A stretch of DNA of 64,000 bases from contig NZ_AYKG01000007.1 in the NCBI RefSeq assembly GCF_003788585.1, positions 1 through 64,000 on the forward strand, given 5' to 3'. Below, piece by piece: positions 1 to 64,000 of the stretch. This stretch comes from Salinisphaera japonica YTM-1. GTDB taxonomy: Bacteria > Pseudomonadota > Gammaproteobacteria > Nevskiales > Salinisphaeraceae. The translations under genes were made by a program, and so were the position numbers. Each line of letters opens with the position of its first letter. The first letter of the stretch is position 1. Under the pieces are notes generated by a model, which was not told the DNA's origin, did not search any database, and saw nothing but the letters and a program-made list of their open reading frames with translations.

Positions 1-5
1 CGGTT

Positions 6-52
6 ACTTTCGTTTGGACAAGCAAACGAAAGTGACTCGCGCTGCAGCGCGA
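6..52. repeat. Palindromic sequence at the left window edge
   Basis: An 11-bp perfect inverted repeat (6-16 with 23-33, 6-nt loop) is followed at once by a 16-bp perfect palindrome (37-52). The first part resembles the ACTTTC...GAAAGT intergenic palindromes dispersed in many proteobacterial genomes. It lies beyond the 3' end of the minus-strand class II aldolase gene and could also act as a hairpin terminator, but there is no T-tract on the minus strand. The element may continue past the window edge. Confidence 0.5.
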
Positions 53-141
53 AACCGCACGGTTAAAGCGGCTCGTGGGTGCTAAAAGAGCTCGTAGGCG
101 GTCGAAATTTCGAACGGCCGGCAAGACACGATCAGAGTAAG

Positions 142-897
142 CTACCGCGCGTAATCACTCCCCATGCGCTCCAACTTACGCAATAACGCCGGCCAGGCCA
201 GCTTGCCGGCCGCCCCAAGCCCCTTGGCCTGTTCGGCGGTGGTGTCGAGCGCGGCCTGGGACGGCATGTGGCCGGGGCCCATGGCCAGGGTTTTGACCTG
301 GATTTCACAGGCTTTCATCAGAAAATACATATAGATGAAGGCCTCGCCGACGTTGCGCCCCACGGTCAGCGTGCCGTGATTACGCAGCAGCAGGATGTCG
401 TGATCGCCCAGGTCGGCGACCAAGCGCTCGCGCTCGTCCAGATCCAGCGCCACGCCTTCGTATTCGTGGAAGGCGATATGGGGCCGCACGAGCATGGCGG
501 TCTGGGACAGTGGCAGGACACCCTCGGGATGGGCGCTGACAGCCACGCCGTCAGCAGCGTGCAGGTGCAATACGGCACCGGCTTCTTCGCGCGCCATATG
601 GACCGCGCTATGGATGGTGAAGCCGGCGGGGTTAACGTTGTTGGTGGCGCCCGGGTCAACGATGGTGCCGTTCTCGTCGACCTTGACCAGCGACGAGGCG
701 GTGATTTCGTCGAACAGCCAGCCGTAGGGATTGATGAGGAAATGATGCTCGGGCCCCGGCACACGGGCTGAGAGATGGGTGAACACGAGATCGTCCCACC
801 CATAGAGCGATACCAGGCGATAGGCGGCGGCCAGATCGACACGGGCCTGCCATTCGGCGTCGGTCATGTGATCGGGTTTGGGTTGGGTTTCGGCCAT
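142..897 (-). CDS. Class II aldolase/adducin family protein
   Basis: A 251-aa cytoplasmic protein of the class II aldolase/adducin fold. The zinc-site motif HLH (His111, His113) in the segment VLHLHAADG and a third ligand His174 in LRNHGTLTVG are present, as is the early motif FTHLSARVPG. The ATG at 897 is chosen because GGAG lies 7-8 nt upstream and homologues begin near it; the frame stays open upstream, but that extension is arginine/proline-rich and unlike protein. The family includes fuculose-, ribulose- and rhamnulose-phosphate aldolases and epimerases, but no sugar operon surrounds this gene, so the substrate is unknown. It is divergent from the thiolase/glutaryl-CoA dehydrogenase pair. 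Confidence 0.85.
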   Translation of the reverse strand: MAETQPKPDHMTDAEWQARVDLAAAYRLVSLYGWDDLVFTHLSARVPGPEHHFLINPYGWLFDEITASSLVKVDENGTIVDPGATNNVNPAGFTIHSAVHMAREEAGAVLHLHAADGVAVSAHPEGVLPLSQTAMLVRPHIAFHEYEGVALDLDERERLVADLGDHDILLLRNHGTLTVGRNVGEAFIYMYFLMKACEIQVKTLAMGPGHMPSQAALDTTAEQAKGLGAAGKLAWPALLRKLERMGSDYAR

Positions 898-1076
898 GAC
901 AAGCTCCGGCGGTGCGCGTGGTTTGAAAACAACCCGGGCGCTCCGCGCCGGGCGTGGATCCACGCTAGGCGGGCTGCGCCACGGCGTCCATGCGACCAAC
1001 GGCGAGTCGCATCACGGCTTGATCTGCGTTAAAACGAAACACTGTTTCGAATTAATTCATCGGAAACCTGGCGATC
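898..1076. promoter_or_regulatory. Divergent intergenic region with two palindromes
   Basis: This 179-bp gap separates the divergent aldolase and thiolase genes and must hold both promoters. It contains a 14-bp perfect palindrome at 952-965 (GCGTGGATCCACGC) and an inverted repeat CGAAAC-ACT-GTTTCG at 1035-1049, 28 bp ahead of the thiolase start. Both are candidate operators; no regulator gene is adjacent and no assignment is made. Confidence 0.4.
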
Positions 1077-2279
1077 ATGCTCGATGCTTATATCTACGAC
1101 GGCCTGCGGAGTCCGTTCGGCCGTCATGGCGGCGCGCTGGCCTCGGTTCGGCCAGATGACCTGCTGGCCACGGTCATGCGCACGCTCATCGAGCGCAATT
1201 CGTTCGCCGGTGAGCGCTTCGAGGACGTGACGATCGGCTGTACCAACCAGGCTGGCGAGGATGCGCGCAACGTGGCACGTCATGCCGCACTGCTGGCGGG
1301 CCTGCCCGTTTCTGTGGCTGCACAGACCGTCAACCGGCTGTGTGGCAGCGGGCTGTCGGCGATCATCGGCAGTGCCCGCGCGATCACCGTGGGCGAGGCC
1401 GAGCTGACAATTGCCGGCGGGGTCGAGTCGATGAGCCGGGCGCCGTTCGTCATGGCCAAGGCCGAGAGCGCTTACAGCCGCTCGATGCCGATGTTCGACA
1501 GCACCATCGGCGCGCGTTTTCCCAACCCCGCGGTGCTTGCGGCATTCGGCGGCGACACGATGCCCGAGACCGGACAGAACGTGGCCAGTGCCCATGATCT
1601 GGCGCGCACGGATATCGATGCGTTTGCGGCCCAGTCGCAGGCTCGCTACGAGGCGGCGCGGCTGGCCGGTTTCTATGACGCCGAGCTATGCCCGATCACC
1701 GTGTCCGGCGGGCGTAAATCGCCGGATATCGTCGTCGACGCCGACGAGCATCCCCGGCCCGGTACCACGGCCGAGAAACTGGCCAAACTACCGCCGATCG
1801 TGGATGGCCAGGCCGTAACGGCGGGCAACGCCTCGGGCGTCAACGACGGTGCGGGCGCGGTCATTCTGGGCTCGCGGGCCGCGGGCGAAGCCGCCGGTAT
1901 GGCGCCTCGCGCGCGGCTGATCGCCGGTGGCGTGATCGGCGTGCCGCCGCGGGTGATGGGCCTGGGGCCGGTCGGTGCGATCAACAAGGTACTGGATCGG
2001 GCAGGGCTCACGTTGGCCGATATGGACGTCATCGAAATCAACGAGGCCTTCGCGGCGCAGGTGCTGGGGTGTTGTCGTGAGCTTGGGCTGTCGCCCGATG
2101 ATCCACGCCTGAATCCCAACGGCGGTGCCATCGCCGTGGGCCATCCGCTGGGGGCCTCGGGTGTGCGGGTCGCGCTCACCGCGCTGCGCCAGCTCGAAGC
2201 CATCAACGGGCGCTATGCCGTGGTCAGCCTGTGTATCGGCATCGGCCAGGGCGTGGCGTTACTGATCGCCCGCGACTGA
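1077..2279 (+). CDS. Thiolase (acetyl-CoA acyltransferase, PcaF-like)
   Basis: A 400-aa thiolase of full family length. The nucleophilic Cys89 lies in NRLCGSGLSAI, the catalytic His356 in GHPLGASG and the second catalytic Cys386 in SLCIGIGQG. The N-terminus (YDGLRSPFGRHGGALASVRPDD) resembles 3-oxoadipyl-CoA thiolases of the PcaF/PaaJ group, although a general acetoacetyl-CoA thiolase role is equally possible. It is 34 bp upstream of glutaryl-CoA dehydrogenase on the same strand, so the pair probably forms an operon. Such pairs degrade glutaryl-CoA-type intermediates from lysine, tryptophan or aromatic compounds to acetyl-CoA. Confidence 0.9.
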   Translation: MLDAYIYDGLRSPFGRHGGALASVRPDDLLATVMRTLIERNSFAGERFEDVTIGCTNQAGEDARNVARHAALLAGLPVSVAAQTVNRLCGSGLSAIIGSARAITVGEAELTIAGGVESMSRAPFVMAKAESAYSRSMPMFDSTIGARFPNPAVLAAFGGDTMPETGQNVASAHDLARTDIDAFAAQSQARYEAARLAGFYDAELCPITVSGGRKSPDIVVDADEHPRPGTTAEKLAKLPPIVDGQAVTAGNASGVNDGAGAVILGSRAAGEAAGMAPRARLIAGGVIGVPPRVMGLGPVGAINKVLDRAGLTLADMDVIEINEAFAAQVLGCCRELGLSPDDPRLNPNGGAIAVGHPLGASGVRVALTALRQLEAINGRYAVVSLCIGIGQGVALLIARD

Positions 2280-2313
2280 ATACTTTTCTCCTTAACTTGC
2301 CACGAGAGACTGC

Positions 2314-3480
2314 ATGAAATCGTTCACCTGGTCCGACCCGCTGAGCCTGGATGCCCAGCTTGATGAAGACGAGCGCATGATCCGCGACGCGGCCCATGAC
2401 TACTGCCAGAACAGCCTCAAGCCGCGAGTGCTGGAAGCCAATCGCCACGAGATCTTCCACCGCGAGATCATGACCGAGATGGGCGAACTGGGCATGCTCG
2501 GCGCCACGGTCGACGAGGCCTATGGCGGTGCCGGGCTCAATCATGTGTGTTACGGGCTGATCGCGCGTGAAGTCGAGGCGGTGGATTCGGGCTATCGTTC
2601 GGCCATGAGCGTGCAGTCGTCGTTGGTGATGTTTCCGATCGAGACGTTCGCCAGCGAGGCAGTCAAGCAGCGCTATCTGCCCAAACTGGCCACCGGCGAA
2701 TCGGTGGGCTGTTTCGGCCTGACCGAGCCCGACCACGGTTCGGACCCGGGTTCGATGTCGACCAAGGCGAAAAAAGTCCACGGCGGCTATGTCCTGAACG
2801 GTGCCAAGACCTGGATCACCAATTCCCCGATCGCTGACGTGGCGGTCGTCTGGGCCAATCTTGACGGCAAGATCGCCGGTTTCGTCGTCGAGCGCGATTT
2901 TGGCGGCATGACCACCCCCAAGCTCGAGGGCAAGTTCTCGTTGCGGGCCTCGATCACCGGCCAGATTCTGCTTGATGACTGCTTCGTGCCGGAAGAAAAC
3001 CGGCTTGACGTTACCGGCCTCAAGGGCCCGTTCTCGTGCTTGAACAAGGCGCGCTACGGCATCGCCTGGGGCAGCATGGGGGCGGCCGAGTTCTGTTGGC
3101 ACGCCGCGCGTGACTACACGCTCGATCGTAAGCAGTTCGGCCGGCCGCTGGCGGCCACCCAGCTCATCCAGAAGAAACTGGCCGACATGAGCACCGAAAT
3201 CACTTTGGGCCTGCAGGGCGCGCTACGCCTGGGCCGGCTGATGGATCAGGGCGAATGGGCACCAGAAATGGTCTCGATGATGAAGCGCAACAACTGTGGC
3301 AAGGCGCTGGATATCGCCCGCATGAGCCGCGACATGCACGGCGGCAACGGTATTTCTGATGAATATCACGTGATTCGCCACGTGATGAACCTGGAGGCGG
3401 TCAATACCTACGAGGGCACACATGATGTCCACGCCCTGATTCTGGGGCGGGCTCAGACGGGTATTCAGGCCTTCGGATAA
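2314..3480 (+). CDS. gcdH: Glutaryl-CoA dehydrogenase
   Basis: A 388-aa FAD-dependent acyl-CoA dehydrogenase that oxidises and decarboxylates glutaryl-CoA to crotonyl-CoA. The sequence is collinear with GcdH: the segment [16 protein letters not shown] in the middle domain, [11 protein letters not shown] next, and the C-terminal motif [15 protein letters not shown], which contains the catalytic Glu367 and a glycine-glutamine-rich tail typical of glutaryl-CoA dehydrogenases rather than short-chain dehydrogenases. It follows the thiolase gene directly. Electrons would pass to electron-transfer flavoprotein, which is not encoded in the window. Confidence 0.94.
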
Positions 3481-3482
3481 CA

Positions 3483-3502
3483 AGCGCCGGCGGGCCGGCG
3501 CT
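3483..3502. terminator. Hairpin between gcdH and convergent lipoprotein gene
   Basis: Perfect 8-bp stem (AGCGCCGG / CCGGCGCT) with a 4-nt loop immediately after the gcdH stop codon. There is no T-tract on either strand, so it may be a processing or weak bidirectional termination structure. Confidence 0.4.
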
Positions 3503-3524
3503 GATGGCGATCGGCCCGTGCCCG

Positions 3525-3977
3525 CTACTCGCCGTCGTCGTAACTCTGGCTGCTGGCGCCGCCGCTGCGATTGTAGTTACGTACGTCCTGGCTCAGTTTC
3601 TGTGTGGCGCGTTGTTGTTCAAGTGTGCGTTGACGTTCGACCGTTGCGGGTTGTCGACCATCGATTGCCGAACTGCTGTCGTCGGGCTCGCTAGTGCGGT
3701 TGTAGGCATCCACATCACGGGCCAGATTCCGGGCTGCCGGATCAGCCGAGTGGTCGTTGGCCGGCGTACGGTTGGCGTTATTCAACGCCGGTGCGCTTGT
3801 CTTGCTTTGTGCGTTGTATTGATCGATTTGAGTGCCTATCGTGTTCTGATCCTTAATCTCCGAGGGTGTGCCATCGATCGTGGCTTTTGCAGCAGGCTCT
3901 GAGTGAGAGGCGCATGCGCTCAGACCACCAAGAATAGAAAGCAATAAACAATAGGTTAACCGTCTGTTGTTATTCAT
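3525..3977 (-). CDS. Small lipoprotein with three YN-motif repeats
   Basis: A predicted lipoprotein of 150 aa. The ATG at 3977 is preceded by AGGGG at good spacing, and the N-terminus MNNNRRLTYCLLLSILGG leads to a lipobox LSAC. The mature part is hydrophilic, rich in Ala, Ser, Asn and Gln, and contains three copies of a short motif ending in YN: TQIDQYN, LARDVDAYN and LSQDVRNYN. The next gene upstream encodes a paralogue with the same three motifs. I do not recognise the family. It is transcribed separately from the paralogue, because an intrinsic terminator lies between them. Confidence 0.75.
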   Translation of the reverse strand: MNNNRRLTYCLLLSILGGLSACASHSEPAAKATIDGTPSEIKDQNTIGTQIDQYNAQSKTSAPALNNANRTPANDHSADPAARNLARDVDAYNRTSEPDDSSSAIDGRQPATVERQRTLEQQRATQKLSQDVRNYNRSGGASSQSYDDGE

Positions 3978-4075
3978 ATTTTCCCCTTTAAAAGATTTAA
4001 TTGTTTTATACAAGGTAAATATGATATCCGCTTTTCTTGTCGGGCGCTGTTATACGATTGGCCGACACCGAGACA

Positions 4076-4106
4076 CAAAAAAGCCGGGGTGTGTCCACCC
4101 CGGCTT
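4076..4106 (-). terminator. Intrinsic terminator of the YN-motif exported protein gene
   Basis: Perfect 11-bp stem (4081-4091 with 4096-4106), 4-nt loop, followed on the minus strand by six or more T residues (the A-run at 4077-4082 on the plus strand). Confidence 0.9.
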
Positions 4107-4133
4107 CTATCGACTGGCTATTTGTTGCCGACG

Positions 4134-4580
4134 TTACTGAATCATGGCGCTTGATTGGCCGATCCCGTCCAGCGAGCCGCCGGTCTGGTTGAAGCGCGTG
4201 ATTTCGCGTCCCAGTGCCAGGGCCTGACGGTTGGGGCCGTTGCTGTAATTGGTTGTATCGCTCACCGGGCGGAGTTCGCCGTTATACGCGCGGATATCGA
4301 AAGCCAGGCGTCGAGCCGCCGGCGTGACTGGCGTATTGGTCACCGCAGTCGCGTCAATGGCGCTCGGCGCGACTGCGCCGGTGTTGGGCCGCGTGTTGTA
4401 GGCATCGATTGCGTTGGCCAGGCGCGCGGTACTCGCACTTTGGCTGGCCGCCGCCACGCTCGGCGAGGCGGGCGCTGTCGTTTTTGTCTGCATCGCCTCG
4501 AGCGTCTCCTGCTGGGCGAACGCTGTAACGCTGGTCAGCAGCAGGGTGGTCGTCAAAAGAGCGTATGTCTTAAAAGCCAT
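4134..4580 (-). CDS. Small exported protein with three YN-motif repeats (paralogue)
   Basis: A 148-aa protein with a cleavable signal peptide (MAFKTYALLTTTLLLTSVTAFA, then QQE) and no lipobox. The ATG at 4580 is chosen for GGAGG seven nt upstream; a TTG six bases earlier would sit too close to it. Three motifs, LANAIDAYN, LAFDIRAYN and LGREITRFN, match those of the neighbouring lipoprotein, and the second is embedded in a shared PAARxLAxDxxAYN block. A periplasmic or secreted location is predicted; function unknown. The two genes look like a tandem duplication in which one copy keeps a lipid anchor. Confidence 0.75.
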   Translation of the reverse strand: MAFKTYALLTTTLLLTSVTAFAQQETLEAMQTKTTAPASPSVAAASQSASTARLANAIDAYNTRPNTGAVAPSAIDATAVTNTPVTPAARRLAFDIRAYNGELRPVSDTTNYSNGPNRQALALGREITRFNQTGGSLDGIGQSSAMIQ

Positions 4581-5223
4581 GTCCAAACCTCCAATGAAGC
4601 CGGTGTCGATACATCAGGCTTCTGAATCTGGAGCGAACTATACGACTTTAGATGTATTGACACAAAGCGGCTGATTTATATTTCTATTAAGCCTATGTGT
4701 TGTTGCGGCGGGCATTTCGTGGTTCGGCATCGAAAAACAAAACCATTCAAAGGGTTATGTATTTCGGTGTGACACAACGCCACGGGCCGCGGTCGATTCG
4801 CGCGGATGCAGCTCGCGCAAAATGACATTGAAATACTGTTTTAGATGCGCCGTATTGGCTCGATAGTCTTACGCTTTAGTCGAAGTTGGCAACGACTCGC
4901 GAGCGCGTCGGCGCCGATATCTCAGCGCGAATAGTGTGGCGTACGAGCGTATCGGCGGCCAGTCGGGCTACACCTTTTGGCTTATATATTTTGAATGTCT
5001 TGGCGGCGAGCGTTCTGTTGGAGTGCGATAAGAGACTGTTTTTTATAAATTTTTAAAGATTGGCCGATGGTCGGCCGGTTTTGGCCGGTCTGCGTTGGGA
5101 GCATCCCTGTTTGCGCCGGCCGAGCGCGGCGCGCATACCCATGCAAAGACGTTGGGTTTGCCCGGCATCGTTTCGGGGTCGACAAGGCGTTTCCTATTCG
5201 CAAACGTTCAGCGGGAGAGCACC
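4581..5223. other. 643-bp intergenic region, no gene recognised
   Basis: This stretch is less GC-rich than its surroundings, with an AT-rich patch around 4975-5060. It must carry the promoter of the leftward YN-motif gene and of the rightward small membrane protein. No RNA gene, repeat or convincing promoter pair was identified. Confidence 0.5.
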
Positions 5224-5460
5224 ATGAACAAGTCCGGTATTGCCATCGCCACGGTCGGCGCGATCCAGCTCGTCTTGAGCAGCCTGCTGCTGTTTTTCTT
5301 CGCCCAGACCAGCGGCACGAATTTTTCGACCTACTGGTCGGCCAGCGGCTGGACGATCTGGTACCCACAATACGTGGCCGGCGCCACGCTCATCGTCGTG
5401 GGCCTGGTCATTCTGTTCGTGACGCCTGGCGAGCCAGGCAAGTCTCGGACCGCGCGTTAG
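5224..5460 (+). CDS. Small two-helix membrane protein
   Basis: A 78-aa hydrophobic protein starting at an ATG preceded by GGGAG. Two membrane segments are visible, about residues 5-27 and 50-67, separated by a short aromatic-rich loop (FSTYWSASGWTIWYPQY). The C-terminus is short and basic. I do not recognise the family. It is convergent with the MscS-type channel gene, 31 bp away. Confidence 0.6.
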   Translation: MNKSGIAIATVGAIQLVLSSLLLFFFAQTSGTNFSTYWSASGWTIWYPQYVAGATLIVVGLVILFVTPGEPGKSRTAR

Positions 5461-5491
5461 GACATTATTTACGGGAGAACGCCCCGATGTC

Positions 5492-7786
5492 TCACCCGCC
5501 GTCGGGTGAGGGGGCGTTGTCGATCGGCCAGTCGAGGTTGGTCGGCGTGGATTCGGTGTCGCTCGGCTTGCCGCGCTTGTCGAAACGCGCGCCGCCGGCG
5601 GCTTCCATCGATACACTCATGCGCGGTGCACCGATATTGATGTACTCGGCCTCCATTCGGCGCTTGAGCGCCAGGTTGAAGGCACGTGAGACATCCCACT
5701 GATACTCGGGCGCGGTCCGCAGGCGCATGCGCAGAATCGGTGAGCCGTTGTCGAACTCGTGTATGCCCTGCATTTCCAGGTGTGAGCGGATCAGGCCGCG
5801 CATGAACGGGTCTCGGTGCAGGTCAGCGGCGGTCTTGCGCATCAGCTCGATCGCGTCATCGATACGCAGGTCATGCGGGATACGAATCTTCATGAGCGCG
5901 ATCCCGAACTGTCGCGACATGTTGTGGATGGCATCGATATGCGAAAACGTCGTGATATGCACGACGCCGTCCAGGTCGCGCAGGCGCACCGTGCGCAGGT
6001 TCAGGCCTTCAACGGTGCCCATATAGCCGTTCATTTCGACGAAATCACCCACCGCCAGCGAATCCTCGATGAGGATGAAGATACCGGTGATCAGATCGGC
6101 GACCAACGACTGGGCGCCAAAGCCCAGCGCAATCCCGATCACGCCGGCGCCGGCCAGCAGCGGGGTGACGTTGACGCCGAGATTGGCCAAGCCGGCGATA
6201 CTGGCGATGATCAGAATCGTGAACAGCGCGATATTGCGGATCATCGGTGTGATGGTCTGTGCGCGATTGCTGTTGCGTCGGCGTCCGCGGGCATCCTTGC
6301 CGTGCAGCGCGCGATGAATGGCGCCGTCCACGGCGATCCACACGAGCCAGGCGATGAGTACGGTCAGGCCGATACGAATCAGGGCATGGCCGATTTGAGA
6401 GCTGGTCGCCCCGGGCTCGCCAATGCCAAACAGCGAAAACCCCCAGACCCGCAGCGAGAGATCAGCGAACATCACCCAGACCGCGCAATGCGCGAGTGTG
6501 AAACCCAGATGACGCAGCCGGTTGGCGAAATGGCTTTTGAGCGTGCGGCGTGCTGCCCGCTCGTGTTGACGTCGAATGACGCCGGCGACCACCAGGGCAA
6601 GCACGAGAAAGACGGTACAGACCATGGCGCGGGCAAAGGCGGCATCGGTTTCGCCGCCGGTCACGAAGATCGCCACCAGCGAGGCGATGACCAGCAGCAG
6701 CGCCGGTACGTGCCACAGCCGGGCCGCAAACGTCACCAGATCGCGAAAATTGTTGTTCAGCCGGTTTTTCAGGCGTCGGTTACTGATCAGATGCGCGACC
6801 GGCCGGCGGATACGGATGACCAGAATGCCGCTCAACACGGCGGCCACGATATTGGCGGACACCGACAGCCAGTCCGACAGGCTGTATCCCAGTAGGCCGA
6901 TCATGCGGTTGCTGTTGACGGCATCGCCGAATGCAACCAGCGCGCCAATGAAAAACAGCGGCACCAGCGCCTTGTCATGAAGAATCGATACCGCCACCCG
7001 GCGATGCCCGCGCGTGAACAGGGCGATCACGACATCGAAGACGGTCGAGAGCAGGCGACCACACAGCGCGACATAAGCCAGAACCAGCAACGTCGCGCGT
7101 GCCGGTGTCGCCGTTTGCAGCAGGCGCACGCTGGCCAGTAGCAGTCCGAACGTGAAAAGCCAGGGAAAGACACGGCGCATGAAATGCGCGAGCAGCATCC
7201 ATGGTCGCGGCTCCGGCGGCAGCACAAGCGGCCAGCCGCGATAAACGAACAGCCGTCGCGCCGCGGCCATCAGCCCGGCCAGCAGCGTGGCCCATATCAT
7301 AAGACCGATACCGATCTCGCCGAGGTTGCGGGCCAGGGCGCGTCGTTCGGTCTGGGCGATCAGCTCGTTGGCGCCGGCGGCGGCATTACTGGCGTGTGCT
7401 TCCCACACGGCTATCGGTGAGTCGTTGCTGGTCGACTGCGACGACAGATCTGAAAACGAATCGGCCAGAGCGCCGAGCAGGCCGCCGCTGGTGGTGACCG
7501 AGGTCTTGTTCTGGTCGGCTTCGGCCTCGGTGGTTTGCTTGAGCTGTTTGAGCTGCGTCAGGAGCGCGCGCCGCTCGTCCTTGTCTTCCAGTGTCTGGAT
7601 CACCTCATCCAGCGATGCCGAGAGCTGTTCGCTATCGGCCCGCTTGTTTTCCGAGCCTTGCCCGGCCAGCGACTCGACGCTGGCAATACCCTGTGCCGAT
7701 ACGCCGGTGCTGAACGTGGTGATCGCGGCGAACACGACAAGGAACAGGCCGGCAACTAATGGGCGAGGCGCCAATCGAAGCATCAT
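5492..7786 (-). CDS. Large MscS-family mechanosensitive channel (YbiO-like)
   Basis: A 764-aa inner-membrane channel that would release solutes on hypo-osmotic shock. A signal peptide (about 1-31, ending GVSAQ) precedes a hydrophilic periplasmic region with coiled-coil character, then about eight to ten membrane segments, and then the MscS core: the pore helix PLLAGAGVIGIALGFGAQ, the beta domain (ITGIFILIEDSLAVGDFVEMN) and the C-terminal alpha/beta domain. Length and arrangement match the E. coli YbiO group, not the short MscS. The tandem ATG start at 7786 has only a weak ribosome-binding site, but the signal peptide supports it. Confidence 0.88.
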   Translation of the reverse strand: MMLRLAPRPLVAGLFLVVFAAITTFSTGVSAQGIASVESLAGQGSENKRADSEQLSASLDEVIQTLEDKDERRALLTQLKQLKQTTEAEADQNKTSVTTSGGLLGALADSFSDLSSQSTSNDSPIAVWEAHASNAAAGANELIAQTERRALARNLGEIGIGLMIWATLLAGLMAAARRLFVYRGWPLVLPPEPRPWMLLAHFMRRVFPWLFTFGLLLASVRLLQTATPARATLLVLAYVALCGRLLSTVFDVVIALFTRGHRRVAVSILHDKALVPLFFIGALVAFGDAVNSNRMIGLLGYSLSDWLSVSANIVAAVLSGILVIRIRRPVAHLISNRRLKNRLNNNFRDLVTFAARLWHVPALLLVIASLVAIFVTGGETDAAFARAMVCTVFLVLALVVAGVIRRQHERAARRTLKSHFANRLRHLGFTLAHCAVWVMFADLSLRVWGFSLFGIGEPGATSSQIGHALIRIGLTVLIAWLVWIAVDGAIHRALHGKDARGRRRNSNRAQTITPMIRNIALFTILIIASIAGLANLGVNVTPLLAGAGVIGIALGFGAQSLVADLITGIFILIEDSLAVGDFVEMNGYMGTVEGLNLRTVRLRDLDGVVHITTFSHIDAIHNMSRQFGIALMKIRIPHDLRIDDAIELMRKTAADLHRDPFMRGLIRSHLEMQGIHEFDNGSPILRMRLRTAPEYQWDVSRAFNLALKRRMEAEYINIGAPRMSVSMEAAGGARFDKRGKPSDTESTPTNLDWPIDNAPSPDGG

Positions 7787-8242
7787 CGAACCGAGGTTGG
7801 AAGGAAAAAGCAGGCACGCGCGGCATCTGCCGATAGACGAAGTATCGAGCCCCGATCGTGTGCGAACAAGTCGACGGCGCGCTCGATTGTGTTTTCACCA
7901 TGCACAGATTTGATGAATTGTGCGCAATCGGCCGCGGCGTTTTGTCGCAGTTACCATAGCGATATCGACGGTCGCTCAGGCCTCGGCACGAGCACAATGC
8001 CGATGATTGCTTGGTCCAGGCGTGTCCGGTCGTTAGTCAGCGCTCTCATGGCCTCGCCTCAAGATTGACCGCGACTTAACCGCCCATGTATTTTGCTCAA
8101 CGTGAAACACGATTCGCGCAAGTGGTTCGTGCATTTCTACCGGGTCGGCGGCGGGTGCCGACCCCGCCGTTTTCACGAGCTTCGATAGCGCAGCCATCGC
8201 GATTCGCCGGTGGCCTCGATCGGCTCCAAGGCTTGAGACGCA
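7787..8242. promoter_or_regulatory. Divergent promoter region between channel gene and cyoA
   Basis: This 456-bp gap lies between the divergent channel and cyoABCD genes and must contain the oxidase promoter. No clear -35/-10 pair, FNR/ArcA-like site or RNA structure could be assigned with confidence. Confidence 0.35.
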
Positions 8243-9169
8243 ATGCTTAGAAACAGTCTTCGCTTGTTCGCGGGCGCGATGATGATCGGCCTTACGTTGC
8301 TGGTCAGCGGTTGCGACTTCAGCTACATGTCCACGATGGACCCGGTCGGGCCGATCGGTGAGACAGAGCGCGATATCACGCTGCTCACGATCCTGCTCAT
8401 GGCGTTCGTGTTCATCCCGATTCTGGGCATGACCATTGCCATCGCCTGGCGCTATCGCTCGACCAGCACCAGCTCCAAGTACACGCCGGACTGGGATCAC
8501 TCCTGGCTGGTGGAATTGTTTGCCTGGGGCGGGCCGATCATCATTCTCATCATCCTGGCGGTGATGACATGGATATCGACCCACGATCTGGATCCCTACA
8601 AGGCGATCGAGTCGGATGCCAAGCCGATCCGTATCGATGCCGTGGCAACCGACTGGAAATGGCTGTTCATCTATCCAGAGGAAGGTGTGGCCTCGGTCAA
8701 CGAGTTCGCCTTCCCCAAGAATGTGCCTCTGGAAATCCATCTGACGTCCAACTCGGTCATGAACGCATTCATGATCCAGCGCATGGGCACGCAGATCTTC
8801 GCCATGTCCGGCATGCAGACCAAACTGCATCTAATGTCGCGCGAAACGGGTAATTTCGATGGCGGCAACTATCAGTACACCGGCGACGGTTTCTCCAAGA
8901 TGCGTTTCCTGGCCCGGGCGATGACCGAAGACAATTATCAGCAATGGCTGGATCAGGTCCGCAGTCAGGGCAGTGCGATCGATCTGGCCAAATTCCAGAA
9001 ATTCGCCCAGCCCAGCGTAGCCGACGGCGTGACCTATTTCGCCCCGGTGCAGGACGGTTTGTTTGACAAGATCATCAACCAGTTCCGCGAGCCCGGCGCG
9101 CTGCCCGAGCAACAGATGGCCCCCGGCCACGGCGCGGGCGGCCATCAGGCTGCAACCGCCCATGAATGA
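8243..9169 (+). CDS. cyoA: Cytochrome o ubiquinol oxidase subunit II
   Basis: Subunit II of the bo3-type quinol oxidase, 308 aa. A lipobox LLVSGC (Cys24) follows the signal peptide, then two membrane helices (about 45-68 and 90-112) and the periplasmic cupredoxin domain with DWKWLFIYPEEG. The CxxxC copper-A ligands of cytochrome c oxidases are absent, as expected for a quinol oxidase. The tail is His/Ala/Gly-rich. First gene of cyoABCD. Confidence 0.96.
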   Translation: MLRNSLRLFAGAMMIGLTLLVSGCDFSYMSTMDPVGPIGETERDITLLTILLMAFVFIPILGMTIAIAWRYRSTSTSSKYTPDWDHSWLVELFAWGGPIIILIILAVMTWISTHDLDPYKAIESDAKPIRIDAVATDWKWLFIYPEEGVASVNEFAFPKNVPLEIHLTSNSVMNAFMIQRMGTQIFAMSGMQTKLHLMSRETGNFDGGNYQYTGDGFSKMRFLARAMTEDNYQQWLDQVRSQGSAIDLAKFQKFAQPSVADGVTYFAPVQDGLFDKIINQFREPGALPEQQMAPGHGAGGHQAATAHE

Positions 9170-9214
9170 GTTCGCCGCAAGCGATTTTCCGGTTCCCAGT
9201 GAGATGAAATCATC

Positions 9215-11200
9215 ATGAACCTACTCGGCAAGCTGTCACTCGACGCGATACCCGACGAACCGATCATTCTCGCCGCCGACATCATGATGGTGTTGGTGGC
9301 CGTTGGTCTGGTCGCGGCGGTCACGTACTACGGCAAGTGGAAGTATCTGTATGACGAGTGGTTGACCACGGTCGACCACAAGAAGATCGGCGTGATGTAT
9401 ATCATCGTTGCCATGATCTTCCTGCTGCGCGGTTTCATCGACGCCTTGATGATGCGCGCCCAGCAGGCGTTTGCCAGCGGTGGCTCAGAGGGCTACCTGC
9501 CGGCGCATCACTTTGCCGAGCTGTTCACCGGCCACGGCACCATGATGATCTTCTTCATGGGCATGCCGTTTCTGATCGGGCTGATGAATATCGCCGTGCC
9601 GACACAGATCGGTGCCCGCGACGTGGCCTATCCGTATCTGAATGCGGTCAGCCTGTGGTTGACGGTATCGGCCGGCATGCTGGTCATGGCCTCGCTCGCG
9701 GTTGGCCATTTCTCCGACGCCGGCTGGACCGGTTATGCCCCGTACTCGGGCATCAAGTCCAACCCGGGCGTCGGCGTGGACTACTGGATCTGGGCGCTGC
9801 AGATTTCGGGTATCGGCACCACCATCACCGGTATCAACTTCTTCGTGACGATCATGAAGGAGCGCGCGCCGGGCATGAACCTGATGCGTATGCCGATGTT
9901 CACCTGGACATCGCTGTGCACGAACATCCTGATGGTACTGGCGTTTCCGGCGCTGACGGTCGTGCTGGCCCTGCTGACGCTTGATCGCTACGTCGGTACG
10001 CACTTCTTCACGTCGGACGGCGGCGGCAACCAGATGATGTTTGTGAACATGTTCTGGGTCTGGGGCCATCCCGAGGTGTATATTCTGATCCTGCCGGCGT
10101 TCGGTGTGTTCTCGGAGGTGACCGCCACGTTCTCCAACAAGCGTCTGTTCGGCTATGCCTCGCTGGTCTACGCGACCATGGTGATCGCGTTGTTGTCGTT
10201 CACCGTGTGGGTGCATCACTTCTTCACGATGGGCCAGGACGCCACGCGTAACTCGATCTTCGCCATCGCGACGATGATCATCGGCGTGCCCACGGGCGTG
10301 AAGATTTACGACTGGCTGTTCACGATGTTCCGTGGACGTATCCGTTTCAACCTGCCGATTCTGTGGACGCTGAGTTTCATCATCACGTTCACCATCGGTG
10401 GCATGACCGGCGTGATGCTTGCCATTCCAGGCATCGACTTCAAGATGCACAACGGCCTGTTCCTGGTCGCGCATTTCCATAACGTGCTGATTCCGGGCAT
10501 GTTGTTTGGTCTGTTTGCGGGCTATCACTATTGGTTCCCGAAAGCCTTCGGTTTCTGCCTGGATGAAGTCTGGGGCCGACGTGCATTCTGGGGCTGGACC
10601 ATCGGCTTCTATCTCGCCTTCATGCCGTTGTATATCCTGGGTTTGATGGGCATGCCGCGTCGTATGGTGACCTACGATGATCCGGCCTGGCAGCCGTTCT
10701 TGATTGTGGCCGCTATCGGCGCGTTGTTCGTGGCCTTTGGTGTGTTGTCGATGATCATCCAGCTGATCGTCTCGATCCGGGATCGCGAGCAGCTCAAGGA
10801 TGTTTCGGGCGATCCGTGGAATGGCCGTACGCTCGACTGGGCGACGTCATCGCCGCCGGCCGAGTACAACTTCGCGGTCATCCCGGAAGTCAAGGATCGC
10901 GACGCCTGGACCGACATGAAGGCACGCGGCGTGGCCTATGCCCGTCCTGACAAGTACGACGATATCCATATGCCGAAGAACACGGCAGCTGGCTTCATCC
11001 TCGGCGCCCTGTCGTTCGTGTTCGGCTTCGCTCTGATCTGGCATATCTGGTGGCTGGTGGCCGCCAGTGGTGCGGCCATGATCGCGACGGTCATCATCCG
11101 TGGCTGTGACGACGACACCTGGTTCGTCATTCCGGCCGATGAAGTCAAGCGACGCGAAGACAAGCGTTTCGAAGCGCTCGAAAAAGCCGGCGTGGTCTAA
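9215..11200 (+). CDS. cyoB: Cytochrome o ubiquinol oxidase subunit I
   Basis: The catalytic subunit, 661 aa, with about 15 membrane helices. It reduces O2 to water with ubiquinol and pumps protons. Visible metal ligands are a heme b His in [12 protein letters not shown], the CuB His and cross-linked Tyr in WGHPEVYI, the CuB His pair in WVHHFFTMG, and the two heme His residues in [12 protein letters not shown]. The K- and D-channel regions look intact. The length equals E. coli CyoB. Confidence 0.97.
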
Positions 11201-11256
11201 CGACCCGCCGGCCCGAGCCGCCCTTTTCGTCCTGCCTAGTCAACTGGAAAGCTAAT

Positions 11257-11853
11257 ATGAGTCACGGCGCCAACACCGTTCATGGCGCATCGAGGCCCGA
11301 TACCATCGTCAACTTCGGGTTCTGGGTGTACCTGATGAGCGATGTGATCCTCTTCTCGATGTTGTTCACGATGTTCGTAGTGGTATCGGACAACACCTTC
11401 GGCGGTCCCGACGGGGCCGAGCTGTTCAAGCTCCGTGATGTCTTTTTCGAGACGATGGCGCTGTTGTTCTCCAGTATCACCTTCGGCTTTGCGATGCTGT
11501 CGATGCATGCCAAGCACAAGGGTGGGGTGCTGCTCTGGCTGCTGGTGACCTTCATCTTCGGCGTGCTGTTTGTCACGCTCGAACTGCATGAGTTCTACGA
11601 GCTCATTCACGAAGGCGCGACCCCGCAGACCAGTGCGTTCCTGTCGGCGTTCTTCACGCTGGTGGGCACGCACGGTACCCACGTGACCTTCGGCCTGATC
11701 TGGATTTTGGTGATGGTCGGTCAGGTCGCGTTCAAGGGCGTGACGCCGCCGGTGGCCTCGCGGTTGTTCCGCCTGGCGCTGTTCTGGCACTTTCTGGACA
11801 TCGTGTGGATCGCGGTGTTCTCTACGGTCTATCTTTCGGGAGTCATGGGATGA
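11257..11853 (+). CDS. cyoC: Cytochrome o ubiquinol oxidase subunit III
   Basis: A 198-aa membrane protein with five predicted helices, matching CyoC/CoxC-type subunit III (FWVYLMSDVILFSMLFTMF, HELHEF-type segment FYELIHEGATPQTSAFLS and GTHGTHVTFGLIW). It supports the stability of subunit I. Its stop codon overlaps the cyoD start (ATGA). Confidence 0.95.
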   Translation: MSHGANTVHGASRPDTIVNFGFWVYLMSDVILFSMLFTMFVVVSDNTFGGPDGAELFKLRDVFFETMALLFSSITFGFAMLSMHAKHKGGVLLWLLVTFIFGVLFVTLELHEFYELIHEGATPQTSAFLSAFFTLVGTHGTHVTFGLIWILVMVGQVAFKGVTPPVASRLFRLALFWHFLDIVWIAVFSTVYLSGVMG

Positions 11854-12200
11854 GTCATTCTCCGGCCCACGAAGAACATCACGAAGACACCCGTCTTGGC
11901 GGTCTGAACGTCAAGACCTATATCACGGGCTTCGTTCTGTCGTTGATTCTTACCGTTATTCCGTTCGGGGCCGTTGGCTTTGAATGGTTCAGCATGGGCA
12001 CCACGCTGATCGTGGTGGCTGTGGCTGCGGTGGTGCAGATTCTGGTGCAGATGTTCTTCTTCCTGCATCTGGACTTCTCGGCCGAAAACGCCTGGAACAC
12101 CGGTTCGGCGCTGTTCAGCCTGCTCATTCTGGCGGTGCTGGTCGGCGGTACGCTCTGGCTCATGTATAGCCTGGAAATGCGTACGATGGCGGGCATGTAA
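11850..12200 (+). CDS. cyoD: Cytochrome o ubiquinol oxidase subunit IV
   Basis: A 116-aa protein with three membrane helices (about 25-45, 51-72 and 85-107) after a His-rich cytoplasmic N-terminus. The ATG at 11850 overlaps the cyoC stop by four bases, indicating translational coupling. The motif VQILVQMFFFLHLDFS is typical of CyoD. A strong terminator follows, so no heme O synthase (cyoE) gene belongs to this operon. Confidence 0.95.
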   Translation: MSHSPAHEEHHEDTRLGGLNVKTYITGFVLSLILTVIPFGAVGFEWFSMGTTLIVVAVAAVVQILVQMFFFLHLDFSAENAWNTGSALFSLLILAVLVGGTLWLMYSLEMRTMAGM

Positions 12201-12220
12201 GCCGACGCCGAACGAAGAAA

Positions 12221-12254
12221 AAGCCGGGTCGTCGAAAGGCGATCCGGCTTTTTT
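12221..12254 (+). terminator. Intrinsic terminator of cyoABCD
   Basis: An 11-bp stem with one G-U pair (12221-12231 with 12240-12250), 8-nt loop, ending in six T residues. It lies 20 bp after the cyoD stop codon. Confidence 0.92.
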
Positions 12255-12283
12255 GCGTCTGGCGTTTGGGCTTTGTTGTTTTG

Positions 12284-12444
12284 TTTATCTGCAGATTGCG
12301 CAGATGACGCAGATTGGCTCACGGGTGCGGTAGCTCACCGAGTCATCGCGGCTCACCAGTCGACTTATCTACCGATCGCGAACGCCTGAAACCCGCGGAT
12401 AACCGCCCGTATTCATTCGCTTTTATTGGCGTTCATTCGCGGAC
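12284..12444. repeat. Intergenic palindromic repeat, copy A
   Basis: Copy A of a dispersed repeat family. The left part has tandem GCAGAT/ACGCAGATT units (12291-12315); the right module (12394-12444) reads CGGATAA...GTATTCATTCGC...ATTGGCGTTCATTCGCGGAC and aligns with copies at 19421-19472 and 32230-32281. It fills most of the ~300-bp gap between the convergent cyoD and xylulokinase genes; no coding potential is credible in it. Confidence 0.75.
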
Positions 12445-12557
12445 GTTGTCGAAAGAAGCGTTCTCTTGGCACAGATCGCGATCAAGGTCCTTCCTTCTAG
12501 TTCGCGACGTCTGCGTTTGTTGGCGTCCATCTGGGGATAAAAGAAGGCGCCCAAGCG

Positions 12558-14084
12558 CTAAAACGCAGCCCGCAACGCCGGGTAAAGCCGCGTGAAGGTC
12601 TCGTAGCGCGGCCGATATACGGCGACAAGATCTGCATCGGGCTGTTCGAACTGGGTGGGCAGTTCGACCATCGCGGCGACGGCGCTGTGGACGTCGTCGT
12701 AGACGCCGGCCCCGACGGCGGCCAATAGCGTGGCGCCGTAGGCCGGGCCTTCCTGATCATCCTGTACGGCCACGGGTTTGTTCAACACGGCGGCAATGAT
12801 CGCGCGCCAGACCGAGCTGTGAGCGCCGCCGCCGCCGAGCATCAGGCGCTGCGGCACCACGCCCTGGGCTTCGATACGCGTGAGTGAATCGCGCAGCGAG
12901 AATGCGACACCTTCGAGAATCGCCCGGATCATGTGGCGTTTGTCGTGCGATAGCGTCAAGCCGATCCAGGCGCCGCGGGCCGTGGCATCCATATGTGGCG
13001 TGCGTTCGCCGGCCAGATAAGGCAGAAAGAACAGGTCGTCGGCGCCGGGCGCCACGGTCGCTGCTTCATCAGCCAGTAGGCCGTGTAGATTCACGCCCAG
13101 GCGCTCGGCCACGCCGGCTTCTTCCTGGGCGAACTTCTGGGCAAACCAGGCAAGGCTGCCGCCGGAGGCCAGTGACACGCCCATCAGGTGATAGGCGCCG
13201 GGTACGGCGTGACAGAAGCAGTGCAACTCGCCGCTGGCATCCGGGGTCGCGGTGTCGCTGTGGGCAAATACGACCCCGGAGGTGCCGACCGAGACCAGTG
13301 CGGTCTGCCCGTCGACGATGCCGCCACCCACGGCCGCTGCGGCATTGTCACCGGCGCCGGCAACGATCGGTGTCGCTTCAATCAGGCTGGTGGCGGCCGC
13401 GCCGTCTGCCGACACGCTGGCACAGATCGCCGGGCTTTCGTAGACGTCCGGCAGCCAGGCGCGCGGAATATCGAGAGCGCTCAGAATCTCTGCCGACCAG
13501 TCGCGCGTTGCCAGGTCGAGCAGCAGGGTGCCCGCGGCATCGGAGGCGTCGGTGGCCAACGTGTTCGACAGCCGATAACGAATATAGTCCTTGGGCAAGA
13601 GCACATGGGCCAGCCGCGCGTAGTTTTGTGGCTCGTTGTCGCGCAGCCAGACGATCTTGGGCGCCTGAAACCCGGTGAGCGCCGGATTGCCGGCGATTTC
13701 ACGCAGGCGGGTCTGGCCGACGGCGGTTTCGATCTGATCGCATGCAACGCTGGTGCGCTGATCGTTCCAGAGGATGGCCGGGCGAATCACGTCGCCGGCC
13801 GTATCCAGGAACACGGCACCGTGCATCTGCCCGGTCAGGCCGATGGCGCTGATGGTGGCATCGGTTTCGTCGGCCAGCTTGCCCAGGACATTGCCCAAGA
13901 CCGTGCAGGTAGCGGCCCACCAGTCTTCCGGGTGTTGTTCAGTCCAGCCGGGCTGTGGCGTCAGCAACGCATAATCAGCCGAGGCCCGGGCCAGCACGCG
14001 GCCGTGCTCGTCCACCGCGACGGCCTTGGCCGAGCTGGTGCCGATATCCAGGCCGATAAAGCACTTGCGCGTGGGGCTGCCCAT
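12558..14084 (-). CDS. mtlY: Xylulokinase
   Basis: A 508-aa FGGY-family carbohydrate kinase that phosphorylates D-xylulose to xylulose-5-P. The first phosphate-binding loop GLDIGTSSAK, the substrate segment LTGQMHGAVFLD and ILWNDQRT, and the C-terminal LMLGGGGAHSSVWRA are characteristic of xylulokinase. The ATG at 14084 has GAGGAG nine nt upstream. Divergent from the transaldolase gene. In Pseudomonas fluorescens the xylulokinase mtlY lies in the mannitol/arabitol operon; here it would use D-xylulose made from D-arabitol by the mannitol dehydrogenase. Confidence 0.9.
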   Translation of the reverse strand: MGSPTRKCFIGLDIGTSSAKAVAVDEHGRVLARASADYALLTPQPGWTEQHPEDWWAATCTVLGNVLGKLADETDATISAIGLTGQMHGAVFLDTAGDVIRPAILWNDQRTSVACDQIETAVGQTRLREIAGNPALTGFQAPKIVWLRDNEPQNYARLAHVLLPKDYIRYRLSNTLATDASDAAGTLLLDLATRDWSAEILSALDIPRAWLPDVYESPAICASVSADGAAATSLIEATPIVAGAGDNAAAAVGGGIVDGQTALVSVGTSGVVFAHSDTATPDASGELHCFCHAVPGAYHLMGVSLASGGSLAWFAQKFAQEEAGVAERLGVNLHGLLADEAATVAPGADDLFFLPYLAGERTPHMDATARGAWIGLTLSHDKRHMIRAILEGVAFSLRDSLTRIEAQGVVPQRLMLGGGGAHSSVWRAIIAAVLNKPVAVQDDQEGPAYGATLLAAVGAGVYDDVHSAVAAMVELPTQFEQPDADLVAVYRPRYETFTRLYPALRAAF

Positions 14085-14227
14085 TTGTGAATCTCCTCGT
14101 GCCAGAATGATGACAAGCCGTCACGATCCATGGCCTTTGTTTTTTGGGTCAATCGTGGGACCGAAACCATACACCAGCCGTAACCGGCCCGCGGCGGCCG
14201 ATTCGCTGTCAGCTCAAAGGAAAGCAT

Positions 14228-14884
14228 ATGAAGTTCTTTGTCGATACCGCCAATGTGGATGAGATCCGCGAACTTGCCGATGCAGGCCTGCTCGACGGCG
14301 TGACCACCAACCCGAGCCTGATCAACAAGGCCGGGCGCGATTTCATCGAGACCATTACCGAAATCTGCAAGTTCGTGGATGGCCCGGTCAGCGCCGAAGT
14401 GGCCGCGACCGATTATGAAACGATGATGAAAGAGGGCGAGAAGCTGGCCACCATCGCCGATAACGTCTGCGTCAAGGTGCCGCTGACGCCGGCCGGTCTG
14501 AAAGTGGGCAAGAATCTGGTCGATAACGGCCAGGCCATCAACGTCACGCTGTGTTTTTCCGCGGCCCAGGCATTGCTGGCCGCCAAGATCGGTGCGACCT
14601 ATATCTCGCCTTTCATCGGCCGCCTGGATGATATCGGCCAGGAAGGCATGACGCTGATCCGCGAGATCAGCGATATCTATACCGCCTATCCCGAGATCGA
14701 TACCCAGGTGCTGGCCGCCTCGATCCGTGGGCCGCAGCACGTGGTGCAGGCCGCGCTGTCCGGCGCCGATGTCGTGACCGTGCCGCCCAAGGTGCTGCAC
14801 CAGATGTTCAACCATCCGTTGACCGACAAGGGTCTGGAGCAGTTCGTGGCGGATTGGCAGGCCACCGGTCAATCGATCCTGTAA
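14228..14884 (+). CDS. talC: Transaldolase, TalC/FSA family
   Basis: A 218-aa single-domain TIM-barrel aldolase with Schiff-base Lys83 ([11 protein letters not shown]) and the N-terminal motif [13 protein letters not shown]. Two residues separate true transaldolases from fructose-6-P aldolases in this small family: Glu57 (SAEVAATD; Gln in FSA) and Phe129 ([10 protein letters not shown]; Tyr in FSA). Both are the transaldolase type here. The ATG at 14228 has AAAGGAAA upstream. It precedes the fructokinase gene by 12 bp and would connect fructose-6-P with pentose phosphates. Confidence 0.88.
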
Positions 14885-14896
14885 GCGGGCGCTCTC

Positions 14897-15832
14897 ATGA
14901 CCGATATCGTGACGTTCGGCGAAGTGCTGGCCGAGTTCATGGCGCTGGAGACCAACCAGTCGCTTGGCGCGCCCGGCCACTTCGCCGGCCCGTTTCCCGG
15001 CGGCGCGCCGGCGATCTTCATCGATCAGGCCGCCAAGCTGGGTAGTGGCGCGGCCATGGTCAGCTGTGTGGGTGATGATGCCTTCGGGCGCATGCTCGTT
15101 GAGCGCCTGGCGGCTGACGGTGTGGATGTCTCGGCGATCGCCACGCGGCCTGATGCCACCACGGCCAGCGCGTTCGTGACCTACCATGACGACGGCCAAC
15201 GGGATTTCATCTTCAATATCGCCAATGGCGCCTGTGCCGAGATCGCACCGCGTCAGTTCGACGGCGTGCTTGCCGGCTGCAAGCTGTTTCATATCGCCGG
15301 CACCTCTCTGTTTTCCGGACACATGATCGATCTGGCCCGTCAGGCGGCCGACCGCGTGAAAGCCGCCGGCGGGCGTGTATCGTTCGACCCGAACGTGCGC
15401 AAGGAAACACTGGCTCGTTCGGGGGCGCGGCAGGCGCTGACGGATCTGCTCTCGCGTACCGATATCCTCTTGCCCAGCGACAGCGAGCTGAACCTGCTGG
15501 TCGATATCGACGACGACGAGCAGGCCGTCGAGCGTGCGCTGGCGCTGGGCGTTAGCGAAATCGCATGGAAGAACGGCAGTCACGGCTGTCGGTATTACGA
15601 CGGCGCCACGGTCACCCATCACGAGAGCTTTGCCGTGAGCGAGGTGGATCCGACCGGCGCCGGGGATTCCTTCGGCGCGACGTTCTGCACACTGCGCACG
15701 CAGGGCATGGCCGCCGCCGATGCCCTGGTCTATGCCAATGCCGCCGGCGCCACCGCGGTGTCTCGACGCGGGGCGATGGAGGGAACCTCCACACGGGCTG
15801 AACTCGATGCGTTCATCGATAGCCACGGCTGA
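14897..15832 (+). CDS. mtlZ: PfkB-family sugar kinase, probable fructokinase
   Basis: A 311-aa ribokinase-fold kinase. The N-terminal substrate-binding segment GEVLAEFMALE and the glycine-rich PFPGGAPAIFIDQAAKLG are followed by the ATP/anion-hole motif DPTGAGDSFGA with the catalytic Asp near residue 255. In the mtlEFGKDYZ operon of Pseudomonas the last gene is a PfkB fructokinase, so phosphorylation of the fructose made from mannitol or sorbitol is the best prediction; a tagatose kinase is an alternative given the related polyol locus of rhizobia. Co-transcribed with talC and followed by a terminator. Confidence 0.8.
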   Translation: MTDIVTFGEVLAEFMALETNQSLGAPGHFAGPFPGGAPAIFIDQAAKLGSGAAMVSCVGDDAFGRMLVERLAADGVDVSAIATRPDATTASAFVTYHDDGQRDFIFNIANGACAEIAPRQFDGVLAGCKLFHIAGTSLFSGHMIDLARQAADRVKAAGGRVSFDPNVRKETLARSGARQALTDLLSRTDILLPSDSELNLLVDIDDDEQAVERALALGVSEIAWKNGSHGCRYYDGATVTHHESFAVSEVDPTGAGDSFGATFCTLRTQGMAAADALVYANAAGATAVSRRGAMEGTSTRAELDAFIDSHG

Positions 15833-15853
15833 GCGTGGCACCGGGCCACTCGA

Positions 15854-15886
15854 ACCGTCGTCCTTGGATAGGGCGGCGGTTTTTTT
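15854..15886 (+). terminator. Intrinsic terminator after mtlZ
   Basis: A 10-bp stem with two G-U pairs (15854-15863 with 15871-15880), 7-nt loop and seven T residues. It separates the talC-mtlZ unit from the ABC transporter operon that starts at mtlE. Confidence 0.88.
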
Positions 15887-15888
15887 AT

Positions 15889-16023
15889 GCCCGCGGCCTG
15901 CGAAGTGGCTGTCTACGATGAAAGGCGAATAGCCGCGGGCTGAAACTTTTTCCATCATGAGAAAAATATTGCACGTCGCCACCGAGGATCGGCGCGCGTC
16001 GTTTCATGGGGAAGGAGTAAGGC
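15889..16023 (+). promoter_or_regulatory. Leader region of the mtlE operon
   Basis: This 135-bp region lies between the mtlZ terminator and mtlE. It carries an inverted repeat GCCCGCGGC (15889-15897) / GCCGCGGGC (15932-15940) that could bind a regulator, and a strong ribosome-binding site (GGGGAAGGAG) just before the mtlE ATG. No regulator gene is present in the locus. Confidence 0.4.
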
Positions 16024-17355
16024 ATGACGTTCAAGTATCTGACGGCACAGGGGCTGATTGGCGGGCTGATCTTCAGCGCGGCGGCGCTGACGAGCGCTCA
16101 AGCGGCCACCCAGGTCACGATCGCCACGGTCAACAATCCCGATATGGTGACGATGCAGAAGATGACGCCGGCGTTTGAGAAAACGCATCCGCAGATCAAG
16201 CTCAACTGGGTCACGTTGCCGGAAAACGAGCTGCGACAGAAAGTGACCACCGATATCGCCAGCAATGCCGGGCAATACGATGCGGTCATGCTCTCCAACT
16301 ACGAGGCGCCCATCTGGGCCAAGAACGGCTGGCTCGTACCCTTCGACAACCTGCCGGATTCATACCACGCCGACGATCTGCTGGAATCGGTGAAGCAGGG
16401 GCTGACGGTCAAGGACAAGCTCTACGCGCTGCCGTTCTACGCCGAATCCTCGATCACGTACTACCGCACCGATCTGTTCAAGAAAGCCGGCCTGTCGATG
16501 CCCGAGCAGCCGTCCTATGACCAGATCGAGACATTCGCGGCCAAGCTCAACGATCCGAAGAACCATACCTACGGCATCTGCCTGCGCGGCCTGCCGGGTT
16601 GGGGCGAGAACATGGCGTTCTTCTCCACCATGGTGAATACCTATGGCGGGCGCTGGTTCGACATGAGCTGGAAGCCGCAGCTGACCAGCGACGCCTGGAA
16701 GCAGGCCGCCACGCAGTACAAGAAGCTGCTGACCCAGTACGGCCCGCCCGGCGTAACCTCCAACGGTTTCACCGAATCCGAGACGCTGTTTGCCAACGGC
16801 CAGTGCGGGATGTGGATCGACTCGACCGTGGCCGCGGGCTATCTGTCCGACCCGGAGAACTCGAAGGTCGCTGAATCCACGGGCTTTGCCCAGGCCCCGG
16901 TGGCCAAAACAGAAAACGGCTCCAGCTGGCTTTATAGCTGGGCGCTGGCGGTACCGAAATCCTCAAAGAAGCAGGATGCCGCCAAGGCGTTTGTCGAATG
17001 GGCCACCTCACAGGATTACATCCAGCTCGTGGCTGACAAGCGTGGCTGGGTGGCCGTGCCACCGGGCACGCGGCATTCGACTTATGACAGCGCCGAGTAC
17101 CAGAAAGCCGCTCCCTTTGCCGGGTTGGTCGAAAAAGCGATCGCAAGTGCTGATCCCAAGCATCCGACCGCGGAGCCGGTGCCCTATACCGGTATTCAGT
17201 TCGTTGATATCCCGCCGTTTCAGGCCATCGGTACCCGCACCGGCCAGATCATGGCCGGCATCCTGGCTGGCCAGACCAGCGTGGAGCAGGGGCTGAATCA
17301 GGCCCAGGCATTCACCAAGCGCATGATGATGCAGTCGGGCTATCCGAAAAAATGA
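16024..17355 (+). CDS. mtlE: Polyol ABC transporter substrate-binding protein
   Basis: A 443-aa periplasmic binding protein of the extracellular solute-binding family 1. The signal peptide (MTFKYLTAQGLIGGL... ending SAQAA) leaves a mature start near TQVTIATVN. Its position ahead of two MalF/MalG-type permeases, an ATPase and mannitol 2-dehydrogenase matches mtlE/smoE, which bind mannitol, sorbitol and arabitol. The ligand itself cannot be read from the sequence. A terminator-like hairpin follows, which would keep its transcript level above that of the permeases. Confidence 0.9.
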   Translation: MTFKYLTAQGLIGGLIFSAAALTSAQAATQVTIATVNNPDMVTMQKMTPAFEKTHPQIKLNWVTLPENELRQKVTTDIASNAGQYDAVMLSNYEAPIWAKNGWLVPFDNLPDSYHADDLLESVKQGLTVKDKLYALPFYAESSITYYRTDLFKKAGLSMPEQPSYDQIETFAAKLNDPKNHTYGICLRGLPGWGENMAFFSTMVNTYGGRWFDMSWKPQLTSDAWKQAATQYKKLLTQYGPPGVTSNGFTESETLFANGQCGMWIDSTVAAGYLSDPENSKVAESTGFAQAPVAKTENGSSWLYSWALAVPKSSKKQDAAKAFVEWATSQDYIQLVADKRGWVAVPPGTRHSTYDSAEYQKAAPFAGLVEKAIASADPKHPTAEPVPYTGIQFVDIPPFQAIGTRTGQIMAGILAGQTSVEQGLNQAQAFTKRMMMQSGYPKK

Positions 17356-17380
17356 TCGCGTGCCGATGACGGTTTTCGAT

Positions 17381-17416
17381 GCGAGCCGGACCGGTTCCGG
17401 CCCGCGTCGTCTTTTT
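17381..17416 (+). terminator. Attenuating hairpin after mtlE
   Basis: A 10-bp stem with one mismatch (17381-17390 with 17396-17405), 5-nt loop and a T5 tract six bases later. Located between the binding-protein gene and the first permease gene, it probably lets only part of the transcription through. Confidence 0.5.
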
Positions 17417-17466
17417 GACGCTTTGGCGTTTCGTGAGAGACACGCCTAACGCAACAGGATCTGCTC

Positions 17467-18399
17467 TTGGCATCCACCACAACACACGACACCGCGACGG
17501 CCCGGGCCGCGGCCCGGCGCGAGAAGGCACGTCGCGCCCCGGCCAAGTGGTTGCTGGCCCCGGCCGTGATCTTCCTGCTGGTCTGGATGATCGTGCCCTT
17601 GGCGATGACCGGCTATTACTCGTTTCGCAACTACAACCTGATGATGCCGTCCATCACGGGCTGGGCCGGCTGGACGAATTACAAGATCCTCTGGAGCGAC
17701 CCCACGTTCTGGTCGGCCCTCGGTATCACGCTGCTGATCGTGATGATCTGTCTGGCCGTGACCGTGGGCCTGGGCTTAGCACTTGCGCTGCTGTTCCATC
17801 GCAATTTCGTGGGGCGCGGCGTGGCGCGCACGCTGGCCGTGGCCCCGTTTTTCGTCATGCCGGTGGTCACCGGTCTGATCTGGAAGAACATGCTCTTTCA
17901 TCCGGCCTACGGCCTGCTGGCCTGGCTGTTTCGCACCCTGGGGCTCGAGCCCATCGACTGGCTGGCCCAGTTCCCGTTGACCTCGATCGTCACCATGATC
18001 AGCTGGGAATGGACGCCGTTCGCCATGCTGGTGCTGCTGACCGGCTTGCAGTCGTTGCCCGAGGATCAGCTGGAGGCGGTACGCCTGGACGGTGCCAACA
18101 AGTGGCATGAGTTCCGTCATATTGTGATCCCTCATCTCGGCCAGGTGCTTTATGTGGTGGTGATGCTGGAGTCGATCTTCTTTCTGACCTCGTTCGCCGA
18201 GATCTATACCACCACCAGTGGCGGCCCGGGTACGGCCACGACCAACCTGCCGTACTACATCTTCCAGGGCACGTTCGTGCAGTACGACATCGGCGTGTCC
18301 TCGGCGGCGGCCATCGGCGCGGTGATTCTGGCCAATATCTTCGCGATCTTCCTGATTCGTTTCGTGGCCGGTAATCTCAACGCAGGAGAGGCCCGATGA
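17467..18399 (+). CDS. mtlF: Polyol ABC transporter permease, MalF type
   Basis: A 310-aa inner-membrane permease with six helices. The EAA loop near EAVRLDGANKWHEFRHIVIP contacts the ATPase. The start is a TTG at 17467 with CAGGA about ten nt upstream; the next in-frame ATG would delete part of the first helix, so the TTG is preferred. The basic N-terminal tail (ARAAARREKARR) is cytoplasmic. Its stop codon overlaps the start of mtlG. Confidence 0.9.
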   Translation: MASTTTHDTATARAAARREKARRAPAKWLLAPAVIFLLVWMIVPLAMTGYYSFRNYNLMMPSITGWAGWTNYKILWSDPTFWSALGITLLIVMICLAVTVGLGLALALLFHRNFVGRGVARTLAVAPFFVMPVVTGLIWKNMLFHPAYGLLAWLFRTLGLEPIDWLAQFPLTSIVTMISWEWTPFAMLVLLTGLQSLPEDQLEAVRLDGANKWHEFRHIVIPHLGQVLYVVVMLESIFFLTSFAEIYTTTSGGPGTATTNLPYYIFQGTFVQYDIGVSSAAAIGAVILANIFAIFLIRFVAGNLNAGEAR

Positions 18400-19232
18400 G
18401 CGCACAGGCCAAACGTTTTTCCGGCGCCAATATCGCCTTCGGGGTGCTCGGCTGGGCGGTGGCACTTTTGATGTTCTTGCCGCTGATCTGGCTGGTGGTC
18501 ACTGCGTTCAAGACCGAGGCCGAGGCGTTCACCGTCACGCCGCAGCTGTTCTTCGAGCCCACGCTGGAAAGCTTCAAGGCCGCACTCGCCCAGGGCGGCG
18601 GCTACTGGCACTACGCCTGGAACTCGGTGTTCACGGCCGTGGCCTCTACATTGATCGGCCTGGTGCTGACCGTGCCGGCGGCTTATGCCATGGCGTTCTA
18701 TCCGTCCAAGCGCACGGACTTCACGCTGGTCTGGATGGTCTCGACCAAGTTCATTCCGGCGGTGGGCGTGCTGGTGCCGATCTTTCTGGTCTACAAGACT
18801 ATCGGCCTGCTGGATAACGTCTGGGGGCTGATCGCGCTCTACACCGCCATGAACCTGCCGATCATGATCTGGATGGTGTATTCGTATTTTCGCGATATTC
18901 CGAAGGATCTCGTCGAGGCCGCGAATATCGACGGCGCCTCGATGGGCCAGACCATGCGCAAGGTGATCCTGCCGCTGGCGACCCCGGGCCTGGCCTCGAC
19001 CGGCCTGCTGGCCTTGATCCTGGCGTGGAACGAGTCGTTCTGGTCGATCACCATGACCAACCATGCTGCCTCCACGCTGCCGGTCTATATCGCCTCGTTC
19101 AAATCGGCCGAAGGCATGTTCTGGGCCAAGATGTCGGCGGCCTCGGTCCTGTCGATCGCCCCGATCATCGTGCTCGGCTGGTTCGCCCAGCGCCAGATGG
19201 TGCGCGGGCTGACCTTTGGCGCGGTTAAATAA
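18396..19232 (+). CDS. mtlG: Polyol ABC transporter permease, MalG type
   Basis: A 278-aa permease with six helices, partner of the preceding one. The EAA-loop motif reads EAANIDGASMGQTMRKVILPLATPG. The ATGA overlap with mtlF indicates coupled translation. The operon continues with mtlK only after a 266-bp gap that holds a palindromic repeat element. Confidence 0.92.
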   Translation: MSAQAKRFSGANIAFGVLGWAVALLMFLPLIWLVVTAFKTEAEAFTVTPQLFFEPTLESFKAALAQGGGYWHYAWNSVFTAVASTLIGLVLTVPAAYAMAFYPSKRTDFTLVWMVSTKFIPAVGVLVPIFLVYKTIGLLDNVWGLIALYTAMNLPIMIWMVYSYFRDIPKDLVEAANIDGASMGQTMRKVILPLATPGLASTGLLALILAWNESFWSITMTNHAASTLPVYIASFKSAEGMFWAKMSAASVLSIAPIIVLGWFAQRQMVRGLTFGAVK

Positions 19233-19242
19233 AACGATGCCG

Positions 19243-19472
19243 GTCCGCGAATGAACGCCAATGAACGCGAATAAGACAAACACAAAGAAAGACAATCCGC
19301 AGATGGACGCCGATTAACGCAGATTAAAAAGATAAAGACGAAAGAAATTTATTTTAAGCGGTCGGCGGGCGTGTTTAGTCGCGCGCTACAACTCGGATCG
19401 CGCCCTGCCACTAGGGTCATCTGCGGATAAATGACTGTATTCATTAGCATTTATTCGCGTTCATTGGTGGAC
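19243..19472. repeat. Intergenic palindromic repeat, copy B, inside the mtl operon
   Basis: The left end (19243-19274, GTCCGCGAATGAACGCCAAT...) is inverted with respect to the right end (19451-19472, TTATTCGCGTTCATTGGTGG). Inside these lie a second inverted pair: CCGCAGATGGACGCCGATT... near 19298 and ATCTGCGGATAAATG near 19419. The same modules occur in copies A, C and D. The element sits between mtlG and mtlK, which are normally adjacent. Confidence 0.8.
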
Positions 19473-19498
19473 GAATAAAAAACTTCTGAGAGATCAAC

Positions 19499-20614
19499 AT
19501 GGCAGTCGTAGCACTCAAGAACGTCGGCAAGCAGTATCCCGGTGCGGCCGGTCTGGCGGTCGAGGATTTCAATCTGACGACCCATGACGGTGAGTTCATC
19601 GTGCTGGTGGGCCCGTCGGGCTGCGGCAAGACGACCACCATGCGCATGATCGCGGGGCTGGAGGAGCACACCCAGGGCACGATCGAGATCGGCGGGCGCG
19701 ACGTGACGGGCGTCGTGCCCAAGGACCGCGATATCGCCATGGTCTTTCAGAGTTATGCGCTGTATCCCCACATGAGCGTGCGCGACAACATGGCGTTTTC
19801 ATTGAAGCTCAAGAAATACGCCAGGGCCGATATCAAGCAACGCGTGGAAGAGGCCGCCGAGGTGTTGGGCATCACGCCGCTTCTGGATCGCAAGCCGCGG
19901 GCCTTGTCGGGCGGCCAGCGCCAGCGTGTGGCCCTGGGCCGGGCCATCGTGCGCCAGCCGCAGGTGTTTCTGATGGACGAGCCGTTGTCCAATCTGGATG
20001 CCAAGCTGCGCGTGGACATGCGTGCCGAGATCATCAAGCTGCATCGCAAGCTGGGCGTGACCACCTTCTATGTCACCCACGACCAGACCGAGGCCATGAC
20101 GATGGGCCAGCGGATCGCGGTGATGAAAGACGGCGTCGTCCAGCAGATCGACAGCCCCAATAACCTGTATCAGCAGCCGGCCAACGTGTTCGTCGGCGGC
20201 TTCATCGGTACACCGGCCATGAACTTTCTTGATGCCGCGGTGGAAAACGGTACGGCAACCGGCAGCGGCTTCTCGTTGGTGCTGGACGCGGCCCGGCGAG
20301 ATGCCGCCGGCACGCGGGAGCGTCTGCACGTCGGAATTCGGCCCGAGCATCTGCATTTGGCCGGCAACGAGGCCGATGGCCAGTCACTGAGGGGCGAGGT
20401 CGAGGTCGTCGAGCCCCTGGGCGCGCTGACCATGATTCAGGTGCGCGTGGGTGACACCAAGGTCACGGCCCAGATCGAGCCACACCAACAGGTCGCGATG
20501 GGCGATGCCGTTGCGCTGACCTGTGCCGCGGACAAGCTCTATCTGTTCGATGCCGACAGCGAAGACACGCTCATGGGTATCGATTCCGGCGTGGCCGACC
20601 AGCCCGCTGCCTGA
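19499..20614 (+). CDS. mtlK: Polyol ABC transporter ATP-binding protein
   Basis: A 371-aa MalK/UgpC-type ATPase. Walker A GPSGCGKTT (about residues 38-46), Q-loop VFQSYALYPHMSV, signature LSGGQRQRVALGR and Walker B VFLMDEPLSNLDAK are all present, followed by a C-terminal OB-fold regulatory domain (about 240-371). It powers the MtlEFG importer. A terminator hairpin lies between it and mtlD. Confidence 0.94.
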   Translation: MAVVALKNVGKQYPGAAGLAVEDFNLTTHDGEFIVLVGPSGCGKTTTMRMIAGLEEHTQGTIEIGGRDVTGVVPKDRDIAMVFQSYALYPHMSVRDNMAFSLKLKKYARADIKQRVEEAAEVLGITPLLDRKPRALSGGQRQRVALGRAIVRQPQVFLMDEPLSNLDAKLRVDMRAEIIKLHRKLGVTTFYVTHDQTEAMTMGQRIAVMKDGVVQQIDSPNNLYQQPANVFVGGFIGTPAMNFLDAAVENGTATGSGFSLVLDAARRDAAGTRERLHVGIRPEHLHLAGNEADGQSLRGEVEVVEPLGALTMIQVRVGDTKVTAQIEPHQQVAMGDAVALTCAADKLYLFDADSEDTLMGIDSGVADQPAA

Positions 20615-20632
20615 TTCCAACTGTCCCTGACT

Positions 20633-20663
20633 CGGCGATCGGCAGGGCCGGTCGCCGCTTTTT
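20633..20663 (+). terminator. Intrinsic terminator between mtlK and mtlD
   Basis: A 9-10-bp stem with one G-U pair (20633-20642 with 20648-20657), 5-nt loop and a T5 tract (20659-20663), only 14 bp before the mtlD start. It probably acts as an attenuator, because no clear promoter for mtlD was found after it. Confidence 0.7.
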
Positions 20664-20676
20664 CTGGAGCCTTGAT

Positions 20677-22152
20677 ATGCCCGCACTCAACAACGCGGCA
20701 CTCGGCCAGCTCGACGCCGGCGTGGCCACGCCGACCTATGACCGCAGCCAGGTCACTGCCGGCATCGTGCATTTCGGCGTGGGTGGGTTTCATCGTGCCC
20801 ATCAGGCGATGTATCTCGACGACCTGATGAACGCCGGCCAGGCGCTGGATTTTGGTATCTGCGGCGTGGGCGTCATGCCGTCGGACAAGCACATGGCTGA
20901 TGTCATGGCTGCTCAGGACGGGCTGTATACGCTGGTCGAAAAACACGCCGACGGCACCTACGCGCCGCGCGTGATCGGCTCGATCATCGACTACAAGTTT
21001 GCCCCGGACAACGTCGAGGACGTGCTGGCCACCATGGCTGCCGAGACGACGAAGATTGTCTCGCTCACCGTCACCGAAGGCGGCTACAACTTCCATCACG
21101 TCACCGGCGAGTTCGACTTCGATAATGCCGATGTGGCGCACGATCTGAGCGATAGGGCAGCGCCCAAGACCACGTTCGGCCTGGTCGCCGAAGCGCTGTG
21201 CCGGCGCCGGGCGGCCGGCACGCCGCCGTTCACGGTCATGTCCTGCGACAATATTCAGGGCAACGGCGATGTGGCACGTGAAATGTTCACGGCCTTTGCC
21301 AACGCCAAGAACGCCGAACTCGGCGCCTGGATCGTGGACAACGTGGCGTTTCCCAATTCCATGGTCGATCGCATCACGCCGGTGACCACTGATGCGGATC
21401 GCGGCGAGATCACCGAACGTTTTGGCATTACCGATGCCTGGCCGGTGGTCTGCGAGCCGTTCACCCAGTGGGTGCTCGAAGATCATTTCACCCTGGGGCG
21501 GCCGGCCTATGACGATGTGGGCGTGCAGATCGTCGACGACGTCATGCCCTACGAGCTGATGAAGCTGCGCCTGCTCAACGCCAGCCATCAGGCGTTGACG
21601 TATTTTGGCTACCTGGCGGGTTATCGCTATGCCCACGAGGTGTGCCAGGACCCGCTGTTCGCCGATTTCCTCATGGCCTACATGACCCACGAAGGCCAGC
21701 CCACGCTACGCCCTGTGCCCGGCGTGGATCTCGACGACTACAAGCAGACCTTGATCGCGCGGTTTTCCAACCCGGAGATCCGCGACACGCTGGCCCGGCT
21801 ATGTGCCGAGTCGTCCGACCGGATTCCCAAGTGGCTGATGCCGGTGGTGCGCGAGCAGCTGGCCGCCGGTGGTGATATCCATCGCAGCGCGGCGGTGGTG
21901 GCCAGCTGGGCGCGCTATGCCGAGGGCACGGATGAGGCCGGTGAGCCGATCGAGATCGTGGACCGCCTGGCCGAGTCGTTAAAAACCACGGCCAAGCACA
22001 ATCGCGACAACCCCACGGCCTTCATCGAAAACCGTGAACTGTTCGGTGACGTGATCGACGACGAACGCTTCGTGTCGGCTTATACCCAGGCGTTGGACTG
22101 CCTGCACCGTGACGGCGCGCGCGCCACGCTGGAGATGCTGGCCCGGAAATAG
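20677..22152 (+). CDS. mtlD: Mannitol 2-dehydrogenase (polyol long-chain dehydrogenase)
   Basis: A 491-aa NAD-dependent enzyme oxidising mannitol to fructose, and usually also D-arabitol to D-xylulose and sorbitol to fructose. The nucleotide-binding N-terminus (IVHFGVGGFHRAHQAMYLDDL), SLTVTEGGYNF, the SCDNIQGNG motif and the catalytic Lys segment MKLRLLNASHQAL identify the family. The ribosome-binding site GGAG is ten nt upstream. The two products would be taken by the PfkB kinase and the xylulokinase of the same locus. Confidence 0.94.
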   Translation: MPALNNAALGQLDAGVATPTYDRSQVTAGIVHFGVGGFHRAHQAMYLDDLMNAGQALDFGICGVGVMPSDKHMADVMAAQDGLYTLVEKHADGTYAPRVIGSIIDYKFAPDNVEDVLATMAAETTKIVSLTVTEGGYNFHHVTGEFDFDNADVAHDLSDRAAPKTTFGLVAEALCRRRAAGTPPFTVMSCDNIQGNGDVAREMFTAFANAKNAELGAWIVDNVAFPNSMVDRITPVTTDADRGEITERFGITDAWPVVCEPFTQWVLEDHFTLGRPAYDDVGVQIVDDVMPYELMKLRLLNASHQALTYFGYLAGYRYAHEVCQDPLFADFLMAYMTHEGQPTLRPVPGVDLDDYKQTLIARFSNPEIRDTLARLCAESSDRIPKWLMPVVREQLAAGGDIHRSAAVVASWARYAEGTDEAGEPIEIVDRLAESLKTTAKHNRDNPTAFIENRELFGDVIDDERFVSAYTQALDCLHRDGARATLEMLARK

Positions 22153-22176
22153 CCGCAGAGTGCAGCCAGTCTTGCA

Positions 22177-22195
22177 AATGAGAATGATTCTTAAT
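22177..22195. promoter_or_regulatory. Fur box upstream of siderophore receptor
   Basis: The 19-bp sequence AATGAGAATGATTCTTAAT matches the Fur consensus and shares the core ATGAGAATGATT with the box at 34784. It lies 64 bp ahead of the receptor start, where it would block transcription when iron is plentiful. Confidence 0.85.
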
Positions 22196-22259
22196 AAAGT
22201 CTGTCGCGGCTGATCATCTTCAGCCAGCGCCTTGCTGCGCTTTATCGATAGGAAGTCTA

Positions 22260-24398
22260 ATGTCAGAACAGATGCCGATTCGGCGTCGGCATTGCCGATT
22301 CGCCATCGCCGGGGTGAGCGCAGCGCTCGCGACGACGGCTTTTTCTGCGGCCTATGCCCAGACCGAGCGGGCCCCCGTACCCGCGGCACCAGCGCCCGCC
22401 GCGCCGGTTCCCGCAGCGCCCGAGGGATCGGCTACGACCACGCTGGCGCCGGTGGTCGTTACCGAAACCGCGCTGAAGATCGCGATTCCCCTGAGTGAGA
22501 CGCCGCGCTCGGTGTCGGTTGTCGATCAACAAGAGCTCATCGATCGTAACGTCCAGTCCCTGGACGATGCGCTGCGCTATCGCGCGGGTATCCTGACCGG
22601 CCAATTCGGCGACGACAACAACACCGACTGGTTCAAGGTGCGCGGCTTTGATGCCATCACCTATCAAGACGGGCTGCGCATCTATCAGGAAGGGTTCTAT
22701 CAGTGGATGGTGCCGCCTTACGGCATTGAGCGGGTCGAGGTGTTCAAGGGCCCGTCGTCTATTCTTTATGGTCAGGCGCCGCCCGGCGGCTTGATCAACA
22801 CCATCAGCAAGCGGCCCGCGGATGAAACACGGGGGCGCGTGGACGCCGGGTTCGGTAATCGCAACTATCGCCGGCTGGGGTTTGATGTCTCGGGCCCGAT
22901 CAAGAACCACGACAACGTTCAATATCGGCTCGTGGGCCAATACAAGGCGCGCGAGGGCCAGGTCGACTATAGCGAAAACACGCGTTATTACATCGCCCCC
23001 AGCCTGAACATCGATTTCACCGACGACACCCAGCTTACGATTCTCACCAGTTTCCAGCGTGATAACGGCCGCCCCACCAATCCGTTCAAGCTGGCCTACG
23101 GCACGCTCAACGACACCCCATTCGGCAAGGTTGATCGTGGGACCAGCTACAGCGAGCCAGCCTACGATCGCAACCAGGCCGAGCAGAACCAGGTCGGTTA
23201 TCAGTTCAGGCACGCCTTCGACGACACATGGACGTTCAAGCAGAACGCCCGCTACAGCCATCGGGAACTCGAGCTGCGCAGCAGCTACGTGCTGGCGCGC
23301 GTGGGCGAGCGCCAGGGCTCTCGCGGGCTGGTTTATCGCGACGGCGAGCTGGATGCCTGGACCATCGATAACCAGCTCGTCGGCGAGTGGCAGTGGGAGA
23401 ACGTCGAAAACACGCTGCTGCTGGGGTTGGATTATCAGCACATCGATCAGGACGGCCAGGAGGGCAATCTGTCGTCCTTCGGCCAACCGATTGATCTGTT
23501 TGATCCGGAGTACGGTAATTTTCAGCCGATTGCCGACGGCGACCTCGTCAAGCGCCAGATCAAGGGCAAGCAGACCGGGCTGTATGTTCAAAATCAGACC
23601 AAGCTCTATGACCGGCTCGTGCTGCTGGGCGGCGTGCGCTATGACATGGCTGATCAGACCAACACCAACCGCACCGCCGGCACCGCCCAGGGTTATGACG
23701 TCGACAACTATTCCTACACCGGCGGCATCCTGTTCGAGGCGGGCTACGGGCTGTCGCCGTATTTCAGCTATACCGAGTCGTTTGATCCGTTGGGCCGGAC
23801 AACGGAGGCCGCAGAACAATACGAGCCGCGTCAGGGGCGTCAGTACGAAACCGGCATCAAGTTCGCCCCGAACGGCTGGGACGGCTACGCCACGCTGGCC
23901 GCGTTCGATCTGACCGAAACCAATACCCTGATCACATCGCCGGCCGGCTTTCAGGTCCAGAGCGGTGAGCGACAATCCCAGGGCATCGAGTTTGAAACCG
24001 TGGGCTATATCGGCCGTGGCGTGCAGCTCATCGGCAGCTATTCGTATACCGATACCGAAGTCGATGTGTCAGAAGCCGTACGTGGGGCACGCGCTGCCCT
24101 GATTCCGCGCCACCAGGCTTCACTGCGCGCGGAATACGAGTTCGCCCCGAACACGGTCTTGTCCAATTTCAAGGTCGGCCTGGGCGCACGCTATGTCGGT
24201 GAAAGCGTCGACGGCGATCTGACCGTGCCGGATTACACGGTTTTCGACGCGCTGGCCATCTACGATGTGGACGAGCATTGGCAGGTCCAGGTCAACGGCA
24301 CCAATATTTTCAACAAGGATTACGTCGCAAGCTGTGACTACTGGTGCTACTACGGCGCACCGGCCAGCGTGATCGGCAACATCAGTTATCGGTGGTAA
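22260..24398 (+). CDS. TonB-dependent siderophore receptor
   Basis: A 712-aa outer-membrane receptor. The start has AGGAAG upstream; a signal peptide ends near AAYAQ, followed by a Pro/Ala-rich linker and a TonB-box-like segment (LAPVVVTE). The plug domain (about 75-190) shows SETPRSVSVVDQQEL, FKVRGFD and VEVFKGPSSILYGQAPPGGLIN, typical of ferric-siderophore receptors of the FhuE/FpvA type. The barrel ends with NISYRW, a proper terminal aromatic. Fur box 64 bp upstream. The siderophore cannot be deduced. Confidence 0.93.
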   Translation: MSEQMPIRRRHCRFAIAGVSAALATTAFSAAYAQTERAPVPAAPAPAAPVPAAPEGSATTTLAPVVVTETALKIAIPLSETPRSVSVVDQQELIDRNVQSLDDALRYRAGILTGQFGDDNNTDWFKVRGFDAITYQDGLRIYQEGFYQWMVPPYGIERVEVFKGPSSILYGQAPPGGLINTISKRPADETRGRVDAGFGNRNYRRLGFDVSGPIKNHDNVQYRLVGQYKAREGQVDYSENTRYYIAPSLNIDFTDDTQLTILTSFQRDNGRPTNPFKLAYGTLNDTPFGKVDRGTSYSEPAYDRNQAEQNQVGYQFRHAFDDTWTFKQNARYSHRELELRSSYVLARVGERQGSRGLVYRDGELDAWTIDNQLVGEWQWENVENTLLLGLDYQHIDQDGQEGNLSSFGQPIDLFDPEYGNFQPIADGDLVKRQIKGKQTGLYVQNQTKLYDRLVLLGGVRYDMADQTNTNRTAGTAQGYDVDNYSYTGGILFEAGYGLSPYFSYTESFDPLGRTTEAAEQYEPRQGRQYETGIKFAPNGWDGYATLAAFDLTETNTLITSPAGFQVQSGERQSQGIEFETVGYIGRGVQLIGSYSYTDTEVDVSEAVRGARAALIPRHQASLRAEYEFAPNTVLSNFKVGLGARYVGESVDGDLTVPDYTVFDALAIYDVDEHWQVQVNGTNIFNKDYVASCDYWCYYGAPASVIGNISYRW

Positions 24399-24407
24399 TC
24401 GTGTGGT

Positions 24408-24437
24408 GCTGCGACGAGCTGTATTACTCGTCGCAGC
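24408..24437. terminator. Hairpin between convergent receptor and KAS III-like genes
   Basis: A perfect 11-bp stem (24408-24418 with 24427-24437) and an 8-nt loop, 9 bp after the receptor stop. No T-tract on either strand, so any terminator function would be bidirectional and possibly weak. Confidence 0.5.
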
Positions 24438-24486
24438 CTCGTCTGCGGGCTGCCCGGCGTCCGTTGCCCAGGGCAGGGCTAGCCCG

Positions 24487-25533
24487 CTAGTCCTGCTCGC
24501 TCAGTAGAAAATCCGAGGGCAGACGCACCAGCGTGGCGCCCCAGGACAGGCCCACACCAAAGCCCACGAGCAGCACCAGCGCGCCGGGTTTGATCTGGCC
24601 GGTCAATACCGCCCGTTTGAGCGCGATCGGCACGCTACAGGACACGGTGTTGCCGATGTCCTCCATACAGACCACGAACTTTTCGTCCGGCAGGCCCAGC
24701 CGGTCACGGATGCCACCCAGCACCATGGCGCTGGCCTGGTGCGGCACCACGGCATCGACATCGTCGAGCGTGATGCCGGCCTTGTCGCAGGTCTCGCGCA
24801 CGGCCCGCGGAACTTCTCGCAGCGTGAACTCGACCACGGCCCGGCCGTTCATGAAGATGTTGTGATCCGAGCGCGTGTTGCCGTGGCGATCGGTATATTC
24901 CTCGGCCTCGGTATCGGCCGCGCGTCGGCGCATGCCCGAGGTCGGCACGATTAGATCGTCCGCGCCGCGCCCGTCGGTGCCGTAGACGAAGGGCCCGATA
25001 CGCGGCTCGCCCTCGGCCTCGCGATCGGTGAGCAGTGTCGCGGCCGCGGCATCGCCGAACAGCGCCCGCACGCTCTTGTCGCCCGGGTTGACGAACTTAG
25101 AATACGTATCGGCGGTGATCAGCAGCAGGCGTTTGGCCTGGCCCGACTCGATCAGTGCCTTGGCCACGCCCAGCGCATAGATATAACCGGAACAGCCCAG
25201 GTTGATATCCAGCGCGCCGATATGCGTGGGCAGGCCCAGACGCTCTTGCACCAGGCATGCGGTGGTCGGGGCCAGATAATCCGGTGTCTGGGTGGTGAAG
25301 ATCAGGTAATCGATCGAGTTCCGGTCGATGCCGGTCTTTTCGATCAGGCGTTCGGCGGCCACGACGCCGAAGTCCGACGCACACTCAGCCTCGCCCGCGA
25401 CATGCCGGGCTCGGATGCCGGTCTTTTCAGCAATCCGCTCGAGTGGCCAGTTGGGAAAGCGCGCCGCGATCTCTTCGATGGATTCGGTGCGCTCGGGGAG
25501 CATGTATTCGATGGCGTCTATGACAGCAGACAT
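24487..25533 (-). CDS. 3-oxoacyl-ACP synthase III (FabH-like) family protein
   Basis: A 348-aa thiolase-fold condensing enzyme with the KAS III triad: Cys114 in NLGCSGYIYAL, His265 in VPHQAS and Asn295 in EDIGNTVSCS. The length is slightly above that of housekeeping FabH, and a charged, variable loop at about 200-225 (MRRRAADTEAEEYTDRHGN) is unlike it. It stands alone, without other fatty-acid genes, beside a rhodanese gene and between a siderophore receptor and a siderophore importer. It could start a specialised acyl chain, a quinolone or other secondary product; the substrate is unknown. Confidence 0.85.
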   Translation of the reverse strand: MSAVIDAIEYMLPERTESIEEIAARFPNWPLERIAEKTGIRARHVAGEAECASDFGVVAAERLIEKTGIDRNSIDYLIFTTQTPDYLAPTTACLVQERLGLPTHIGALDINLGCSGYIYALGVAKALIESGQAKRLLLITADTYSKFVNPGDKSVRALFGDAAAATLLTDREAEGEPRIGPFVYGTDGRGADDLIVPTSGMRRRAADTEAEEYTDRHGNTRSDHNIFMNGRAVVEFTLREVPRAVRETCDKAGITLDDVDAVVPHQASAMVLGGIRDRLGLPDEKFVVCMEDIGNTVSCSVPIALKRAVLTGQIKPGALVLLVGFGVGLSWGATLVRLPSDFLLSEQD

Positions 25534-25632
25534 CGGACCTCTGCGGGGCTAGTCGTGGATCGGGGCAAGGCAGTACATCGCGCGGGAGGCTCTTGTTGGC
25601 CAGTATCTGCGCGATACACGTATTATAACGGG

Positions 25633-26010
25633 TTACTCGACCGGATAACCGGCGTCGTGCCAATCGGCGAACCCGCCGGTCATGACTTGGACATCGGCGT
25701 AGCCGGCAGCCCGCAGGATTTCAGCCGCACGTTCGGCGCGGGCGCCGACTTTGCAATACGTGATCACGGGCGTGCCAAAGGCCAGATCCAGATCCGGATC
25801 GCTGGCAACCCGGGGCAGCGGATGCAATCGCGCCCCGGCAATATGGCCGGCGGCCCATTCATCGGGCTCGCGCACGTCGATCATCGTGGCGCCTTCTTTT
25901 TGCGCGGTGCGTGCCTGATGATGATCGAGCACGGGCAGGGTGTCGTCCTCGGGCGCTTTGTCGGGGCCGTTGAGCGTCTTGTTCACGGCGCGGCGGAGAT
26001 GATCGAGCAT
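25633..26010 (-). CDS. Rhodanese-domain protein
   Basis: A 125-aa single-domain sulfurtransferase. The CH2A region reads ATMIDVREPDEWAAGHIAGA and the active-site loop is YCKVGARAERAA with Cys at the first loop position, as in functional rhodaneses. The ATG at 26010 is chosen because the protein then begins with a plausible amphipathic helix; a GTG at 26097 would add 29 residues without homology features. Neither start has a strong ribosome-binding site. Cytoplasmic. It lies 99 bp upstream of the KAS III-like gene and may be co-transcribed with it. Confidence 0.8.
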   Translation of the reverse strand: MLDHLRRAVNKTLNGPDKAPEDDTLPVLDHHQARTAQKEGATMIDVREPDEWAAGHIAGARLHPLPRVASDPDLDLAFGTPVITYCKVGARAERAAEILRAAGYADVQVMTGGFADWHDAGYPVE

Positions 26011-26112
26011 GGTCGGGCGGTTCGACGAGCATTGAATACCCGTTAGATTACGCCATTCGTCGGATACTGTCGTGCCGCCGCCGCGGCCGGCGAGCACTGC
26101 TTTGATGTGTCA

Positions 26113-26131
26113 TTGATACTCATTCGTATTT
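26113..26131. promoter_or_regulatory. Possible Fur-type box upstream of siderophore importer
   Basis: The sequence TTGATACTCATTCGTATTT has partial dyad symmetry (GATAC/GTATT) and some Fur-like character but is clearly weaker than the boxes at 22177 and 34784. It lies 55 bp ahead of the ATPase gene. Confidence 0.4.
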
Positions 26132-26185
26132 AGCATAAGGTTGCGGCGTCACCCACGATGCGTCGACCACGCATCCGGAGTTTCG

Positions 26186-26953
26186 ATGTTCGAAGTCAAT
26201 GCCTGCCGTTTCGAAGTGCAAGGACGCTGCCTGCTCGAGGCATCCGGCCTGTGTTTCGAGGAAGGAAAGGTCTACGGGCTGATCGGACACAACGGCTCCG
26301 GCAAGTCGACGCTTCTGAAGCTTCTGGCCCGCCAGCAGTGTGCAAGCTGCGGCGAGATCTGTCTGAACGGCCGGGCCGTGGATTCCTGGGGCAATCGTGA
26401 GTTCGCGCGTAACGTGGCTTATCTGCCACAACACTTGCCCAGTGCCGAAAGCCTGACGGTGCGTGAGCTGGTGGCGTTTGGCCGCTATCCCTGGCACGGC
26501 CTGTTCGGCCGGCTGTCGAAGAAAGACAAGGCCCAGGTTCAGCAGGCCATGGAACGGACCCAGACCGATGGCTTTGCCGATCGCATGGTCGATACGCTGT
26601 CCGGCGGTGAGCGCCAGCGCGTATGGCTGGCCATGCTGCTTGCACAGGGCAGCCGTTTCCTGCTGCTGGACGAGCCGCTCTCGGCGCTGGATATCGCCCA
26701 CCAGGTCGATACGCTCTCGCTTATCCGTACCCTGTGTCGCGAGCTTGGCGTGGGCGTGATCATCGTGCTCCACGATGTGAATATGGTCTCGCGCTACTGT
26801 GACCAGCTGGTGGCGCTGCGTGGCGGCCAGCTGCTGGCCCAGGGCAGCCCCGGCGAGCTGATGGACGATGCCACGCTCGAGGCCATCTACGGCATCCGCA
26901 TGAGCGTGATGTCGCACCCGACTGACCACCACCCGATCGCCGTCGTTCAGTGA
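26186..26953 (+). CDS. Ferric-siderophore ABC transporter ATP-binding protein
   Basis: A 255-aa ATPase of the FepC/FhuC family. Walker A GHNGSGKST, Q-loop YLPQHLPSAESLTVRELVAFGRYPWHG-type segment, signature LSGGERQRVWLAM and Walker B FLLLDEPLSALD are intact. ATG at 26186 with GGAG six nt upstream. First gene of a three-gene importer operon; its stop codon overlaps the GTG start of the next gene. Confidence 0.93.
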   Translation: MFEVNACRFEVQGRCLLEASGLCFEEGKVYGLIGHNGSGKSTLLKLLARQQCASCGEICLNGRAVDSWGNREFARNVAYLPQHLPSAESLTVRELVAFGRYPWHGLFGRLSKKDKAQVQQAMERTQTDGFADRMVDTLSGGERQRVWLAMLLAQGSRFLLLDEPLSALDIAHQVDTLSLIRTLCRELGVGVIIVLHDVNMVSRYCDQLVALRGGQLLAQGSPGELMDDATLEAIYGIRMSVMSHPTDHHPIAVVQ

Positions 26954-27918
26954 TCCCGCGGCCGTGCGTGGCACAACCGGCGGCCATACGGCCCGGCCCG
27001 GTGCCACGCGCGCTGGGGTGGTTGTTGCTTGTCGCCGGTCTGCTGGTCGGTACGGCCGCGCACGCTGCGCCGCGTCTGGTCACGGTGGATTGGGGCATTG
27101 CCCAGAACCTGACCGCGATGGGCGCGGCGCCGATCGGCGTGGGCCAGATCGACGGGTATCGATCCTGGGTCGCCGGCCCGCGGCTGCCGAGCGCCACGCG
27201 CGAGATTGGGCTGCGATCCCAGCCCAATATGGAGCTGCTCTCGCAACTCGCCCCGGACCGGATCCTGATCACAGAACTCTATGCCGGGCAGGCGGATCGG
27301 CTGGCCGAGGTAGCGCCTGTTTCGATCGTTGATGTCTATTTCAGCCATGGCGATGGCGACAGTGATGTCTGGGACAGCACGATCGCCGCGGTCAAGAAAC
27401 TGGGCAGGATTGCCGAGCGCCCGGCCGCGGCCCATGCGTTGATCGCACGCACGCAGTCGGCGATTCAGAAACAGACCGCTCGCCTGCCGGCCGATACGAA
27501 GCCGCTCCTGATCGTGCAATTCGTCGATGAAAGCCATGTTCGGGTTTATGGCGACGGCAGTCTCGTGGCGGCCACGGCCGAGCGCATGGGTCTGGACAAC
27601 GCCTGGCAGGAGACGACCACGCGCTGGGGCGTGGCCACGGTTGCACTGGATCGACTGGCCCGGATTTCGGATGCCCGGATTGTGGTCATGGGCCCGGTGC
27701 CGGTCGGCGTGACCGACAAGATCGCTGATAATCGGATCTGGCAGACGCTGCCGGCGGTGCAACACACGCCGCCGATCTATATCCCGGCCGTGTGGAGCTT
27801 TGGCGGGCTGCCCTCGGCCAGCCGCTTTGCACGTTTGATTGCCGATGCGCTGGTCAATGCGCAGACCAAGGCCCCGGCCCCCGACGCCGGTTGGCCGAAC
27901 GCGGCGCCCGAGGCGTGA
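26950..27918 (+). CDS. Ferric-siderophore periplasmic binding protein
   Basis: A 322-aa class III binding protein of the FhuD/FecB type. The GTG start overlaps the previous stop (GTGA). A signal peptide with a long basic N-terminus ends near GTAAHAA. Two lobes are linked by a long helix around residues 150-180; the segment LAPDRILITELYAGQ is typical. There is no lipobox, so the protein should be soluble in the periplasm. It delivers the ferric complex to the fused permease downstream. Confidence 0.88.
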   Translation: MIPRPCVAQPAAIRPGPVPRALGWLLLVAGLLVGTAAHAAPRLVTVDWGIAQNLTAMGAAPIGVGQIDGYRSWVAGPRLPSATREIGLRSQPNMELLSQLAPDRILITELYAGQADRLAEVAPVSIVDVYFSHGDGDSDVWDSTIAAVKKLGRIAERPAAAHALIARTQSAIQKQTARLPADTKPLLIVQFVDESHVRVYGDGSLVAATAERMGLDNAWQETTTRWGVATVALDRLARISDARIVVMGPVPVGVTDKIADNRIWQTLPAVQHTPPIYIPAVWSFGGLPSASRFARLIADALVNAQTKAPAPDAGWPNAAPEA

Positions 27919-29894
27919 GCCGCTCGGGTGTCATGACGCCTGCGCGGCTGTGCGGGGTGGCGGTGCTGGTCGTGCTCGGGCTGGCCGCGGCGGCTTTCAC
28001 GAGCGTGGCCGGCGGGCTGGATCTGCATCGTCTGCTGGCCGCGGAGACCGGCGATATAACGCGTGTCCTCATCCAGGACAGCTGGCTGCCGCGGCTGGTG
28101 GTGGCGCTGGTGGCCGGCGCGGGGCTGGCGCTGGCCGGGGTGCTCATGCAGCAGACCCTGCGCAACCCGCTGGCCGCGCCGACCACGCTCGGCGTGGCGG
28201 CCGGTGCCCAGTTCGCGTTATTGATCGCTACGCTGTTTGCGCCCGTGCTGCTGGTTTATGGCCGCGGCCTCATCGCGTTTGCCGGCGGCGCGGTATCGAT
28301 CGTGCTGGTTTTTGCTCTGGCCTGGCGGCGCGGGCTGGCCCCCAATGTGCTGGTGCTGGCCGGTCTGGTGGTCAATCTGTATTTCGGCGCGGCCTCATTG
28401 GCCTTCATCCTGTTCAATCAGGAAAAGCTTCACGGCCTGATGGTCTGGGGCGCCGGCTCGCTGTCTCAGAACAACTGGGCCGACGTGCTCTATCTGGTTC
28501 CGCGGCTGGTGGTCACGGCCATTGGTGCGGGTATTCTGGTGCGCTCGCTGGCGCTGCTGGATCTCGACGAGCTCAACGCCCGCAATCTGGGGGTGTCGCT
28601 GCCGTGGCTGCGCCTGGCCAGCCTCGGGCTGGCGGTGTTCATCACGGCCAGCGTGGTGGCTGCCGTGGGGCTGATCGGTTTCATCGGCCTGGCCGCGCCT
28701 GCGATCGTGCGCCTGGCCGGCGCGCGTACGCTCATGCAACGGCTGTGCTGGGCGCCCCTGTTCGGCGCGTTGCTTCTGGCGATGACCGACCTGGCATTGC
28801 AGTGCCTGACCGGCGCCAACGCCACCCTCATCCCGACCGGCGCGACCACGGCCGCACTGGGCGCACCGCTGCTGCTCTGGCTCATTCCGCGCCTGTCGGC
28901 TGCGCGCAGCGCCCCGCGCCCACGTGTCAGCGTGCCGATCGCTCGGCATCGGCATCCGGAACGCATGATCGGGCTCCTGTTGGCCGGCGTGGCCGTGATG
29001 ACGATCATCGCGTTGCTGGCCGGGCAGGGCGCAGATGGCTGGGCCGCGCCGTTCACGCTGCCCTGGGCCGAGACCGGTGCCTGGCGACTGCCGCGCGTGC
29101 TGGCTGCCGGTGTGGCGGGCGTATTGCTGGCCCTGGCCGGGACCATCATCCAGCGTGTGTCGGGCAACCCGATGGCAAGCCCGGAAGTGCTGGGGGTATC
29201 GGCGGGTACCGGCCTGGGCCTGCTCACGCTGACCTGGTTCGTCGCCGCCCCCGGGGTGTGGGCCATGCTGGGCGCGGGCCTGGCCGGCTCGCTCGGGGCA
29301 CTGGCGCTGCTGATCGTCATCAACGCCCGGGCTCAGTTCGAGCCCGAACAGCTGCTGTTGACCGGTATCAGCATCATGTTCGCCTTTGATGCGCTGCAAC
29401 GTATCGTGCTGGCCGGCAATGATCCACGCACCCAGGCGGCGCTGGCCTGGATATCCGGCTCGACCTATCACGTCACACTGGCCACCGCGGTCGCAGTGGC
29501 GGTCGTGGGGGTAGCTGCCGTGGCACTCGCCTGGCCGCTGTCGCGCTGGCTGGATATCCTGCCCCTGGGCGCGCCCACGGCGCGGGCCGTGGGGATTCAC
29601 ATCACCGTGAGCCGCCTGGCGCTGCTGGGGCTGGTGGCCGTACTCACGGCCGCGGCGACACTTATCGTGGGGCCGCTGTCGTTCGTGGGCCTGCTGGCGC
29701 CGCATCTGGCCCGGCTCGCCGGCCTGGCCCGGGCCCGTGCCCAGATGGGCGGGGCGATGGCCATCGGCGCGCTGTTGATGATCGCGGCCGACTGGGTGGG
29801 GCGCGAGGTGCTGTTTCCGATGGAAATACCGGCCGGCCTGGTGGCCACGCTGATCGGCGGCAGCTATTTCATGTATCGGCTGCGACGGATTTAG
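27915..29894 (+). CDS. Fused ferric-siderophore permease (FhuB-like)
   Basis: A 659-aa inner-membrane protein made of two FecCD-type permease halves in one chain, about 20 helices, the same layout and length as E. coli FhuB. Each half carries the family motif near its ATPase contact: GLIGFIGLAAPAIVRLAG in the first and GPLSFVGLLAPHLARLAG in the second. The GTG at 27915 overlaps the upstream stop (GTGA), matching the previous junction; an ATG at 27933 is the alternative. The 3' end overlaps the convergent regulator gene by 26 bp. Fusion of the halves suggests hydroxamate-type substrates, but this is only inferred. Confidence 0.92.
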   Translation: MSRSGVMTPARLCGVAVLVVLGLAAAAFTSVAGGLDLHRLLAAETGDITRVLIQDSWLPRLVVALVAGAGLALAGVLMQQTLRNPLAAPTTLGVAAGAQFALLIATLFAPVLLVYGRGLIAFAGGAVSIVLVFALAWRRGLAPNVLVLAGLVVNLYFGAASLAFILFNQEKLHGLMVWGAGSLSQNNWADVLYLVPRLVVTAIGAGILVRSLALLDLDELNARNLGVSLPWLRLASLGLAVFITASVVAAVGLIGFIGLAAPAIVRLAGARTLMQRLCWAPLFGALLLAMTDLALQCLTGANATLIPTGATTAALGAPLLLWLIPRLSAARSAPRPRVSVPIARHRHPERMIGLLLAGVAVMTIIALLAGQGADGWAAPFTLPWAETGAWRLPRVLAAGVAGVLLALAGTIIQRVSGNPMASPEVLGVSAGTGLGLLTLTWFVAAPGVWAMLGAGLAGSLGALALLIVINARAQFEPEQLLLTGISIMFAFDALQRIVLAGNDPRTQAALAWISGSTYHVTLATAVAVAVVGVAAVALAWPLSRWLDILPLGAPTARAVGIHITVSRLALLGLVAVLTAAATLIVGPLSFVGLLAPHLARLAGLARARAQMGGAMAIGALLMIAADWVGREVLFPMEIPAGLVATLIGGSYFMYRLRRI

Positions 29895-30291
29895 GCGACC
29901 CGGACAGCGCGGCCAGAATGCCGCAGTCGGCGATGGCGTGATCGCCGTGGCAGCAATCCTCGAGCCTCACCAGGCTGGTCTCCAGACGTGCCAGGTCAGC
30001 CTGGCGGGCACGGACCTCGGCGATCTTGTCGGCCACCAGCGCATCCACATCGTTGCAGGGCGCACTCGGATGATCGGCCAGGCGTAACAGGCTGGCCACG
30101 GCTTCCAGAGAAAAACCAAGTACACGGGCGCGATGGGCAAACGCCAGACGTGACACCGCGGCCGCGTCGTAATACCGATAGCCGTTGTCGCCCCGTGTTG
30201 CCGCGGGCACAAGGCCGATCTCTTCGTAATAACGGATAGTCGAGGCCGGGCAGCCGGTGTGCGTGGCGGCCTGGCCGATAGACAATGACAT
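29869..30291 (-). CDS. MerR-family metal-responsive regulator (ZntR-like)
   Basis: A 140-aa regulator with an N-terminal winged helix (SIGQAATHTGCPASTIRYYEEIGLVP), a dimerisation helix and a metal-binding tail. Cys79, Cys113, Cys114, His118 and Cys123 line up with the zinc ligands of E. coli ZntR (Cys79, Cys114, Cys115, His119, Cys124), shifted by one; CueR would lack the CC pair. It is divergent from a cation diffusion facilitator and a MerR-type promoter lies between them, so zinc (or cadmium/lead) efflux control is predicted. Confidence 0.9.
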   Translation of the reverse strand: MSLSIGQAATHTGCPASTIRYYEEIGLVPAATRGDNGYRYYDAAAVSRLAFAHRARVLGFSLEAVASLLRLADHPSAPCNDVDALVADKIAEVRARQADLARLETSLVRLEDCCHGDHAIADCGILAALSGSPKSVAADT

Positions 30292-30294
30292 TGC

Positions 30295-30325
30295 TTGACC
30301 TTCAAGTGGCTTGAAGCTCGATGAT
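30295..30325 (+). promoter_or_regulatory. MerR-type promoter/operator of the CDF transporter gene
   Basis: The -35 box TTGACC (30295-30300) and a -10-like GATGAT (30320-30325) are separated by 19 bp instead of 17. A perfect dyad CTTCAAG-TGG-CTTGAAG (30300-30316) fills the spacer. This geometry is the hallmark of promoters that MerR-family activators untwist on metal binding. Confidence 0.8.
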
Positions 30326-30353
30326 GCCGCTTTAACCGATTGGATGTCAGCTT

Positions 30354-31001
30354 ATGGCCGGCTGTTGCTGCAACGAACACGAGATTGCCAGTCGGGGGTT
30401 ACAGGCCCGCCAGAAACGCATGCTCTGGCTCGTGCTGACGATCAACGCCGTGATGTTCGTCACCGAGTTCACGGCCGGCCTCATCGCCGGCTCGACCGCG
30501 CTGTTGGCGGATTCGCTCGATATGCTGGGCGATACGATGGTGTATTCGTTGAGCCTGCTGGTGTTGGCACGGTCCCCGCGCTGGAAAGCCCTGTCTGCTG
30601 GCGTGAAGGGCACGATCATGCTGGGCTTTGGCGGGCTGGTGTTGATCGAGGCGGCCTACAAGGCCTATGCCGGGAGCGCGCCGGTCTCGGTAGCGATGAT
30701 GAGCGTGGGCGCGGTGGCGCTGGTGGCCAATATCGCCTGCCTGATCTTGCTGACCCGTCACCGCGAGGACGACGTGAACATGCGTTCGGCCTGGATCTGC
30801 TCGCGCAACGATCTGTTCGCCAATTCCGGCGTCATCATCGCCGGCGCGCTGGTCTGGGCCACGGCAAGCGTCTGGCCCGACGTGCTCGTGGGCAGTGCGA
30901 TCGCGGTGTTGTTCGTGTCTTCCGGCTGGGGTGTCCTGCGTGATGCTCGGGCGCGTTATCGCCAGGCCGGACAGCTGCGTCCCGATTCGTCCACCGCGTA
31001 G
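30354..31001 (+). CDS. Cation diffusion facilitator family transporter
   Basis: A 215-aa inner-membrane metal/proton antiporter. The N-terminus holds a metal-binding cluster CCCNEHE. Helix II carries the site-A acidic residues in ADSLDMLGD (Asp53, Asp56, Asp60), and helix V has SRNDLFANSGV in place of the common HxxxD. The C-terminal cytoplasmic domain of YiiP-type transporters is missing, as in the short CDF group. The MerR-type promoter upstream predicts induction by zinc, cadmium or a similar ion. Confidence 0.88.
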   Translation: MAGCCCNEHEIASRGLQARQKRMLWLVLTINAVMFVTEFTAGLIAGSTALLADSLDMLGDTMVYSLSLLVLARSPRWKALSAGVKGTIMLGFGGLVLIEAAYKAYAGSAPVSVAMMSVGAVALVANIACLILLTRHREDDVNMRSAWICSRNDLFANSGVIIAGALVWATASVWPDVLVGSAIAVLFVSSGWGVLRDARARYRQAGQLRPDSSTA

Positions 31002-31059
31002 TCGACACACGGCTCACACATCGCGCTATGGTGCGTAAAAACGACTTGCCAGCCAACGC

Positions 31060-31860
31060 ATGACCGAATCGCGATTTCAGGCCCGTCATATTCTCATCAC
31101 CGGCGGTGGCGGCGAGATCGGCCAGGCTGCGGCCGAGCGCCTGACCGCCGAGGGCGCCCACGTCTCGTTGCTGGATATCGACGGCGACAAGCTCGCCGCG
31201 GCCGCCGCCCGGCTGGCCGAACTGGGCAACGCGCCCCGTACTTATGCCTGTGATATCACCGATGCTGCTGCCGTAGCCGATACCGTGGCCCAGGTGATCG
31301 ACGATGGCGGACCACTGGTGGGGCTGTTCAATAACGCCGGTTATCAAGGCGCGTTCGCCCCGGTTCAGGATTACCCCGGCGACGATTTCGCCCGGGTGAT
31401 GCAGATCAACGTGGTTGGCGCATTCAACGTGCTGCAACGGGTGAGCCGGGCCATGATTACAGCCGGACGCGGCGGGGCAGTGGTCAACACCGCCAGCATG
31501 GCCGGGTTATCGGGCCCGCCCAACATGCCCGCCTACGGCACTTCCAAGGCCGCCATCATCGGTCTGACCCAGACCGCGGCCAAGGACCTGGCACCCCACG
31601 ACATCCGAGTGAACGCCGTAAGCCCTGGCTTCATCGGCCCCGGTTTCATGTGGGAACGCCAGGTCGAACAACAGGCCAGCGTGGCCAGTCCGTACTACGC
31701 CGACGAGCCAGATGCCGTGGCGGCCCAGATGATTGCCAGCGTGCCCATGCGCCGCTACGGCCGGCTGGATGAGATCGCTTCGGCCGTGGCGTTTCTGCTC
31801 AGCGACGATGCCAGCTATATGACCGGCACCAACCTGCCCTTGTCGGGCGGCGGCGCTTGA
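31060..31860 (+). CDS. SDR-family oxidoreductase
   Basis: A 266-aa classical short-chain dehydrogenase. The cofactor motif TGGGGEIG (about residues 14-21), an acidic residue at the end of the second strand (LLDIDGDK, favouring NAD), NNAG, and the catalytic Ser (NTASMAG) with YGTSK (Tyr/Lys) are all present. The substrate is unknown. It begins 58 bp after the CDF gene and could be read from the same promoter. Downstream lies a palindromic repeat. Confidence 0.87.
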   Translation: MTESRFQARHILITGGGGEIGQAAAERLTAEGAHVSLLDIDGDKLAAAAARLAELGNAPRTYACDITDAAAVADTVAQVIDDGGPLVGLFNNAGYQGAFAPVQDYPGDDFARVMQINVVGAFNVLQRVSRAMITAGRGGAVVNTASMAGLSGPPNMPAYGTSKAAIIGLTQTAAKDLAPHDIRVNAVSPGFIGPGFMWERQVEQQASVASPYYADEPDAVAAQMIASVPMRRYGRLDEIASAVAFLLSDDASYMTGTNLPLSGGGA

Positions 31861-31868
31861 ATCGATTC

Positions 31869-32282
31869 GTCCGCGAATGAACGCCAATACACGCGAACAA
31901 CAGAAAGACAATCCGCCGATTCACGCCGATGGCCGCAGATTAGTGACAAACATGTTTCTGTGCCCAGTTCAGTCGAACGCTTATGAACGCTTCAATTGGC
32001 GTGTGACGTATTCTTCCGCGGCCTTATATGCGTTTGCTTGCGGACAGAGTGTCCTCTGGGTAGCGGTGCCGAGTCTCGTACAGAAAACAAGACTGTGTCG
32101 GTGAACACGGTCAAATGCGAAGAACCAAAAAATGTAGAGATATTGGCGACGTGTCGGCCCATTCGGCCGGAACGGGTCGCAAAGATCATCTTTTTTCATC
32201 TGCGGCCATCGGCGTCTATCGGCGTTCATCGGCGGATAAATGCCTGTATTTATTCGCGTTGATTGGCGTCTATTCGCGGACC
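31869..32282. repeat. Intergenic palindromic repeat, copy C
   Basis: The largest copy (414 bp), filling the gap between the convergent SDR and exporter genes. The ends are inverted relative to each other: GTCCGCGAATGAACGCCAAT (31869-31888) and GATTGGCGTCTATTCGCGGAC (32261-32281). A second nested pair is built of ACGCCGAT units: near 31910-31940 and 32200-32238, with one extra unit in the right arm. The ~260 bp in the middle is unrelated to the other copies and has no credible gene. Confidence 0.8.
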
Positions 32283-32293
32283 AACAATAAGTC

Positions 32294-33937
32294 TTAGCTG
32301 ATACGCGCCACGGCATCGCGGCTGGCGGCCGCGCGCTCGGTACCGGTAAGTTCGTGCAGTTGACCGGCGCGCATTTCCAGCAGCCGGTCGGCGTGTTCGA
32401 AGTAGTGATCATCGTGGCTGATGGCGATCACGGTATGGCCGGCTGCGGCAAAGGCGGGCAGGAGTTCCTGGTAGAACACGCGCCGAAAAGCCGGGTCCTG
32501 GTCCGCGGCCCACTCGTCCAGCAGCAGGATATCGCGCTGCTCGGCCAGCGCAGCCAGTAGGGCCACGCGTTTACGCTGGCCCTGGGAAAGCTGGGTATCC
32601 AGTAGCTGCATGCCGTCGCGCGAGAGCTTGTCGGTCAGGCCCAGCCGGGCAAGCCAATCGCGTACAAGGGCCTCGTCGGCGTCCTGGCCGTCGTTGCCCA
32701 GCAGCCGGTCGAAGAGATAGAAGTCGGTGAACACGGCCGAGAACAGGCCACGGAGCTGCGTGCGATCGGCCGGATCGATCGGCGTGTCGTCCAGACGGAT
32801 CGTGCCGCGCGTGGGGGCCGTCAGCCCGCTCAGTAGCCGGGCGAACGTGGTCTTGCCCGAACCGTTGCCGCCGATGATGAAGACCAGCTCGCCGCGGGTC
32901 AGCGTCAGATCGATCGGGCCGATGGAAAAGCCGCCGCCGGCGTAATCAAAGCCGATATCGCGCAGAATGAGTTGATGCCATGTCGGCCCGGTCGCGGCGG
33001 CCTCGAAGCCGGGCCGTGCCGGCGCCAGGGCCAGGCCGGCCAGCTTGTTGAAGGCGACCTGGGCATTGAGCAGCGTGGGCAGCGCCCCCACGGCCTGGAT
33101 CATTGGCGTACGCAGGAACAACAGGGTCAGCGCATAAGTGGCGGCGGTGGCATTGTTGGCCCAGCCCAGCGTATTGGCCAGAAAGAACACCAGGCCGATC
33201 GCGCCCAGCATCATGATATTGGCCCAGTTGTTGGCCGACAGATGATAGGTATCGGCGCGAATCACGTGTGCCCGGTAAGTTCTGGCGTGGTACTCGAAGC
33301 GGCGATGATAGACATCGGCCGCCCGCGCCCGGTTGAGAGCCAGCTCCTTGCGTCCGTGCAGGATCGTTTCATAGTCGCTGTAGAGCGCGTCCTCGGCCTC
33401 GCGCACGGTATTCAGATGGGCATAGACGCGGCGCACCAGCCAGGCGCCCACGGCCAGGGTGACGAGGATCCACGCCGCGGTAATCAACAGGATCGGCCAC
33501 GACAGCCAGCCCAGATAAGCGACGCTGGCCAGTGTGAGCACTACGCCCTGGACCAGCTCCGGCAGGCGTACGAAAGCGATCGTGACGTTGCGGATATCCG
33601 CCGACAGGCTGGCCAGCAGGGCCGCGCTGCCGATGGCCTCAAGACGGGCGATATCGGTATCCAGAATCTGCTTGACCAGCCGTGTGCGCAGCCCATAAAC
33701 GAAATGATGGCCTAGAACAGTCAGCCCGAGCTGGGCTGCGAGGGCGATGACCAGCAGCAGGGCGATCAGCCCGAAAAAGACCGGCAGCGCCGACAGGCTG
33801 TCCGCGGCGCCGGCGATCAGACGCTGATTGATGAAGGCAATGACGCCCACGCCCAGCAGCGCGTTGGCCAGGCTGGCCGCCATGACCGCGATGAAGGCGA
33901 GGCGATACTCGCGCATGACCAGACGCAGCAGTTCCAT
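32294..33937 (-). CDS. Cyclic peptide/siderophore export ABC transporter (YojI/PvdE-like)
   Basis: A 547-aa half-transporter: six membrane helices (about 1-300), then an ATPase with Walker [12 protein letters not shown], signature LSQGQRKRV and Walker [14 protein letters not shown]. The SQGQ signature, the DEWAADQD box and the length (E. coli YojI is also 547 aa) place it in the YojI/SyrD/PvdE group, which exports microcin J25, lipopeptides or pyoverdine precursors. It follows fhuF on the same strand (82-bp gap) behind a Fur box, so iron-controlled siderophore export or recycling is likely. Confidence 0.88.
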
Positions 33938-34019
33938 GAGGCGACCGTAGACAGGGAATTAATGAACGCAGGCCGTGACCACGCGCCCGCGCGGATAGCG
34001 CCGGTGCGACGGCGGTCGA

Positions 34020-34766
34020 TCAGCCGGTGGCGGTTGCCGGCGCGCTATCGTAAGCGATCACCCGAGGACAGTTCGAGCACAGGCCCCAGGCCGCGTCGAG
34101 ATCGCGCACGCAGCACAGGCGCCGACACTCGGTGGCGGGCATGCCCTGGCCATCGCGTGCGCCGGGCGCCAGGGCCTTGAATGGCGCATGAAACGGGTTC
34201 GACCCGCCGTCCGGGCGGTGTGGGGTTTCGGTCAGGGCGAGCGCGGCCGCGCGGGTCGTGTCCACGCCGCGTTCTTGTGCCGTGAGCTGCTCGAGCGCCC
34301 AGCAGTAATACATCGCCGCGTTCGAGCCATACACCCGTGGCGATAACCCGGGCCCGCGACAAAGAGCGGCGATCACCGGCGCCAGCGCGTCATCGATCAG
34401 CGATGAAAAATCATGCCCGGTGCCGGGCGCACCCAATGGCGGTGCCGCAAACACGAAGCGCGTCGGCGTGCCGTCGGTGTCGATATCGAAACCCGCCGGG
34501 TGTGCGGTGAAATCGATGCGCCGATTCAGGCTGCACTGCAGCACCACGCTGGGGATGATCAAGCGCGCGAACACCCATTTCGACCACTGCGAAGCGATCG
34601 CGCGGCGCTCCTGTGCATCGTTGGCGGCGCCGTGCGCGGCCAGCAGATCGCCCAGCACGGCAGGGTCGGCCAGCGCTGCCCGGCCGTGCGTCGGCGTTAC
34701 TCGGTCATCGACAACGAAAAGGCCGGCGGCAAACGCCAGTTGATCGTGGAAACACTCGCCGTGCAT
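34020..34766 (-). CDS. fhuF: Siderophore-iron reductase FhuF
   Basis: A 248-aa cytoplasmic or membrane-associated [2Fe-2S] protein that reduces ferric siderophore complexes to release iron. The C-terminal cluster motif CC-x10-C-x2-C is visible as Cys218, Cys219, Cys230 and Cys233 in RRLCCVRDL...GLCSNCPR, unique to this family. A strong Fur box lies 18-36 bp upstream of the ATG. It heads a two-gene unit with the YojI/PvdE-like exporter. Confidence 0.9.
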   Translation of the reverse strand: MHGECFHDQLAFAAGLFVVDDRVTPTHGRAALADPAVLGDLLAAHGAANDAQERRAIASQWSKWVFARLIIPSVVLQCSLNRRIDFTAHPAGFDIDTDGTPTRFVFAAPPLGAPGTGHDFSSLIDDALAPVIAALCRGPGLSPRVYGSNAAMYYCWALEQLTAQERGVDTTRAAALALTETPHRPDGGSNPFHAPFKALAPGARDGQGMPATECRRLCCVRDLDAAWGLCSNCPRVIAYDSAPATATG

Positions 34767-34783
34767 GACGCCGCACAGTCACA

Positions 34784-34802
34784 GATGAGAATGATTATCG
34801 AT
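34784..34802. promoter_or_regulatory. Fur box upstream of fhuF
   Basis: The sequence GATGAGAATGATTATCGAT is an excellent Fur-box match. It lies in the divergent gap between fhuF and the monooxygenase gene; close to fhuF, 146 bp from the monooxygenase start, so it may control both or only fhuF. Confidence 0.88.
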
Positions 34803-34947
34803 ACGGTACGCCGATCGGGCGTCTGGGCCAAACGCGTTTGTATCGATTTATCTGACATGGCGTATTGTCAGATTATCCGAAGATTGCTATTTTCAGAAAA
34901 TAAAGGGCGCATGCAGCGCACTCGTTTCCCACGCGACGGAGGTCGCC

Positions 34948-36489
34948 ATGGCCGTCACCAGTCTTTTCACCCGACTCAATCCGCTGGCTCCCAAGTCCGT
35001 GGATACCGATATGGACATCGCCATCGTGGGCGCCGGTTTCTCCGGGCTCGGCATGGCCATTCAGCTCAAGGAAGCCGGTATCGAGAACTTCACGATTCTC
35101 GAGCGCGCGGCCGAGGTCGGTGGTACCTGGCGGGACAATCACTATCCCGGTGCGGCCTGTGACGTGGCGTCGCATCTGTATTCATATTCCTTCGAGCAGA
35201 ACCCGAACTGGTCACGCGCGTTCGGCCAGCAGCCGGAAATCTTCGACTACATCAAGCGCACAGCCGCCAAATACGATCTGTACAAGCACATCCGTTTCAA
35301 CACCTCGATCGTCAAATCCTGGTTCAACGAGGATGAAGGCCGCTGGCACGCCCAGACCGCCGACGGCGAAGAGCTGACCGCCCAGGTCGTGGTTTCGGCC
35401 GTGGGTGCACTGTCTGACCCGGCCTATCCGAAGATTCCCGGCCTGGATGATTTCCAGGGCAAGCTCATGCATACCGCCCAGTGGGACGACGATTACGATC
35501 TCGGCGGCAAGCGCGTGGCCGTGATCGGCTCCGGGGCCTCGGCCATTCAGGTCGTGCCCGAGGTACAGAAAGCCGCGGCCCAGATGACCGTCTTTCAGCG
35601 CACGCCCTCATGGATCATGCCCAAGCCCGACCGGCCGATCCCGGAGAAAGAGCAGGAGGAATACGCCGAGCGCCCCTTCAAGCTGCACAAGCGCCGCTTT
35701 CGTATCTACTGGATGAGCGAGCTGTTCGCGCCGTTCATCATCTCCAACAAGAAATTCTTCAAGACCCAGGCCGAGAAGATGGCCAAGCAGCACATCCGCA
35801 AGCAGGTCAAGGATCGTGACTTCCAGAAAGCCGTCACGCCCGACTATGCGATCGGCTGCAAGCGCATTCTGATCTCCAACGACTGGTATCCGGCCATCCA
35901 GGCCGACAACGCCGAGCTGATCGCTGACGGCCCGGCCGAGATCAAGGCCAACAGCATCGTGCTGAAAGACGGGCGCGAGATCGAGATCGATGCCATCGTC
36001 TGTGCCACCGGCTTCAAAGTGCCCTCCAAAGCCGCACCGTTCCAGGTTCAGGGCCTGAACGGGCTGGACATGAACGACGCCTGGGACGACGGCGCCGAGG
36101 CCTACAAGGGCGTGGCGGTCTCCGGTTTTCCGAACCTGTTCTTCCTGATGGGCCCCAACACCGGCCCGAGCCATACCTCGGTACTGGCCTTCACCGAAAT
36201 GCAGATGGAGTACATCGGCAAGGCGGTGGGCCACATGGCTCGTAACAACTTGAAATGGATCGACGTGAAGAAAAGCGTGCAGGATCGCTTCAATCGCGGT
36301 ATCCAGAAGCGCATGGAAAACACCTCGTGGACGTCCGGCTGCAACAGCTGGTACCTGACCGACTCCGGCAAGAACACCACGCTGTATCCCGGTTTCAACT
36401 GGGAATATCGCGTACGGCTCTGGCTGTTCCGGCCCAGTGAGTATCACGAGCAGCCGGCCGACAAGAGCAAGAAGAACAAGGCGGCATAA
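34948..36489 (+). CDS. Baeyer-Villiger flavin monooxygenase
   Basis: A 513-aa class B flavoprotein monooxygenase that would insert oxygen next to a ketone with NADPH. The FAD Rossmann motif GAGFSG (28-33), the family fingerprint FxGxxxHxxxW (Phe169-Trp179, FQGKLMHTAQW) and the NADPH Rossmann motif GSGASA (194-199) are in the expected order and spacing. Upstream GGAGG gives a good ribosome-binding site. The substrate (cyclic, aliphatic or aryl ketone) is unknown. It is a single-gene unit ended by a terminator. Confidence 0.9.
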   Translation: MAVTSLFTRLNPLAPKSVDTDMDIAIVGAGFSGLGMAIQLKEAGIENFTILERAAEVGGTWRDNHYPGAACDVASHLYSYSFEQNPNWSRAFGQQPEIFDYIKRTAAKYDLYKHIRFNTSIVKSWFNEDEGRWHAQTADGEELTAQVVVSAVGALSDPAYPKIPGLDDFQGKLMHTAQWDDDYDLGGKRVAVIGSGASAIQVVPEVQKAAAQMTVFQRTPSWIMPKPDRPIPEKEQEEYAERPFKLHKRRFRIYWMSELFAPFIISNKKFFKTQAEKMAKQHIRKQVKDRDFQKAVTPDYAIGCKRILISNDWYPAIQADNAELIADGPAEIKANSIVLKDGREIEIDAIVCATGFKVPSKAAPFQVQGLNGLDMNDAWDDGAEAYKGVAVSGFPNLFFLMGPNTGPSHTSVLAFTEMQMEYIGKAVGHMARNNLKWIDVKKSVQDRFNRGIQKRMENTSWTSGCNSWYLTDSGKNTTLYPGFNWEYRVRLWLFRPSEYHEQPADKSKKNKAA

Positions 36490-36507
36490 CGAGCCTGTGG
36501 CAGGCAG

Positions 36508-36534
36508 AAGTCCGGGCCATCGGCCCGGGCTTTT
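36508..36534 (+). terminator. Intrinsic terminator of the monooxygenase gene
   Basis: An 11-bp stem with one G-U pair (36508-36518 with 36522-36532), 3-nt loop and TTTT at the end. Confidence 0.85.
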
Positions 36535-36562
36535 CTGTGTCGAGCGTGCCGGTTGTCAACGA

Positions 36563-39097
36563 TCAATCATCGCTGGCCCGAAGCGCGCGCCAGGCGGGTT
36601 GGCGGCGCACGTCACCCAGCGCGGCCACACCGGCCGTCGCAATGCCGAAAACCGCCAGGCTGAGGGCAATAAGCCAGATGCCCGGGCGGGCGTGATAAGC
36701 CACGTGCAGGGCTTGGCTGGCGATCAGGCGGGCGGCGATCTGGCCGGCGAATGCGGCCGGCAGCGCGGCCAGGGCGCCCAGAATCAAGCACTCGGTCCAG
36801 GCGGCGCGGCGCAGGCGCGCCGAGGTGGCTCCCAGCGCCCGGAGCACGGCGGCCTCGCGCCGGCGTTCATCGCGGTGGATGCTCATGGCAGCGATCAGCA
36901 CCACCAGCCCCGCGGCCAGGGTAAAGCCAAAGACCAGTTCCACGGCCAGGCTCACGCGCTCGACCAACGTGCCCAGCCGGGCCAGCAGCGCGCCGATATC
37001 GATCACGTTGAGGTTGGGAAACGCCTCGACCAGCCCGGCCATCACGTCGTCGCGCCCGGCCGGTAGATAGAAGCTCGTGATCCAGCTTTCGCCGTAGCGA
37101 TCCAGCGTGCCCGGGCGAAACAGAATGAAGAAATTGGGCTGCAGGCTGGACCAGTCGATATGACGAATACTGATGACCTCGCCGGTGAGCGGCTGCCCGG
37201 CGATATCGAAGGTCAAGCGATCCCCCAGCCCGATATCCAGCCGCCGCGCCACGGAATCGGCAATCGACATGGCCGGCGGCGCATCGTCGGCGCGCGGGGC
37301 CATGCCGGGCCACCACGCGCCGGTGGTCAGCGTGTTGTCGGCCTTGAGCGACTCGGTCCACGATAGATTGAGCGCGCGCTCGGCCAGCCGCCCGGCACGT
37401 TCGATGGTCTGCGGGTGCTCGGCCAGCGGCGCGCCGTCGATCGCGGCAAGCCGTGCCCGCACGATGGGATAGAACACGGGCGAGGCGATATCGCGCGCGG
37501 CGACAAACGCACGAATCGGGCCGCGCTGATCGGCTTCAACGTTGATCACGAAACGGTTGGGCGCGTCATTGGCCACCTGGGTCTGCCAGCCGGCCAGCAG
37601 ATCGCCGCGCACGATCACCAGCACGAAGATCACCGTCAGCCCAAGCCCCAATGCCACGCTCTGAATGACCGTGGGCCCACGCCGGCGCAGCAGGCCATCG
37701 ATACCCAGCCGCGTGGCCGGCGAAAGCCGCGTATCCAGCGCGCCGCGCAGCCGGGCCAGGCCGGCCAGCAGCGCCGTGACGACGAGCGCGAACGACGCGG
37801 CGGCCACGCCCAGCCCGCCGAGCACCCACAGGCTCAGACGCCAGTCGCCCGTCGCCGCGATGGCCAGCAGCGCAAGCGCGGCGACCGCTGCCACATAGGC
37901 CGGCCAGCGGCGTGTGCGTATCGGTGCCACGCTGCCGGCCAGTACCTGCGCCGGCGGCGTGGCCAGCACGCCGGACAGGGCAGGCCAGGCAAAACCGGCC
38001 AGTAGCACAGCCACCACGCCGCCTGCCGGCCAGGCCGCGACGATATGCCCGCCCGGCAGGCCCACATCGAACAGGCGCGCCACGATCGCGCCCAGCCCCC
38101 GCTGCGCCAGCTCGCCGATCAGGCCGCCAAGTACCAGGCCGATGATGCCCATCAACATCAGCTGGCCGGCCAGGATGCGACGAATCACCCCGCGGGCGGC
38201 CCCCAGGGTCTTGTAGAGCGCGATGGTTTCGCGCTGGGCCACGCCGTGGCGAAGTGCCGAGAGCGTGATCGCCACGCCGGCCAATACCACGGCTGAAAGC
38301 GCGGCCAGGTTCAAAAACGTGGCGGCCTTGGCCATGGCCGAGGCCAGGCCACGGTTGGCCTCGGTCGGATCCATGATCGACTCGCCCGGGGCAAGCGTTT
38401 CCGATAACCGGGCACGCAGATCGTCGCGCGTATCGGCCGGTGCGTTGACGAGCAGGCCGTGATCCAGGCGTGCCGTGGGCCCGGCCAGCCCGGTGGCCGC
38501 CAGATCGGCCCGGTTCATGAGAATGCCCGGCGCGGTATCAAACAGCTGCCCGCCGCCGCCCGGCTGGGCATCCAGACGAGCGGCGACGCGCAGTGTTGAC
38601 CGACCAACGGCTATCGTGTCGCCGATGGCGATATGCAGGCGTGCCAGCACGCCGGCATCCACCCAGAGCGTGCCGGCGGCCGGGCCATGGGCCCGTTCTT
38701 TCGTCTGGCCGCTGGCATCGGTGATGGCGATCCTGCCGGTCAGCGGGTAGCGCGTGGGTACGGCGGTGATACGGGCGCGTAGCAACCGATCGCCACGGGC
38801 GAGTGCGGTGGTCAGTTGTGTCGTGTGTGCACTGGCTGTTGCCGCCGCGGCCAGCAGGGCGCGTTGTTGTTTGTCCGGCGGGCCGTTCAATTCGAGCTTG
38901 AGATCGGCGCCCAGTGTCTGGCCGGCCTCGGCCACAACCGCGGCTTCCACGCGATCGGTCACACGGGTGACGGCCACCACGGCGGCCACGGCCACGATAA
39001 GCGCCACGACCAGAATACGGGTGGCGCCGGGCTGGCCCAGGGCCGTGCGTGTGGTCTGGCCGACCAGGCGCGCAACCAGCCGCCATTGCCCGCTCAC
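36563..39097 (-). CDS. ybbP: FtsX-type ABC permease (YbbP-like)
   Basis: An 844-aa MacB/FtsX-family permease with about ten membrane helices and large periplasmic domains, the YbbP/LolC-like two-FtsX architecture: one FtsX block around residues 265-390 and another at the C-terminus (about 715-840). The gene overlaps ybbA by four bases and together they lie divergent from tesA, exactly the E. coli ybbAP-tesA arrangement. Substrate not established; a role in lipid or peptide extraction from the membrane is inferred for the family. Confidence 0.9.
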   Translation of the reverse strand: MSGQWRLVARLVGQTTRTALGQPGATRILVVALIVAVAAVVAVTRVTDRVEAAVVAEAGQTLGADLKLELNGPPDKQQRALLAAAATASAHTTQLTTALARGDRLLRARITAVPTRYPLTGRIAITDASGQTKERAHGPAAGTLWVDAGVLARLHIAIGDTIAVGRSTLRVAARLDAQPGGGGQLFDTAPGILMNRADLAATGLAGPTARLDHGLLVNAPADTRDDLRARLSETLAPGESIMDPTEANRGLASAMAKAATFLNLAALSAVVLAGVAITLSALRHGVAQRETIALYKTLGAARGVIRRILAGQLMLMGIIGLVLGGLIGELAQRGLGAIVARLFDVGLPGGHIVAAWPAGGVVAVLLAGFAWPALSGVLATPPAQVLAGSVAPIRTRRWPAYVAAVAALALLAIAATGDWRLSLWVLGGLGVAAASFALVVTALLAGLARLRGALDTRLSPATRLGIDGLLRRRGPTVIQSVALGLGLTVIFVLVIVRGDLLAGWQTQVANDAPNRFVINVEADQRGPIRAFVAARDIASPVFYPIVRARLAAIDGAPLAEHPQTIERAGRLAERALNLSWTESLKADNTLTTGAWWPGMAPRADDAPPAMSIADSVARRLDIGLGDRLTFDIAGQPLTGEVISIRHIDWSSLQPNFFILFRPGTLDRYGESWITSFYLPAGRDDVMAGLVEAFPNLNVIDIGALLARLGTLVERVSLAVELVFGFTLAAGLVVLIAAMSIHRDERRREAAVLRALGATSARLRRAAWTECLILGALAALPAAFAGQIAARLIASQALHVAYHARPGIWLIALSLAVFGIATAGVAALGDVRRQPAWRALRASDD

Positions 39098-39786
39098 GAG
39101 GCCGCCTCGAGCCGGCCGCCGGTCAGACGCAGGCAGCGATCACAGCGCGCGGCCAGGCTCTCATCATGGGTGACCAGGATGAGCGTCGTCGCGTGGGCTT
39201 CGTTCAGCGCGAACAGGCGCGCGATGATCTGTTCGCCCGTGGCGCTGTCGAGATTGCCCGTGGGCTCATCGGCGAACAACAGCGCGGGCTTCGTGGCAAA
39301 GGCGCGTGCCAGGGCGACGCGCTGTTGTTCCCCGCCCGAGAGTTGGCGCGGGGTATGCGCGCCGCGGTCGGCCAGGCCCACCTCGGCCAGCAGTTCGGTG
39401 GCCCGGGCACGCGCGGCCCCGCGCGGCGTGCCGGCCAGCTCCATGGGCAGGGCGATGTTATCGATCGCACTGGCCCCGGCCAGCAGCTGGAACGACTGAA
39501 AGACAAAACCCACGCGCCCGGCCCGCCAGGCCGCGCGTGCGTCCTCGTCCATGACGCCTAGATCCTGGCCAAGCAGCGACAGGTCGCCGTGGCTGGGCTG
39601 ATCCAGGCCGGCCAGACAGGCCAACAGCGTGGACTTGCCCGAGCCGGAGGTGCCGATGATCGCCAGGCGCTCGCCGCCGGCCACCTCCAGGTTCAGATTC
39701 GACAGGATCGTGAGCGGCTGCTGGCCGCTGGTCACGGTCTTGGCTATGTTGGTAGCCGATACTGCCGACGTTGTCGATAGGCTCAT
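39094..39786 (-). CDS. ybbA: ABC transporter ATP-binding protein (YbbA-like)
   Basis: A 230-aa LolD/MacB-type ATPase. Walker A GTSGSGKST, Q-loop FVFQSFQLL, signature LSGGEQQRVALAR and Walker B LLFADEPTGNLD are intact. Translationally coupled to ybbP by a four-base overlap; its start is 45 bp from the tesA start on the other strand. Confidence 0.93.
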   Translation of the reverse strand: MSLSTTSAVSATNIAKTVTSGQQPLTILSNLNLEVAGGERLAIIGTSGSGKSTLLACLAGLDQPSHGDLSLLGQDLGVMDEDARAAWRAGRVGFVFQSFQLLAGASAIDNIALPMELAGTPRGAARARATELLAEVGLADRGAHTPRQLSGGEQQRVALARAFATKPALLFADEPTGNLDSATGEQIIARLFALNEAHATTLILVTHDESLAARCDRCLRLTGGRLEAAS

Positions 39787-39830
39787 CTATGTCTACCTGT
39801 CTGAAAAATCCGCTGCCCCTGCGACAGATC

Positions 39831-40460
39831 ATGCGCCGTTGGCTGGTTGTCTGTCTGTTCGTGGCCGCTGCCGGCCTCGCGGGCCAGAGTGTGGCCGCCG
39901 AACGTACGATCCTGGTCTTTGGCGATAGCCTGAGCGCGGCCCACGGCATGCCCCAGGCCCAGGGCTGGGTGGCGCTCATGGAAAAACGCCTGGCCGCGCG
40001 CGACGCCGATATCCGTGTCGTCAACGCCAGTGTCTCGGGCGAAACCACGGGCGGCGGGCGTAAACGCTTCGACGCGGCCCTGGCCCGCAGCCAGGCCGAT
40101 ATCGTGATTCTGGAACTGGGCGGAAACGACGGTCTACAGGTGCTGGACGTCAAACAGATGCGCACCAACCTGGCCGCGATGATAAAACGCGCCCGCGATG
40201 CCGGCGCCAAGGTGCTGTTGCTGGGCATGCGCATACCGCCCAACTACGGCGCGGCGTACGCCAACCGCTTTCACGACGTCTTCGAGCACCTGGCCGAGCA
40301 ATACGACACCGCCTACGACCCGTTCTTCCTTGAGCCCATCGCCTCTGACCGGTCCAACTTCCAGTCCGACGGGATTCATCCCACGGCGGCTGTCCAGCCG
40401 ATGCTGGCCAAGCGCGTTCTGGCCGATCTGCAGCCTCTGCTTGAGCGCCAGGGTTCTTGA
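39831..40460 (+). CDS. tesA: Periplasmic acyl-CoA thioesterase I / lysophospholipase L1 (TesA)
   Basis: A 209-aa SGNH hydrolase, close to the 208 aa of E. coli TesA. The signal peptide MRRWLVVCLFVAAAGLAGQSVAA precedes GDSLSAAHG (nucleophile Ser33), GGND (Asn99) and DGIHP (Asp180, His183). The ATG at 39831 gives a standard signal peptide; an upstream ATG at 39789 would add 14 residues and nearly touch the ybbA start. The enzyme hydrolyses acyl thioesters and lysophospholipids in the periplasm. Confidence 0.92.
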   Translation: MRRWLVVCLFVAAAGLAGQSVAAERTILVFGDSLSAAHGMPQAQGWVALMEKRLAARDADIRVVNASVSGETTGGGRKRFDAALARSQADIVILELGGNDGLQVLDVKQMRTNLAAMIKRARDAGAKVLLLGMRIPPNYGAAYANRFHDVFEHLAEQYDTAYDPFFLEPIASDRSNFQSDGIHPTAAVQPMLAKRVLADLQPLLERQGS

Positions 40461-40465
40461 AGACG

Positions 40466-40743
40466 CTTATCCGCAGATTACGCAGATTTCACAGATTGAA
40501 AAGATAAGGCGGTTGTCCGCCGATGGACGCAGATCACGCCGATGTGGGCTTGGTGGCGCGACTAGATCATGGCCGGACGTGATGCCGGCGGCCGCCAACC
40601 GACGGCGAATCAATGAAGACACTTTGTTCTATTGTCTTCATCCAACGCCAAGTGTCAGCCGCGCCGCCGACCGCGACCCCAGACGTGGGCCCGTCCCATA
40701 CGCCAAGCCCACATCGGCGCAATCTGCCTCCATCGGCGGATAA
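40466..40743. repeat. Intergenic palindromic repeat, copy D (38-bp inverted arms)
   Basis: Between the convergent tesA and amidase genes. The arms 40516-40553 and 40703-40740 are inverted repeats of 38 bp with three mismatches, built from the CCGCCGAT/ACGCCGAT units seen in copies B and C. Left of the arm, 40469-40507 repeats ACGCAGATT...AAAAGATAA as in copy B. The 149-bp interior contains a further nested pair ATGAAGACA / TGTCTTCAT (near 40613 and 40634). No gene is credible here. Confidence 0.8.
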
Positions 40744-40767
40744 AAAAGAACAACCCCAACCGGAAAA

Positions 40768-42267
40768 CTACTCGAACCCGGGCGGGCGGCTGATACCGAT
40801 GCCGGCCGCTTTAAGCGCGCCGGCGAAGGCGATGGTGGTGTGATCGGCCCCGTAGGCGCCGACGATCTGGAGGGCGATGGGCAGGCCCTCGGGTGAGATA
40901 CCGATCGGCGCGGTGGTGGCCGGCAGGCCGGCGAGTGTCGCCGGGGCGATCCAGCGGAACAGCTGGGTATAGGCCACATCCTGGCCGTCGATCGGGATCT
41001 TGCGATCGAACAGGCTGCCCTTGTGCTGGTGTTCGATCGCCGGCACGCCCACCACGGGCATGAGCAGGACATCGTAATCGGCGAAAAACGCTTGCCAGGT
41101 CTCGCGTAGGGCCTGGCGAGCCTCGTTGCGCTGGGCCCAGTCGCGATGGGTGTCGGTGGCGCGGGTCGCAAAGCCGCCCAGGGTGCCGCGTTCGGTGCGC
41201 TTCAAAAGCCCCATCAGGGCGGCGCCGCGCCGGGCCTTGGTATAGAGCTTGTCCGGCAGGCCGGCGCCGACCAGCGCGTTGAGCAGCCGGTCATACAGAT
41301 CATAGCTGTCGGCAAAACCGCCGGGTAGCGCGGCCACGGCCGTCGCTGCCGCGCCGTGATCGGTCAGCGCGCTGCGCATGGCTTGAATGGCCGTACCCAC
41401 GCTCTGGGCGATGGGGGCGAAATCGTCGCCGAAGTAAGACGCGATACGGAAATCCGCCAGCCGCGTGGCCGGGGAGGCCGGCAGGGCGACGTGCCAGGCA
41501 CTGGCCTCGATGGCCGAAGGGCCGGCCAGCGCATCCAGCATCAGCGACAGGTCGCCCGGATGGCGTGATAGGGGCCCGGCCACGCACAGATCGGGCTCGG
41601 CCCGAGTGCCGGGCGGGCCGGGGATATGCCCGCGCATGGGGACCAGCCCGTAGCTTGGTTTGTGCCCATAGATGCCGCACCACGCCGAGGGCGTACGGAT
41701 GGAGCCGGCCAGATCCGAGCCCAGCTCGATCGGCGTGATGCCCGCGGCCACGGCCGCCGCCGCACCGCCGGATGAGCCGCCCGAGGTGCGGCTCGTATCC
41801 CACGGGTTGTTCGTGGTGCCGTAGATATCGTTGTAGGTCTGTACGTCCTGAGCCAGACGCGGGGTGTTGGTCTTACCGAAGACGATGGCGCCAGCGGCTT
41901 TCAAACGGGCCACGGCGACCGCGTCGTGCGGGGCCACGTAGTTGGCAAGCCGCGGCTCGCCGACCACCGTTGCCAGGCCCTCGGCCTCGAAGGTGTCCTT
42001 GACCGTCATCGGTACGCCGGCCAGCGGGCCCAAAGGCTCGCCGGCGGCCACGGCGGCATCCACGGCGTCTGCGGCTTCGCGGGCGCGTTCGAAGTCTTGC
42101 ACCACGACCGCATTGAGCGGGGCGTTCAGGGCGTCGTGGCGGGCGATGAAATGCTCGAGTGCGGCGCGCGCCGTGGTCTCGCCCTCCCGGATGGCACGGG
42201 CGAGATCGCCGGCAGAGCGGTCATGGATCGTGCTGGCCTGGGTCTCGGTGCTCGTCTGGTTGTTCAT
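40768..42267 (-). CDS. Amidase-signature family hydrolase
   Basis: A 499-aa amidase. The Ser-cisSer-Lys triad is visible: Lys90 in VPMTVKDTF, Ser165 in SGGSSGG and Ser189 in SDLAGSIRTP. The glycine/serine-rich signature is complete. It is a cytoplasmic enzyme by sequence. It is not in a gatCAB context, so hydrolysis of a small amide rather than Gln-tRNA amidation is likely; substrate unknown. Its start overlaps the stop of the upstream hydrolase gene by four bases. Confidence 0.88.
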   Translation of the reverse strand: MNNQTSTETQASTIHDRSAGDLARAIREGETTARAALEHFIARHDALNAPLNAVVVQDFERAREAADAVDAAVAAGEPLGPLAGVPMTVKDTFEAEGLATVVGEPRLANYVAPHDAVAVARLKAAGAIVFGKTNTPRLAQDVQTYNDIYGTTNNPWDTSRTSGGSSGGAAAAVAAGITPIELGSDLAGSIRTPSAWCGIYGHKPSYGLVPMRGHIPGPPGTRAEPDLCVAGPLSRHPGDLSLMLDALAGPSAIEASAWHVALPASPATRLADFRIASYFGDDFAPIAQSVGTAIQAMRSALTDHGAAATAVAALPGGFADSYDLYDRLLNALVGAGLPDKLYTKARRGAALMGLLKRTERGTLGGFATRATDTHRDWAQRNEARQALRETWQAFFADYDVLLMPVVGVPAIEHQHKGSLFDRKIPIDGQDVAYTQLFRWIAPATLAGLPATTAPIGISPEGLPIALQIVGAYGADHTTIAFAGALKAAGIGISRPPGFE

Positions 42268-43352
42268 GCGCCCTCGCGGGTCGGTTTCTTGTCGGTGGCG
42301 GGCCGGGCTTCGGCCGCGGGGGCGTCGATGCCCAACGTATCGGCCAGGGCGCGTCGAAACCGTGCCGGGGCTTCGATGAACGGCAAATGGCCCACGCCGT
42401 CGAACAGGATGCGCTGACCGCGGGGCATGGCGGCAACGGCGGCCTTGGACAGTGCGGGGTAATCGCCAAGACGCGCGGCCACGTCTTCGGCGACCAGATC
42501 CTTGCCAAGGGCCGTGCGATCCAGCGCGCCCACCATCAGCGTTGTGGGCATGGCCAGATCATCGAACTCGTAGACCACCGGTTCGTTGTAGATCATGTCG
42601 TACGTGGCTGCGCCCACCCAGGCCAGGCGTTTCTTGTCCGGGCTGGCGTACATGCCGGCCAGCGTGCGCGCCGGGCCTTCATAGGCCGGTTTCCAGGTGC
42701 CGTGGTAGTAGCTTTTTTCCTGATAGGCCTGGATCGCGGCATAGTCTTTTTTCATGTCGCGGGCATACCATGCCGCCATGCCGCGATACGGCACACCCTT
42801 GGCTTTCCAGTCCTCAAGCCCGATGGGATCGACCAGCACCAACTGGCTGACCTCACCCGGGACCATCAGGCTGTAGCGCACGGCCAGCATGCCGCCCATC
42901 GAATGGCCGAGCACGGTGGCCTCATCGATATCCAGATCGGCCAGCAGCGCGTGCGTGTTGGCGGCCAGATGCGCGAACGTATAGCTATAGGCCCGCGGTT
43001 TGTCGGATTTACCGAAGCCGATCTGGTCGGGCACGACCACGCGCCAGCCGTGCTGGGCCAGCCAGGCGGCCGTATCGCCCCAGTAGGCGCCGCCGAAGTT
43101 CTTGCCGTGCAGCAGCACGATGACCGGCGCCGAGGCGTCGCCGTCTGCGGGCGGGATATCCATATAGGCCATATCGACTGGGCCGCCGGGCTCATCGAGT
43201 GCGAGATGAGAGACCGGATAGGGATAATCATAATCGGCCAGGTCGATGCCCAGCGGGGCAACCGCCGGCTCGGCCGCGGTCGCGCTCGTGCAAAGTGCGC
43301 CCGCTGTGAGCAACACCGCGACCAGGCGGCGGATATATCGGCGATCGATCAT
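42264..43352 (-). CDS. Exported alpha/beta hydrolase
   Basis: A 362-aa alpha/beta-fold hydrolase with signal peptide (MIDRRYIRRLVAVLLTAGAL... ending TSATAA). The oxyanion segment LLHGKNFGGAYWGD, nucleophile elbow GHSMGG, an acid in MVGALDRTALGKD and catalytic His in GVGHLPFIEAP are present. The ATG at 43352 is chosen because it gives the signal peptide; the longer frame upstream does not. Overlap with the amidase gene suggests joint use, for example on an ester-amide compound, but the substrate is unknown. Confidence 0.85.
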   Translation of the reverse strand: MIDRRYIRRLVAVLLTAGALCTSATAAEPAVAPLGIDLADYDYPYPVSHLALDEPGGPVDMAYMDIPPADGDASAPVIVLLHGKNFGGAYWGDTAAWLAQHGWRVVVPDQIGFGKSDKPRAYSYTFAHLAANTHALLADLDIDEATVLGHSMGGMLAVRYSLMVPGEVSQLVLVDPIGLEDWKAKGVPYRGMAAWYARDMKKDYAAIQAYQEKSYYHGTWKPAYEGPARTLAGMYASPDKKRLAWVGAATYDMIYNEPVVYEFDDLAMPTTLMVGALDRTALGKDLVAEDVAARLGDYPALSKAAVAAMPRGQRILFDGVGHLPFIEAPARFRRALADTLGIDAPAAEARPATDKKPTREGA

Positions 43353-43464
43353 GCAAGCACCATTGTCGTGAGTCCGATTTTTCGAGCATAGCGCGCATGA
43401 CTTGAAAAGCCGATGCCCTTGCCAGATATATTGCACACGATATTTTATTGCCGGGAGCACCCGC

Positions 43465-44547
43465 ATGGCCAAGCCCGATCTGTTTCAGCCTTGGGCGATT
43501 CGCGACGTCACGTTTCGTAATCGCATCTTTGTCTCGCCGATGTGTCAGTACTCGGCCGAGGACGGCTATCCCAACGATTGGCACTTCGTGCACCTGGGCT
43601 CGCGGGCCGTGGGCGGCGCCGGCATGGTCATGCTCGAAGCCACGGCAGTGACACGGGCAGGGCGCATCACGCCGGGCGATCTGGGCATCTGGTCGGATGA
43701 TCATGTTGCCGAGTTCAAGCGCAACGCGGATTTCATTCGCGCGCAAGGCGCCACGCCCGGCATCCAGTTGGCCCATGCCGGGCGAAAAGCCTCGTGCGTG
43801 GCACCCTGGCAAGGCGGCCGGGCGTTGACCGACGACGAAGGCGCCTGGGAAACCATGGCGCCAAGTGCGGTCGCGTTTTCCGATAACGCCCCGGTGCCGC
43901 ACGCACTTACCACGGATGAGATCGCTGATCTTGTGCAGGCCTTTGTCGACGCGGCCAAGCGCGCGGATGCCGCCGGCATGGATGTCATCGAACTCCACGG
44001 CGCCCATGGCTATCTGCTGCACGAGTTCCAGTCACCGCTGGTCAACAAGCGCACGGATGATTACGGCGGCAGCCTGGAAAATCGCTGCCGGTTCTCGCTG
44101 GAGGTGGTGCGCGCGGTCAAGGCCGTCTGGCCGGCCAACAAGCCGCTGTTCTTCCGTATCTCGGCCTCGGATTTCGAAGACGGCGGCTGGACCATGGACG
44201 ACACCGTGGCCTTCGCCCACTGGCTGAAAGAGGCCGGCGTGGACGTGCTGGACTGCTCGGGCGGTGGCAATACGCCGAGCCCGAACATCCCCGTCGGCCC
44301 TGGCTACCAGACCGAGTTCGCAGCCCGCGTGAAGCGCGAAGTGGGCCTGGCTACAGGGGCGGTCGGCATGATCGAAGACCCGGTGCAGGCCGAACACGTC
44401 ATCCATTCCGGCCAGGCCGACTGCGTGCTGCTGGCCCGCGAGATGCTGCGCGACCCGTACTTCCCGCTGACCGCCGCGCGCCGGCTGCACGGTGATGCCT
44501 TCGAGCTGGCCGATATTCCCAAGCAGTACGAGCGGGCGTTCAAGTAG
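43465..44547 (+). CDS. Old yellow enzyme family NADH:flavin oxidoreductase (YqjM/NamA-like)
   Basis: A 360-aa FMN-binding TIM barrel. The YqjM-class features are the cysteine in SPMCQYSAEDG that modulates the flavin, HLGSRAVGGAGMVM, the substrate-binding pair in QLAHAGRKAS, ELHGAHGYLLHEFQSPLVNKR and the phosphate-binding stretch near GAVGMIEDP. GGGAG-like site seven nt before the ATG at 43465. It would reduce activated C=C bonds or nitro compounds with NAD(P)H. Divergent from the hydrolase/amidase pair. Confidence 0.92.
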   Translation: MAKPDLFQPWAIRDVTFRNRIFVSPMCQYSAEDGYPNDWHFVHLGSRAVGGAGMVMLEATAVTRAGRITPGDLGIWSDDHVAEFKRNADFIRAQGATPGIQLAHAGRKASCVAPWQGGRALTDDEGAWETMAPSAVAFSDNAPVPHALTTDEIADLVQAFVDAAKRADAAGMDVIELHGAHGYLLHEFQSPLVNKRTDDYGGSLENRCRFSLEVVRAVKAVWPANKPLFFRISASDFEDGGWTMDDTVAFAHWLKEAGVDVLDCSGGGNTPSPNIPVGPGYQTEFAARVKREVGLATGAVGMIEDPVQAEHVIHSGQADCVLLAREMLRDPYFPLTAARRLHGDAFELADIPKQYERAFK

Positions 44548-44627
44548 GCGTTTACCGGGCTGCGAACCAGCCCGGGTTTCGTGCTAAAAATACCGGTCAT
44601 TGTTGCGACGAGGGCCGATCGCGCTAC

Positions 44628-44855
44628 ATGAGCCGAGCGCAAGAAATCGATATTCAGGTACGAATTCTGATCACGCTGTTCACGGTAACGACCGCCGGCT
44701 TGTTCGGCAGCGTTGCAACCGGCTATGTCGCGCTGGTCAATAGCAAATTGTCACTGCTTTGGGGATGCGTGAGCGGGGCGGTGTTATGCAGTTTGATGGG
44801 AACCGCGCTCGCGCTCATACTCGTCAATAGAGCCAAAACAGCGCGTGAGGTGTGA
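44628..44855 (+). CDS. Small two-helix membrane protein
   Basis: A 75-aa protein with two hydrophobic segments (about residues 12-36 and 43-66) and a short basic tail ending AREV. Not recognised. It is followed five bases later by a 27-codon ORF encoding a single hydrophobic helix and then by a strong terminator, so the two form a compact cassette. A toxin, a chaperone-like subunit or a regulatory membrane peptide are all possible; there is no evidence to choose. Confidence 0.55.
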   Translation: MSRAQEIDIQVRILITLFTVTTAGLFGSVATGYVALVNSKLSLLWGCVSGAVLCSLMGTALALILVNRAKTAREV

Positions 44856-44860
44856 CAACG

Positions 44861-44944
44861 ATGATCGAATATATCGCGTTCGGCGGGATGGTTGTCCTGA
44901 CCGTGAGTACTGTTATAGGTATTGCGCTTTATGTGGCGCGTTAG
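44861..44944 (+). CDS. Single-helix small membrane protein (27 aa)
   Basis: A 27-codon ORF with GAGG ten nt upstream. It encodes one uninterrupted hydrophobic helix after MIEY and ends with AR. It begins five bases after the previous small gene and is followed by a strong intrinsic terminator. The arrangement supports translation, but the ORF is too short for composition tests. Confidence 0.45.
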   Translation: MIEYIAFGGMVVLTVSTVIGIALYVAR

Positions 44945-44974
44945 ACCGAACACCGCATCGACCGGCGTATCATG

Positions 44975-45005
44975 AAAGCCCGCATCGATGCGATGCGGGC
45001 TTTTT
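44975..45005 (+). terminator. Strong intrinsic terminator after the small-ORF cassette
   Basis: A perfect 13-bp stem (44975-44987 with 44991-45003), 3-nt loop and T5 tract. Confidence 0.93.
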
Positions 45006-45516
45006 ACGGTTGAAGAATAACGGCAGGACGCGAGAACATCGGCATAATGATCGGCTTTGCTGATCGCCGCTTGAAGCGGTACGAGATCGGGTAATGCGTC
45101 GTGACGCATGCCTGGAACGCGTCCAATTTTCTGCGCCCGGTATTTGTCTAGCCGTGGAGCGTGGGCAAACGCCAATTTTGAATCTGCGTCATCGGCGGAT
45201 AACTCTTCAAAGAACGTAGGAGCTATTGCCGTTTCGTATGATTCCGCGCCAAGCGCTCCATAAAATCGACTATGGGCGGCAAGACGAGGCGTAGCACGCG
45301 CCTCGCAGTCGTTCTGCGCTAGCGTGCTAAAACGCTGTATTGCCGACGTGTCGTAAATTCTAGGGCGCTTGTCCCGAAGGGTTGGGCCCAAAATCTGGCC
45401 ATGCCGCTGGCTCACCTTGATCGTGGCACGCCACGACGCTACGGCTCGCGCCTTGCCTGGCCGGATTTTGGACGCCAACGCGGCGCCCGTACGAAACGGC
45501 AATAGCCCCTAGCCTC
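45006..45516. other. 511-bp intergenic region with repeat elements, no gene
   Basis: No credible gene. It contains a remnant of the palindromic repeat family (AATCTGCGTCATCGGCGGATAA near 45181) and the inverted-repeat-bounded element at 45217-45511. A minus-strand open frame runs through the region but also through the upstream terminator and both small genes, so it is judged spurious. Confidence 0.6.
45217..45511. repeat. Element bounded by a 17-bp perfect inverted repeat
   Basis: GCTATTGCCGTTTCGTA at 45222-45238 is perfectly inverted at 45490-45506, and similarity extends outward (TAGGAGC / TAGGGGC inverted). Inside lies a second hairpin: CCAAAATCTGGCC (45388-45400) against GGCCGGATTTTGG (45459-45471), with a short inner stem at 45422-45435. 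The TTGGGCCCAA and GGCAAGGCGCGAGCC-like sequences recall intergenic elements common in proteobacteria. No transposase is encoded; MITE-like or structured RNA are both possible. Confidence 0.6.
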
Positions 45517-46395
45517 TTAGCCCAAGGTTTCCGAAGAAACGAGCTTGCCGCCTTGATCCACCCAGCGGGTCTCAGCCGTCGCACCCTCGGCGTCGATCGT
45601 CAAGGCGACATGATGCCGGCGTGCGCCCTCGGCTTCGATACGCGGCACGCGGGCGGCATTGATGTGCAGGGTGTCGTGGCTGTCGCGCCGGTGGGTACGG
45701 CGCCAGGTTTGGCCGTCCTTGCTGCGATGATGCATGTGCCCGGCGACGGTGGCGTGAATGCGATGGCCTGTCTGGCGGGCATAGTCCAGGGCATCGGCCA
45801 GATCACGATCGCCGAAATCGCCGCGCTTGGGGTCGAAGTCACAGCCGAAGGGGGCGTCGGGTGCCTCGCCCAGCCCGGCTGGGCCGTTGTGGGCGAGTAC
45901 GACGAGATCACGCGGGGCGTTATCGATCAGTCGGCACAACGCGTCGCGGCTGCCGGCCAGATCGGTCACGCCGTATACGCGCCGCAGATAATCGGCGAAA
46001 TAGAGCCGGTCACCGCCCATCGCGTGCGGCCGGGCCATGATCAGGCCAAGTTCGGGTTCAAGTTCGTGCCGGCTATAGCCGCCGAGCGTGATCGGCCCCA
46101 GAGCGGCGTCCAGCTCGGCCACGCGCTCGGGCATGCCCAGGGCGGTGAGCCGTGTCAGGCGGGCATGGCCTGACATTTCAGCATAGAGCTGGACCAGCCC
46201 GGTGGCATCGTGGTTGCCGGCAATCATGTAGGCCGGCGGGGTGAGTGCGGCCAGTTGGCGCGCCACGGGGAGGGCGCCCACGAAGCGCGGCAGGTCGCCG
46301 GTCAGCAGCAGGGCGTCGTAGCCTGCGCGGTTGAAAAAACGCGTGTCGTGCTCGTCCCACGCGCCGTGGATATCGCCGATGATGCCGATCTTCAT
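45517..46395 (-). CDS. Calcineurin-like metallophosphoesterase
   Basis: A 292-aa cytoplasmic metallophosphoesterase. Metal-site motifs occur in order: GDIHG (about residues 7-11), LLTGDLPRF (GD), AGNHDATG (GNHD), LAHNGP and GHMHH. The ATG at 46395 places the first beta strand (MKIGIIGDIHG) at the N-terminus as in the family; the frame stays open upstream without homology. The length and DFDPKRGDFGD insertion are similar to cyanobacterial and proteobacterial phosphoesterases of unknown substrate. Divergent from a TonB-dependent receptor gene. Confidence 0.88.
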   Translation of the reverse strand: MKIGIIGDIHGAWDEHDTRFFNRAGYDALLLTGDLPRFVGALPVARQLAALTPPAYMIAGNHDATGLVQLYAEMSGHARLTRLTALGMPERVAELDAALGPITLGGYSRHELEPELGLIMARPHAMGGDRLYFADYLRRVYGVTDLAGSRDALCRLIDNAPRDLVVLAHNGPAGLGEAPDAPFGCDFDPKRGDFGDRDLADALDYARQTGHRIHATVAGHMHHRSKDGQTWRRTHRRDSHDTLHINAARVPRIEAEGARRHHVALTIDAEGATAETRWVDQGGKLVSSETLG

Positions 46396-46511
46396 TGCGC
46401 TCTTATACGAAGCGTGGCGGCGTTCGTCAAAACGCGCGACGTTATGCCGCATGGTCGCTCGCCGTACGTCCCTCTAGTCTCGAATACGGACAATACAGAC
46501 GGGGGATCGTC

Positions 46512-48698
46512 ATGGTAATCAAGGGATACGCACGACTCGTGGCAGGGGCCGTGATCACGGGATGCTGGGTAACGACACAGGCCGCGCCGGTGGCTCCGGC
46601 CCCGGCCACGCCGGCCACGACAGCGTCTGAGCCGATCGATCTGGCGCCCGTGGCCGTGCGCGCGCGGGCCAGCGAGGCCGAGATCGTCTCGCCGTTGGTC
46701 TTTCCCGATCTGGTCGATACGGCCGAGGTGATGGATAACGTGCCCGGCGGGGCGGCGCTGGATAACGGCGGGTTGGCCGGGCAGGTGCAGTTTCGCGGGC
46801 TGACGGGCTATCGCAATCAGGTGACCATCGACGGTATGGGAATCGCCTCGGGCGGGCCGAACTGGATGGATCCGCCGCTGCACTATGCCCCGGCTACCCT
46901 GGTGGACAACGTATCGGTCACGCGCGGTATTCCTTCTGTGACGGACAGCGTGGATGCCATCGGCACGACGGTGAATGCCACCACGCGTCGGAGTGAATAC
47001 GCGCTGGACAGCGACTACGCCGTGCATGGCGGGGCCCAGTCACGTATCGAGAGCGTGAACAACGGCTACGGCCTGGCCGGGCAGGCCAGCGTTGCCAACG
47101 AGAACAATCGGCTGGGGGTGACGGCGGCCACCGATCAGGCGTCCAATCTGCGCACTCCCTACGGCGTGTTGAATGCGACCTCTTATGATCGCAAGCAATA
47201 CGGCATCGACGCCGGCCATCGCGGGCGTTTCGGTGAAACCTCGGCGTTTGTACGCGCCCAGCGCACGGGCGATTCCGGCAACGCCGATCTGCCGCTCGAT
47301 ACCGATTTCTTTCATACCTGGATGGGCCAGCTCGAGCACGAAATCGAGATCGCCGACTGGCAGCTCTCGGGCCAGGTATCGGGCAGTCACGTCGAGCACC
47401 GTATGGCCAACGATCTGCTGCGCCCCGCGCCGGATTTTTCGCCCTTGAACGGGGCCACGGCCGACCCGCGCTTTATCCGCGCCCGCAGCCAGCAATACGC
47501 CACCGAGCTACGCGCAGCCCATGATCTGGCCGGCGGGCGGGCTACGTTGGGTTTTGACGGACAGTTTGCCCAGCACGATGCCTTCGTGGGCAACCCGGAC
47601 AACGCAGCCTTTCGGGTCAATAACTTCGACGCGATCCGGCGCAATACCTATAGCGGCTTTGCCCAGTGGGCCGGCGCGCTGGATCGCCTGACCAATAATG
47701 TCCTAAGCGATGCTTGGCGCGGCGAGCTGGGCCTGCGCTATACCCATATCGACATGTCGGCCGGGCCGGGCGGCGTGGCCCCCGGCCTGCCTGCACCGGC
47801 CCAGCGTCTGGCGGCCGGGTTTGCTGCCACCGATCGTGATCAGGGTGATGACAACATCGATATCGTCGGCAAGCTTTCCCGGGCCTTTGGCGAGCGCTGG
47901 CAGGCCAGCCTGGGCCTGGCGCGCAAGACCCGCTCGCCGTATTACATCGAGCGTTACGCCTTCATCCCGCTGGAGGCCTCGGCCGGAGCAGCCGATGGCA
48001 ACAACGTGATCGGCGATACGGGCCTGGATCCGGAGGTCGCTTATATGGCCGATCTGGGCCTGTCGTTTACCGGTACGCGCTTGAGTGTGTCGCCGCAGGT
48101 CTATTATCACCGTATCAACGACTATATCGATGCCGTGGACTTTGACGACACGCCGGGCGTGGTGGATTCCGACGTCGAGCGGGTCTCGCGCGTCAACGGC
48201 GATGCCACCCCGCTGCAATATGCCAACGTCCAGGCCGAGATCTACGGCGCGGATATCGCGGCCGCCTATGCGCTGACCGAGCACTGGCAGCTCGACGGTG
48301 GTGCCGGCTATACCCGCGGCAAGCGCGTGGACGTCAACGACAATCTTTATCGTATCGCCCCCGGCCACGTACGCGCCCAGCTGACCTGGGCCAACACCGA
48401 CTGGCAGCTGCGCCTGGCCGAGCGGTATGTCTTTGCCCAGAACGACACGGCCGATTATCGAACCGATGCCAGCGTGGCCGATCCGGCCACCGGCGGCTAT
48501 GCCTTGACGGATGTCGGCGCGCGTTATCAGGCCAGCGAGGCCGTCTGGGTCGAGGTGGGCGTCGATAATCTGCTGAACCGCGGCTATCGCGATTTTCTGG
48601 CCGGTTTCAACCGGGCGGGCAACAGCGCCGTGCCGGTGGGCGCCCGTCTGCCCGGCGCCGGTCGCAATGCCTATGCCACACTGAACTGGTCGTTCTAG
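46512..48698 (+). CDS. TonB-dependent outer-membrane receptor
   Basis: A 728-aa receptor with GGGGGA ahead of the ATG. Signal peptide ending TTQAAP, Ala/Pro linker, TonB-box-like DLAPVAVRAR, plug domain (about 60-180) and a barrel ending with ATLNWSF. The plug has VQFRGLTGYRNQVTIDGMGI and GGPNWMDPPLHYAPATLVD; an MDPP motif in this position is also found in OprC/NosA-type copper receptors, so a metal such as copper is a possible ligand. No Fur box was seen upstream. It is followed 12 bp later by a RegB/RegA-like system, an uncommon pairing. Confidence 0.9.
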   Translation: MVIKGYARLVAGAVITGCWVTTQAAPVAPAPATPATTASEPIDLAPVAVRARASEAEIVSPLVFPDLVDTAEVMDNVPGGAALDNGGLAGQVQFRGLTGYRNQVTIDGMGIASGGPNWMDPPLHYAPATLVDNVSVTRGIPSVTDSVDAIGTTVNATTRRSEYALDSDYAVHGGAQSRIESVNNGYGLAGQASVANENNRLGVTAATDQASNLRTPYGVLNATSYDRKQYGIDAGHRGRFGETSAFVRAQRTGDSGNADLPLDTDFFHTWMGQLEHEIEIADWQLSGQVSGSHVEHRMANDLLRPAPDFSPLNGATADPRFIRARSQQYATELRAAHDLAGGRATLGFDGQFAQHDAFVGNPDNAAFRVNNFDAIRRNTYSGFAQWAGALDRLTNNVLSDAWRGELGLRYTHIDMSAGPGGVAPGLPAPAQRLAAGFAATDRDQGDDNIDIVGKLSRAFGERWQASLGLARKTRSPYYIERYAFIPLEASAGAADGNNVIGDTGLDPEVAYMADLGLSFTGTRLSVSPQVYYHRINDYIDAVDFDDTPGVVDSDVERVSRVNGDATPLQYANVQAEIYGADIAAAYALTEHWQLDGGAGYTRGKRVDVNDNLYRIAPGHVRAQLTWANTDWQLRLAERYVFAQNDTADYRTDASVADPATGGYALTDVGARYQASEAVWVEVGVDNLLNRGYRDFLAGFNRAGNSAVPVGARLPGAGRNAYATLNWSF

Positions 48699-48710
48699 AA
48701 ACATGGGCCG

Positions 48711-49985
48711 ATGACGCCGCGCTCGTTTTTCCAGCTGGTATCGCTGCAGCCGGCCTCTATCCTGCGGCTGCTGGCCGCACTGCGCTATGTTGCCGCGGCC
48801 CTGCTGGCCACGGCCCTCGCCCTGATGCTGGCCTTCGGGCTGCATACCGGGCTGGCGGTCTGGGGGCTGCCCCTGCTGCTGCTGGTCTTCAACCAGCGCA
48901 TCGCCCGGCCCGGCCCGGGGGATATCGATGTTCGGGCCAACCGGGCCCTGGTCGGGCATCTGGTTTTCGACACGGGCGTTCTGTTCGCTTTCTTCTGGGC
49001 GATCGGCGGGGCCACCAACCCGTTCGTGTCGTTGTTCCTGTTGCCGGTGGCCTTTGCCGGGGCAGCGCTGGATATTCGCGGCGCGCTGGCAGTGACCGGT
49101 GTCTGTGTGGCCGGCTATACGGCGTTGCTGTGGCGCTATCTGTTGCATCTGGGCCATCCCATGACGGTCATCGGCTTCGAACGCCACGTGATCGGCATGT
49201 GGGCCACGTTCGTGCTGGCCGCGGGTCTGTTGTTGGTATTTCTGCTGGCGCTGGCCGAACGGGTACGGGCCGGCGAGCGCGAGCTGGCCGCCCAGCGCGA
49301 GCGCCTCATGCGCGACGATGCCGTGGTCGGCGTGGCCACGGTGGCCGCCGGGGCCGCGCACGCGCTCAACACGCCGCTGTCCACGATTCTGATCGCCGCG
49401 GAATCGCTCCGGGACGAGCCGAATCTGGCCCAAGACGTGCAAGAGGATATCGCGACCATTCATAACCAGGCCGAGCTGGCCGCGCGTGAGCTACGCGCGC
49501 TGGTGGCCGCGCGTGATCCGCGGGTACAGGCTACCGTGGCCGCGGAGGTGTTCTTTGACGGCGTGGTCAGCCGCTGGCGTGCCCGGCGGCCCGAGATCGA
49601 GCTGGACATGACGGGCTGGCAGCCGTTGGCCGCCACCGCCATACGCAATGACCCCGCGCTGGGCCAGGCCCTGCATAACCTGCTGGATAACGCCGCCGAT
49701 GCGGCCCTGGCCGCCGGCCTGCCGCGCCTGGCATTGACGCGCCACGAGCAGGCCACGAGCTATGTCATGGCCATCGATGACCCGGGCGCGCCGGATATCG
49801 CCCGCCTGGAAGGCCCCGAGACCGGCTCGACCAAGCCGGGCGGGCTGGGCCTGGGGCTCACGCTGGCTCGGGCCAGCCTCGCGCGGATCGGCGCGAAGCT
49901 GTCGTTCGAGGCCGCCGACAGCGGCGGCACCCGTACCCGTATCGTGTTCGAAAAGACCGGTCTGGCGCCGATGGACAACGCTTGA
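48711..49985 (+). CDS. regB: Sensor histidine kinase, RegB/PrrB-like
   Basis: A 424-aa membrane kinase with six helices (about 20-185). The motif GGATNPF (99-105) matches the GGxxNPF quinone-sensing heptapeptide of RegB/PrrB/ActS. The H-box AAGAAHALNTPLSTI contains the phospho-accepting His217 and resembles RegB, and the ATPase core ends with N-box LLDNAADAAL and GLGLGLTLARAS. The redox-active cysteine near the H-box of Rhodobacter RegB is absent, so only the quinone input may remain. The stop is one base from the response regulator start. Confidence 0.85.
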   Translation: MTPRSFFQLVSLQPASILRLLAALRYVAAALLATALALMLAFGLHTGLAVWGLPLLLLVFNQRIARPGPGDIDVRANRALVGHLVFDTGVLFAFFWAIGGATNPFVSLFLLPVAFAGAALDIRGALAVTGVCVAGYTALLWRYLLHLGHPMTVIGFERHVIGMWATFVLAAGLLLVFLLALAERVRAGERELAAQRERLMRDDAVVGVATVAAGAAHALNTPLSTILIAAESLRDEPNLAQDVQEDIATIHNQAELAARELRALVAARDPRVQATVAAEVFFDGVVSRWRARRPEIELDMTGWQPLAATAIRNDPALGQALHNLLDNAADAALAAGLPRLALTRHEQATSYVMAIDDPGAPDIARLEGPETGSTKPGGLGLGLTLARASLARIGAKLSFEAADSGGTRTRIVFEKTGLAPMDNA

Positions 49986-49986
49986 T

Positions 49987-50523
49987 ATGCAGATTCTGCT
50001 CGTTGACGACGACCCTGTATTCAGCCGCACGCTCTCCCGCGCCATGAACCGTCTTGGGCATGAGGTCGAGGCTGTCACGACCCCGGAAGCGGCACTCGAA
50101 CAGGTGGGCGCCGCCCCGGCGCGTTTTGACGTCGCCGTGGTGGATCTACGCCTGGGTGAGCGCAGCGGGCTGGCCCTGATCGGTCCGTTGCATGCGGCCG
50201 CACCTGCCGTGCGGATCCTCATGCTGACCGGCTATGCCAGCATCGCCACCGCGATCGAGGCGATCAAGCAGGGCGCGTTCAATTATCTACCCAAACCGGC
50301 CACCGCCCGCCAGATCCTGGCGGCCCTGGACGACACGGCCCCGGAGGCCGCCGCCGAAACCGCCACGCTGAACCCCACCTCGCTGCGCCGGCTGGAATGG
50401 GAGCATATCCAGCAGGTGCTGGCTGACCACGACGGCAATATCTCGGCCACCGCCCGGGCGCTGGGCATGCATCGGCGGACTTTGCAGCGCAAACTGGCCA
50501 AGCGCCCCACGCGAGAGCGCTGA
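49987..50523 (+). CDS. regA: Response regulator, RegA/PrrA-like
   Basis: A 178-aa regulator: receiver domain (about 1-120) with phospho-acceptor Asp53 in VVDLRLG, Thr81 in LTGYAS and Lys103 in LPKPA, then a Fis-type helix-turn-helix (NISATARALGMHRRTLQRKLAKR, about 150-172). The receiver-Fis layout and final residues match RegA/PrrA/ActR/RoxR, global redox regulators of respiration. Pairing with the RegB-like kinase is clear from adjacency. Candidate targets in the window include cyoABCD and the neighbouring TonB receptor, but no binding site was identified. Confidence 0.9.
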   Translation: MQILLVDDDPVFSRTLSRAMNRLGHEVEAVTTPEAALEQVGAAPARFDVAVVDLRLGERSGLALIGPLHAAAPAVRILMLTGYASIATAIEAIKQGAFNYLPKPATARQILAALDDTAPEAAAETATLNPTSLRRLEWEHIQQVLADHDGNISATARALGMHRRTLQRKLAKRPTRER

Positions 50524-50528
50524 GCCCG

Positions 50529-50561
50529 ATAGCCCAATCGTTTCTGCACTGGTTGGGCTAT
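50529..50561 (+). terminator. Possible hairpin after regA
   Basis: A perfect 9-bp inverted repeat ATAGCCCAA / TTGGGCTAT (50529-50537 with 50553-50561) with a 15-nt loop, just after the regA stop. There is no T-tract, so termination is uncertain. Confidence 0.35.
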
Positions 50562-50631
50562 ACACCGAGATATGGGAAAAGCCGACAAACAGGATAGTCT
50601 CGAAGACACTTACGCAAACCAAAGAGTTTTT

Positions 50632-51153
50632 ATGCGCAACAACATCGTTCGTCAGGCTACTTTCGCTGCCAGCCTTGTTTTGGCCCTGGGTCTGGTCGGT
50701 TGCGGCCAGAGCAACACCGAAGACAACATGGCCAGCGAAGACGCGGCCACGCCCAACGCCGAGCGCCACGACGATGCCGCGCAGGCCGACGAATCGAGCA
50801 TGGATCACAGCGACAGCTCGGACATCGCCAACAAGATGGACGAAGCCGCGATCCGCAAGCACATCGTCGACCACACCGTGACCGGTAGCATGAGCACCGG
50901 CGGCAACTACGGCGAGTACTACGATCCGAACGGCAAGATTCTGGCCGCCGATTACAGCGCCAAGTGGACCATTGAAGACGACAAGCTGTGCTTCGACTAC
51001 GGCGACGGCGTGGACTGCTATGTCGCGGCCATGGACGGCCTGGACGTGGTCTGGTACCTGGATGGCGAGAAAGTCGGCACGGGCAGTCTGCAGGAAGGCA
51101 ACCCGAACGACTTCACCGGCGACGCAGACAGCGAGAACGACAGCGACAGCTGA
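50632..51153 (+). CDS. Small acidic lipoprotein
   Basis: A 173-aa predicted lipoprotein: signal peptide with lipobox LGLVGC, then an acidic Asp/Ser/Asn-rich linker (about 25-65) and a compact C-terminal domain (about 75-160) with TVTGSMSTGG, YYDPNGKI, WTIEDDKLCFDYGDGVDCY (two Cys, possibly a disulfide) and DGLDVVWYLDG. This strand pattern resembles small beta-barrel domains of the DUF995 type, an unverified impression. The tail is again acidic (DADSENDSDS). ATG at 50632 with AAGAG upstream. Function unknown. Confidence 0.75.
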   Translation: MRNNIVRQATFAASLVLALGLVGCGQSNTEDNMASEDAATPNAERHDDAAQADESSMDHSDSSDIANKMDEAAIRKHIVDHTVTGSMSTGGNYGEYYDPNGKILAADYSAKWTIEDDKLCFDYGDGVDCYVAAMDGLDVVWYLDGEKVGTGSLQEGNPNDFTGDADSENDSDS

Positions 51154-51195
51154 TCACAGGCGGAATTCGCGACATGCACGCCAGAGGGTAACGAC

Positions 51196-51297
51196 ATGCT
51201 GGGCATCATCATCTTCGCCGTGGCCGCCGTGCCCTTCATCGGCCTGATGATCTTTCTCGGCGTGAAGGTTCTGGGCAGCGATCGCGACGAGCGCTGA
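51196..51297 (+). CDS. Single-helix small membrane protein (33 aa)
   Basis: A 33-codon ORF with AGAGGG seven nt upstream encodes one hydrophobic helix (LGIIIFAVAAVPFIGLMIFLG) and a charged tail VKVLGSDRDER. It lies 42 bp after the lipoprotein gene and before a clear terminator, so it is probably co-transcribed. The layout resembles small helper subunits such as CydX or KdpF, but there is no partner complex nearby. Confidence 0.45.
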   Translation: MLGIIIFAVAAVPFIGLMIFLGVKVLGSDRDER

Positions 51298-51335
51298 CTC
51301 ATGCAGTGCTAATCTAGCGTTCCAGGCGCAAGAGT

Positions 51336-51362
51336 CGGGGTCTCGATCGAGGCCCCGCTTTT
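51336..51362 (+). terminator. Intrinsic terminator before the TraB-family gene
   Basis: A 10-bp stem with one G-U pair (51336-51345 with 51348-51357) and a TTTT run. The first base pairs near the tip probably stay open to form the loop. Confidence 0.8.
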
Positions 51363-51390
51363 GTATCGAGGATCACGCAAGAGAGCAGGC

Positions 51391-52632
51391 ATGAGCGACG
51401 AACGCCAGCGTCAGGCCGATACCGACCCTTCTAACGCACCGCGCCCGGCCGACGGCGGCGGGCCAAGACGCCTGGTCAAACGTGGGGCACGCGAGTATCT
51501 GCTGCTGGGCACCGCCCATGTCTCTCGCGCCAGTGCCGATGAAGTGCGCGCCGAGATCGAGACCGGCGACTACGACGAGATCGCCATCGAGCTCTGTGAT
51601 GCCCGCCACGCCACACTGACCCGCCAGGCCGAAGTTGCCGAGATGGATCTGTTCGCGGTCATCCGTAAAGGCCAGGCCGGAATGGTGGCGGCCAGCCTGG
51701 CACTGGGCGCGTATCAGCAACGCCTGGCCGATCAGTTCGGTATCGAGCCGGGGGCGGAAATGCGCGCGGCCATCAATGCCGCCGAGGCCGGCAACACGCC
51801 GCTGTCGCTGGTTGATCGTAATATCGGCATCACGCTCAAGCGGGTCTATCGCAATATCCCCTGGTGGCAGCGGGCCACGGTGCTCACCGGTCTGGCCACC
51901 AGTCTCGTGTCCTCGGACAAGATCAGCGAGGACGATATCGAGAAGTTGAAGGAGGGCGACATGCTCGAATCCACCTTCAACGAGTTCGCCGCCGAGTCCA
52001 GCGCCATGCACGCCGCGCTCATCGATGAGCGCGATCAGTACATGGCCGCCAAGCTGTTGGCCGGCCGGGCGGATGCCGGGCGCACCCTGGTGGTGATTGG
52101 GGCCGGGCATCTCAAGGGGCTGGCCGGCTATCTGGAGGCCGGCATGGATGATCCGGCCGCCCGCGTGTCCACGCTCGATACCGTGCCGCCCGGTGCGCGC
52201 TGGGTACGCTGGATCCCGTGGATCGTGGTCGCCCTGGTCTTTGCCGGTTTTGCGCTGGGTTTTTCCAAGAGCGCAGGGCTGGGCCAGCAGCTCGTCATCG
52301 AGTGGGTCGTCATCAACGGCGCGCTGTCGGCGTTGGGCACGGCGGTCGCACTGGGCCATCCGTTGTCGATCGTGACGGCCTTCATCGCGGCCCCCATCAC
52401 CTCGCTCAACCCCACCATCGGGGCCGGCATGGTGGTGGCCGCGGCCGAGGTCTGGCTGCGCAAGCCACGCGTGGGTGATTTTTCGACGCTCAAGGCCGAT
52501 GTCACCTCGCTCAGGGGCTGGTGGCGAAACCGTGTATCGCGCACACTATTGGTGTTTCTGGGGGCCACGCTCGGCTCGGCGGCGGGTACGTATATCGCGG
52601 GTTTCCGGATCGTGGGGCAATTGTTCGGCTGA
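51391..52632 (+). CDS. TraB/PrgY family membrane protein
   Basis: A 413-aa protein of the TraB/PrgY/GumN-like group. The two hallmark motifs are GTAHVSRAS (about residues 40-48) and GAGHLKGLAGYL (about 225-236), joined by IAIELCDARHATL. The N-terminal domain is soluble; four or so membrane helices occupy about 270-412. PrgY reduces pheromone activity and eukaryotic TIKI homologues are metalloproteases, so a peptidase-like activity is possible. ATG at 51391 chosen with AGAG upstream. The porin gene starts 17 bp later and may be co-transcribed. Confidence 0.85.
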   Translation: MSDERQRQADTDPSNAPRPADGGGPRRLVKRGAREYLLLGTAHVSRASADEVRAEIETGDYDEIAIELCDARHATLTRQAEVAEMDLFAVIRKGQAGMVAASLALGAYQQRLADQFGIEPGAEMRAAINAAEAGNTPLSLVDRNIGITLKRVYRNIPWWQRATVLTGLATSLVSSDKISEDDIEKLKEGDMLESTFNEFAAESSAMHAALIDERDQYMAAKLLAGRADAGRTLVVIGAGHLKGLAGYLEAGMDDPAARVSTLDTVPPGARWVRWIPWIVVALVFAGFALGFSKSAGLGQQLVIEWVVINGALSALGTAVALGHPLSIVTAFIAAPITSLNPTIGAGMVVAAAEVWLRKPRVGDFSTLKADVTSLRGWWRNRVSRTLLVFLGATLGSAAGTYIAGFRIVGQLFG

Positions 52633-52649
52633 TCAATTGACGAGGACCG

Positions 52650-53840
52650 ATGCAGCGCGGGGGACTACAACGGCTGGGGCTTACACTGGGGCTATGGGCC
52701 GGGGTGGCCACAGCACAGCCGGGGATCGAGGGCACGCTAGGCCAGTCCTCGACAATCATTGAAGCACTCGGCCAGCGCGGGATCACGCTGGATATTTCGA
52801 TCATCGGTGATCATTCGACCGTACTCGAAGGCGGCCGCAATCCGCGATCCAGCGCGGACCGGGTGCTGGCCCAGGCCGGCCTCATCATCGATACGGACAA
52901 GGCGGTGGGCCTGCCGGGCGGCACGCTGACAATCAACTATCTGGGGTTTCACGGCGACGACGGTTCGATCGATACCGGCGATACCCAGGTCTACTCGAAT
53001 ATCGATGGCCCATCCTTCGATGCGCTGTACTCGCTCTGGTACCAACAGGATCTGATCGACGATCAGCTGGCCATCAAGTTCGGCAAGATGGACGCGAACT
53101 CGGATTTCGCCTACGTGCTCAACGGCACGGCCTTCATCAATTCCTCACCCGGGTTTTCTCCGACGATTATGGGCTTTCCGTCGTATCCGGACCCGTCGAC
53201 GGCGATCAATATCTTCTGGCGCGACAAGCACGGGCCGTATATCGGGGCCGGCGTTTATGACGGGGCGACGCAAAACCGCCTGAATACCGGCACGCGCGGG
53301 CCGTCCAGCTTCTTCGGCGCGCCGAACGCCACCTTCTATATCGCCGAAGTGGGCACGAGCTACATGATCGGCCAGGAGCGAGGGCGTATCGGTGTGGGCT
53401 ACTGGCATCACTCGGGACGTTTCACGGATATCACGACCGGCGCCAATCGACGTGCCGACGGCTCGTACCTGGTCTGGGATCAGGGCATCTATTCCAGCCC
53501 CAACGATATGACCGCGGTGGATGTCTTTGCCCAGTACGCCAAGACAGACGATGCGATCAGCGCCATCGATACCCATATCGCCGGAGGGGCCGAGTTCACC
53601 GGGCTGCTGAACGGCCGGCCCAAGGACATCAGCGGGCTGATGGCCAGCTATGTCGGCTTTTCCGATGCGCCGGGAGCGGGTTTCGTGGCTGATTACGAAC
53701 TGGCCGTGGAGGCGTTCTACGGAATCCGGCCGGTGCCCTGGTTCGAGCTCAAGCCGGATATGCAGTACATCATCAACCCCGGCGGGCGTGGCATCGACGA
53801 TGCGCTGGTGGGCACGCTGCGGGCACGGCTGGCTTTTTGA
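52650..53840 (+). CDS. OprB-type carbohydrate-selective porin
   Basis: A 396-aa outer-membrane porin. A signal peptide ends near GVATAQP; the following region contains GITLDISIIGDHSTV and VLNGTAFINSSPGFSPTIM, and the barrel ends with LRARLAF, a terminal Phe. These are features of the OprB/glucose porin family. It is convergent, seven bases apart, with the SorC-family regulator of polyol locus II, and would bring sugars or polyols across the outer membrane. GAGGA precedes the ATG. Confidence 0.85.
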   Translation: MQRGGLQRLGLTLGLWAGVATAQPGIEGTLGQSSTIIEALGQRGITLDISIIGDHSTVLEGGRNPRSSADRVLAQAGLIIDTDKAVGLPGGTLTINYLGFHGDDGSIDTGDTQVYSNIDGPSFDALYSLWYQQDLIDDQLAIKFGKMDANSDFAYVLNGTAFINSSPGFSPTIMGFPSYPDPSTAINIFWRDKHGPYIGAGVYDGATQNRLNTGTRGPSSFFGAPNATFYIAEVGTSYMIGQERGRIGVGYWHHSGRFTDITTGANRRADGSYLVWDQGIYSSPNDMTAVDVFAQYAKTDDAISAIDTHIAGGAEFTGLLNGRPKDISGLMASYVGFSDAPGAGFVADYELAVEAFYGIRPVPWFELKPDMQYIINPGGRGIDDALVGTLRARLAF

Positions 53841-53847
53841 TTCGAGC

Positions 53848-54843
53848 CTAGTCGCCACCGGCCCGGCGTGACTGATCCAGCCCCAGCACGGTCTCGGCGA
53901 TGGATTCGGTGGTGGCCAGGGTATCGATGGTGCCGGTACGTAGCGCCCCCAGAATACCGCCGACCTTGGTCGGCTCGCTGGCGGTCGCGATCACGTCGGG
54001 AATATGGCGCAGATGCTCGATGGTCAGCCCGATCACCCGGCCGACCAGCGGCGTGTCGGCCAGGGCGCCGTCCATGTCGATGAAGTCATAGCCCATGATG
54101 TCGCCCACCACGCCCAGCCGGCGTACGGCGTTGATCTCTTCCTGGGTGAACCAGCCCATGCGCACCATGTTGCTGTCTTCCAGGATATCGCCCACGCCCA
54201 CCAGCGCCATGTCGGCCTGCTGGGCGCGCGTGAGTGATTGGCGCACGGTGTCGTTGGCCATCAGCGCATCACGGGTATCACGGTTGGCCACGATGGCCGG
54301 GGCATAGAGGGTCACGCTCTCGCCGCCGAAGCGCTCGGCGAAGCGCCGACAGGTCTGGTCGGCGTTCATCGCCTCACCGCCCCGATACGAGCCGCCAATC
54401 GCACACACGAACGTGCAATGTCGATGCTGACGGGCCACGACTTGGCGCGGCACAGCCGAGACGTTACGCCCCATGCCCACGGCGACCACGCTGGTATCGC
54501 CAAGCCGCTGATCAAGATAGCGCGCGACCAGGCCGGCCAATAGCTCGCGCTGACGCTCGGCGTCGCGATGATCGACCGAGATGATCGCGCGCTTGATACC
54601 AAAACGCGCGATCAGAGCCTGTTCCAGGGCCGCCGTACGATCCGGCGGGTGCGACAGGCGCACGCAGATCTCGACGATGCCCTCGGAGACCGCGCGCTTG
54701 AGCAGGCGGCCGATCTTCACCCGCGACACATCGAAGCGCTGGGCCAGCGCTTCCTGGGTCCAGCCGTCGATGTGATAGAGCTTGGCCAGTTCGGTCAGTT
54801 CGTCGGCGGTCATCGGCAGCTCGCGGGAAATCGACGTGTTCAT
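53848..54843 (-). CDS. SorC-family sugar-binding transcriptional regulator (EryD-like)
   Basis: A 331-aa regulator. The N-terminal helix-turn-helix (WTQEALAQRFDVSRVKIGRLLKRA, about 28-51) is followed by a sugar-isomerase-like effector domain (about 60-325) with CAIGGSYRGG and VGDIMGYDFID. SorC regulators include Brucella EryD, the erythritol-responsive repressor; the divergent dehydrogenase and downstream kinase/isomerases support the same role. The ATG at 54843 has AAGGCG nine nt upstream; ATGs at 54864 and 54813 are alternatives. A palindrome in the divergent gap is a candidate operator. Confidence 0.88.
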   Translation of the reverse strand: MNTSISRELPMTADELTELAKLYHIDGWTQEALAQRFDVSRVKIGRLLKRAVSEGIVEICVRLSHPPDRTAALEQALIARFGIKRAIISVDHRDAERQRELLAGLVARYLDQRLGDTSVVAVGMGRNVSAVPRQVVARQHRHCTFVCAIGGSYRGGEAMNADQTCRRFAERFGGESVTLYAPAIVANRDTRDALMANDTVRQSLTRAQQADMALVGVGDILEDSNMVRMGWFTQEEINAVRRLGVVGDIMGYDFIDMDGALADTPLVGRVIGLTIEHLRHIPDVIATASEPTKVGGILGALRTGTIDTLATTESIAETVLGLDQSRRAGGD

Positions 54844-55057
54844 GTGAACACGCCTTGAACGCATGTTCTTGGTCAGTCGATCCTACGTCCATTCCGGTAG
54901 AAAGCCAATCGCCGCCGTGCTTGTGACGGGGCAACGACGCAAGTGCCTGCGAGGGATCGGTTTCAGGCTTAGACCAAAGTCTAGGCCTGGAACGGCCGGT
55001 TTCAATTGATCTCGCTCTGGGGCCGGCCTACCATCAATCTTAAGAAAACAAATGAAT

Positions 55058-55083
55058 ACGCGATGATCAAATGTTCATCGCGT
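55058..55083. promoter_or_regulatory. Candidate operator of the SorC-family regulator
   Basis: A perfect 9-bp inverted repeat ACGCGATGA / TCATCGCGT with an 8-nt spacer, whose centre adds near-symmetric ATGATC-AAAT-GTTCAT. It lies 51 bp before the dehydrogenase start, in the 290-bp gap between the divergent regulator and enzyme genes. The rest of the gap shows no other obvious element. Confidence 0.65.
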
Positions 55084-55133
55084 CGATCGAGCGGCACGGC
55101 CGGCCCGGCCGCGGATGAACCCAGGAGATCACG

Positions 55134-56261
55134 ATGTCGGACGTCATGGAACGCGCTGAAACCAAGCAGCCCACGGGCGAGATCCCGAAGACCATGCAAG
55201 CCGTGGTCTGCTACGTGCCGGGCGACTATCGACTGGAAGAGGTCGAGGTGCCCACGCCCGGCCCGGGCGAGATCCTGTGCCGCGTGGAGCTGGTGGGCAT
55301 CTGCATGTCCGACGTGAAAGTGTTCCACGGTGCGCCTTCGTTCTGGGGCGACGACACCCAGCCACGCTACGTCAAGCCGCCGATGATTCCGGGGCATGAG
55401 TTCGTCTGTCACGTGGTCGCCCTCGGCGAAGGCGCGGGTGAGGCCAAGAACGTCAAGATCGGCGATCGCGTGATCTCCGAGCAGATCGTGCCCTGCTGGG
55501 ATTGTCGCTTCTGTAACCGCGGCCAGTACTGGATGTGCGACAAGCACGATCTCTACGGCTTCCAGTCCAACGTCAACGGCGCGTTTGCCCAGTACATGAT
55601 CTTCACCAAGGAAGGCATCGTGCATCAGGTGCCCCATGAGGTGCCGGCCGAGGAAGCCGTGCTGGTCGAGCCTCTGGCCTGCTCGTTGCACGCCGCGGAC
55701 CGCGCCCAGGTCACCCCCGACGATGTCGTCGTGGTGGCCGGGGCCGGCACGCTGGGGCTGGGCATCATCGGCCAGATCGCGCTGTCCAACCCCAAGAAAC
55801 TGATCGTGCTCGACATGAAGCCCGATCGCGAGAAGTTCGCCATGCAGATGGGAGCCGACGAGGTCTGGAACCCGGCCGAGGTGGATGTCTATCAGAAGAT
55901 CAAGGACATCACCGAAGGCTATGGCTGTGACATCTACGTGGAGGCCACCGGCCACCACGCGGCGGTCAACCAGGGCATCCACATGCTGCGCAAGCTGGGG
56001 CGGTTCGTGGAGTTCTCGGTCTTTGGCAGCGAGGTCACGCTTGACTGGTCGATCATCAGTGATCGCAAGGAGCTCGACATCCTGGGCTCGCATCTGGGGC
56101 CTTATACCTATCCGCGGGCCATCGATTTCGTGGCCACCCGCAAGCTCGATATGCGCGGCGTGGTGACCCATACCTATCCCATGTCCAGGTTCCATGAAGC
56201 GCTCGAGGTCATGGAAAAAGGCGATCAATCAATGAAGGTCGCGATCGATCCGCATAACTGA
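55134..56261 (+). CDS. eltD: Erythritol/L-threitol dehydrogenase (zinc-dependent)
   Basis: A 375-aa medium-chain zinc dehydrogenase. Catalytic zinc residues are Cys57 (VGICMSD) and His88 (PGHEF); the structural zinc site is the four-cysteine block Cys121, Cys124, Cys127, Cys135 (CWDCRFCNRGQYWMC). The cofactor motif is VAGAGTLGLG with LIVLDMKPDR, favouring NAD. Length and the motif PSFWGDDTQPRYVKPPMIPGHEF resemble proteins annotated as erythritol/L-threitol dehydrogenase after M. smegmatis EltD. With the tetrulose kinase and isomerases downstream, oxidation of erythritol or L-threitol to L-erythrulose is the best call. Followed by its own terminator. Confidence 0.82.
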   Translation: MSDVMERAETKQPTGEIPKTMQAVVCYVPGDYRLEEVEVPTPGPGEILCRVELVGICMSDVKVFHGAPSFWGDDTQPRYVKPPMIPGHEFVCHVVALGEGAGEAKNVKIGDRVISEQIVPCWDCRFCNRGQYWMCDKHDLYGFQSNVNGAFAQYMIFTKEGIVHQVPHEVPAEEAVLVEPLACSLHAADRAQVTPDDVVVVAGAGTLGLGIIGQIALSNPKKLIVLDMKPDREKFAMQMGADEVWNPAEVDVYQKIKDITEGYGCDIYVEATGHHAAVNQGIHMLRKLGRFVEFSVFGSEVTLDWSIISDRKELDILGSHLGPYTYPRAIDFVATRKLDMRGVVTHTYPMSRFHEALEVMEKGDQSMKVAIDPHN

Positions 56262-56336
56262 TCCGGCCGGTGCGTCTGATCCAGCGATTTCCAGACTAGC
56301 CAGACAGGCCGCGGGGTCGAAGCCGTGGTCGGTCAC

Positions 56337-56358
56337 CCGGGGCAGATGCCCCGGTTTT
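56337..56358 (+). terminator. Intrinsic terminator after eltD
   Basis: A perfect 7-bp GC-only stem CCGGGGC / GCCCCGG (56337-56343 with 56348-56354), AGAT loop and TTTT. It lies 29 bp before the DUF2291 gene. Confidence 0.75.
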
Positions 56359-56386
56359 ATTCAACGACGGCCCGCAGGGTAGTGAC

Positions 56387-57058
56387 ATGACAACGGCGAC
56401 AAAGACGCAGGCCCAGAACCAGCGCCGGTCCGGTCTATCGCCGGCTGCCAAGCGGGGCATCGGTATTGGCGTGGTGGCAGCACTCATCGTCGTGATGGGC
56501 CTGGACACCACGTTTGTTTCAAACACGGGCGACAGCGCGGCCGTTGATGCCGGCTTCTCGCCCGAGGCTTATGGCGAAAAGACGTTCCCGGAAATCAAGA
56601 AGACCGTGACCCAGCGCGCCGCGCCGGCTCCGAAGCTGGCCCAGGCGCTTTCCGATGACGAAGATGCGGCGATTGCCGACTACGGCGTGGAAGGGGCGGT
56701 TGCCCCCGTGCTGTCGGTTGAAGCCACGGGGACGGTCGAATCCTGCGACGGCGGTATCTGCACGCTCGACGTGGCCGATATGCCGGAAGGCCAGGTCATG
56801 CGGGTGCAGGTCGGCCCGGCCGTCAACGGCACCGCGCTGCGCGACGGGGCTGGCGGCATCGCCTTTGGCGATTTCAAGAACCAGATCGAGTATCAAAACG
56901 CCGCCGCCGGCATCAATAACGCCATGAAAGAAGCGATCCTCTCCGATCTGGATCGCGACGCGTTGCCCGGCCAACAGCTGCACGTGATCGGTGTGTTCCA
57001 GCGCATCATCCCGAACAACTGGCTGATCACGCCGGTGGCGCTGGAGACCGGCGCATGA
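56387..57058 (+). CDS. DUF2291 family membrane-anchored protein
   Basis: A 223-aa protein with a basic N-terminus, one membrane helix (about 24-44) and an extracytoplasmic domain. The C-terminal part (FQNQIEYQNAAAGINNAMKE-like segment, LPGQQLHVIGVFQ, WLITPVALE) matches DUF2291 proteins, which occur next to ribose-type ABC importers. A function is not established; an accessory periplasmic subunit is inferred. ATGA overlap with the ATPase gene. Two cysteines (SCDGGICTL) could form a disulfide. Confidence 0.8.
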   Translation: MTTATKTQAQNQRRSGLSPAAKRGIGIGVVAALIVVMGLDTTFVSNTGDSAAVDAGFSPEAYGEKTFPEIKKTVTQRAAPAPKLAQALSDDEDAAIADYGVEGAVAPVLSVEATGTVESCDGGICTLDVADMPEGQVMRVQVGPAVNGTALRDGAGGIAFGDFKNQIEYQNAAAGINNAMKEAILSDLDRDALPGQQLHVIGVFQRIIPNNWLITPVALETGA

Positions 57059-58584
57059 GTGTGGCCGCCCCCGACATCGACGCCAATCCCGTGCTCTCGG
57101 CGCGTGACGTCGTCAAGCACTATGGCGGCGTGCAGGCCTTGAAGGGCGTGGATTTCGATATCTACCCCGGCACGGTGACCACGCTGTTCGGTGAGAACGG
57201 CGCAGGCAAATCCACGCTGATGAAGATCCTGTCCGGCGTGGAGCAGCCGACCGCCGGCCAGTTGATCCTCGACGGCGCGCCGGTGGTCTTCACCTCGACG
57301 GTGGATGCCCGAGACCGCGGTATTTCGATCATCCATCAGGAGCTGTCGCTGTCACCCAACATGTCGGTGGCCGACAATATCTTCATGGGCCGCGAGATCC
57401 TGCGCTTCGGCCAGGTCGATTATCGCGAGCAGGCCCGCCAGGCCGCGGCGCTGATGACCGAGCTGGAAGAGGATATCGACCCGGCCACACCGGTCGGCGA
57501 GCTGCGCGTGGGCCAGCAACAGATCGTGGAGATCGCCCGCGCGCTGTCGGCCCGTTCGCGCATCCTGATCATGGACGAGCCCACCTCGGCGCTGTCGGCC
57601 GCCGAGATCGAGGTGTTGTTCAAGGTCATCCACGACTTGACCGAACGCGGCGTGGCCATCGTCTATATCTCGCATCACCTGGAAGAAGCGCTGGAGATCA
57701 CCGATTATGCGGTGGTTCTGCGCGACGGGGCGATGACCGCCAACGAAGTGCGTGCCCATATCGATCTGGCCTGGATCGTGCGCCATATGGTGGGCGATCA
57801 CTATGATCTGGGCAGTCCGCCGGACGGCTATGACTTTGGCGATACGGCCCTGGCGGTCGAAGGCTTGTCGGTTGCAGATGCCACCAAGGCCGACCGGCTG
57901 GCGGTCGAGAATCTTGATTTATCGGTCGCCGCCGGCGAAATCGTGTGTATCTACGGTCTGATGGGCGCCGGGCGCACTGAACTGCTCGAAACCCTGGCCG
58001 GCAATACCGCGGCCCGCACGGGCACGATCCGCCTGGCCGGCGCTGAAATCAGCCATCGATCAATCGCCCAGCGTATTGCCGCCGGCCTGTGCCTGGTGCC
58101 GGAAGATCGTCAGCGCGACGGCCTGGTCCAGACCTTGAGCGTGGGGCGTAATCTTTCGCTGGCCAGCATTCCGGAATTCATCAAGCGCCTGTTCGTGTCG
58201 AACAACACCGAGCGCGGGCTGGTCGATGACGGTATTCGCGACGTACACGTGAAGACCGACGGCCCGGATGCGGCCATCGGCTCCTTGTCCGGCGGCAATC
58301 AACAGAAAGTCGTCATCGGCAAGATGCTGGCCACCCGGCCCAACGTGATCCTGCTGGACGAGCCCAGCCGCGGCATCGATATCGGCGCCAAGGCCGAGGT
58401 GTTCAAGCTGCTGGCCGAGCGGGCGCGCCAGGGTGTGGCGGTCGTGTACTCCACGTCGGAGGTCAGCGAATGCCTGTCGATCGCGCATCGCATCATCGTG
58501 ATGTCGCGCGGGCGCATCGTGGCCGAATTCGGCCCGGATACCACACAGGAAGCCATCATGGCGGCCTCGGGCGAGTCCGCCTGA
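57055..58584 (+). CDS. Ribose-type sugar ABC transporter ATP-binding protein
   Basis: A 509-aa RbsA/EryE-type ATPase with two tandem nucleotide-binding domains. The first has Walker A GENGAGKST, signature VGQQQIVEIARAL and Walker B ILIMDEPTSAL. The second has a degenerate Walker A (GLMGAGRTE), signature LSGGNQQKVVIGK and Walker B VILLDEPSRGID. This asymmetry is normal for the family. It energises uptake with the adjacent permease and binding protein, presumably of erythritol or threitol. Confidence 0.93.
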   Translation: MSVAAPDIDANPVLSARDVVKHYGGVQALKGVDFDIYPGTVTTLFGENGAGKSTLMKILSGVEQPTAGQLILDGAPVVFTSTVDARDRGISIIHQELSLSPNMSVADNIFMGREILRFGQVDYREQARQAAALMTELEEDIDPATPVGELRVGQQQIVEIARALSARSRILIMDEPTSALSAAEIEVLFKVIHDLTERGVAIVYISHHLEEALEITDYAVVLRDGAMTANEVRAHIDLAWIVRHMVGDHYDLGSPPDGYDFGDTALAVEGLSVADATKADRLAVENLDLSVAAGEIVCIYGLMGAGRTELLETLAGNTAARTGTIRLAGAEISHRSIAQRIAAGLCLVPEDRQRDGLVQTLSVGRNLSLASIPEFIKRLFVSNNTERGLVDDGIRDVHVKTDGPDAAIGSLSGGNQQKVVIGKMLATRPNVILLDEPSRGIDIGAKAEVFKLLAERARQGVAVVYSTSEVSECLSIAHRIIVMSRGRIVAEFGPDTTQEAIMAASGESA

Positions 58585-58620
58585 GGAGCAACTGCCACAT
58601 GTATTTCAAACGAGGGCGTC

Positions 58621-59730
58621 ATGGCCAAGACTGACTCATCCACCGACGGCCGCGGCCGTATCGATTTCTTGGCGCTACTGCTGGAAGGCCGGGCGTTTTT
58701 CGGCCTGGTGGCCATCATCATCGTGTTTTCGTTCCTGTCGCCGAACTATTTCACGGTCGACAACCTGCTGACGATGACCTCGCACGTGGCGATCTTCGGC
58801 CTGTTGGGGCTGGGCATGCTGCTGGTGATTCTCACCGGCGGGATCGATCTGTCGGTGGGCTCCACCCTGGGCCTGTGCGGGGTGATGACCGGGTTTTTCA
58901 TCCACGGCATCGATCTCGGCCCGCTGGGCTATACCGCTTATCCCTCGATCTGGGTGGTAGGGCTTCTGGTCTGCGGCGTGGGCGCGCTGGTGGGCCTGGT
59001 CAACGGCGTGCTGGTGGCTTATTTCAAGGTGCCCTCGTTCGTGGCCACGCTGGGCGCGCTGTATGCCGTGCGCGGTATCGCGCTGCTGATCACCAACGGG
59101 CTGACCTATAACAACCTGGGCGGCAGCGAAAAACTGGGCAACACCGGGCTGGACTGGCTAGGCTTCAATCGCCTGCTCGATATTCCGGTCGGCGTGATCA
59201 TCATGGCCGTGGTGGCCATCGTGCTTTCGATCACGCTCAACCGCACGGCCTTTGGCCGCTGGCTGTATGCCACCGGCGGCAACGCCCGGGCCGCGCGCCT
59301 GTCCGGCGTGCCCACGCAGTTCGTCACCGTCATGGTCTTTGTATTGTCCGGCGTGTGTGCCGCCATCGCCGGGCTGGTGCTGACCTCCCAGCTGACCTCG
59401 GCCGGGCCCACCGCCGGTACGACCTATGAGCTGACCGCCATCGCCACCGTGGTAATCGGCGGCGCGGCACTGGCCGGCGGTATCGGCAACGTACGCGGCA
59501 CGTTGCTGGGTGCCTTCGTCATCGGCTTTTTGTCCGATGGCCTGGTCATTGTGGGCGTATCCAACTACTGGCAGATGGTCTTCACCGGTGTCGTGATCGT
59601 GCTGGCCGTGCTGCTGAACTCCATCGATACCAAGAAACGGCGTCGTCCGGCCAAGGCTGGCGACAAGCCGTCAAAACCAGCTGATTCCGCGAGTGATGCG
59701 AAAACGCCCACCGCCACGCAGACCTCGTAA
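58621..59730 (+). CDS. Ribose-type sugar ABC transporter permease
   Basis: A 369-aa RbsC/EryF-type permease with about ten helices. The segments MLLVILTGGIDLSVGS, VPSFVATLGALYAVRGIALLITNG and GRWLYATGGNARAARLSGV are family hallmarks. The C-terminal tail is long, Lys/Pro/Ala-rich and hydrophilic. GAGGG precedes the ATG. A single permease gene suggests a homodimer in the membrane. Confidence 0.93.
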   Translation: MAKTDSSTDGRGRIDFLALLLEGRAFFGLVAIIIVFSFLSPNYFTVDNLLTMTSHVAIFGLLGLGMLLVILTGGIDLSVGSTLGLCGVMTGFFIHGIDLGPLGYTAYPSIWVVGLLVCGVGALVGLVNGVLVAYFKVPSFVATLGALYAVRGIALLITNGLTYNNLGGSEKLGNTGLDWLGFNRLLDIPVGVIIMAVVAIVLSITLNRTAFGRWLYATGGNARAARLSGVPTQFVTVMVFVLSGVCAAIAGLVLTSQLTSAGPTAGTTYELTAIATVVIGGAALAGGIGNVRGTLLGAFVIGFLSDGLVIVGVSNYWQMVFTGVVIVLAVLLNSIDTKKRRRPAKAGDKPSKPADSASDAKTPTATQTS

Positions 59731-59780
59731 TCGGCATCTGAAAACAGCAACGACATAACCACCGCGAAGAGGAGAGACCC

Positions 59781-60761
59781 ATGTTCGCTAAAAAACTAGC
59801 CACCCTGGCCGGCGTTGCCGTCATCGGCATCAGTGCACTGGCCAGCGTCAGCACGGCCAGTGCGGCCGACAAGCTGATGACGATCATCGTCAATAACCCG
59901 TCCAACCCCTACTGGCAGACCGAGGGCAACGTAGCCGCCGACGAGGCCAAGCGCCTGGGCTACAAGGCCAACGTCGTGGCCCACAACGGGGATACCAACA
60001 CCGAGCGCAACCAGATCGATACCGCCATCACCAACCACTCGGCGGCCATCATCCTGGATCCGGCCAACGCCGACGGCTCGATCGGCTCGGTCAAGAAAGC
60101 CGTGGCCGCGGATATTCCGGTGATCATCGTCAACGCCGAGATCAACGAACAAGGCCTGGCCAAGGCCCAGCTCGTCTCCAATAACGCCCAGGGTGCCGCC
60201 CTCGGTGCCATGCAGTGGATCAAGGCGATGGGCACCACCGATGCCAACTACGCCGAGTTGAAGGGCCCGCCCTCGGACAACAACGCCGCGACCCGTGCCA
60301 ACGGTTACAAGACCGTGCTGTCGCAGTATCCGGGCCTGAAGCAGGTCGCCTCCCAGGTTGCCAGCTGGGATCGCACCCAGGGCCACAACAAGATGCAGGG
60401 CATGCTCCAGGCCAACCCGAATATCAAGGGCGTGATCTCGGGCAACGACGACATGGCCCTTGGTGCCATCTCGGCGCTCAAGGAAGCCGGCAAGCTCGAC
60501 CAGGTCACGGTTGGCGGTTTCGACGGCTCGCCCGCGGCCATCGACTCCATCAAGGCCGGTGAGTTGGCTTATACCGTGCTTCAGCCGGTCGCCGTGTTCG
60601 CCAAGCAGGCAGTCCAGCAGGCCGATCACTACATCAAGAACGGCAACACCGGCGTGAAAAAAGAAAAGCAGCTCTTTGACTGCATCCTGATCACCCAGGA
60701 CAAGGCCGACGACTTCGTCGCCCCCTTCACGCTGGCCAGCATGACCGACGACGCCAAGTAA
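59781..60761 (+). CDS. Sugar/polyol periplasmic binding protein (RbsB-like)
   Basis: A 326-aa periplasmic binding protein of the ribose-binding class. The signal peptide ends STASAA; the mature protein opens with MTIIVNNPSNPYWQTEGNVA and carries ISGNDDMALGAISALKEAG and VGGFDGSPAAIDSI typical of RbsB. The GAGGAGAG ribosome-binding site is the strongest in the locus, fitting the high need for binding protein. The gene closes the import module and is followed by an intrinsic terminator. Confidence 0.93.
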   Translation: MFAKKLATLAGVAVIGISALASVSTASAADKLMTIIVNNPSNPYWQTEGNVAADEAKRLGYKANVVAHNGDTNTERNQIDTAITNHSAAIILDPANADGSIGSVKKAVAADIPVIIVNAEINEQGLAKAQLVSNNAQGAALGAMQWIKAMGTTDANYAELKGPPSDNNAATRANGYKTVLSQYPGLKQVASQVASWDRTQGHNKMQGMLQANPNIKGVISGNDDMALGAISALKEAGKLDQVTVGGFDGSPAAIDSIKAGELAYTVLQPVAVFAKQAVQQADHYIKNGNTGVKKEKQLFDCILITQDKADDFVAPFTLASMTDDAK

Positions 60762-60778
60762 GTTTCATCGTCAGGGTT

Positions 60779-60812
60779 GCCGGCAGGTCATGATGATCTG
60801 CCGGCTTTTTTT
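60779..60812 (+). terminator. Intrinsic terminator between binding-protein gene and tetrulose kinase gene
   Basis: A 10-13-bp stem with one G-U pair (60779-60788 with 60796-60805), 7-nt loop and T7 tract. It lies 17 bp after the binding-protein stop and 12 bp before the kinase start, so the kinase and isomerases are expressed by read-through or from an unseen promoter. Confidence 0.9.
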
Positions 60813-60824
60813 CGCGGAGACGTC

Positions 60825-62570
60825 ATGAGTTATCTCTTCAACAAGCCGGCCGATTTCGTCGATGAATCCATCGACGGCTTCGTGGCCGCCAATCCCGATC
60901 TGGTCCAGCGCGTGCCCGGCGGCGTGGTACGGGCCACCGTGACCCCGCCCGGCGAGGTCGCTATCGTCATCGGCGGTGGCTCGGGCCATTATCCGGCCTT
61001 TGCCGGCCTGGTGGGCGAGGGCCTGGCCCACGGTGCAGCCATGGGCAATATCTTTGCCTCGCCCTCGGCCCAGCAGATCTATTCCGTGGCCAAGGCGGCG
61101 GCCTCGGACGCCGGCGTGATCCTGTCGTTTGGCAACTACGCGGGCGACGTGCTCAATTTCGGCATCGCCGCCGAGCGCTTGAAGGCCGAGGGCATTCCGG
61201 CGCGTTGCCTGGCCGTGACCGACGATGTCTGCAGCGGGCCGGCCGAACGGCCCGCCGAGCGGCGTGGCATCGCCGGGGATCTGACGGTCTTCCGCGCGCT
61301 GGCCTACGCCGCCGAGCGCGGCGATGACATGGACACGGTCTTTGACTTTGCCATGCGTGCCAATGACCTGACCCGCTCATTTGGCGTGGCGTTTTCTGGC
61401 TGCACACTGCCGGGCGCGGCCGAGCCGTTGTTCACCGTACCCGAGGGGCGCATGGGCGTGGGCATGGGCATCCACGGCGAGCCGGGTATTGACGAAATTG
61501 ATCTGCCGAGCGCCCACGAGCTGGGCGTCATGCTGGTCGAGCGGCTGTTGGAAGAACGCCCGACCGGGCTCGTACGCGCCGGCAATCCCCGTGTGGGCGT
61601 AATGCTCAACGGGCTGGGCGCGGTCAAGTACGAAGAGCTGTTCGTGCTCTACAAGAGCGTGGCCGCTGAGCTTGAAGCGGCCGGGCTGACCGTTATCAAC
61701 CCGGAAGTCGGCGAGCTGGTCACCAGCTTCGAGATGGCCGGTGTCTCACTCACCCTGTTCTGGCTGGACGACGAAATGGAAGCCGTCTGGACATCAAGCG
61801 CCCAGACCCCGGCCTATAACCGCTTCGACACGCCGATCTCCGGCACGCGGCGTGAGGCCGAGGCAACAACCCTGGCCGAGCTGGATGCCGCCGTGCCCGA
61901 GGCCAGCGCGATCTCGAAGGACGAGGCACCGGGCGTACTCGCCGTCATCGAGGCCATCCACGCCGAGATCGAACAAGAGGCTGACGCGTTGGGCAAGCTC
62001 GATGCCATTTCCGGCGACGGCGATCATGGCATCGGCATGCATACCGGCGTACAGGCCGCGCTCACGGCAGCCCGCACGGCGGTTGATGCCGGCTGCGGCG
62101 CGGGCACGGTGCTCGAGCGCGCCGGTGACGCCTGGGCCAACGAGGCCGGCGGCACGTCGGGTGCGCTCTGGGGCCTGGGGCTGCGTACCCTGGGCGCTCG
62201 TCTGGGCGATCAAGAACCGGTCAAGGCGCCGGCCGTGGCGGCCGGCGTGCACGACGCTGTAGATGCCATCCAGCGCCTGGGCGGGGCCCGCGCGGGCGAC
62301 AAGACCCTGATCGATGCCATGCAGCCGTTTGCCGAGCACCTGATGGCCGAGGTCGAGGCCGGCAAGTCGCTGCGCGAGGCCTGGCAGACCGCCAGCCACG
62401 CCGCAGCCGATGCCGCCAAGGCCACCGCCGATCTGAAACCCAAACTCGGCCGGGCCAAGAACCACAGCGACAAGAGCGTCGGCCATCCCGACCCGGGCGC
62501 CGTATCGTTCGCCCTGATCACGGCCGCCGCCGGCGCGACCCTGGCACAACTGAAAGAGCGTTCTTCATGA
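60825..62570 (+). CDS. lerK: DhaK-DhaL fusion kinase, probable L-erythrulose kinase
   Basis: A 581-aa ATP-dependent kinase with DhaK (about 1-330) and DhaL (about 365-575) domains in one chain. DhaK shows [10 protein letters not shown] and the substrate-binding His217 in GMGIHGEPG, which forms a hemiaminal with the keto substrate. DhaL shows metal ligands Asp393, Asp398 and Asp400 in [10 protein letters not shown]. The ATG at 60825 has GGAG upstream. Dihydroxyacetone kinase is the classical function, but the neighbouring tetrose-phosphate isomerases and tetritol dehydrogenase make L-erythrulose (as in M. smegmatis LerK) the likely substrate. Its stop overlaps the next start. Confidence 0.83.
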
Positions 62571-63049
62571 GTAATCCCCTGCGTATCATCATCGGCTCCG
62601 ACGAAGCCGGCTATCATTACAAGGAAGCCCTGAAAGCCGACATGCAGGCCAGCGCCGATGTGGCCTCGGTCGAGGACATGGGCGTGGACGAGGCGGCCAA
62701 GACGCCGTATCCCACGGTGGCTATTGCGGCCGCCCACAAGATCGCCGCCGGCGAAGCCGACCGGGCGCTGCTGATCTGTGGCACCGGCCTGGGCGTGGCC
62801 ATCTCGGCCAACAAGGTCGAGGGCATCCGGGCCGTCACCGCCCACGACGGCTACTCCGTCGAGCGCGCCATCAAATCCAACAATGCCCAGGTGCTGTGTT
62901 TCGGCGAGCGCGTGGTGGGCCTGGAGCTGGCCCGCAAGCTGGCCGCCGAGTGGCTGACCTATCGTTTCGATCCCGAGTCGTCCTCGGCCAAGAAGGTCGC
63001 GGTGATCGACAACTACGAAAAGACCGGGGATGCCAGCCCTGTCGAATAA
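62567..63049 (+). CDS. derI: RpiB-family isomerase, probable D-erythrulose-4-phosphate isomerase
   Basis: A 160-aa RpiB/LacAB-type sugar-phosphate isomerase. The catalytic Cys71 lies in [16 protein letters not shown] and the N-terminus begins [17 protein letters not shown]. Paralogues in erythritol pathways (Brucella EryI, M. smegmatis DerI) convert D-erythrulose-4-P to D-erythrose-4-P; ribose-5-P isomerase is the alternative. Four-base overlap with the kinase gene and 20-bp overlap with the following TIM-type gene indicate tight coupling. Confidence 0.82.
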
Positions 63050-63803
63050 GATCATCATCGGCGTCTCGTTCAAGCTCTACCTGAGCCGGGGCGAGACGCG
63101 CGAGTGGTGCCGGCGCGCGGGCGAGATCGCCCGCGCGCATCCGGCCGTGTCCGGCGGCGATCTTGAACTCGTCATCTTTCCGACACTGCCCGCGATGGAG
63201 ACATCGATGGCCGCGGTGGATGAAGCGCCGGTGGCCTTCGGCGCCCAGGATCTGTTCTGGGAAGATCGCGGGGCCTATACCGGGGCCATCAGCGGGGCCG
63301 ATCTGGCCGACATGGGCGCCCGCTACGCTGAAATCGGTCACGCCGAGCGCCGGGCCGTGTTCGGCGAAACCGATGGCGTGATTGCCCAGAAAGTCGCCGC
63401 GGCCGTGCGTAACGGCCTCACGCCGTGGCTTTGTATCGGCGAGCCCGAAAACGGTGAGCCCGACACGGCGGCCGCATTCTGTATCGCGCAGCTCGAGGCC
63501 TCGTTGGCCACACTCGATACGCCTACCGATATCGTGGTGGCTTATGAACCCGTCTGGGCGATCGGCCAGGCCGAGGCGGCCGACGCGGGGCATATTCAGC
63601 ACGTGGCCCAAGCGCTTGCGGCAAGGCTCGCCGACGATTCGCGCATCACCCACGCACGCGTCGTCTACGGCGGCAGCGCCCAGGTCGGCACGCTGGCGGC
63701 GTTGAACGGCGCCGTGGACGGGTTGTTCCTGGGCCGGTTCGCCCACGACACGGCGGCCTTCGCCGCGATTCTGGACGAGGCCGCGGCCCTGATCGCCGAC
63801 TGA
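63030..63803 (+). CDS. lerI: TIM-barrel isomerase, probable L-erythrulose-1-phosphate isomerase
   Basis: A 257-aa triosephosphate-isomerase-fold enzyme. Catalytic Lys15 (GVSFKLYL), His104 (IGHAERR) and Glu173 ([10 protein letters not shown]) are present. The usual NxK and GHSERR motifs of true TIM are changed to SFK and GHAERR, as in EryH/LerI, which convert L-erythrulose-1-P to D-erythrulose-4-P. The start overlaps derI by 20 bp; the ATG at 63030 has CGGGGA upstream within the derI coding sequence. Confidence 0.83.
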
Positions 63804-63810
63804 TCGCGTC

Positions 63811-64000
63811 TCAGTCGCCGACGGCTTCGGCAAGCTGGGTGAAACCCGGCATACCGCTACGCGCACCGGCCCGGCCGACCGACAGGCCGCCGGCCGCCAC
63901 GGCCCAACGCACCGCCTCGCGGATCGATTTGTCCTGGCTGCGCGCCCAGGCGAATACGCCGGCAAAGGTGTCACCCGCGCCGGTGGTATCAACGACCTCG
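63811..64000 (-). CDS. PfkB-family sugar kinase, C-terminal part (truncated by window edge)
   Basis: The last 62 codons of a minus-strand gene read through to the window edge. They contain DTTGAGDTFAG with the catalytic Asp and ATP anion hole of the PfkB/ribokinase family, then a helix ending AVAAGGLSVGRAGARSGMPG. The stop codon is at 63811-63813, seven bases from the convergent isomerase gene. The substrate and N-terminus are outside the window, and whether it belongs to the erythritol locus is unknown. Confidence 0.85.
   Translation of the reverse strand, partial: EVVDTTGAGDTFAGVFAWARSQDKSIREAVRWAVAAGGLSVGRAGARSGMPGFTQLAEAVGD

Follow-up and report, generated by a model that had tools for sequence, protein, structure and literature searches.

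Two proteins, F2 and F4, were found in exactly the 10 Salinisphaera genomes that carry a tandem pair of small exported proteins, B and A; the remaining four genomes searched in the genus had neither F2 nor F4 (0/4). This observation is new, and the association of B and A with F4 and F2 is moderately supported. The reading to which we give most weight, at a probability of about 0.4, is that B and A are small envelope accessory proteins that serve an outer-membrane module formed by F4 and F2. The pair lies in the window, by which we mean the whole stretch of 64,000 nucleotides analyzed from Salinisphaera japonica YTM-1 (genome G000).

Genes B and A and their repeats

The features of the locus are as follows.

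4640..4651, plus strand: ATACGACTTTAG, a partly palindromic conserved site, 60 bases before B
4134..4580, minus strand: gene B (open reading frame), 148 aa, plain export signal, three [YF]N repeats
4395..4421, minus strand: B repeat 1, core LANAIDAYN (pattern and repeat profile)
4281..4307, minus strand: B repeat 2, core LAFDIRAYN (pattern and repeat profile)
4188..4214, minus strand: B repeat 3, core LGREITRFN (pattern and repeat profile)
4079..4108, minus strand: terminator-like hairpin 3' of B and ahead of A, 13-pair stem and then a T run
3525..3977, minus strand: gene A (open reading frame), 150 aa from its ATG, paralogue of B, three YN repeats
3813..3839, minus strand: A repeat 1, core IGTQIDQYN (pattern; outside the strict form and unlisted by the repeat profile)
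3699..3725, minus strand: A repeat 2, core LARDVDAYN (pattern and repeat profile)
3570..3596, minus strand: A repeat 3, core LSQDVRNYN (pattern and repeat profile)

The original prediction had described tandem paralogous exported proteins. Both open reading frames are as it gave them, and the profiles of B and A align with an hhalign E-value of 1.1e-15, which identifies the two proteins as paralogues. Separate transcription of the two genes, also proposed, is plausible because a terminator-like hairpin with a 13-pair stem follows B (4108-4079, minus strand); across the scanned region five terminator-like sites were observed versus 2.8 ± 1.8 in shuffled sequences. The claim that one protein is a lipoprotein and the other has a plain signal peptide fits the sequence of the window genome, where the signal of A ends in the lipobox LSAC, but not beyond its closest kin: inspection of the aligned A orthologues by eye found a lipobox in the window genome and in its nearest relative, G011 (2/10), and none in the other eight A proteins. 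As judged from sequence, a lipid anchor is not a trait of the B/A family.

Each repeat has a nine-residue core with a final [YF]N, and the consensus for B and A is about PxAxxL[AS]x[DE][VI]xx[YF]N, with three copies per protein. The stricter formula given originally, [LI]-x2-[DEA]-[IV]-[DRT]-x-[YF]N, fits 5/6 copies (all three in B and two of the three in A), as IGTQIDQYN of A has Q at the [DEA] position. When mature B and A were shuffled (20,000 times each), at most one motif copy appeared, with either the exact or the looser pattern. The block PAARxLAxDxxAYN, said to be shared by the two proteins, does occur in both in the window genome; in relatives its conservation is not strict.

What is kept is the asparagine. 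In separate alignments the three Asn residues are invariant in 10/10 B and 10/10 A proteins, so the expected conservation of the motif in orthologues was confirmed. In a combined alignment (A3) of 18 of the 20 orthologues, from which the A proteins of G003 and G007 (four repeats each) were left out, Met1 and the three Asn alone are invariant; the linkers between the repeats vary across orthologues. A comparison of the window genome with G011 gave 90% identity for the B repeats and 77% for the B linkers, while the repeats of A (67%) are no better kept than the linkers of A (72%). We discarded the presence of Asn in 62/62 repeats collected with the loose pattern as evidence of conservation, since this pattern itself demands [VIL], [YFH] and N and the argument is circular; the alignments found by homology were used instead. 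Among these 62 copies, Ala occupies position -3 in 45 and Leu position 0 in 58, and Gly is common after the Asn. Together with the required [VIL] and [YFH], Ala and Leu make up a predicted heptad-like hydrophobic face.

Structure prediction, the check proposed for repeating YN helices, gave an AlphaFold2 model of B with three helices (43-63, 87-102 and 117-132) that end at the motifs, each within two residues of the Asn (N62, N100 and N131). The mean pLDDT of this model is 53.3, with 66-73 in the best helix blocks, and it is with low confidence that the YN segments may be said to form repeating helices.

ATACGACTTTAG or a close form of it precedes B in all ten genomes. In nine of them the distance is 47-63 bases, and in G004 it is 98 bases; in G010 the site has two mismatches. 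The site is a rare one: we counted 20 copies of the ATACGACTTTNG form across the 14 genomes, nine of these before B, compared to nine occurrences of a reversed control pattern. By eye, the site extends to an operator-like inverted repeat in G013 and some other genomes. A B-type site also stands 42-57 bases before a gene for an acetyl-CoA-synthetase-type AMP-ligase in G000, G010 and G011 (L167:1501, L159:1501 and L170:1501; assigned by Pfam for G000), and perhaps the same regulator acts on this gene and on B. A site common to the B and F4 promoters was not found close to F4; a match with two mismatches in G004, about 390 bases ahead of where F4 presumably starts, was judged to be due to chance.

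Distribution and relatives of the family

The B and A proteins of the window had no match above cut-off in Pfam, NCBIfam or PHROGs (the best Pfam score, to DUF1180, had an E-value of 0.15, under the cut-off), and none was found in Pfam at E 0.01 for 18 of the 20 orthologues. Sequence relatives in the PDB were not convincing (best E-values 0.26 for B and A, 0.023 for F2 and 0.4 for F4), and no paper on B or A was found in the literature, judged by title. These results support the suggestion, made at the outset, that B and A represent an undescribed envelope protein family, at least in the libraries searched.

In profile searches the pair was present in 10/14 Salinisphaera genomes and in 0/71 other genomes of the order (E 0.001; in many genomes the best-ranked candidates were scored). 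A scan of genome_contigs with one narrow pattern yielded five loci: one is titled Lysobacterales (isolate SP48), its contig being that of G011, and the other four are titled Salinisphaera. As far as searched, that is in the 71 other genomes of the order and in the narrow pattern scan, the B/A family thus appears confined to one genus. With a profile of the repeat alone, every match at E <0.03 in the 14 Salinisphaera genomes fell in the B and A genes, and the four genomes without the pair had no match at E <0.5. Plasmid-borne relatives of B were looked for and none was found.

Several weaker profile matches were rejected. We attributed to chance a match of B in G025 (E 0.009, with internal stops) and one of A in G049 (E 0.006), and inspection of the locus of a match in G004 (E 8e-4) revealed no repeat protein. 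Matches in G012 and G013 (E 0.003) span only the signal and the first mature residues. A small exported protein without repeats, B-like in its signal and in its first mature residues (QEEAIADYN), is encoded at loci L052 and L053 (G013:C9 and G012:C71).

G009 carries a second, diverged B-A pair at L061:12935-14108 (G009:C4, about 68934-70107), adjoined by a second copy of F2 and F4; this pair is absent from all alignments (A1-A3). In it YE, FE or YY replace most of the YN, which shows that duplication can be followed by loss of the Asn. We gave little weight to the joint duplication as support for a link of B and A to F2 and F4, because neighboring genes were copied too, as in one segmental event.

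The partners F2 and F4

F2 is lipoprotein-like and about 325 aa long, and F4 has about 470 aa and a C-terminal Phe. Outer-membrane barrels end in Phe, and we infer that F4 is such a barrel. F2 and F4 come after the pair in six genomes (G003, G005, G007, G009, G012 and G013), although G009 has a remnant of F4 nearest to the pair and its other F4 copy is fragmented. A KASIII-like gene and an AMP-ligase gene lie ahead of the pair in both G009 and G012. In the other four (G000, G010, G011 and G004) F4 and F2 lie together on a different contig from the pair. There the pair adjoins an MscS-type channel (assigned by Pfam for the window) and a cytochrome-oxidase cluster (one gene assigned by Pfam) in G000, G010 and G011, while in G004 it is apart both from F4-F2 and from this setting. 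In the window's own genome the F4-F2 gene pair, which matches no Pfam family, is found at:

L112:8187-10619 (G000:C5, outside the window): F4-F2 gene pair

Its neighbors are Liv-type permeases, ATPases and a binding protein, as well as IclR, acyl-CoA dehydrogenase, SDR, APH, SurE and AMP-ligase genes, and by similarity most or several of these genes are also near F4-F2 in G010, G011 and G004. The perfect 10/4 match between the pair and its partners would arise by chance once in 1001 if the genomes were independent, but they are related: on the RecC tree the set of pair, F2 and F4 needs three changes, two of them forced by starred branches.

In the class (369 genomes, with the best 4-5 candidates per genome scored) F4 was found in at least four genomes and F2 in at least nine, G000 and G003 being counted in both. 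Outside the genus five of the seven F2 matches span the C-terminal part only, and F4 and F2 occur together in G155. No three-repeat [YF]N protein was found close to relatives of F4 and F2 outside the genus, in nine regions of eight genomes including G155. In a distant genome of the class, G284 (L138:8534-11280), a gene for an F2-like lipoprotein lies directly ahead of a FadL/TodX gene.

No Pfam family was found for F4 (G005 and G000), FadL/TodX (PF03349) included, or at the cut-off for F2, for which FlgT_C scored under it (E 0.013). The predicted F2 structure (mean pLDDT 53.7) has its best Foldseek matches, across both its domains, in an LPHT-ring chain (E 3e-10) and FlgT (1.1e-8), a likeness to be read in light of the low-confidence model; matches to TolB, GNA1162, LpoB and PelC were weaker. 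TM-scores normalized by query length are low (0.22-0.28 for FlgT, the LPHT ring and TolB; 0.24 for FlgT), and the VIA comparison with FlgT gave a Z of 7.9 and an rmsd of 7.9 over 183. In contrast to FlgT, TolB and LpoB, F2 is a lipoprotein encoded beside a barrel-like protein, and the comparison concerns F2 rather than B or A. The partner module likewise recalls FadL/TodX, given the arrangement in G284 and the acyl-CoA genes near F4-F2, but F4 itself differs in having no Pfam match.

Possible roles of the pair

If B and A are accessory proteins of the F4/F2 module, each would consist of three short amphipathic helices in an otherwise flexible chain. The residues on the hydrophobic side of each helix (Ala, Leu, Val/Ile, Tyr/Phe) would be in heptad spacing and the helix would stop at the Asn, often with GG next; the three helices would dock repeatedly onto the F2/F4 assembly, and the module may handle fatty-acid-like compounds. 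The accessory role is supported by the co-occurrence of F2 and F4 with the pair even in the four genomes where they are on another contig, by their position next to the pair in the other six, and by a RecC tree on which at least two changes of the set are forced. The invariant Asn of all B and A proteins and the modeled helices that stop at the motifs also speak for it, as do the Liv-type transporter, acyl-CoA dehydrogenase and ligase genes around F4-F2 and the FadL/TodX gene behind the distant F2 relative in G284. Against it, the six genomes with pair and partners hold them as one linked block, which a single event could have moved; F4-F2 of G155 have no [YF]N protein nearby; the B site was not found before F4; the models of B and F2 are of low confidence; and the second pair of G009 lacks most of the Asn. 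An extension of the same idea, in which B, A, F2 and F4 would be an undescribed four-part envelope machine, with the three helices of each flexible protein as plugs for an F2 ring or for the F4 barrel and a function in gathering hydrophobic substrates or in a surface structure, we consider unlikely.

Almost as likely as the accessory role is an independent one, in which B and A would be periplasmic or secreted proteins, for instance salt- or stress-related helical linkers, and their link to F4 and F2 would have come about secondarily, through common ancestry and an island at the recC locus. This would agree with the separate positions of the pair and F4-F2 in G000, G010, G011 and G004, with a B site not common to F4, and with a co-occurrence that rests on just two to three changes in the tree; the presence and absence of the genes nevertheless agree perfectly in the 14 genomes, unlinked cases included. 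It is less probable, indeed rather doubtful, that B and A bind greasy compounds directly, in the manner of small apolipoprotein-type helices or an emulsifier. Amphipathic helices in heptad spacing, the acyl-CoA gene neighborhoods and the copy of the B site before the acetyl-CoA-synthetase-type gene would suit such binding, but the helices are short and few, and the invariant Asn cap would point to a specific partner.

Finally, the pair can be compared to the subunits of surface fibers. Fap (FapB/FapC) and curli (CsgA/CsgB) are exported paralogue pairs with imperfect repeats, a conserved Asn per repeat and a membrane partner. Like them, B and A are adjacent exported paralogues; each has three imperfect repeats joined by linkers that vary, and every repeat contains an invariant Asn. 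B and A also have a candidate barrel-like partner, F4, through which they might be exported. In contrast to Fap and curli, they match no family profile in Pfam, and no Fap- or curli-type export operon surrounds the pair, the neighbors being other genes. Moreover, the repeats of Fap and curli are strand-forming and amyloid, whereas those of B are helices in the low-confidence model, and in two genomes A has a lipobox. That B and A are fiber subunits is the least probable of these explanations, and we regard it as remote.

The analysis provides a short, testable list of candidate partners for two proteins without a match in the annotation libraries searched. If the pair does serve F4 and F2, B and A would represent a novel type of helper in the handling of greasy compounds at the outer membrane, and would clearly exemplify the threefold use of a short helix as a docking unit.
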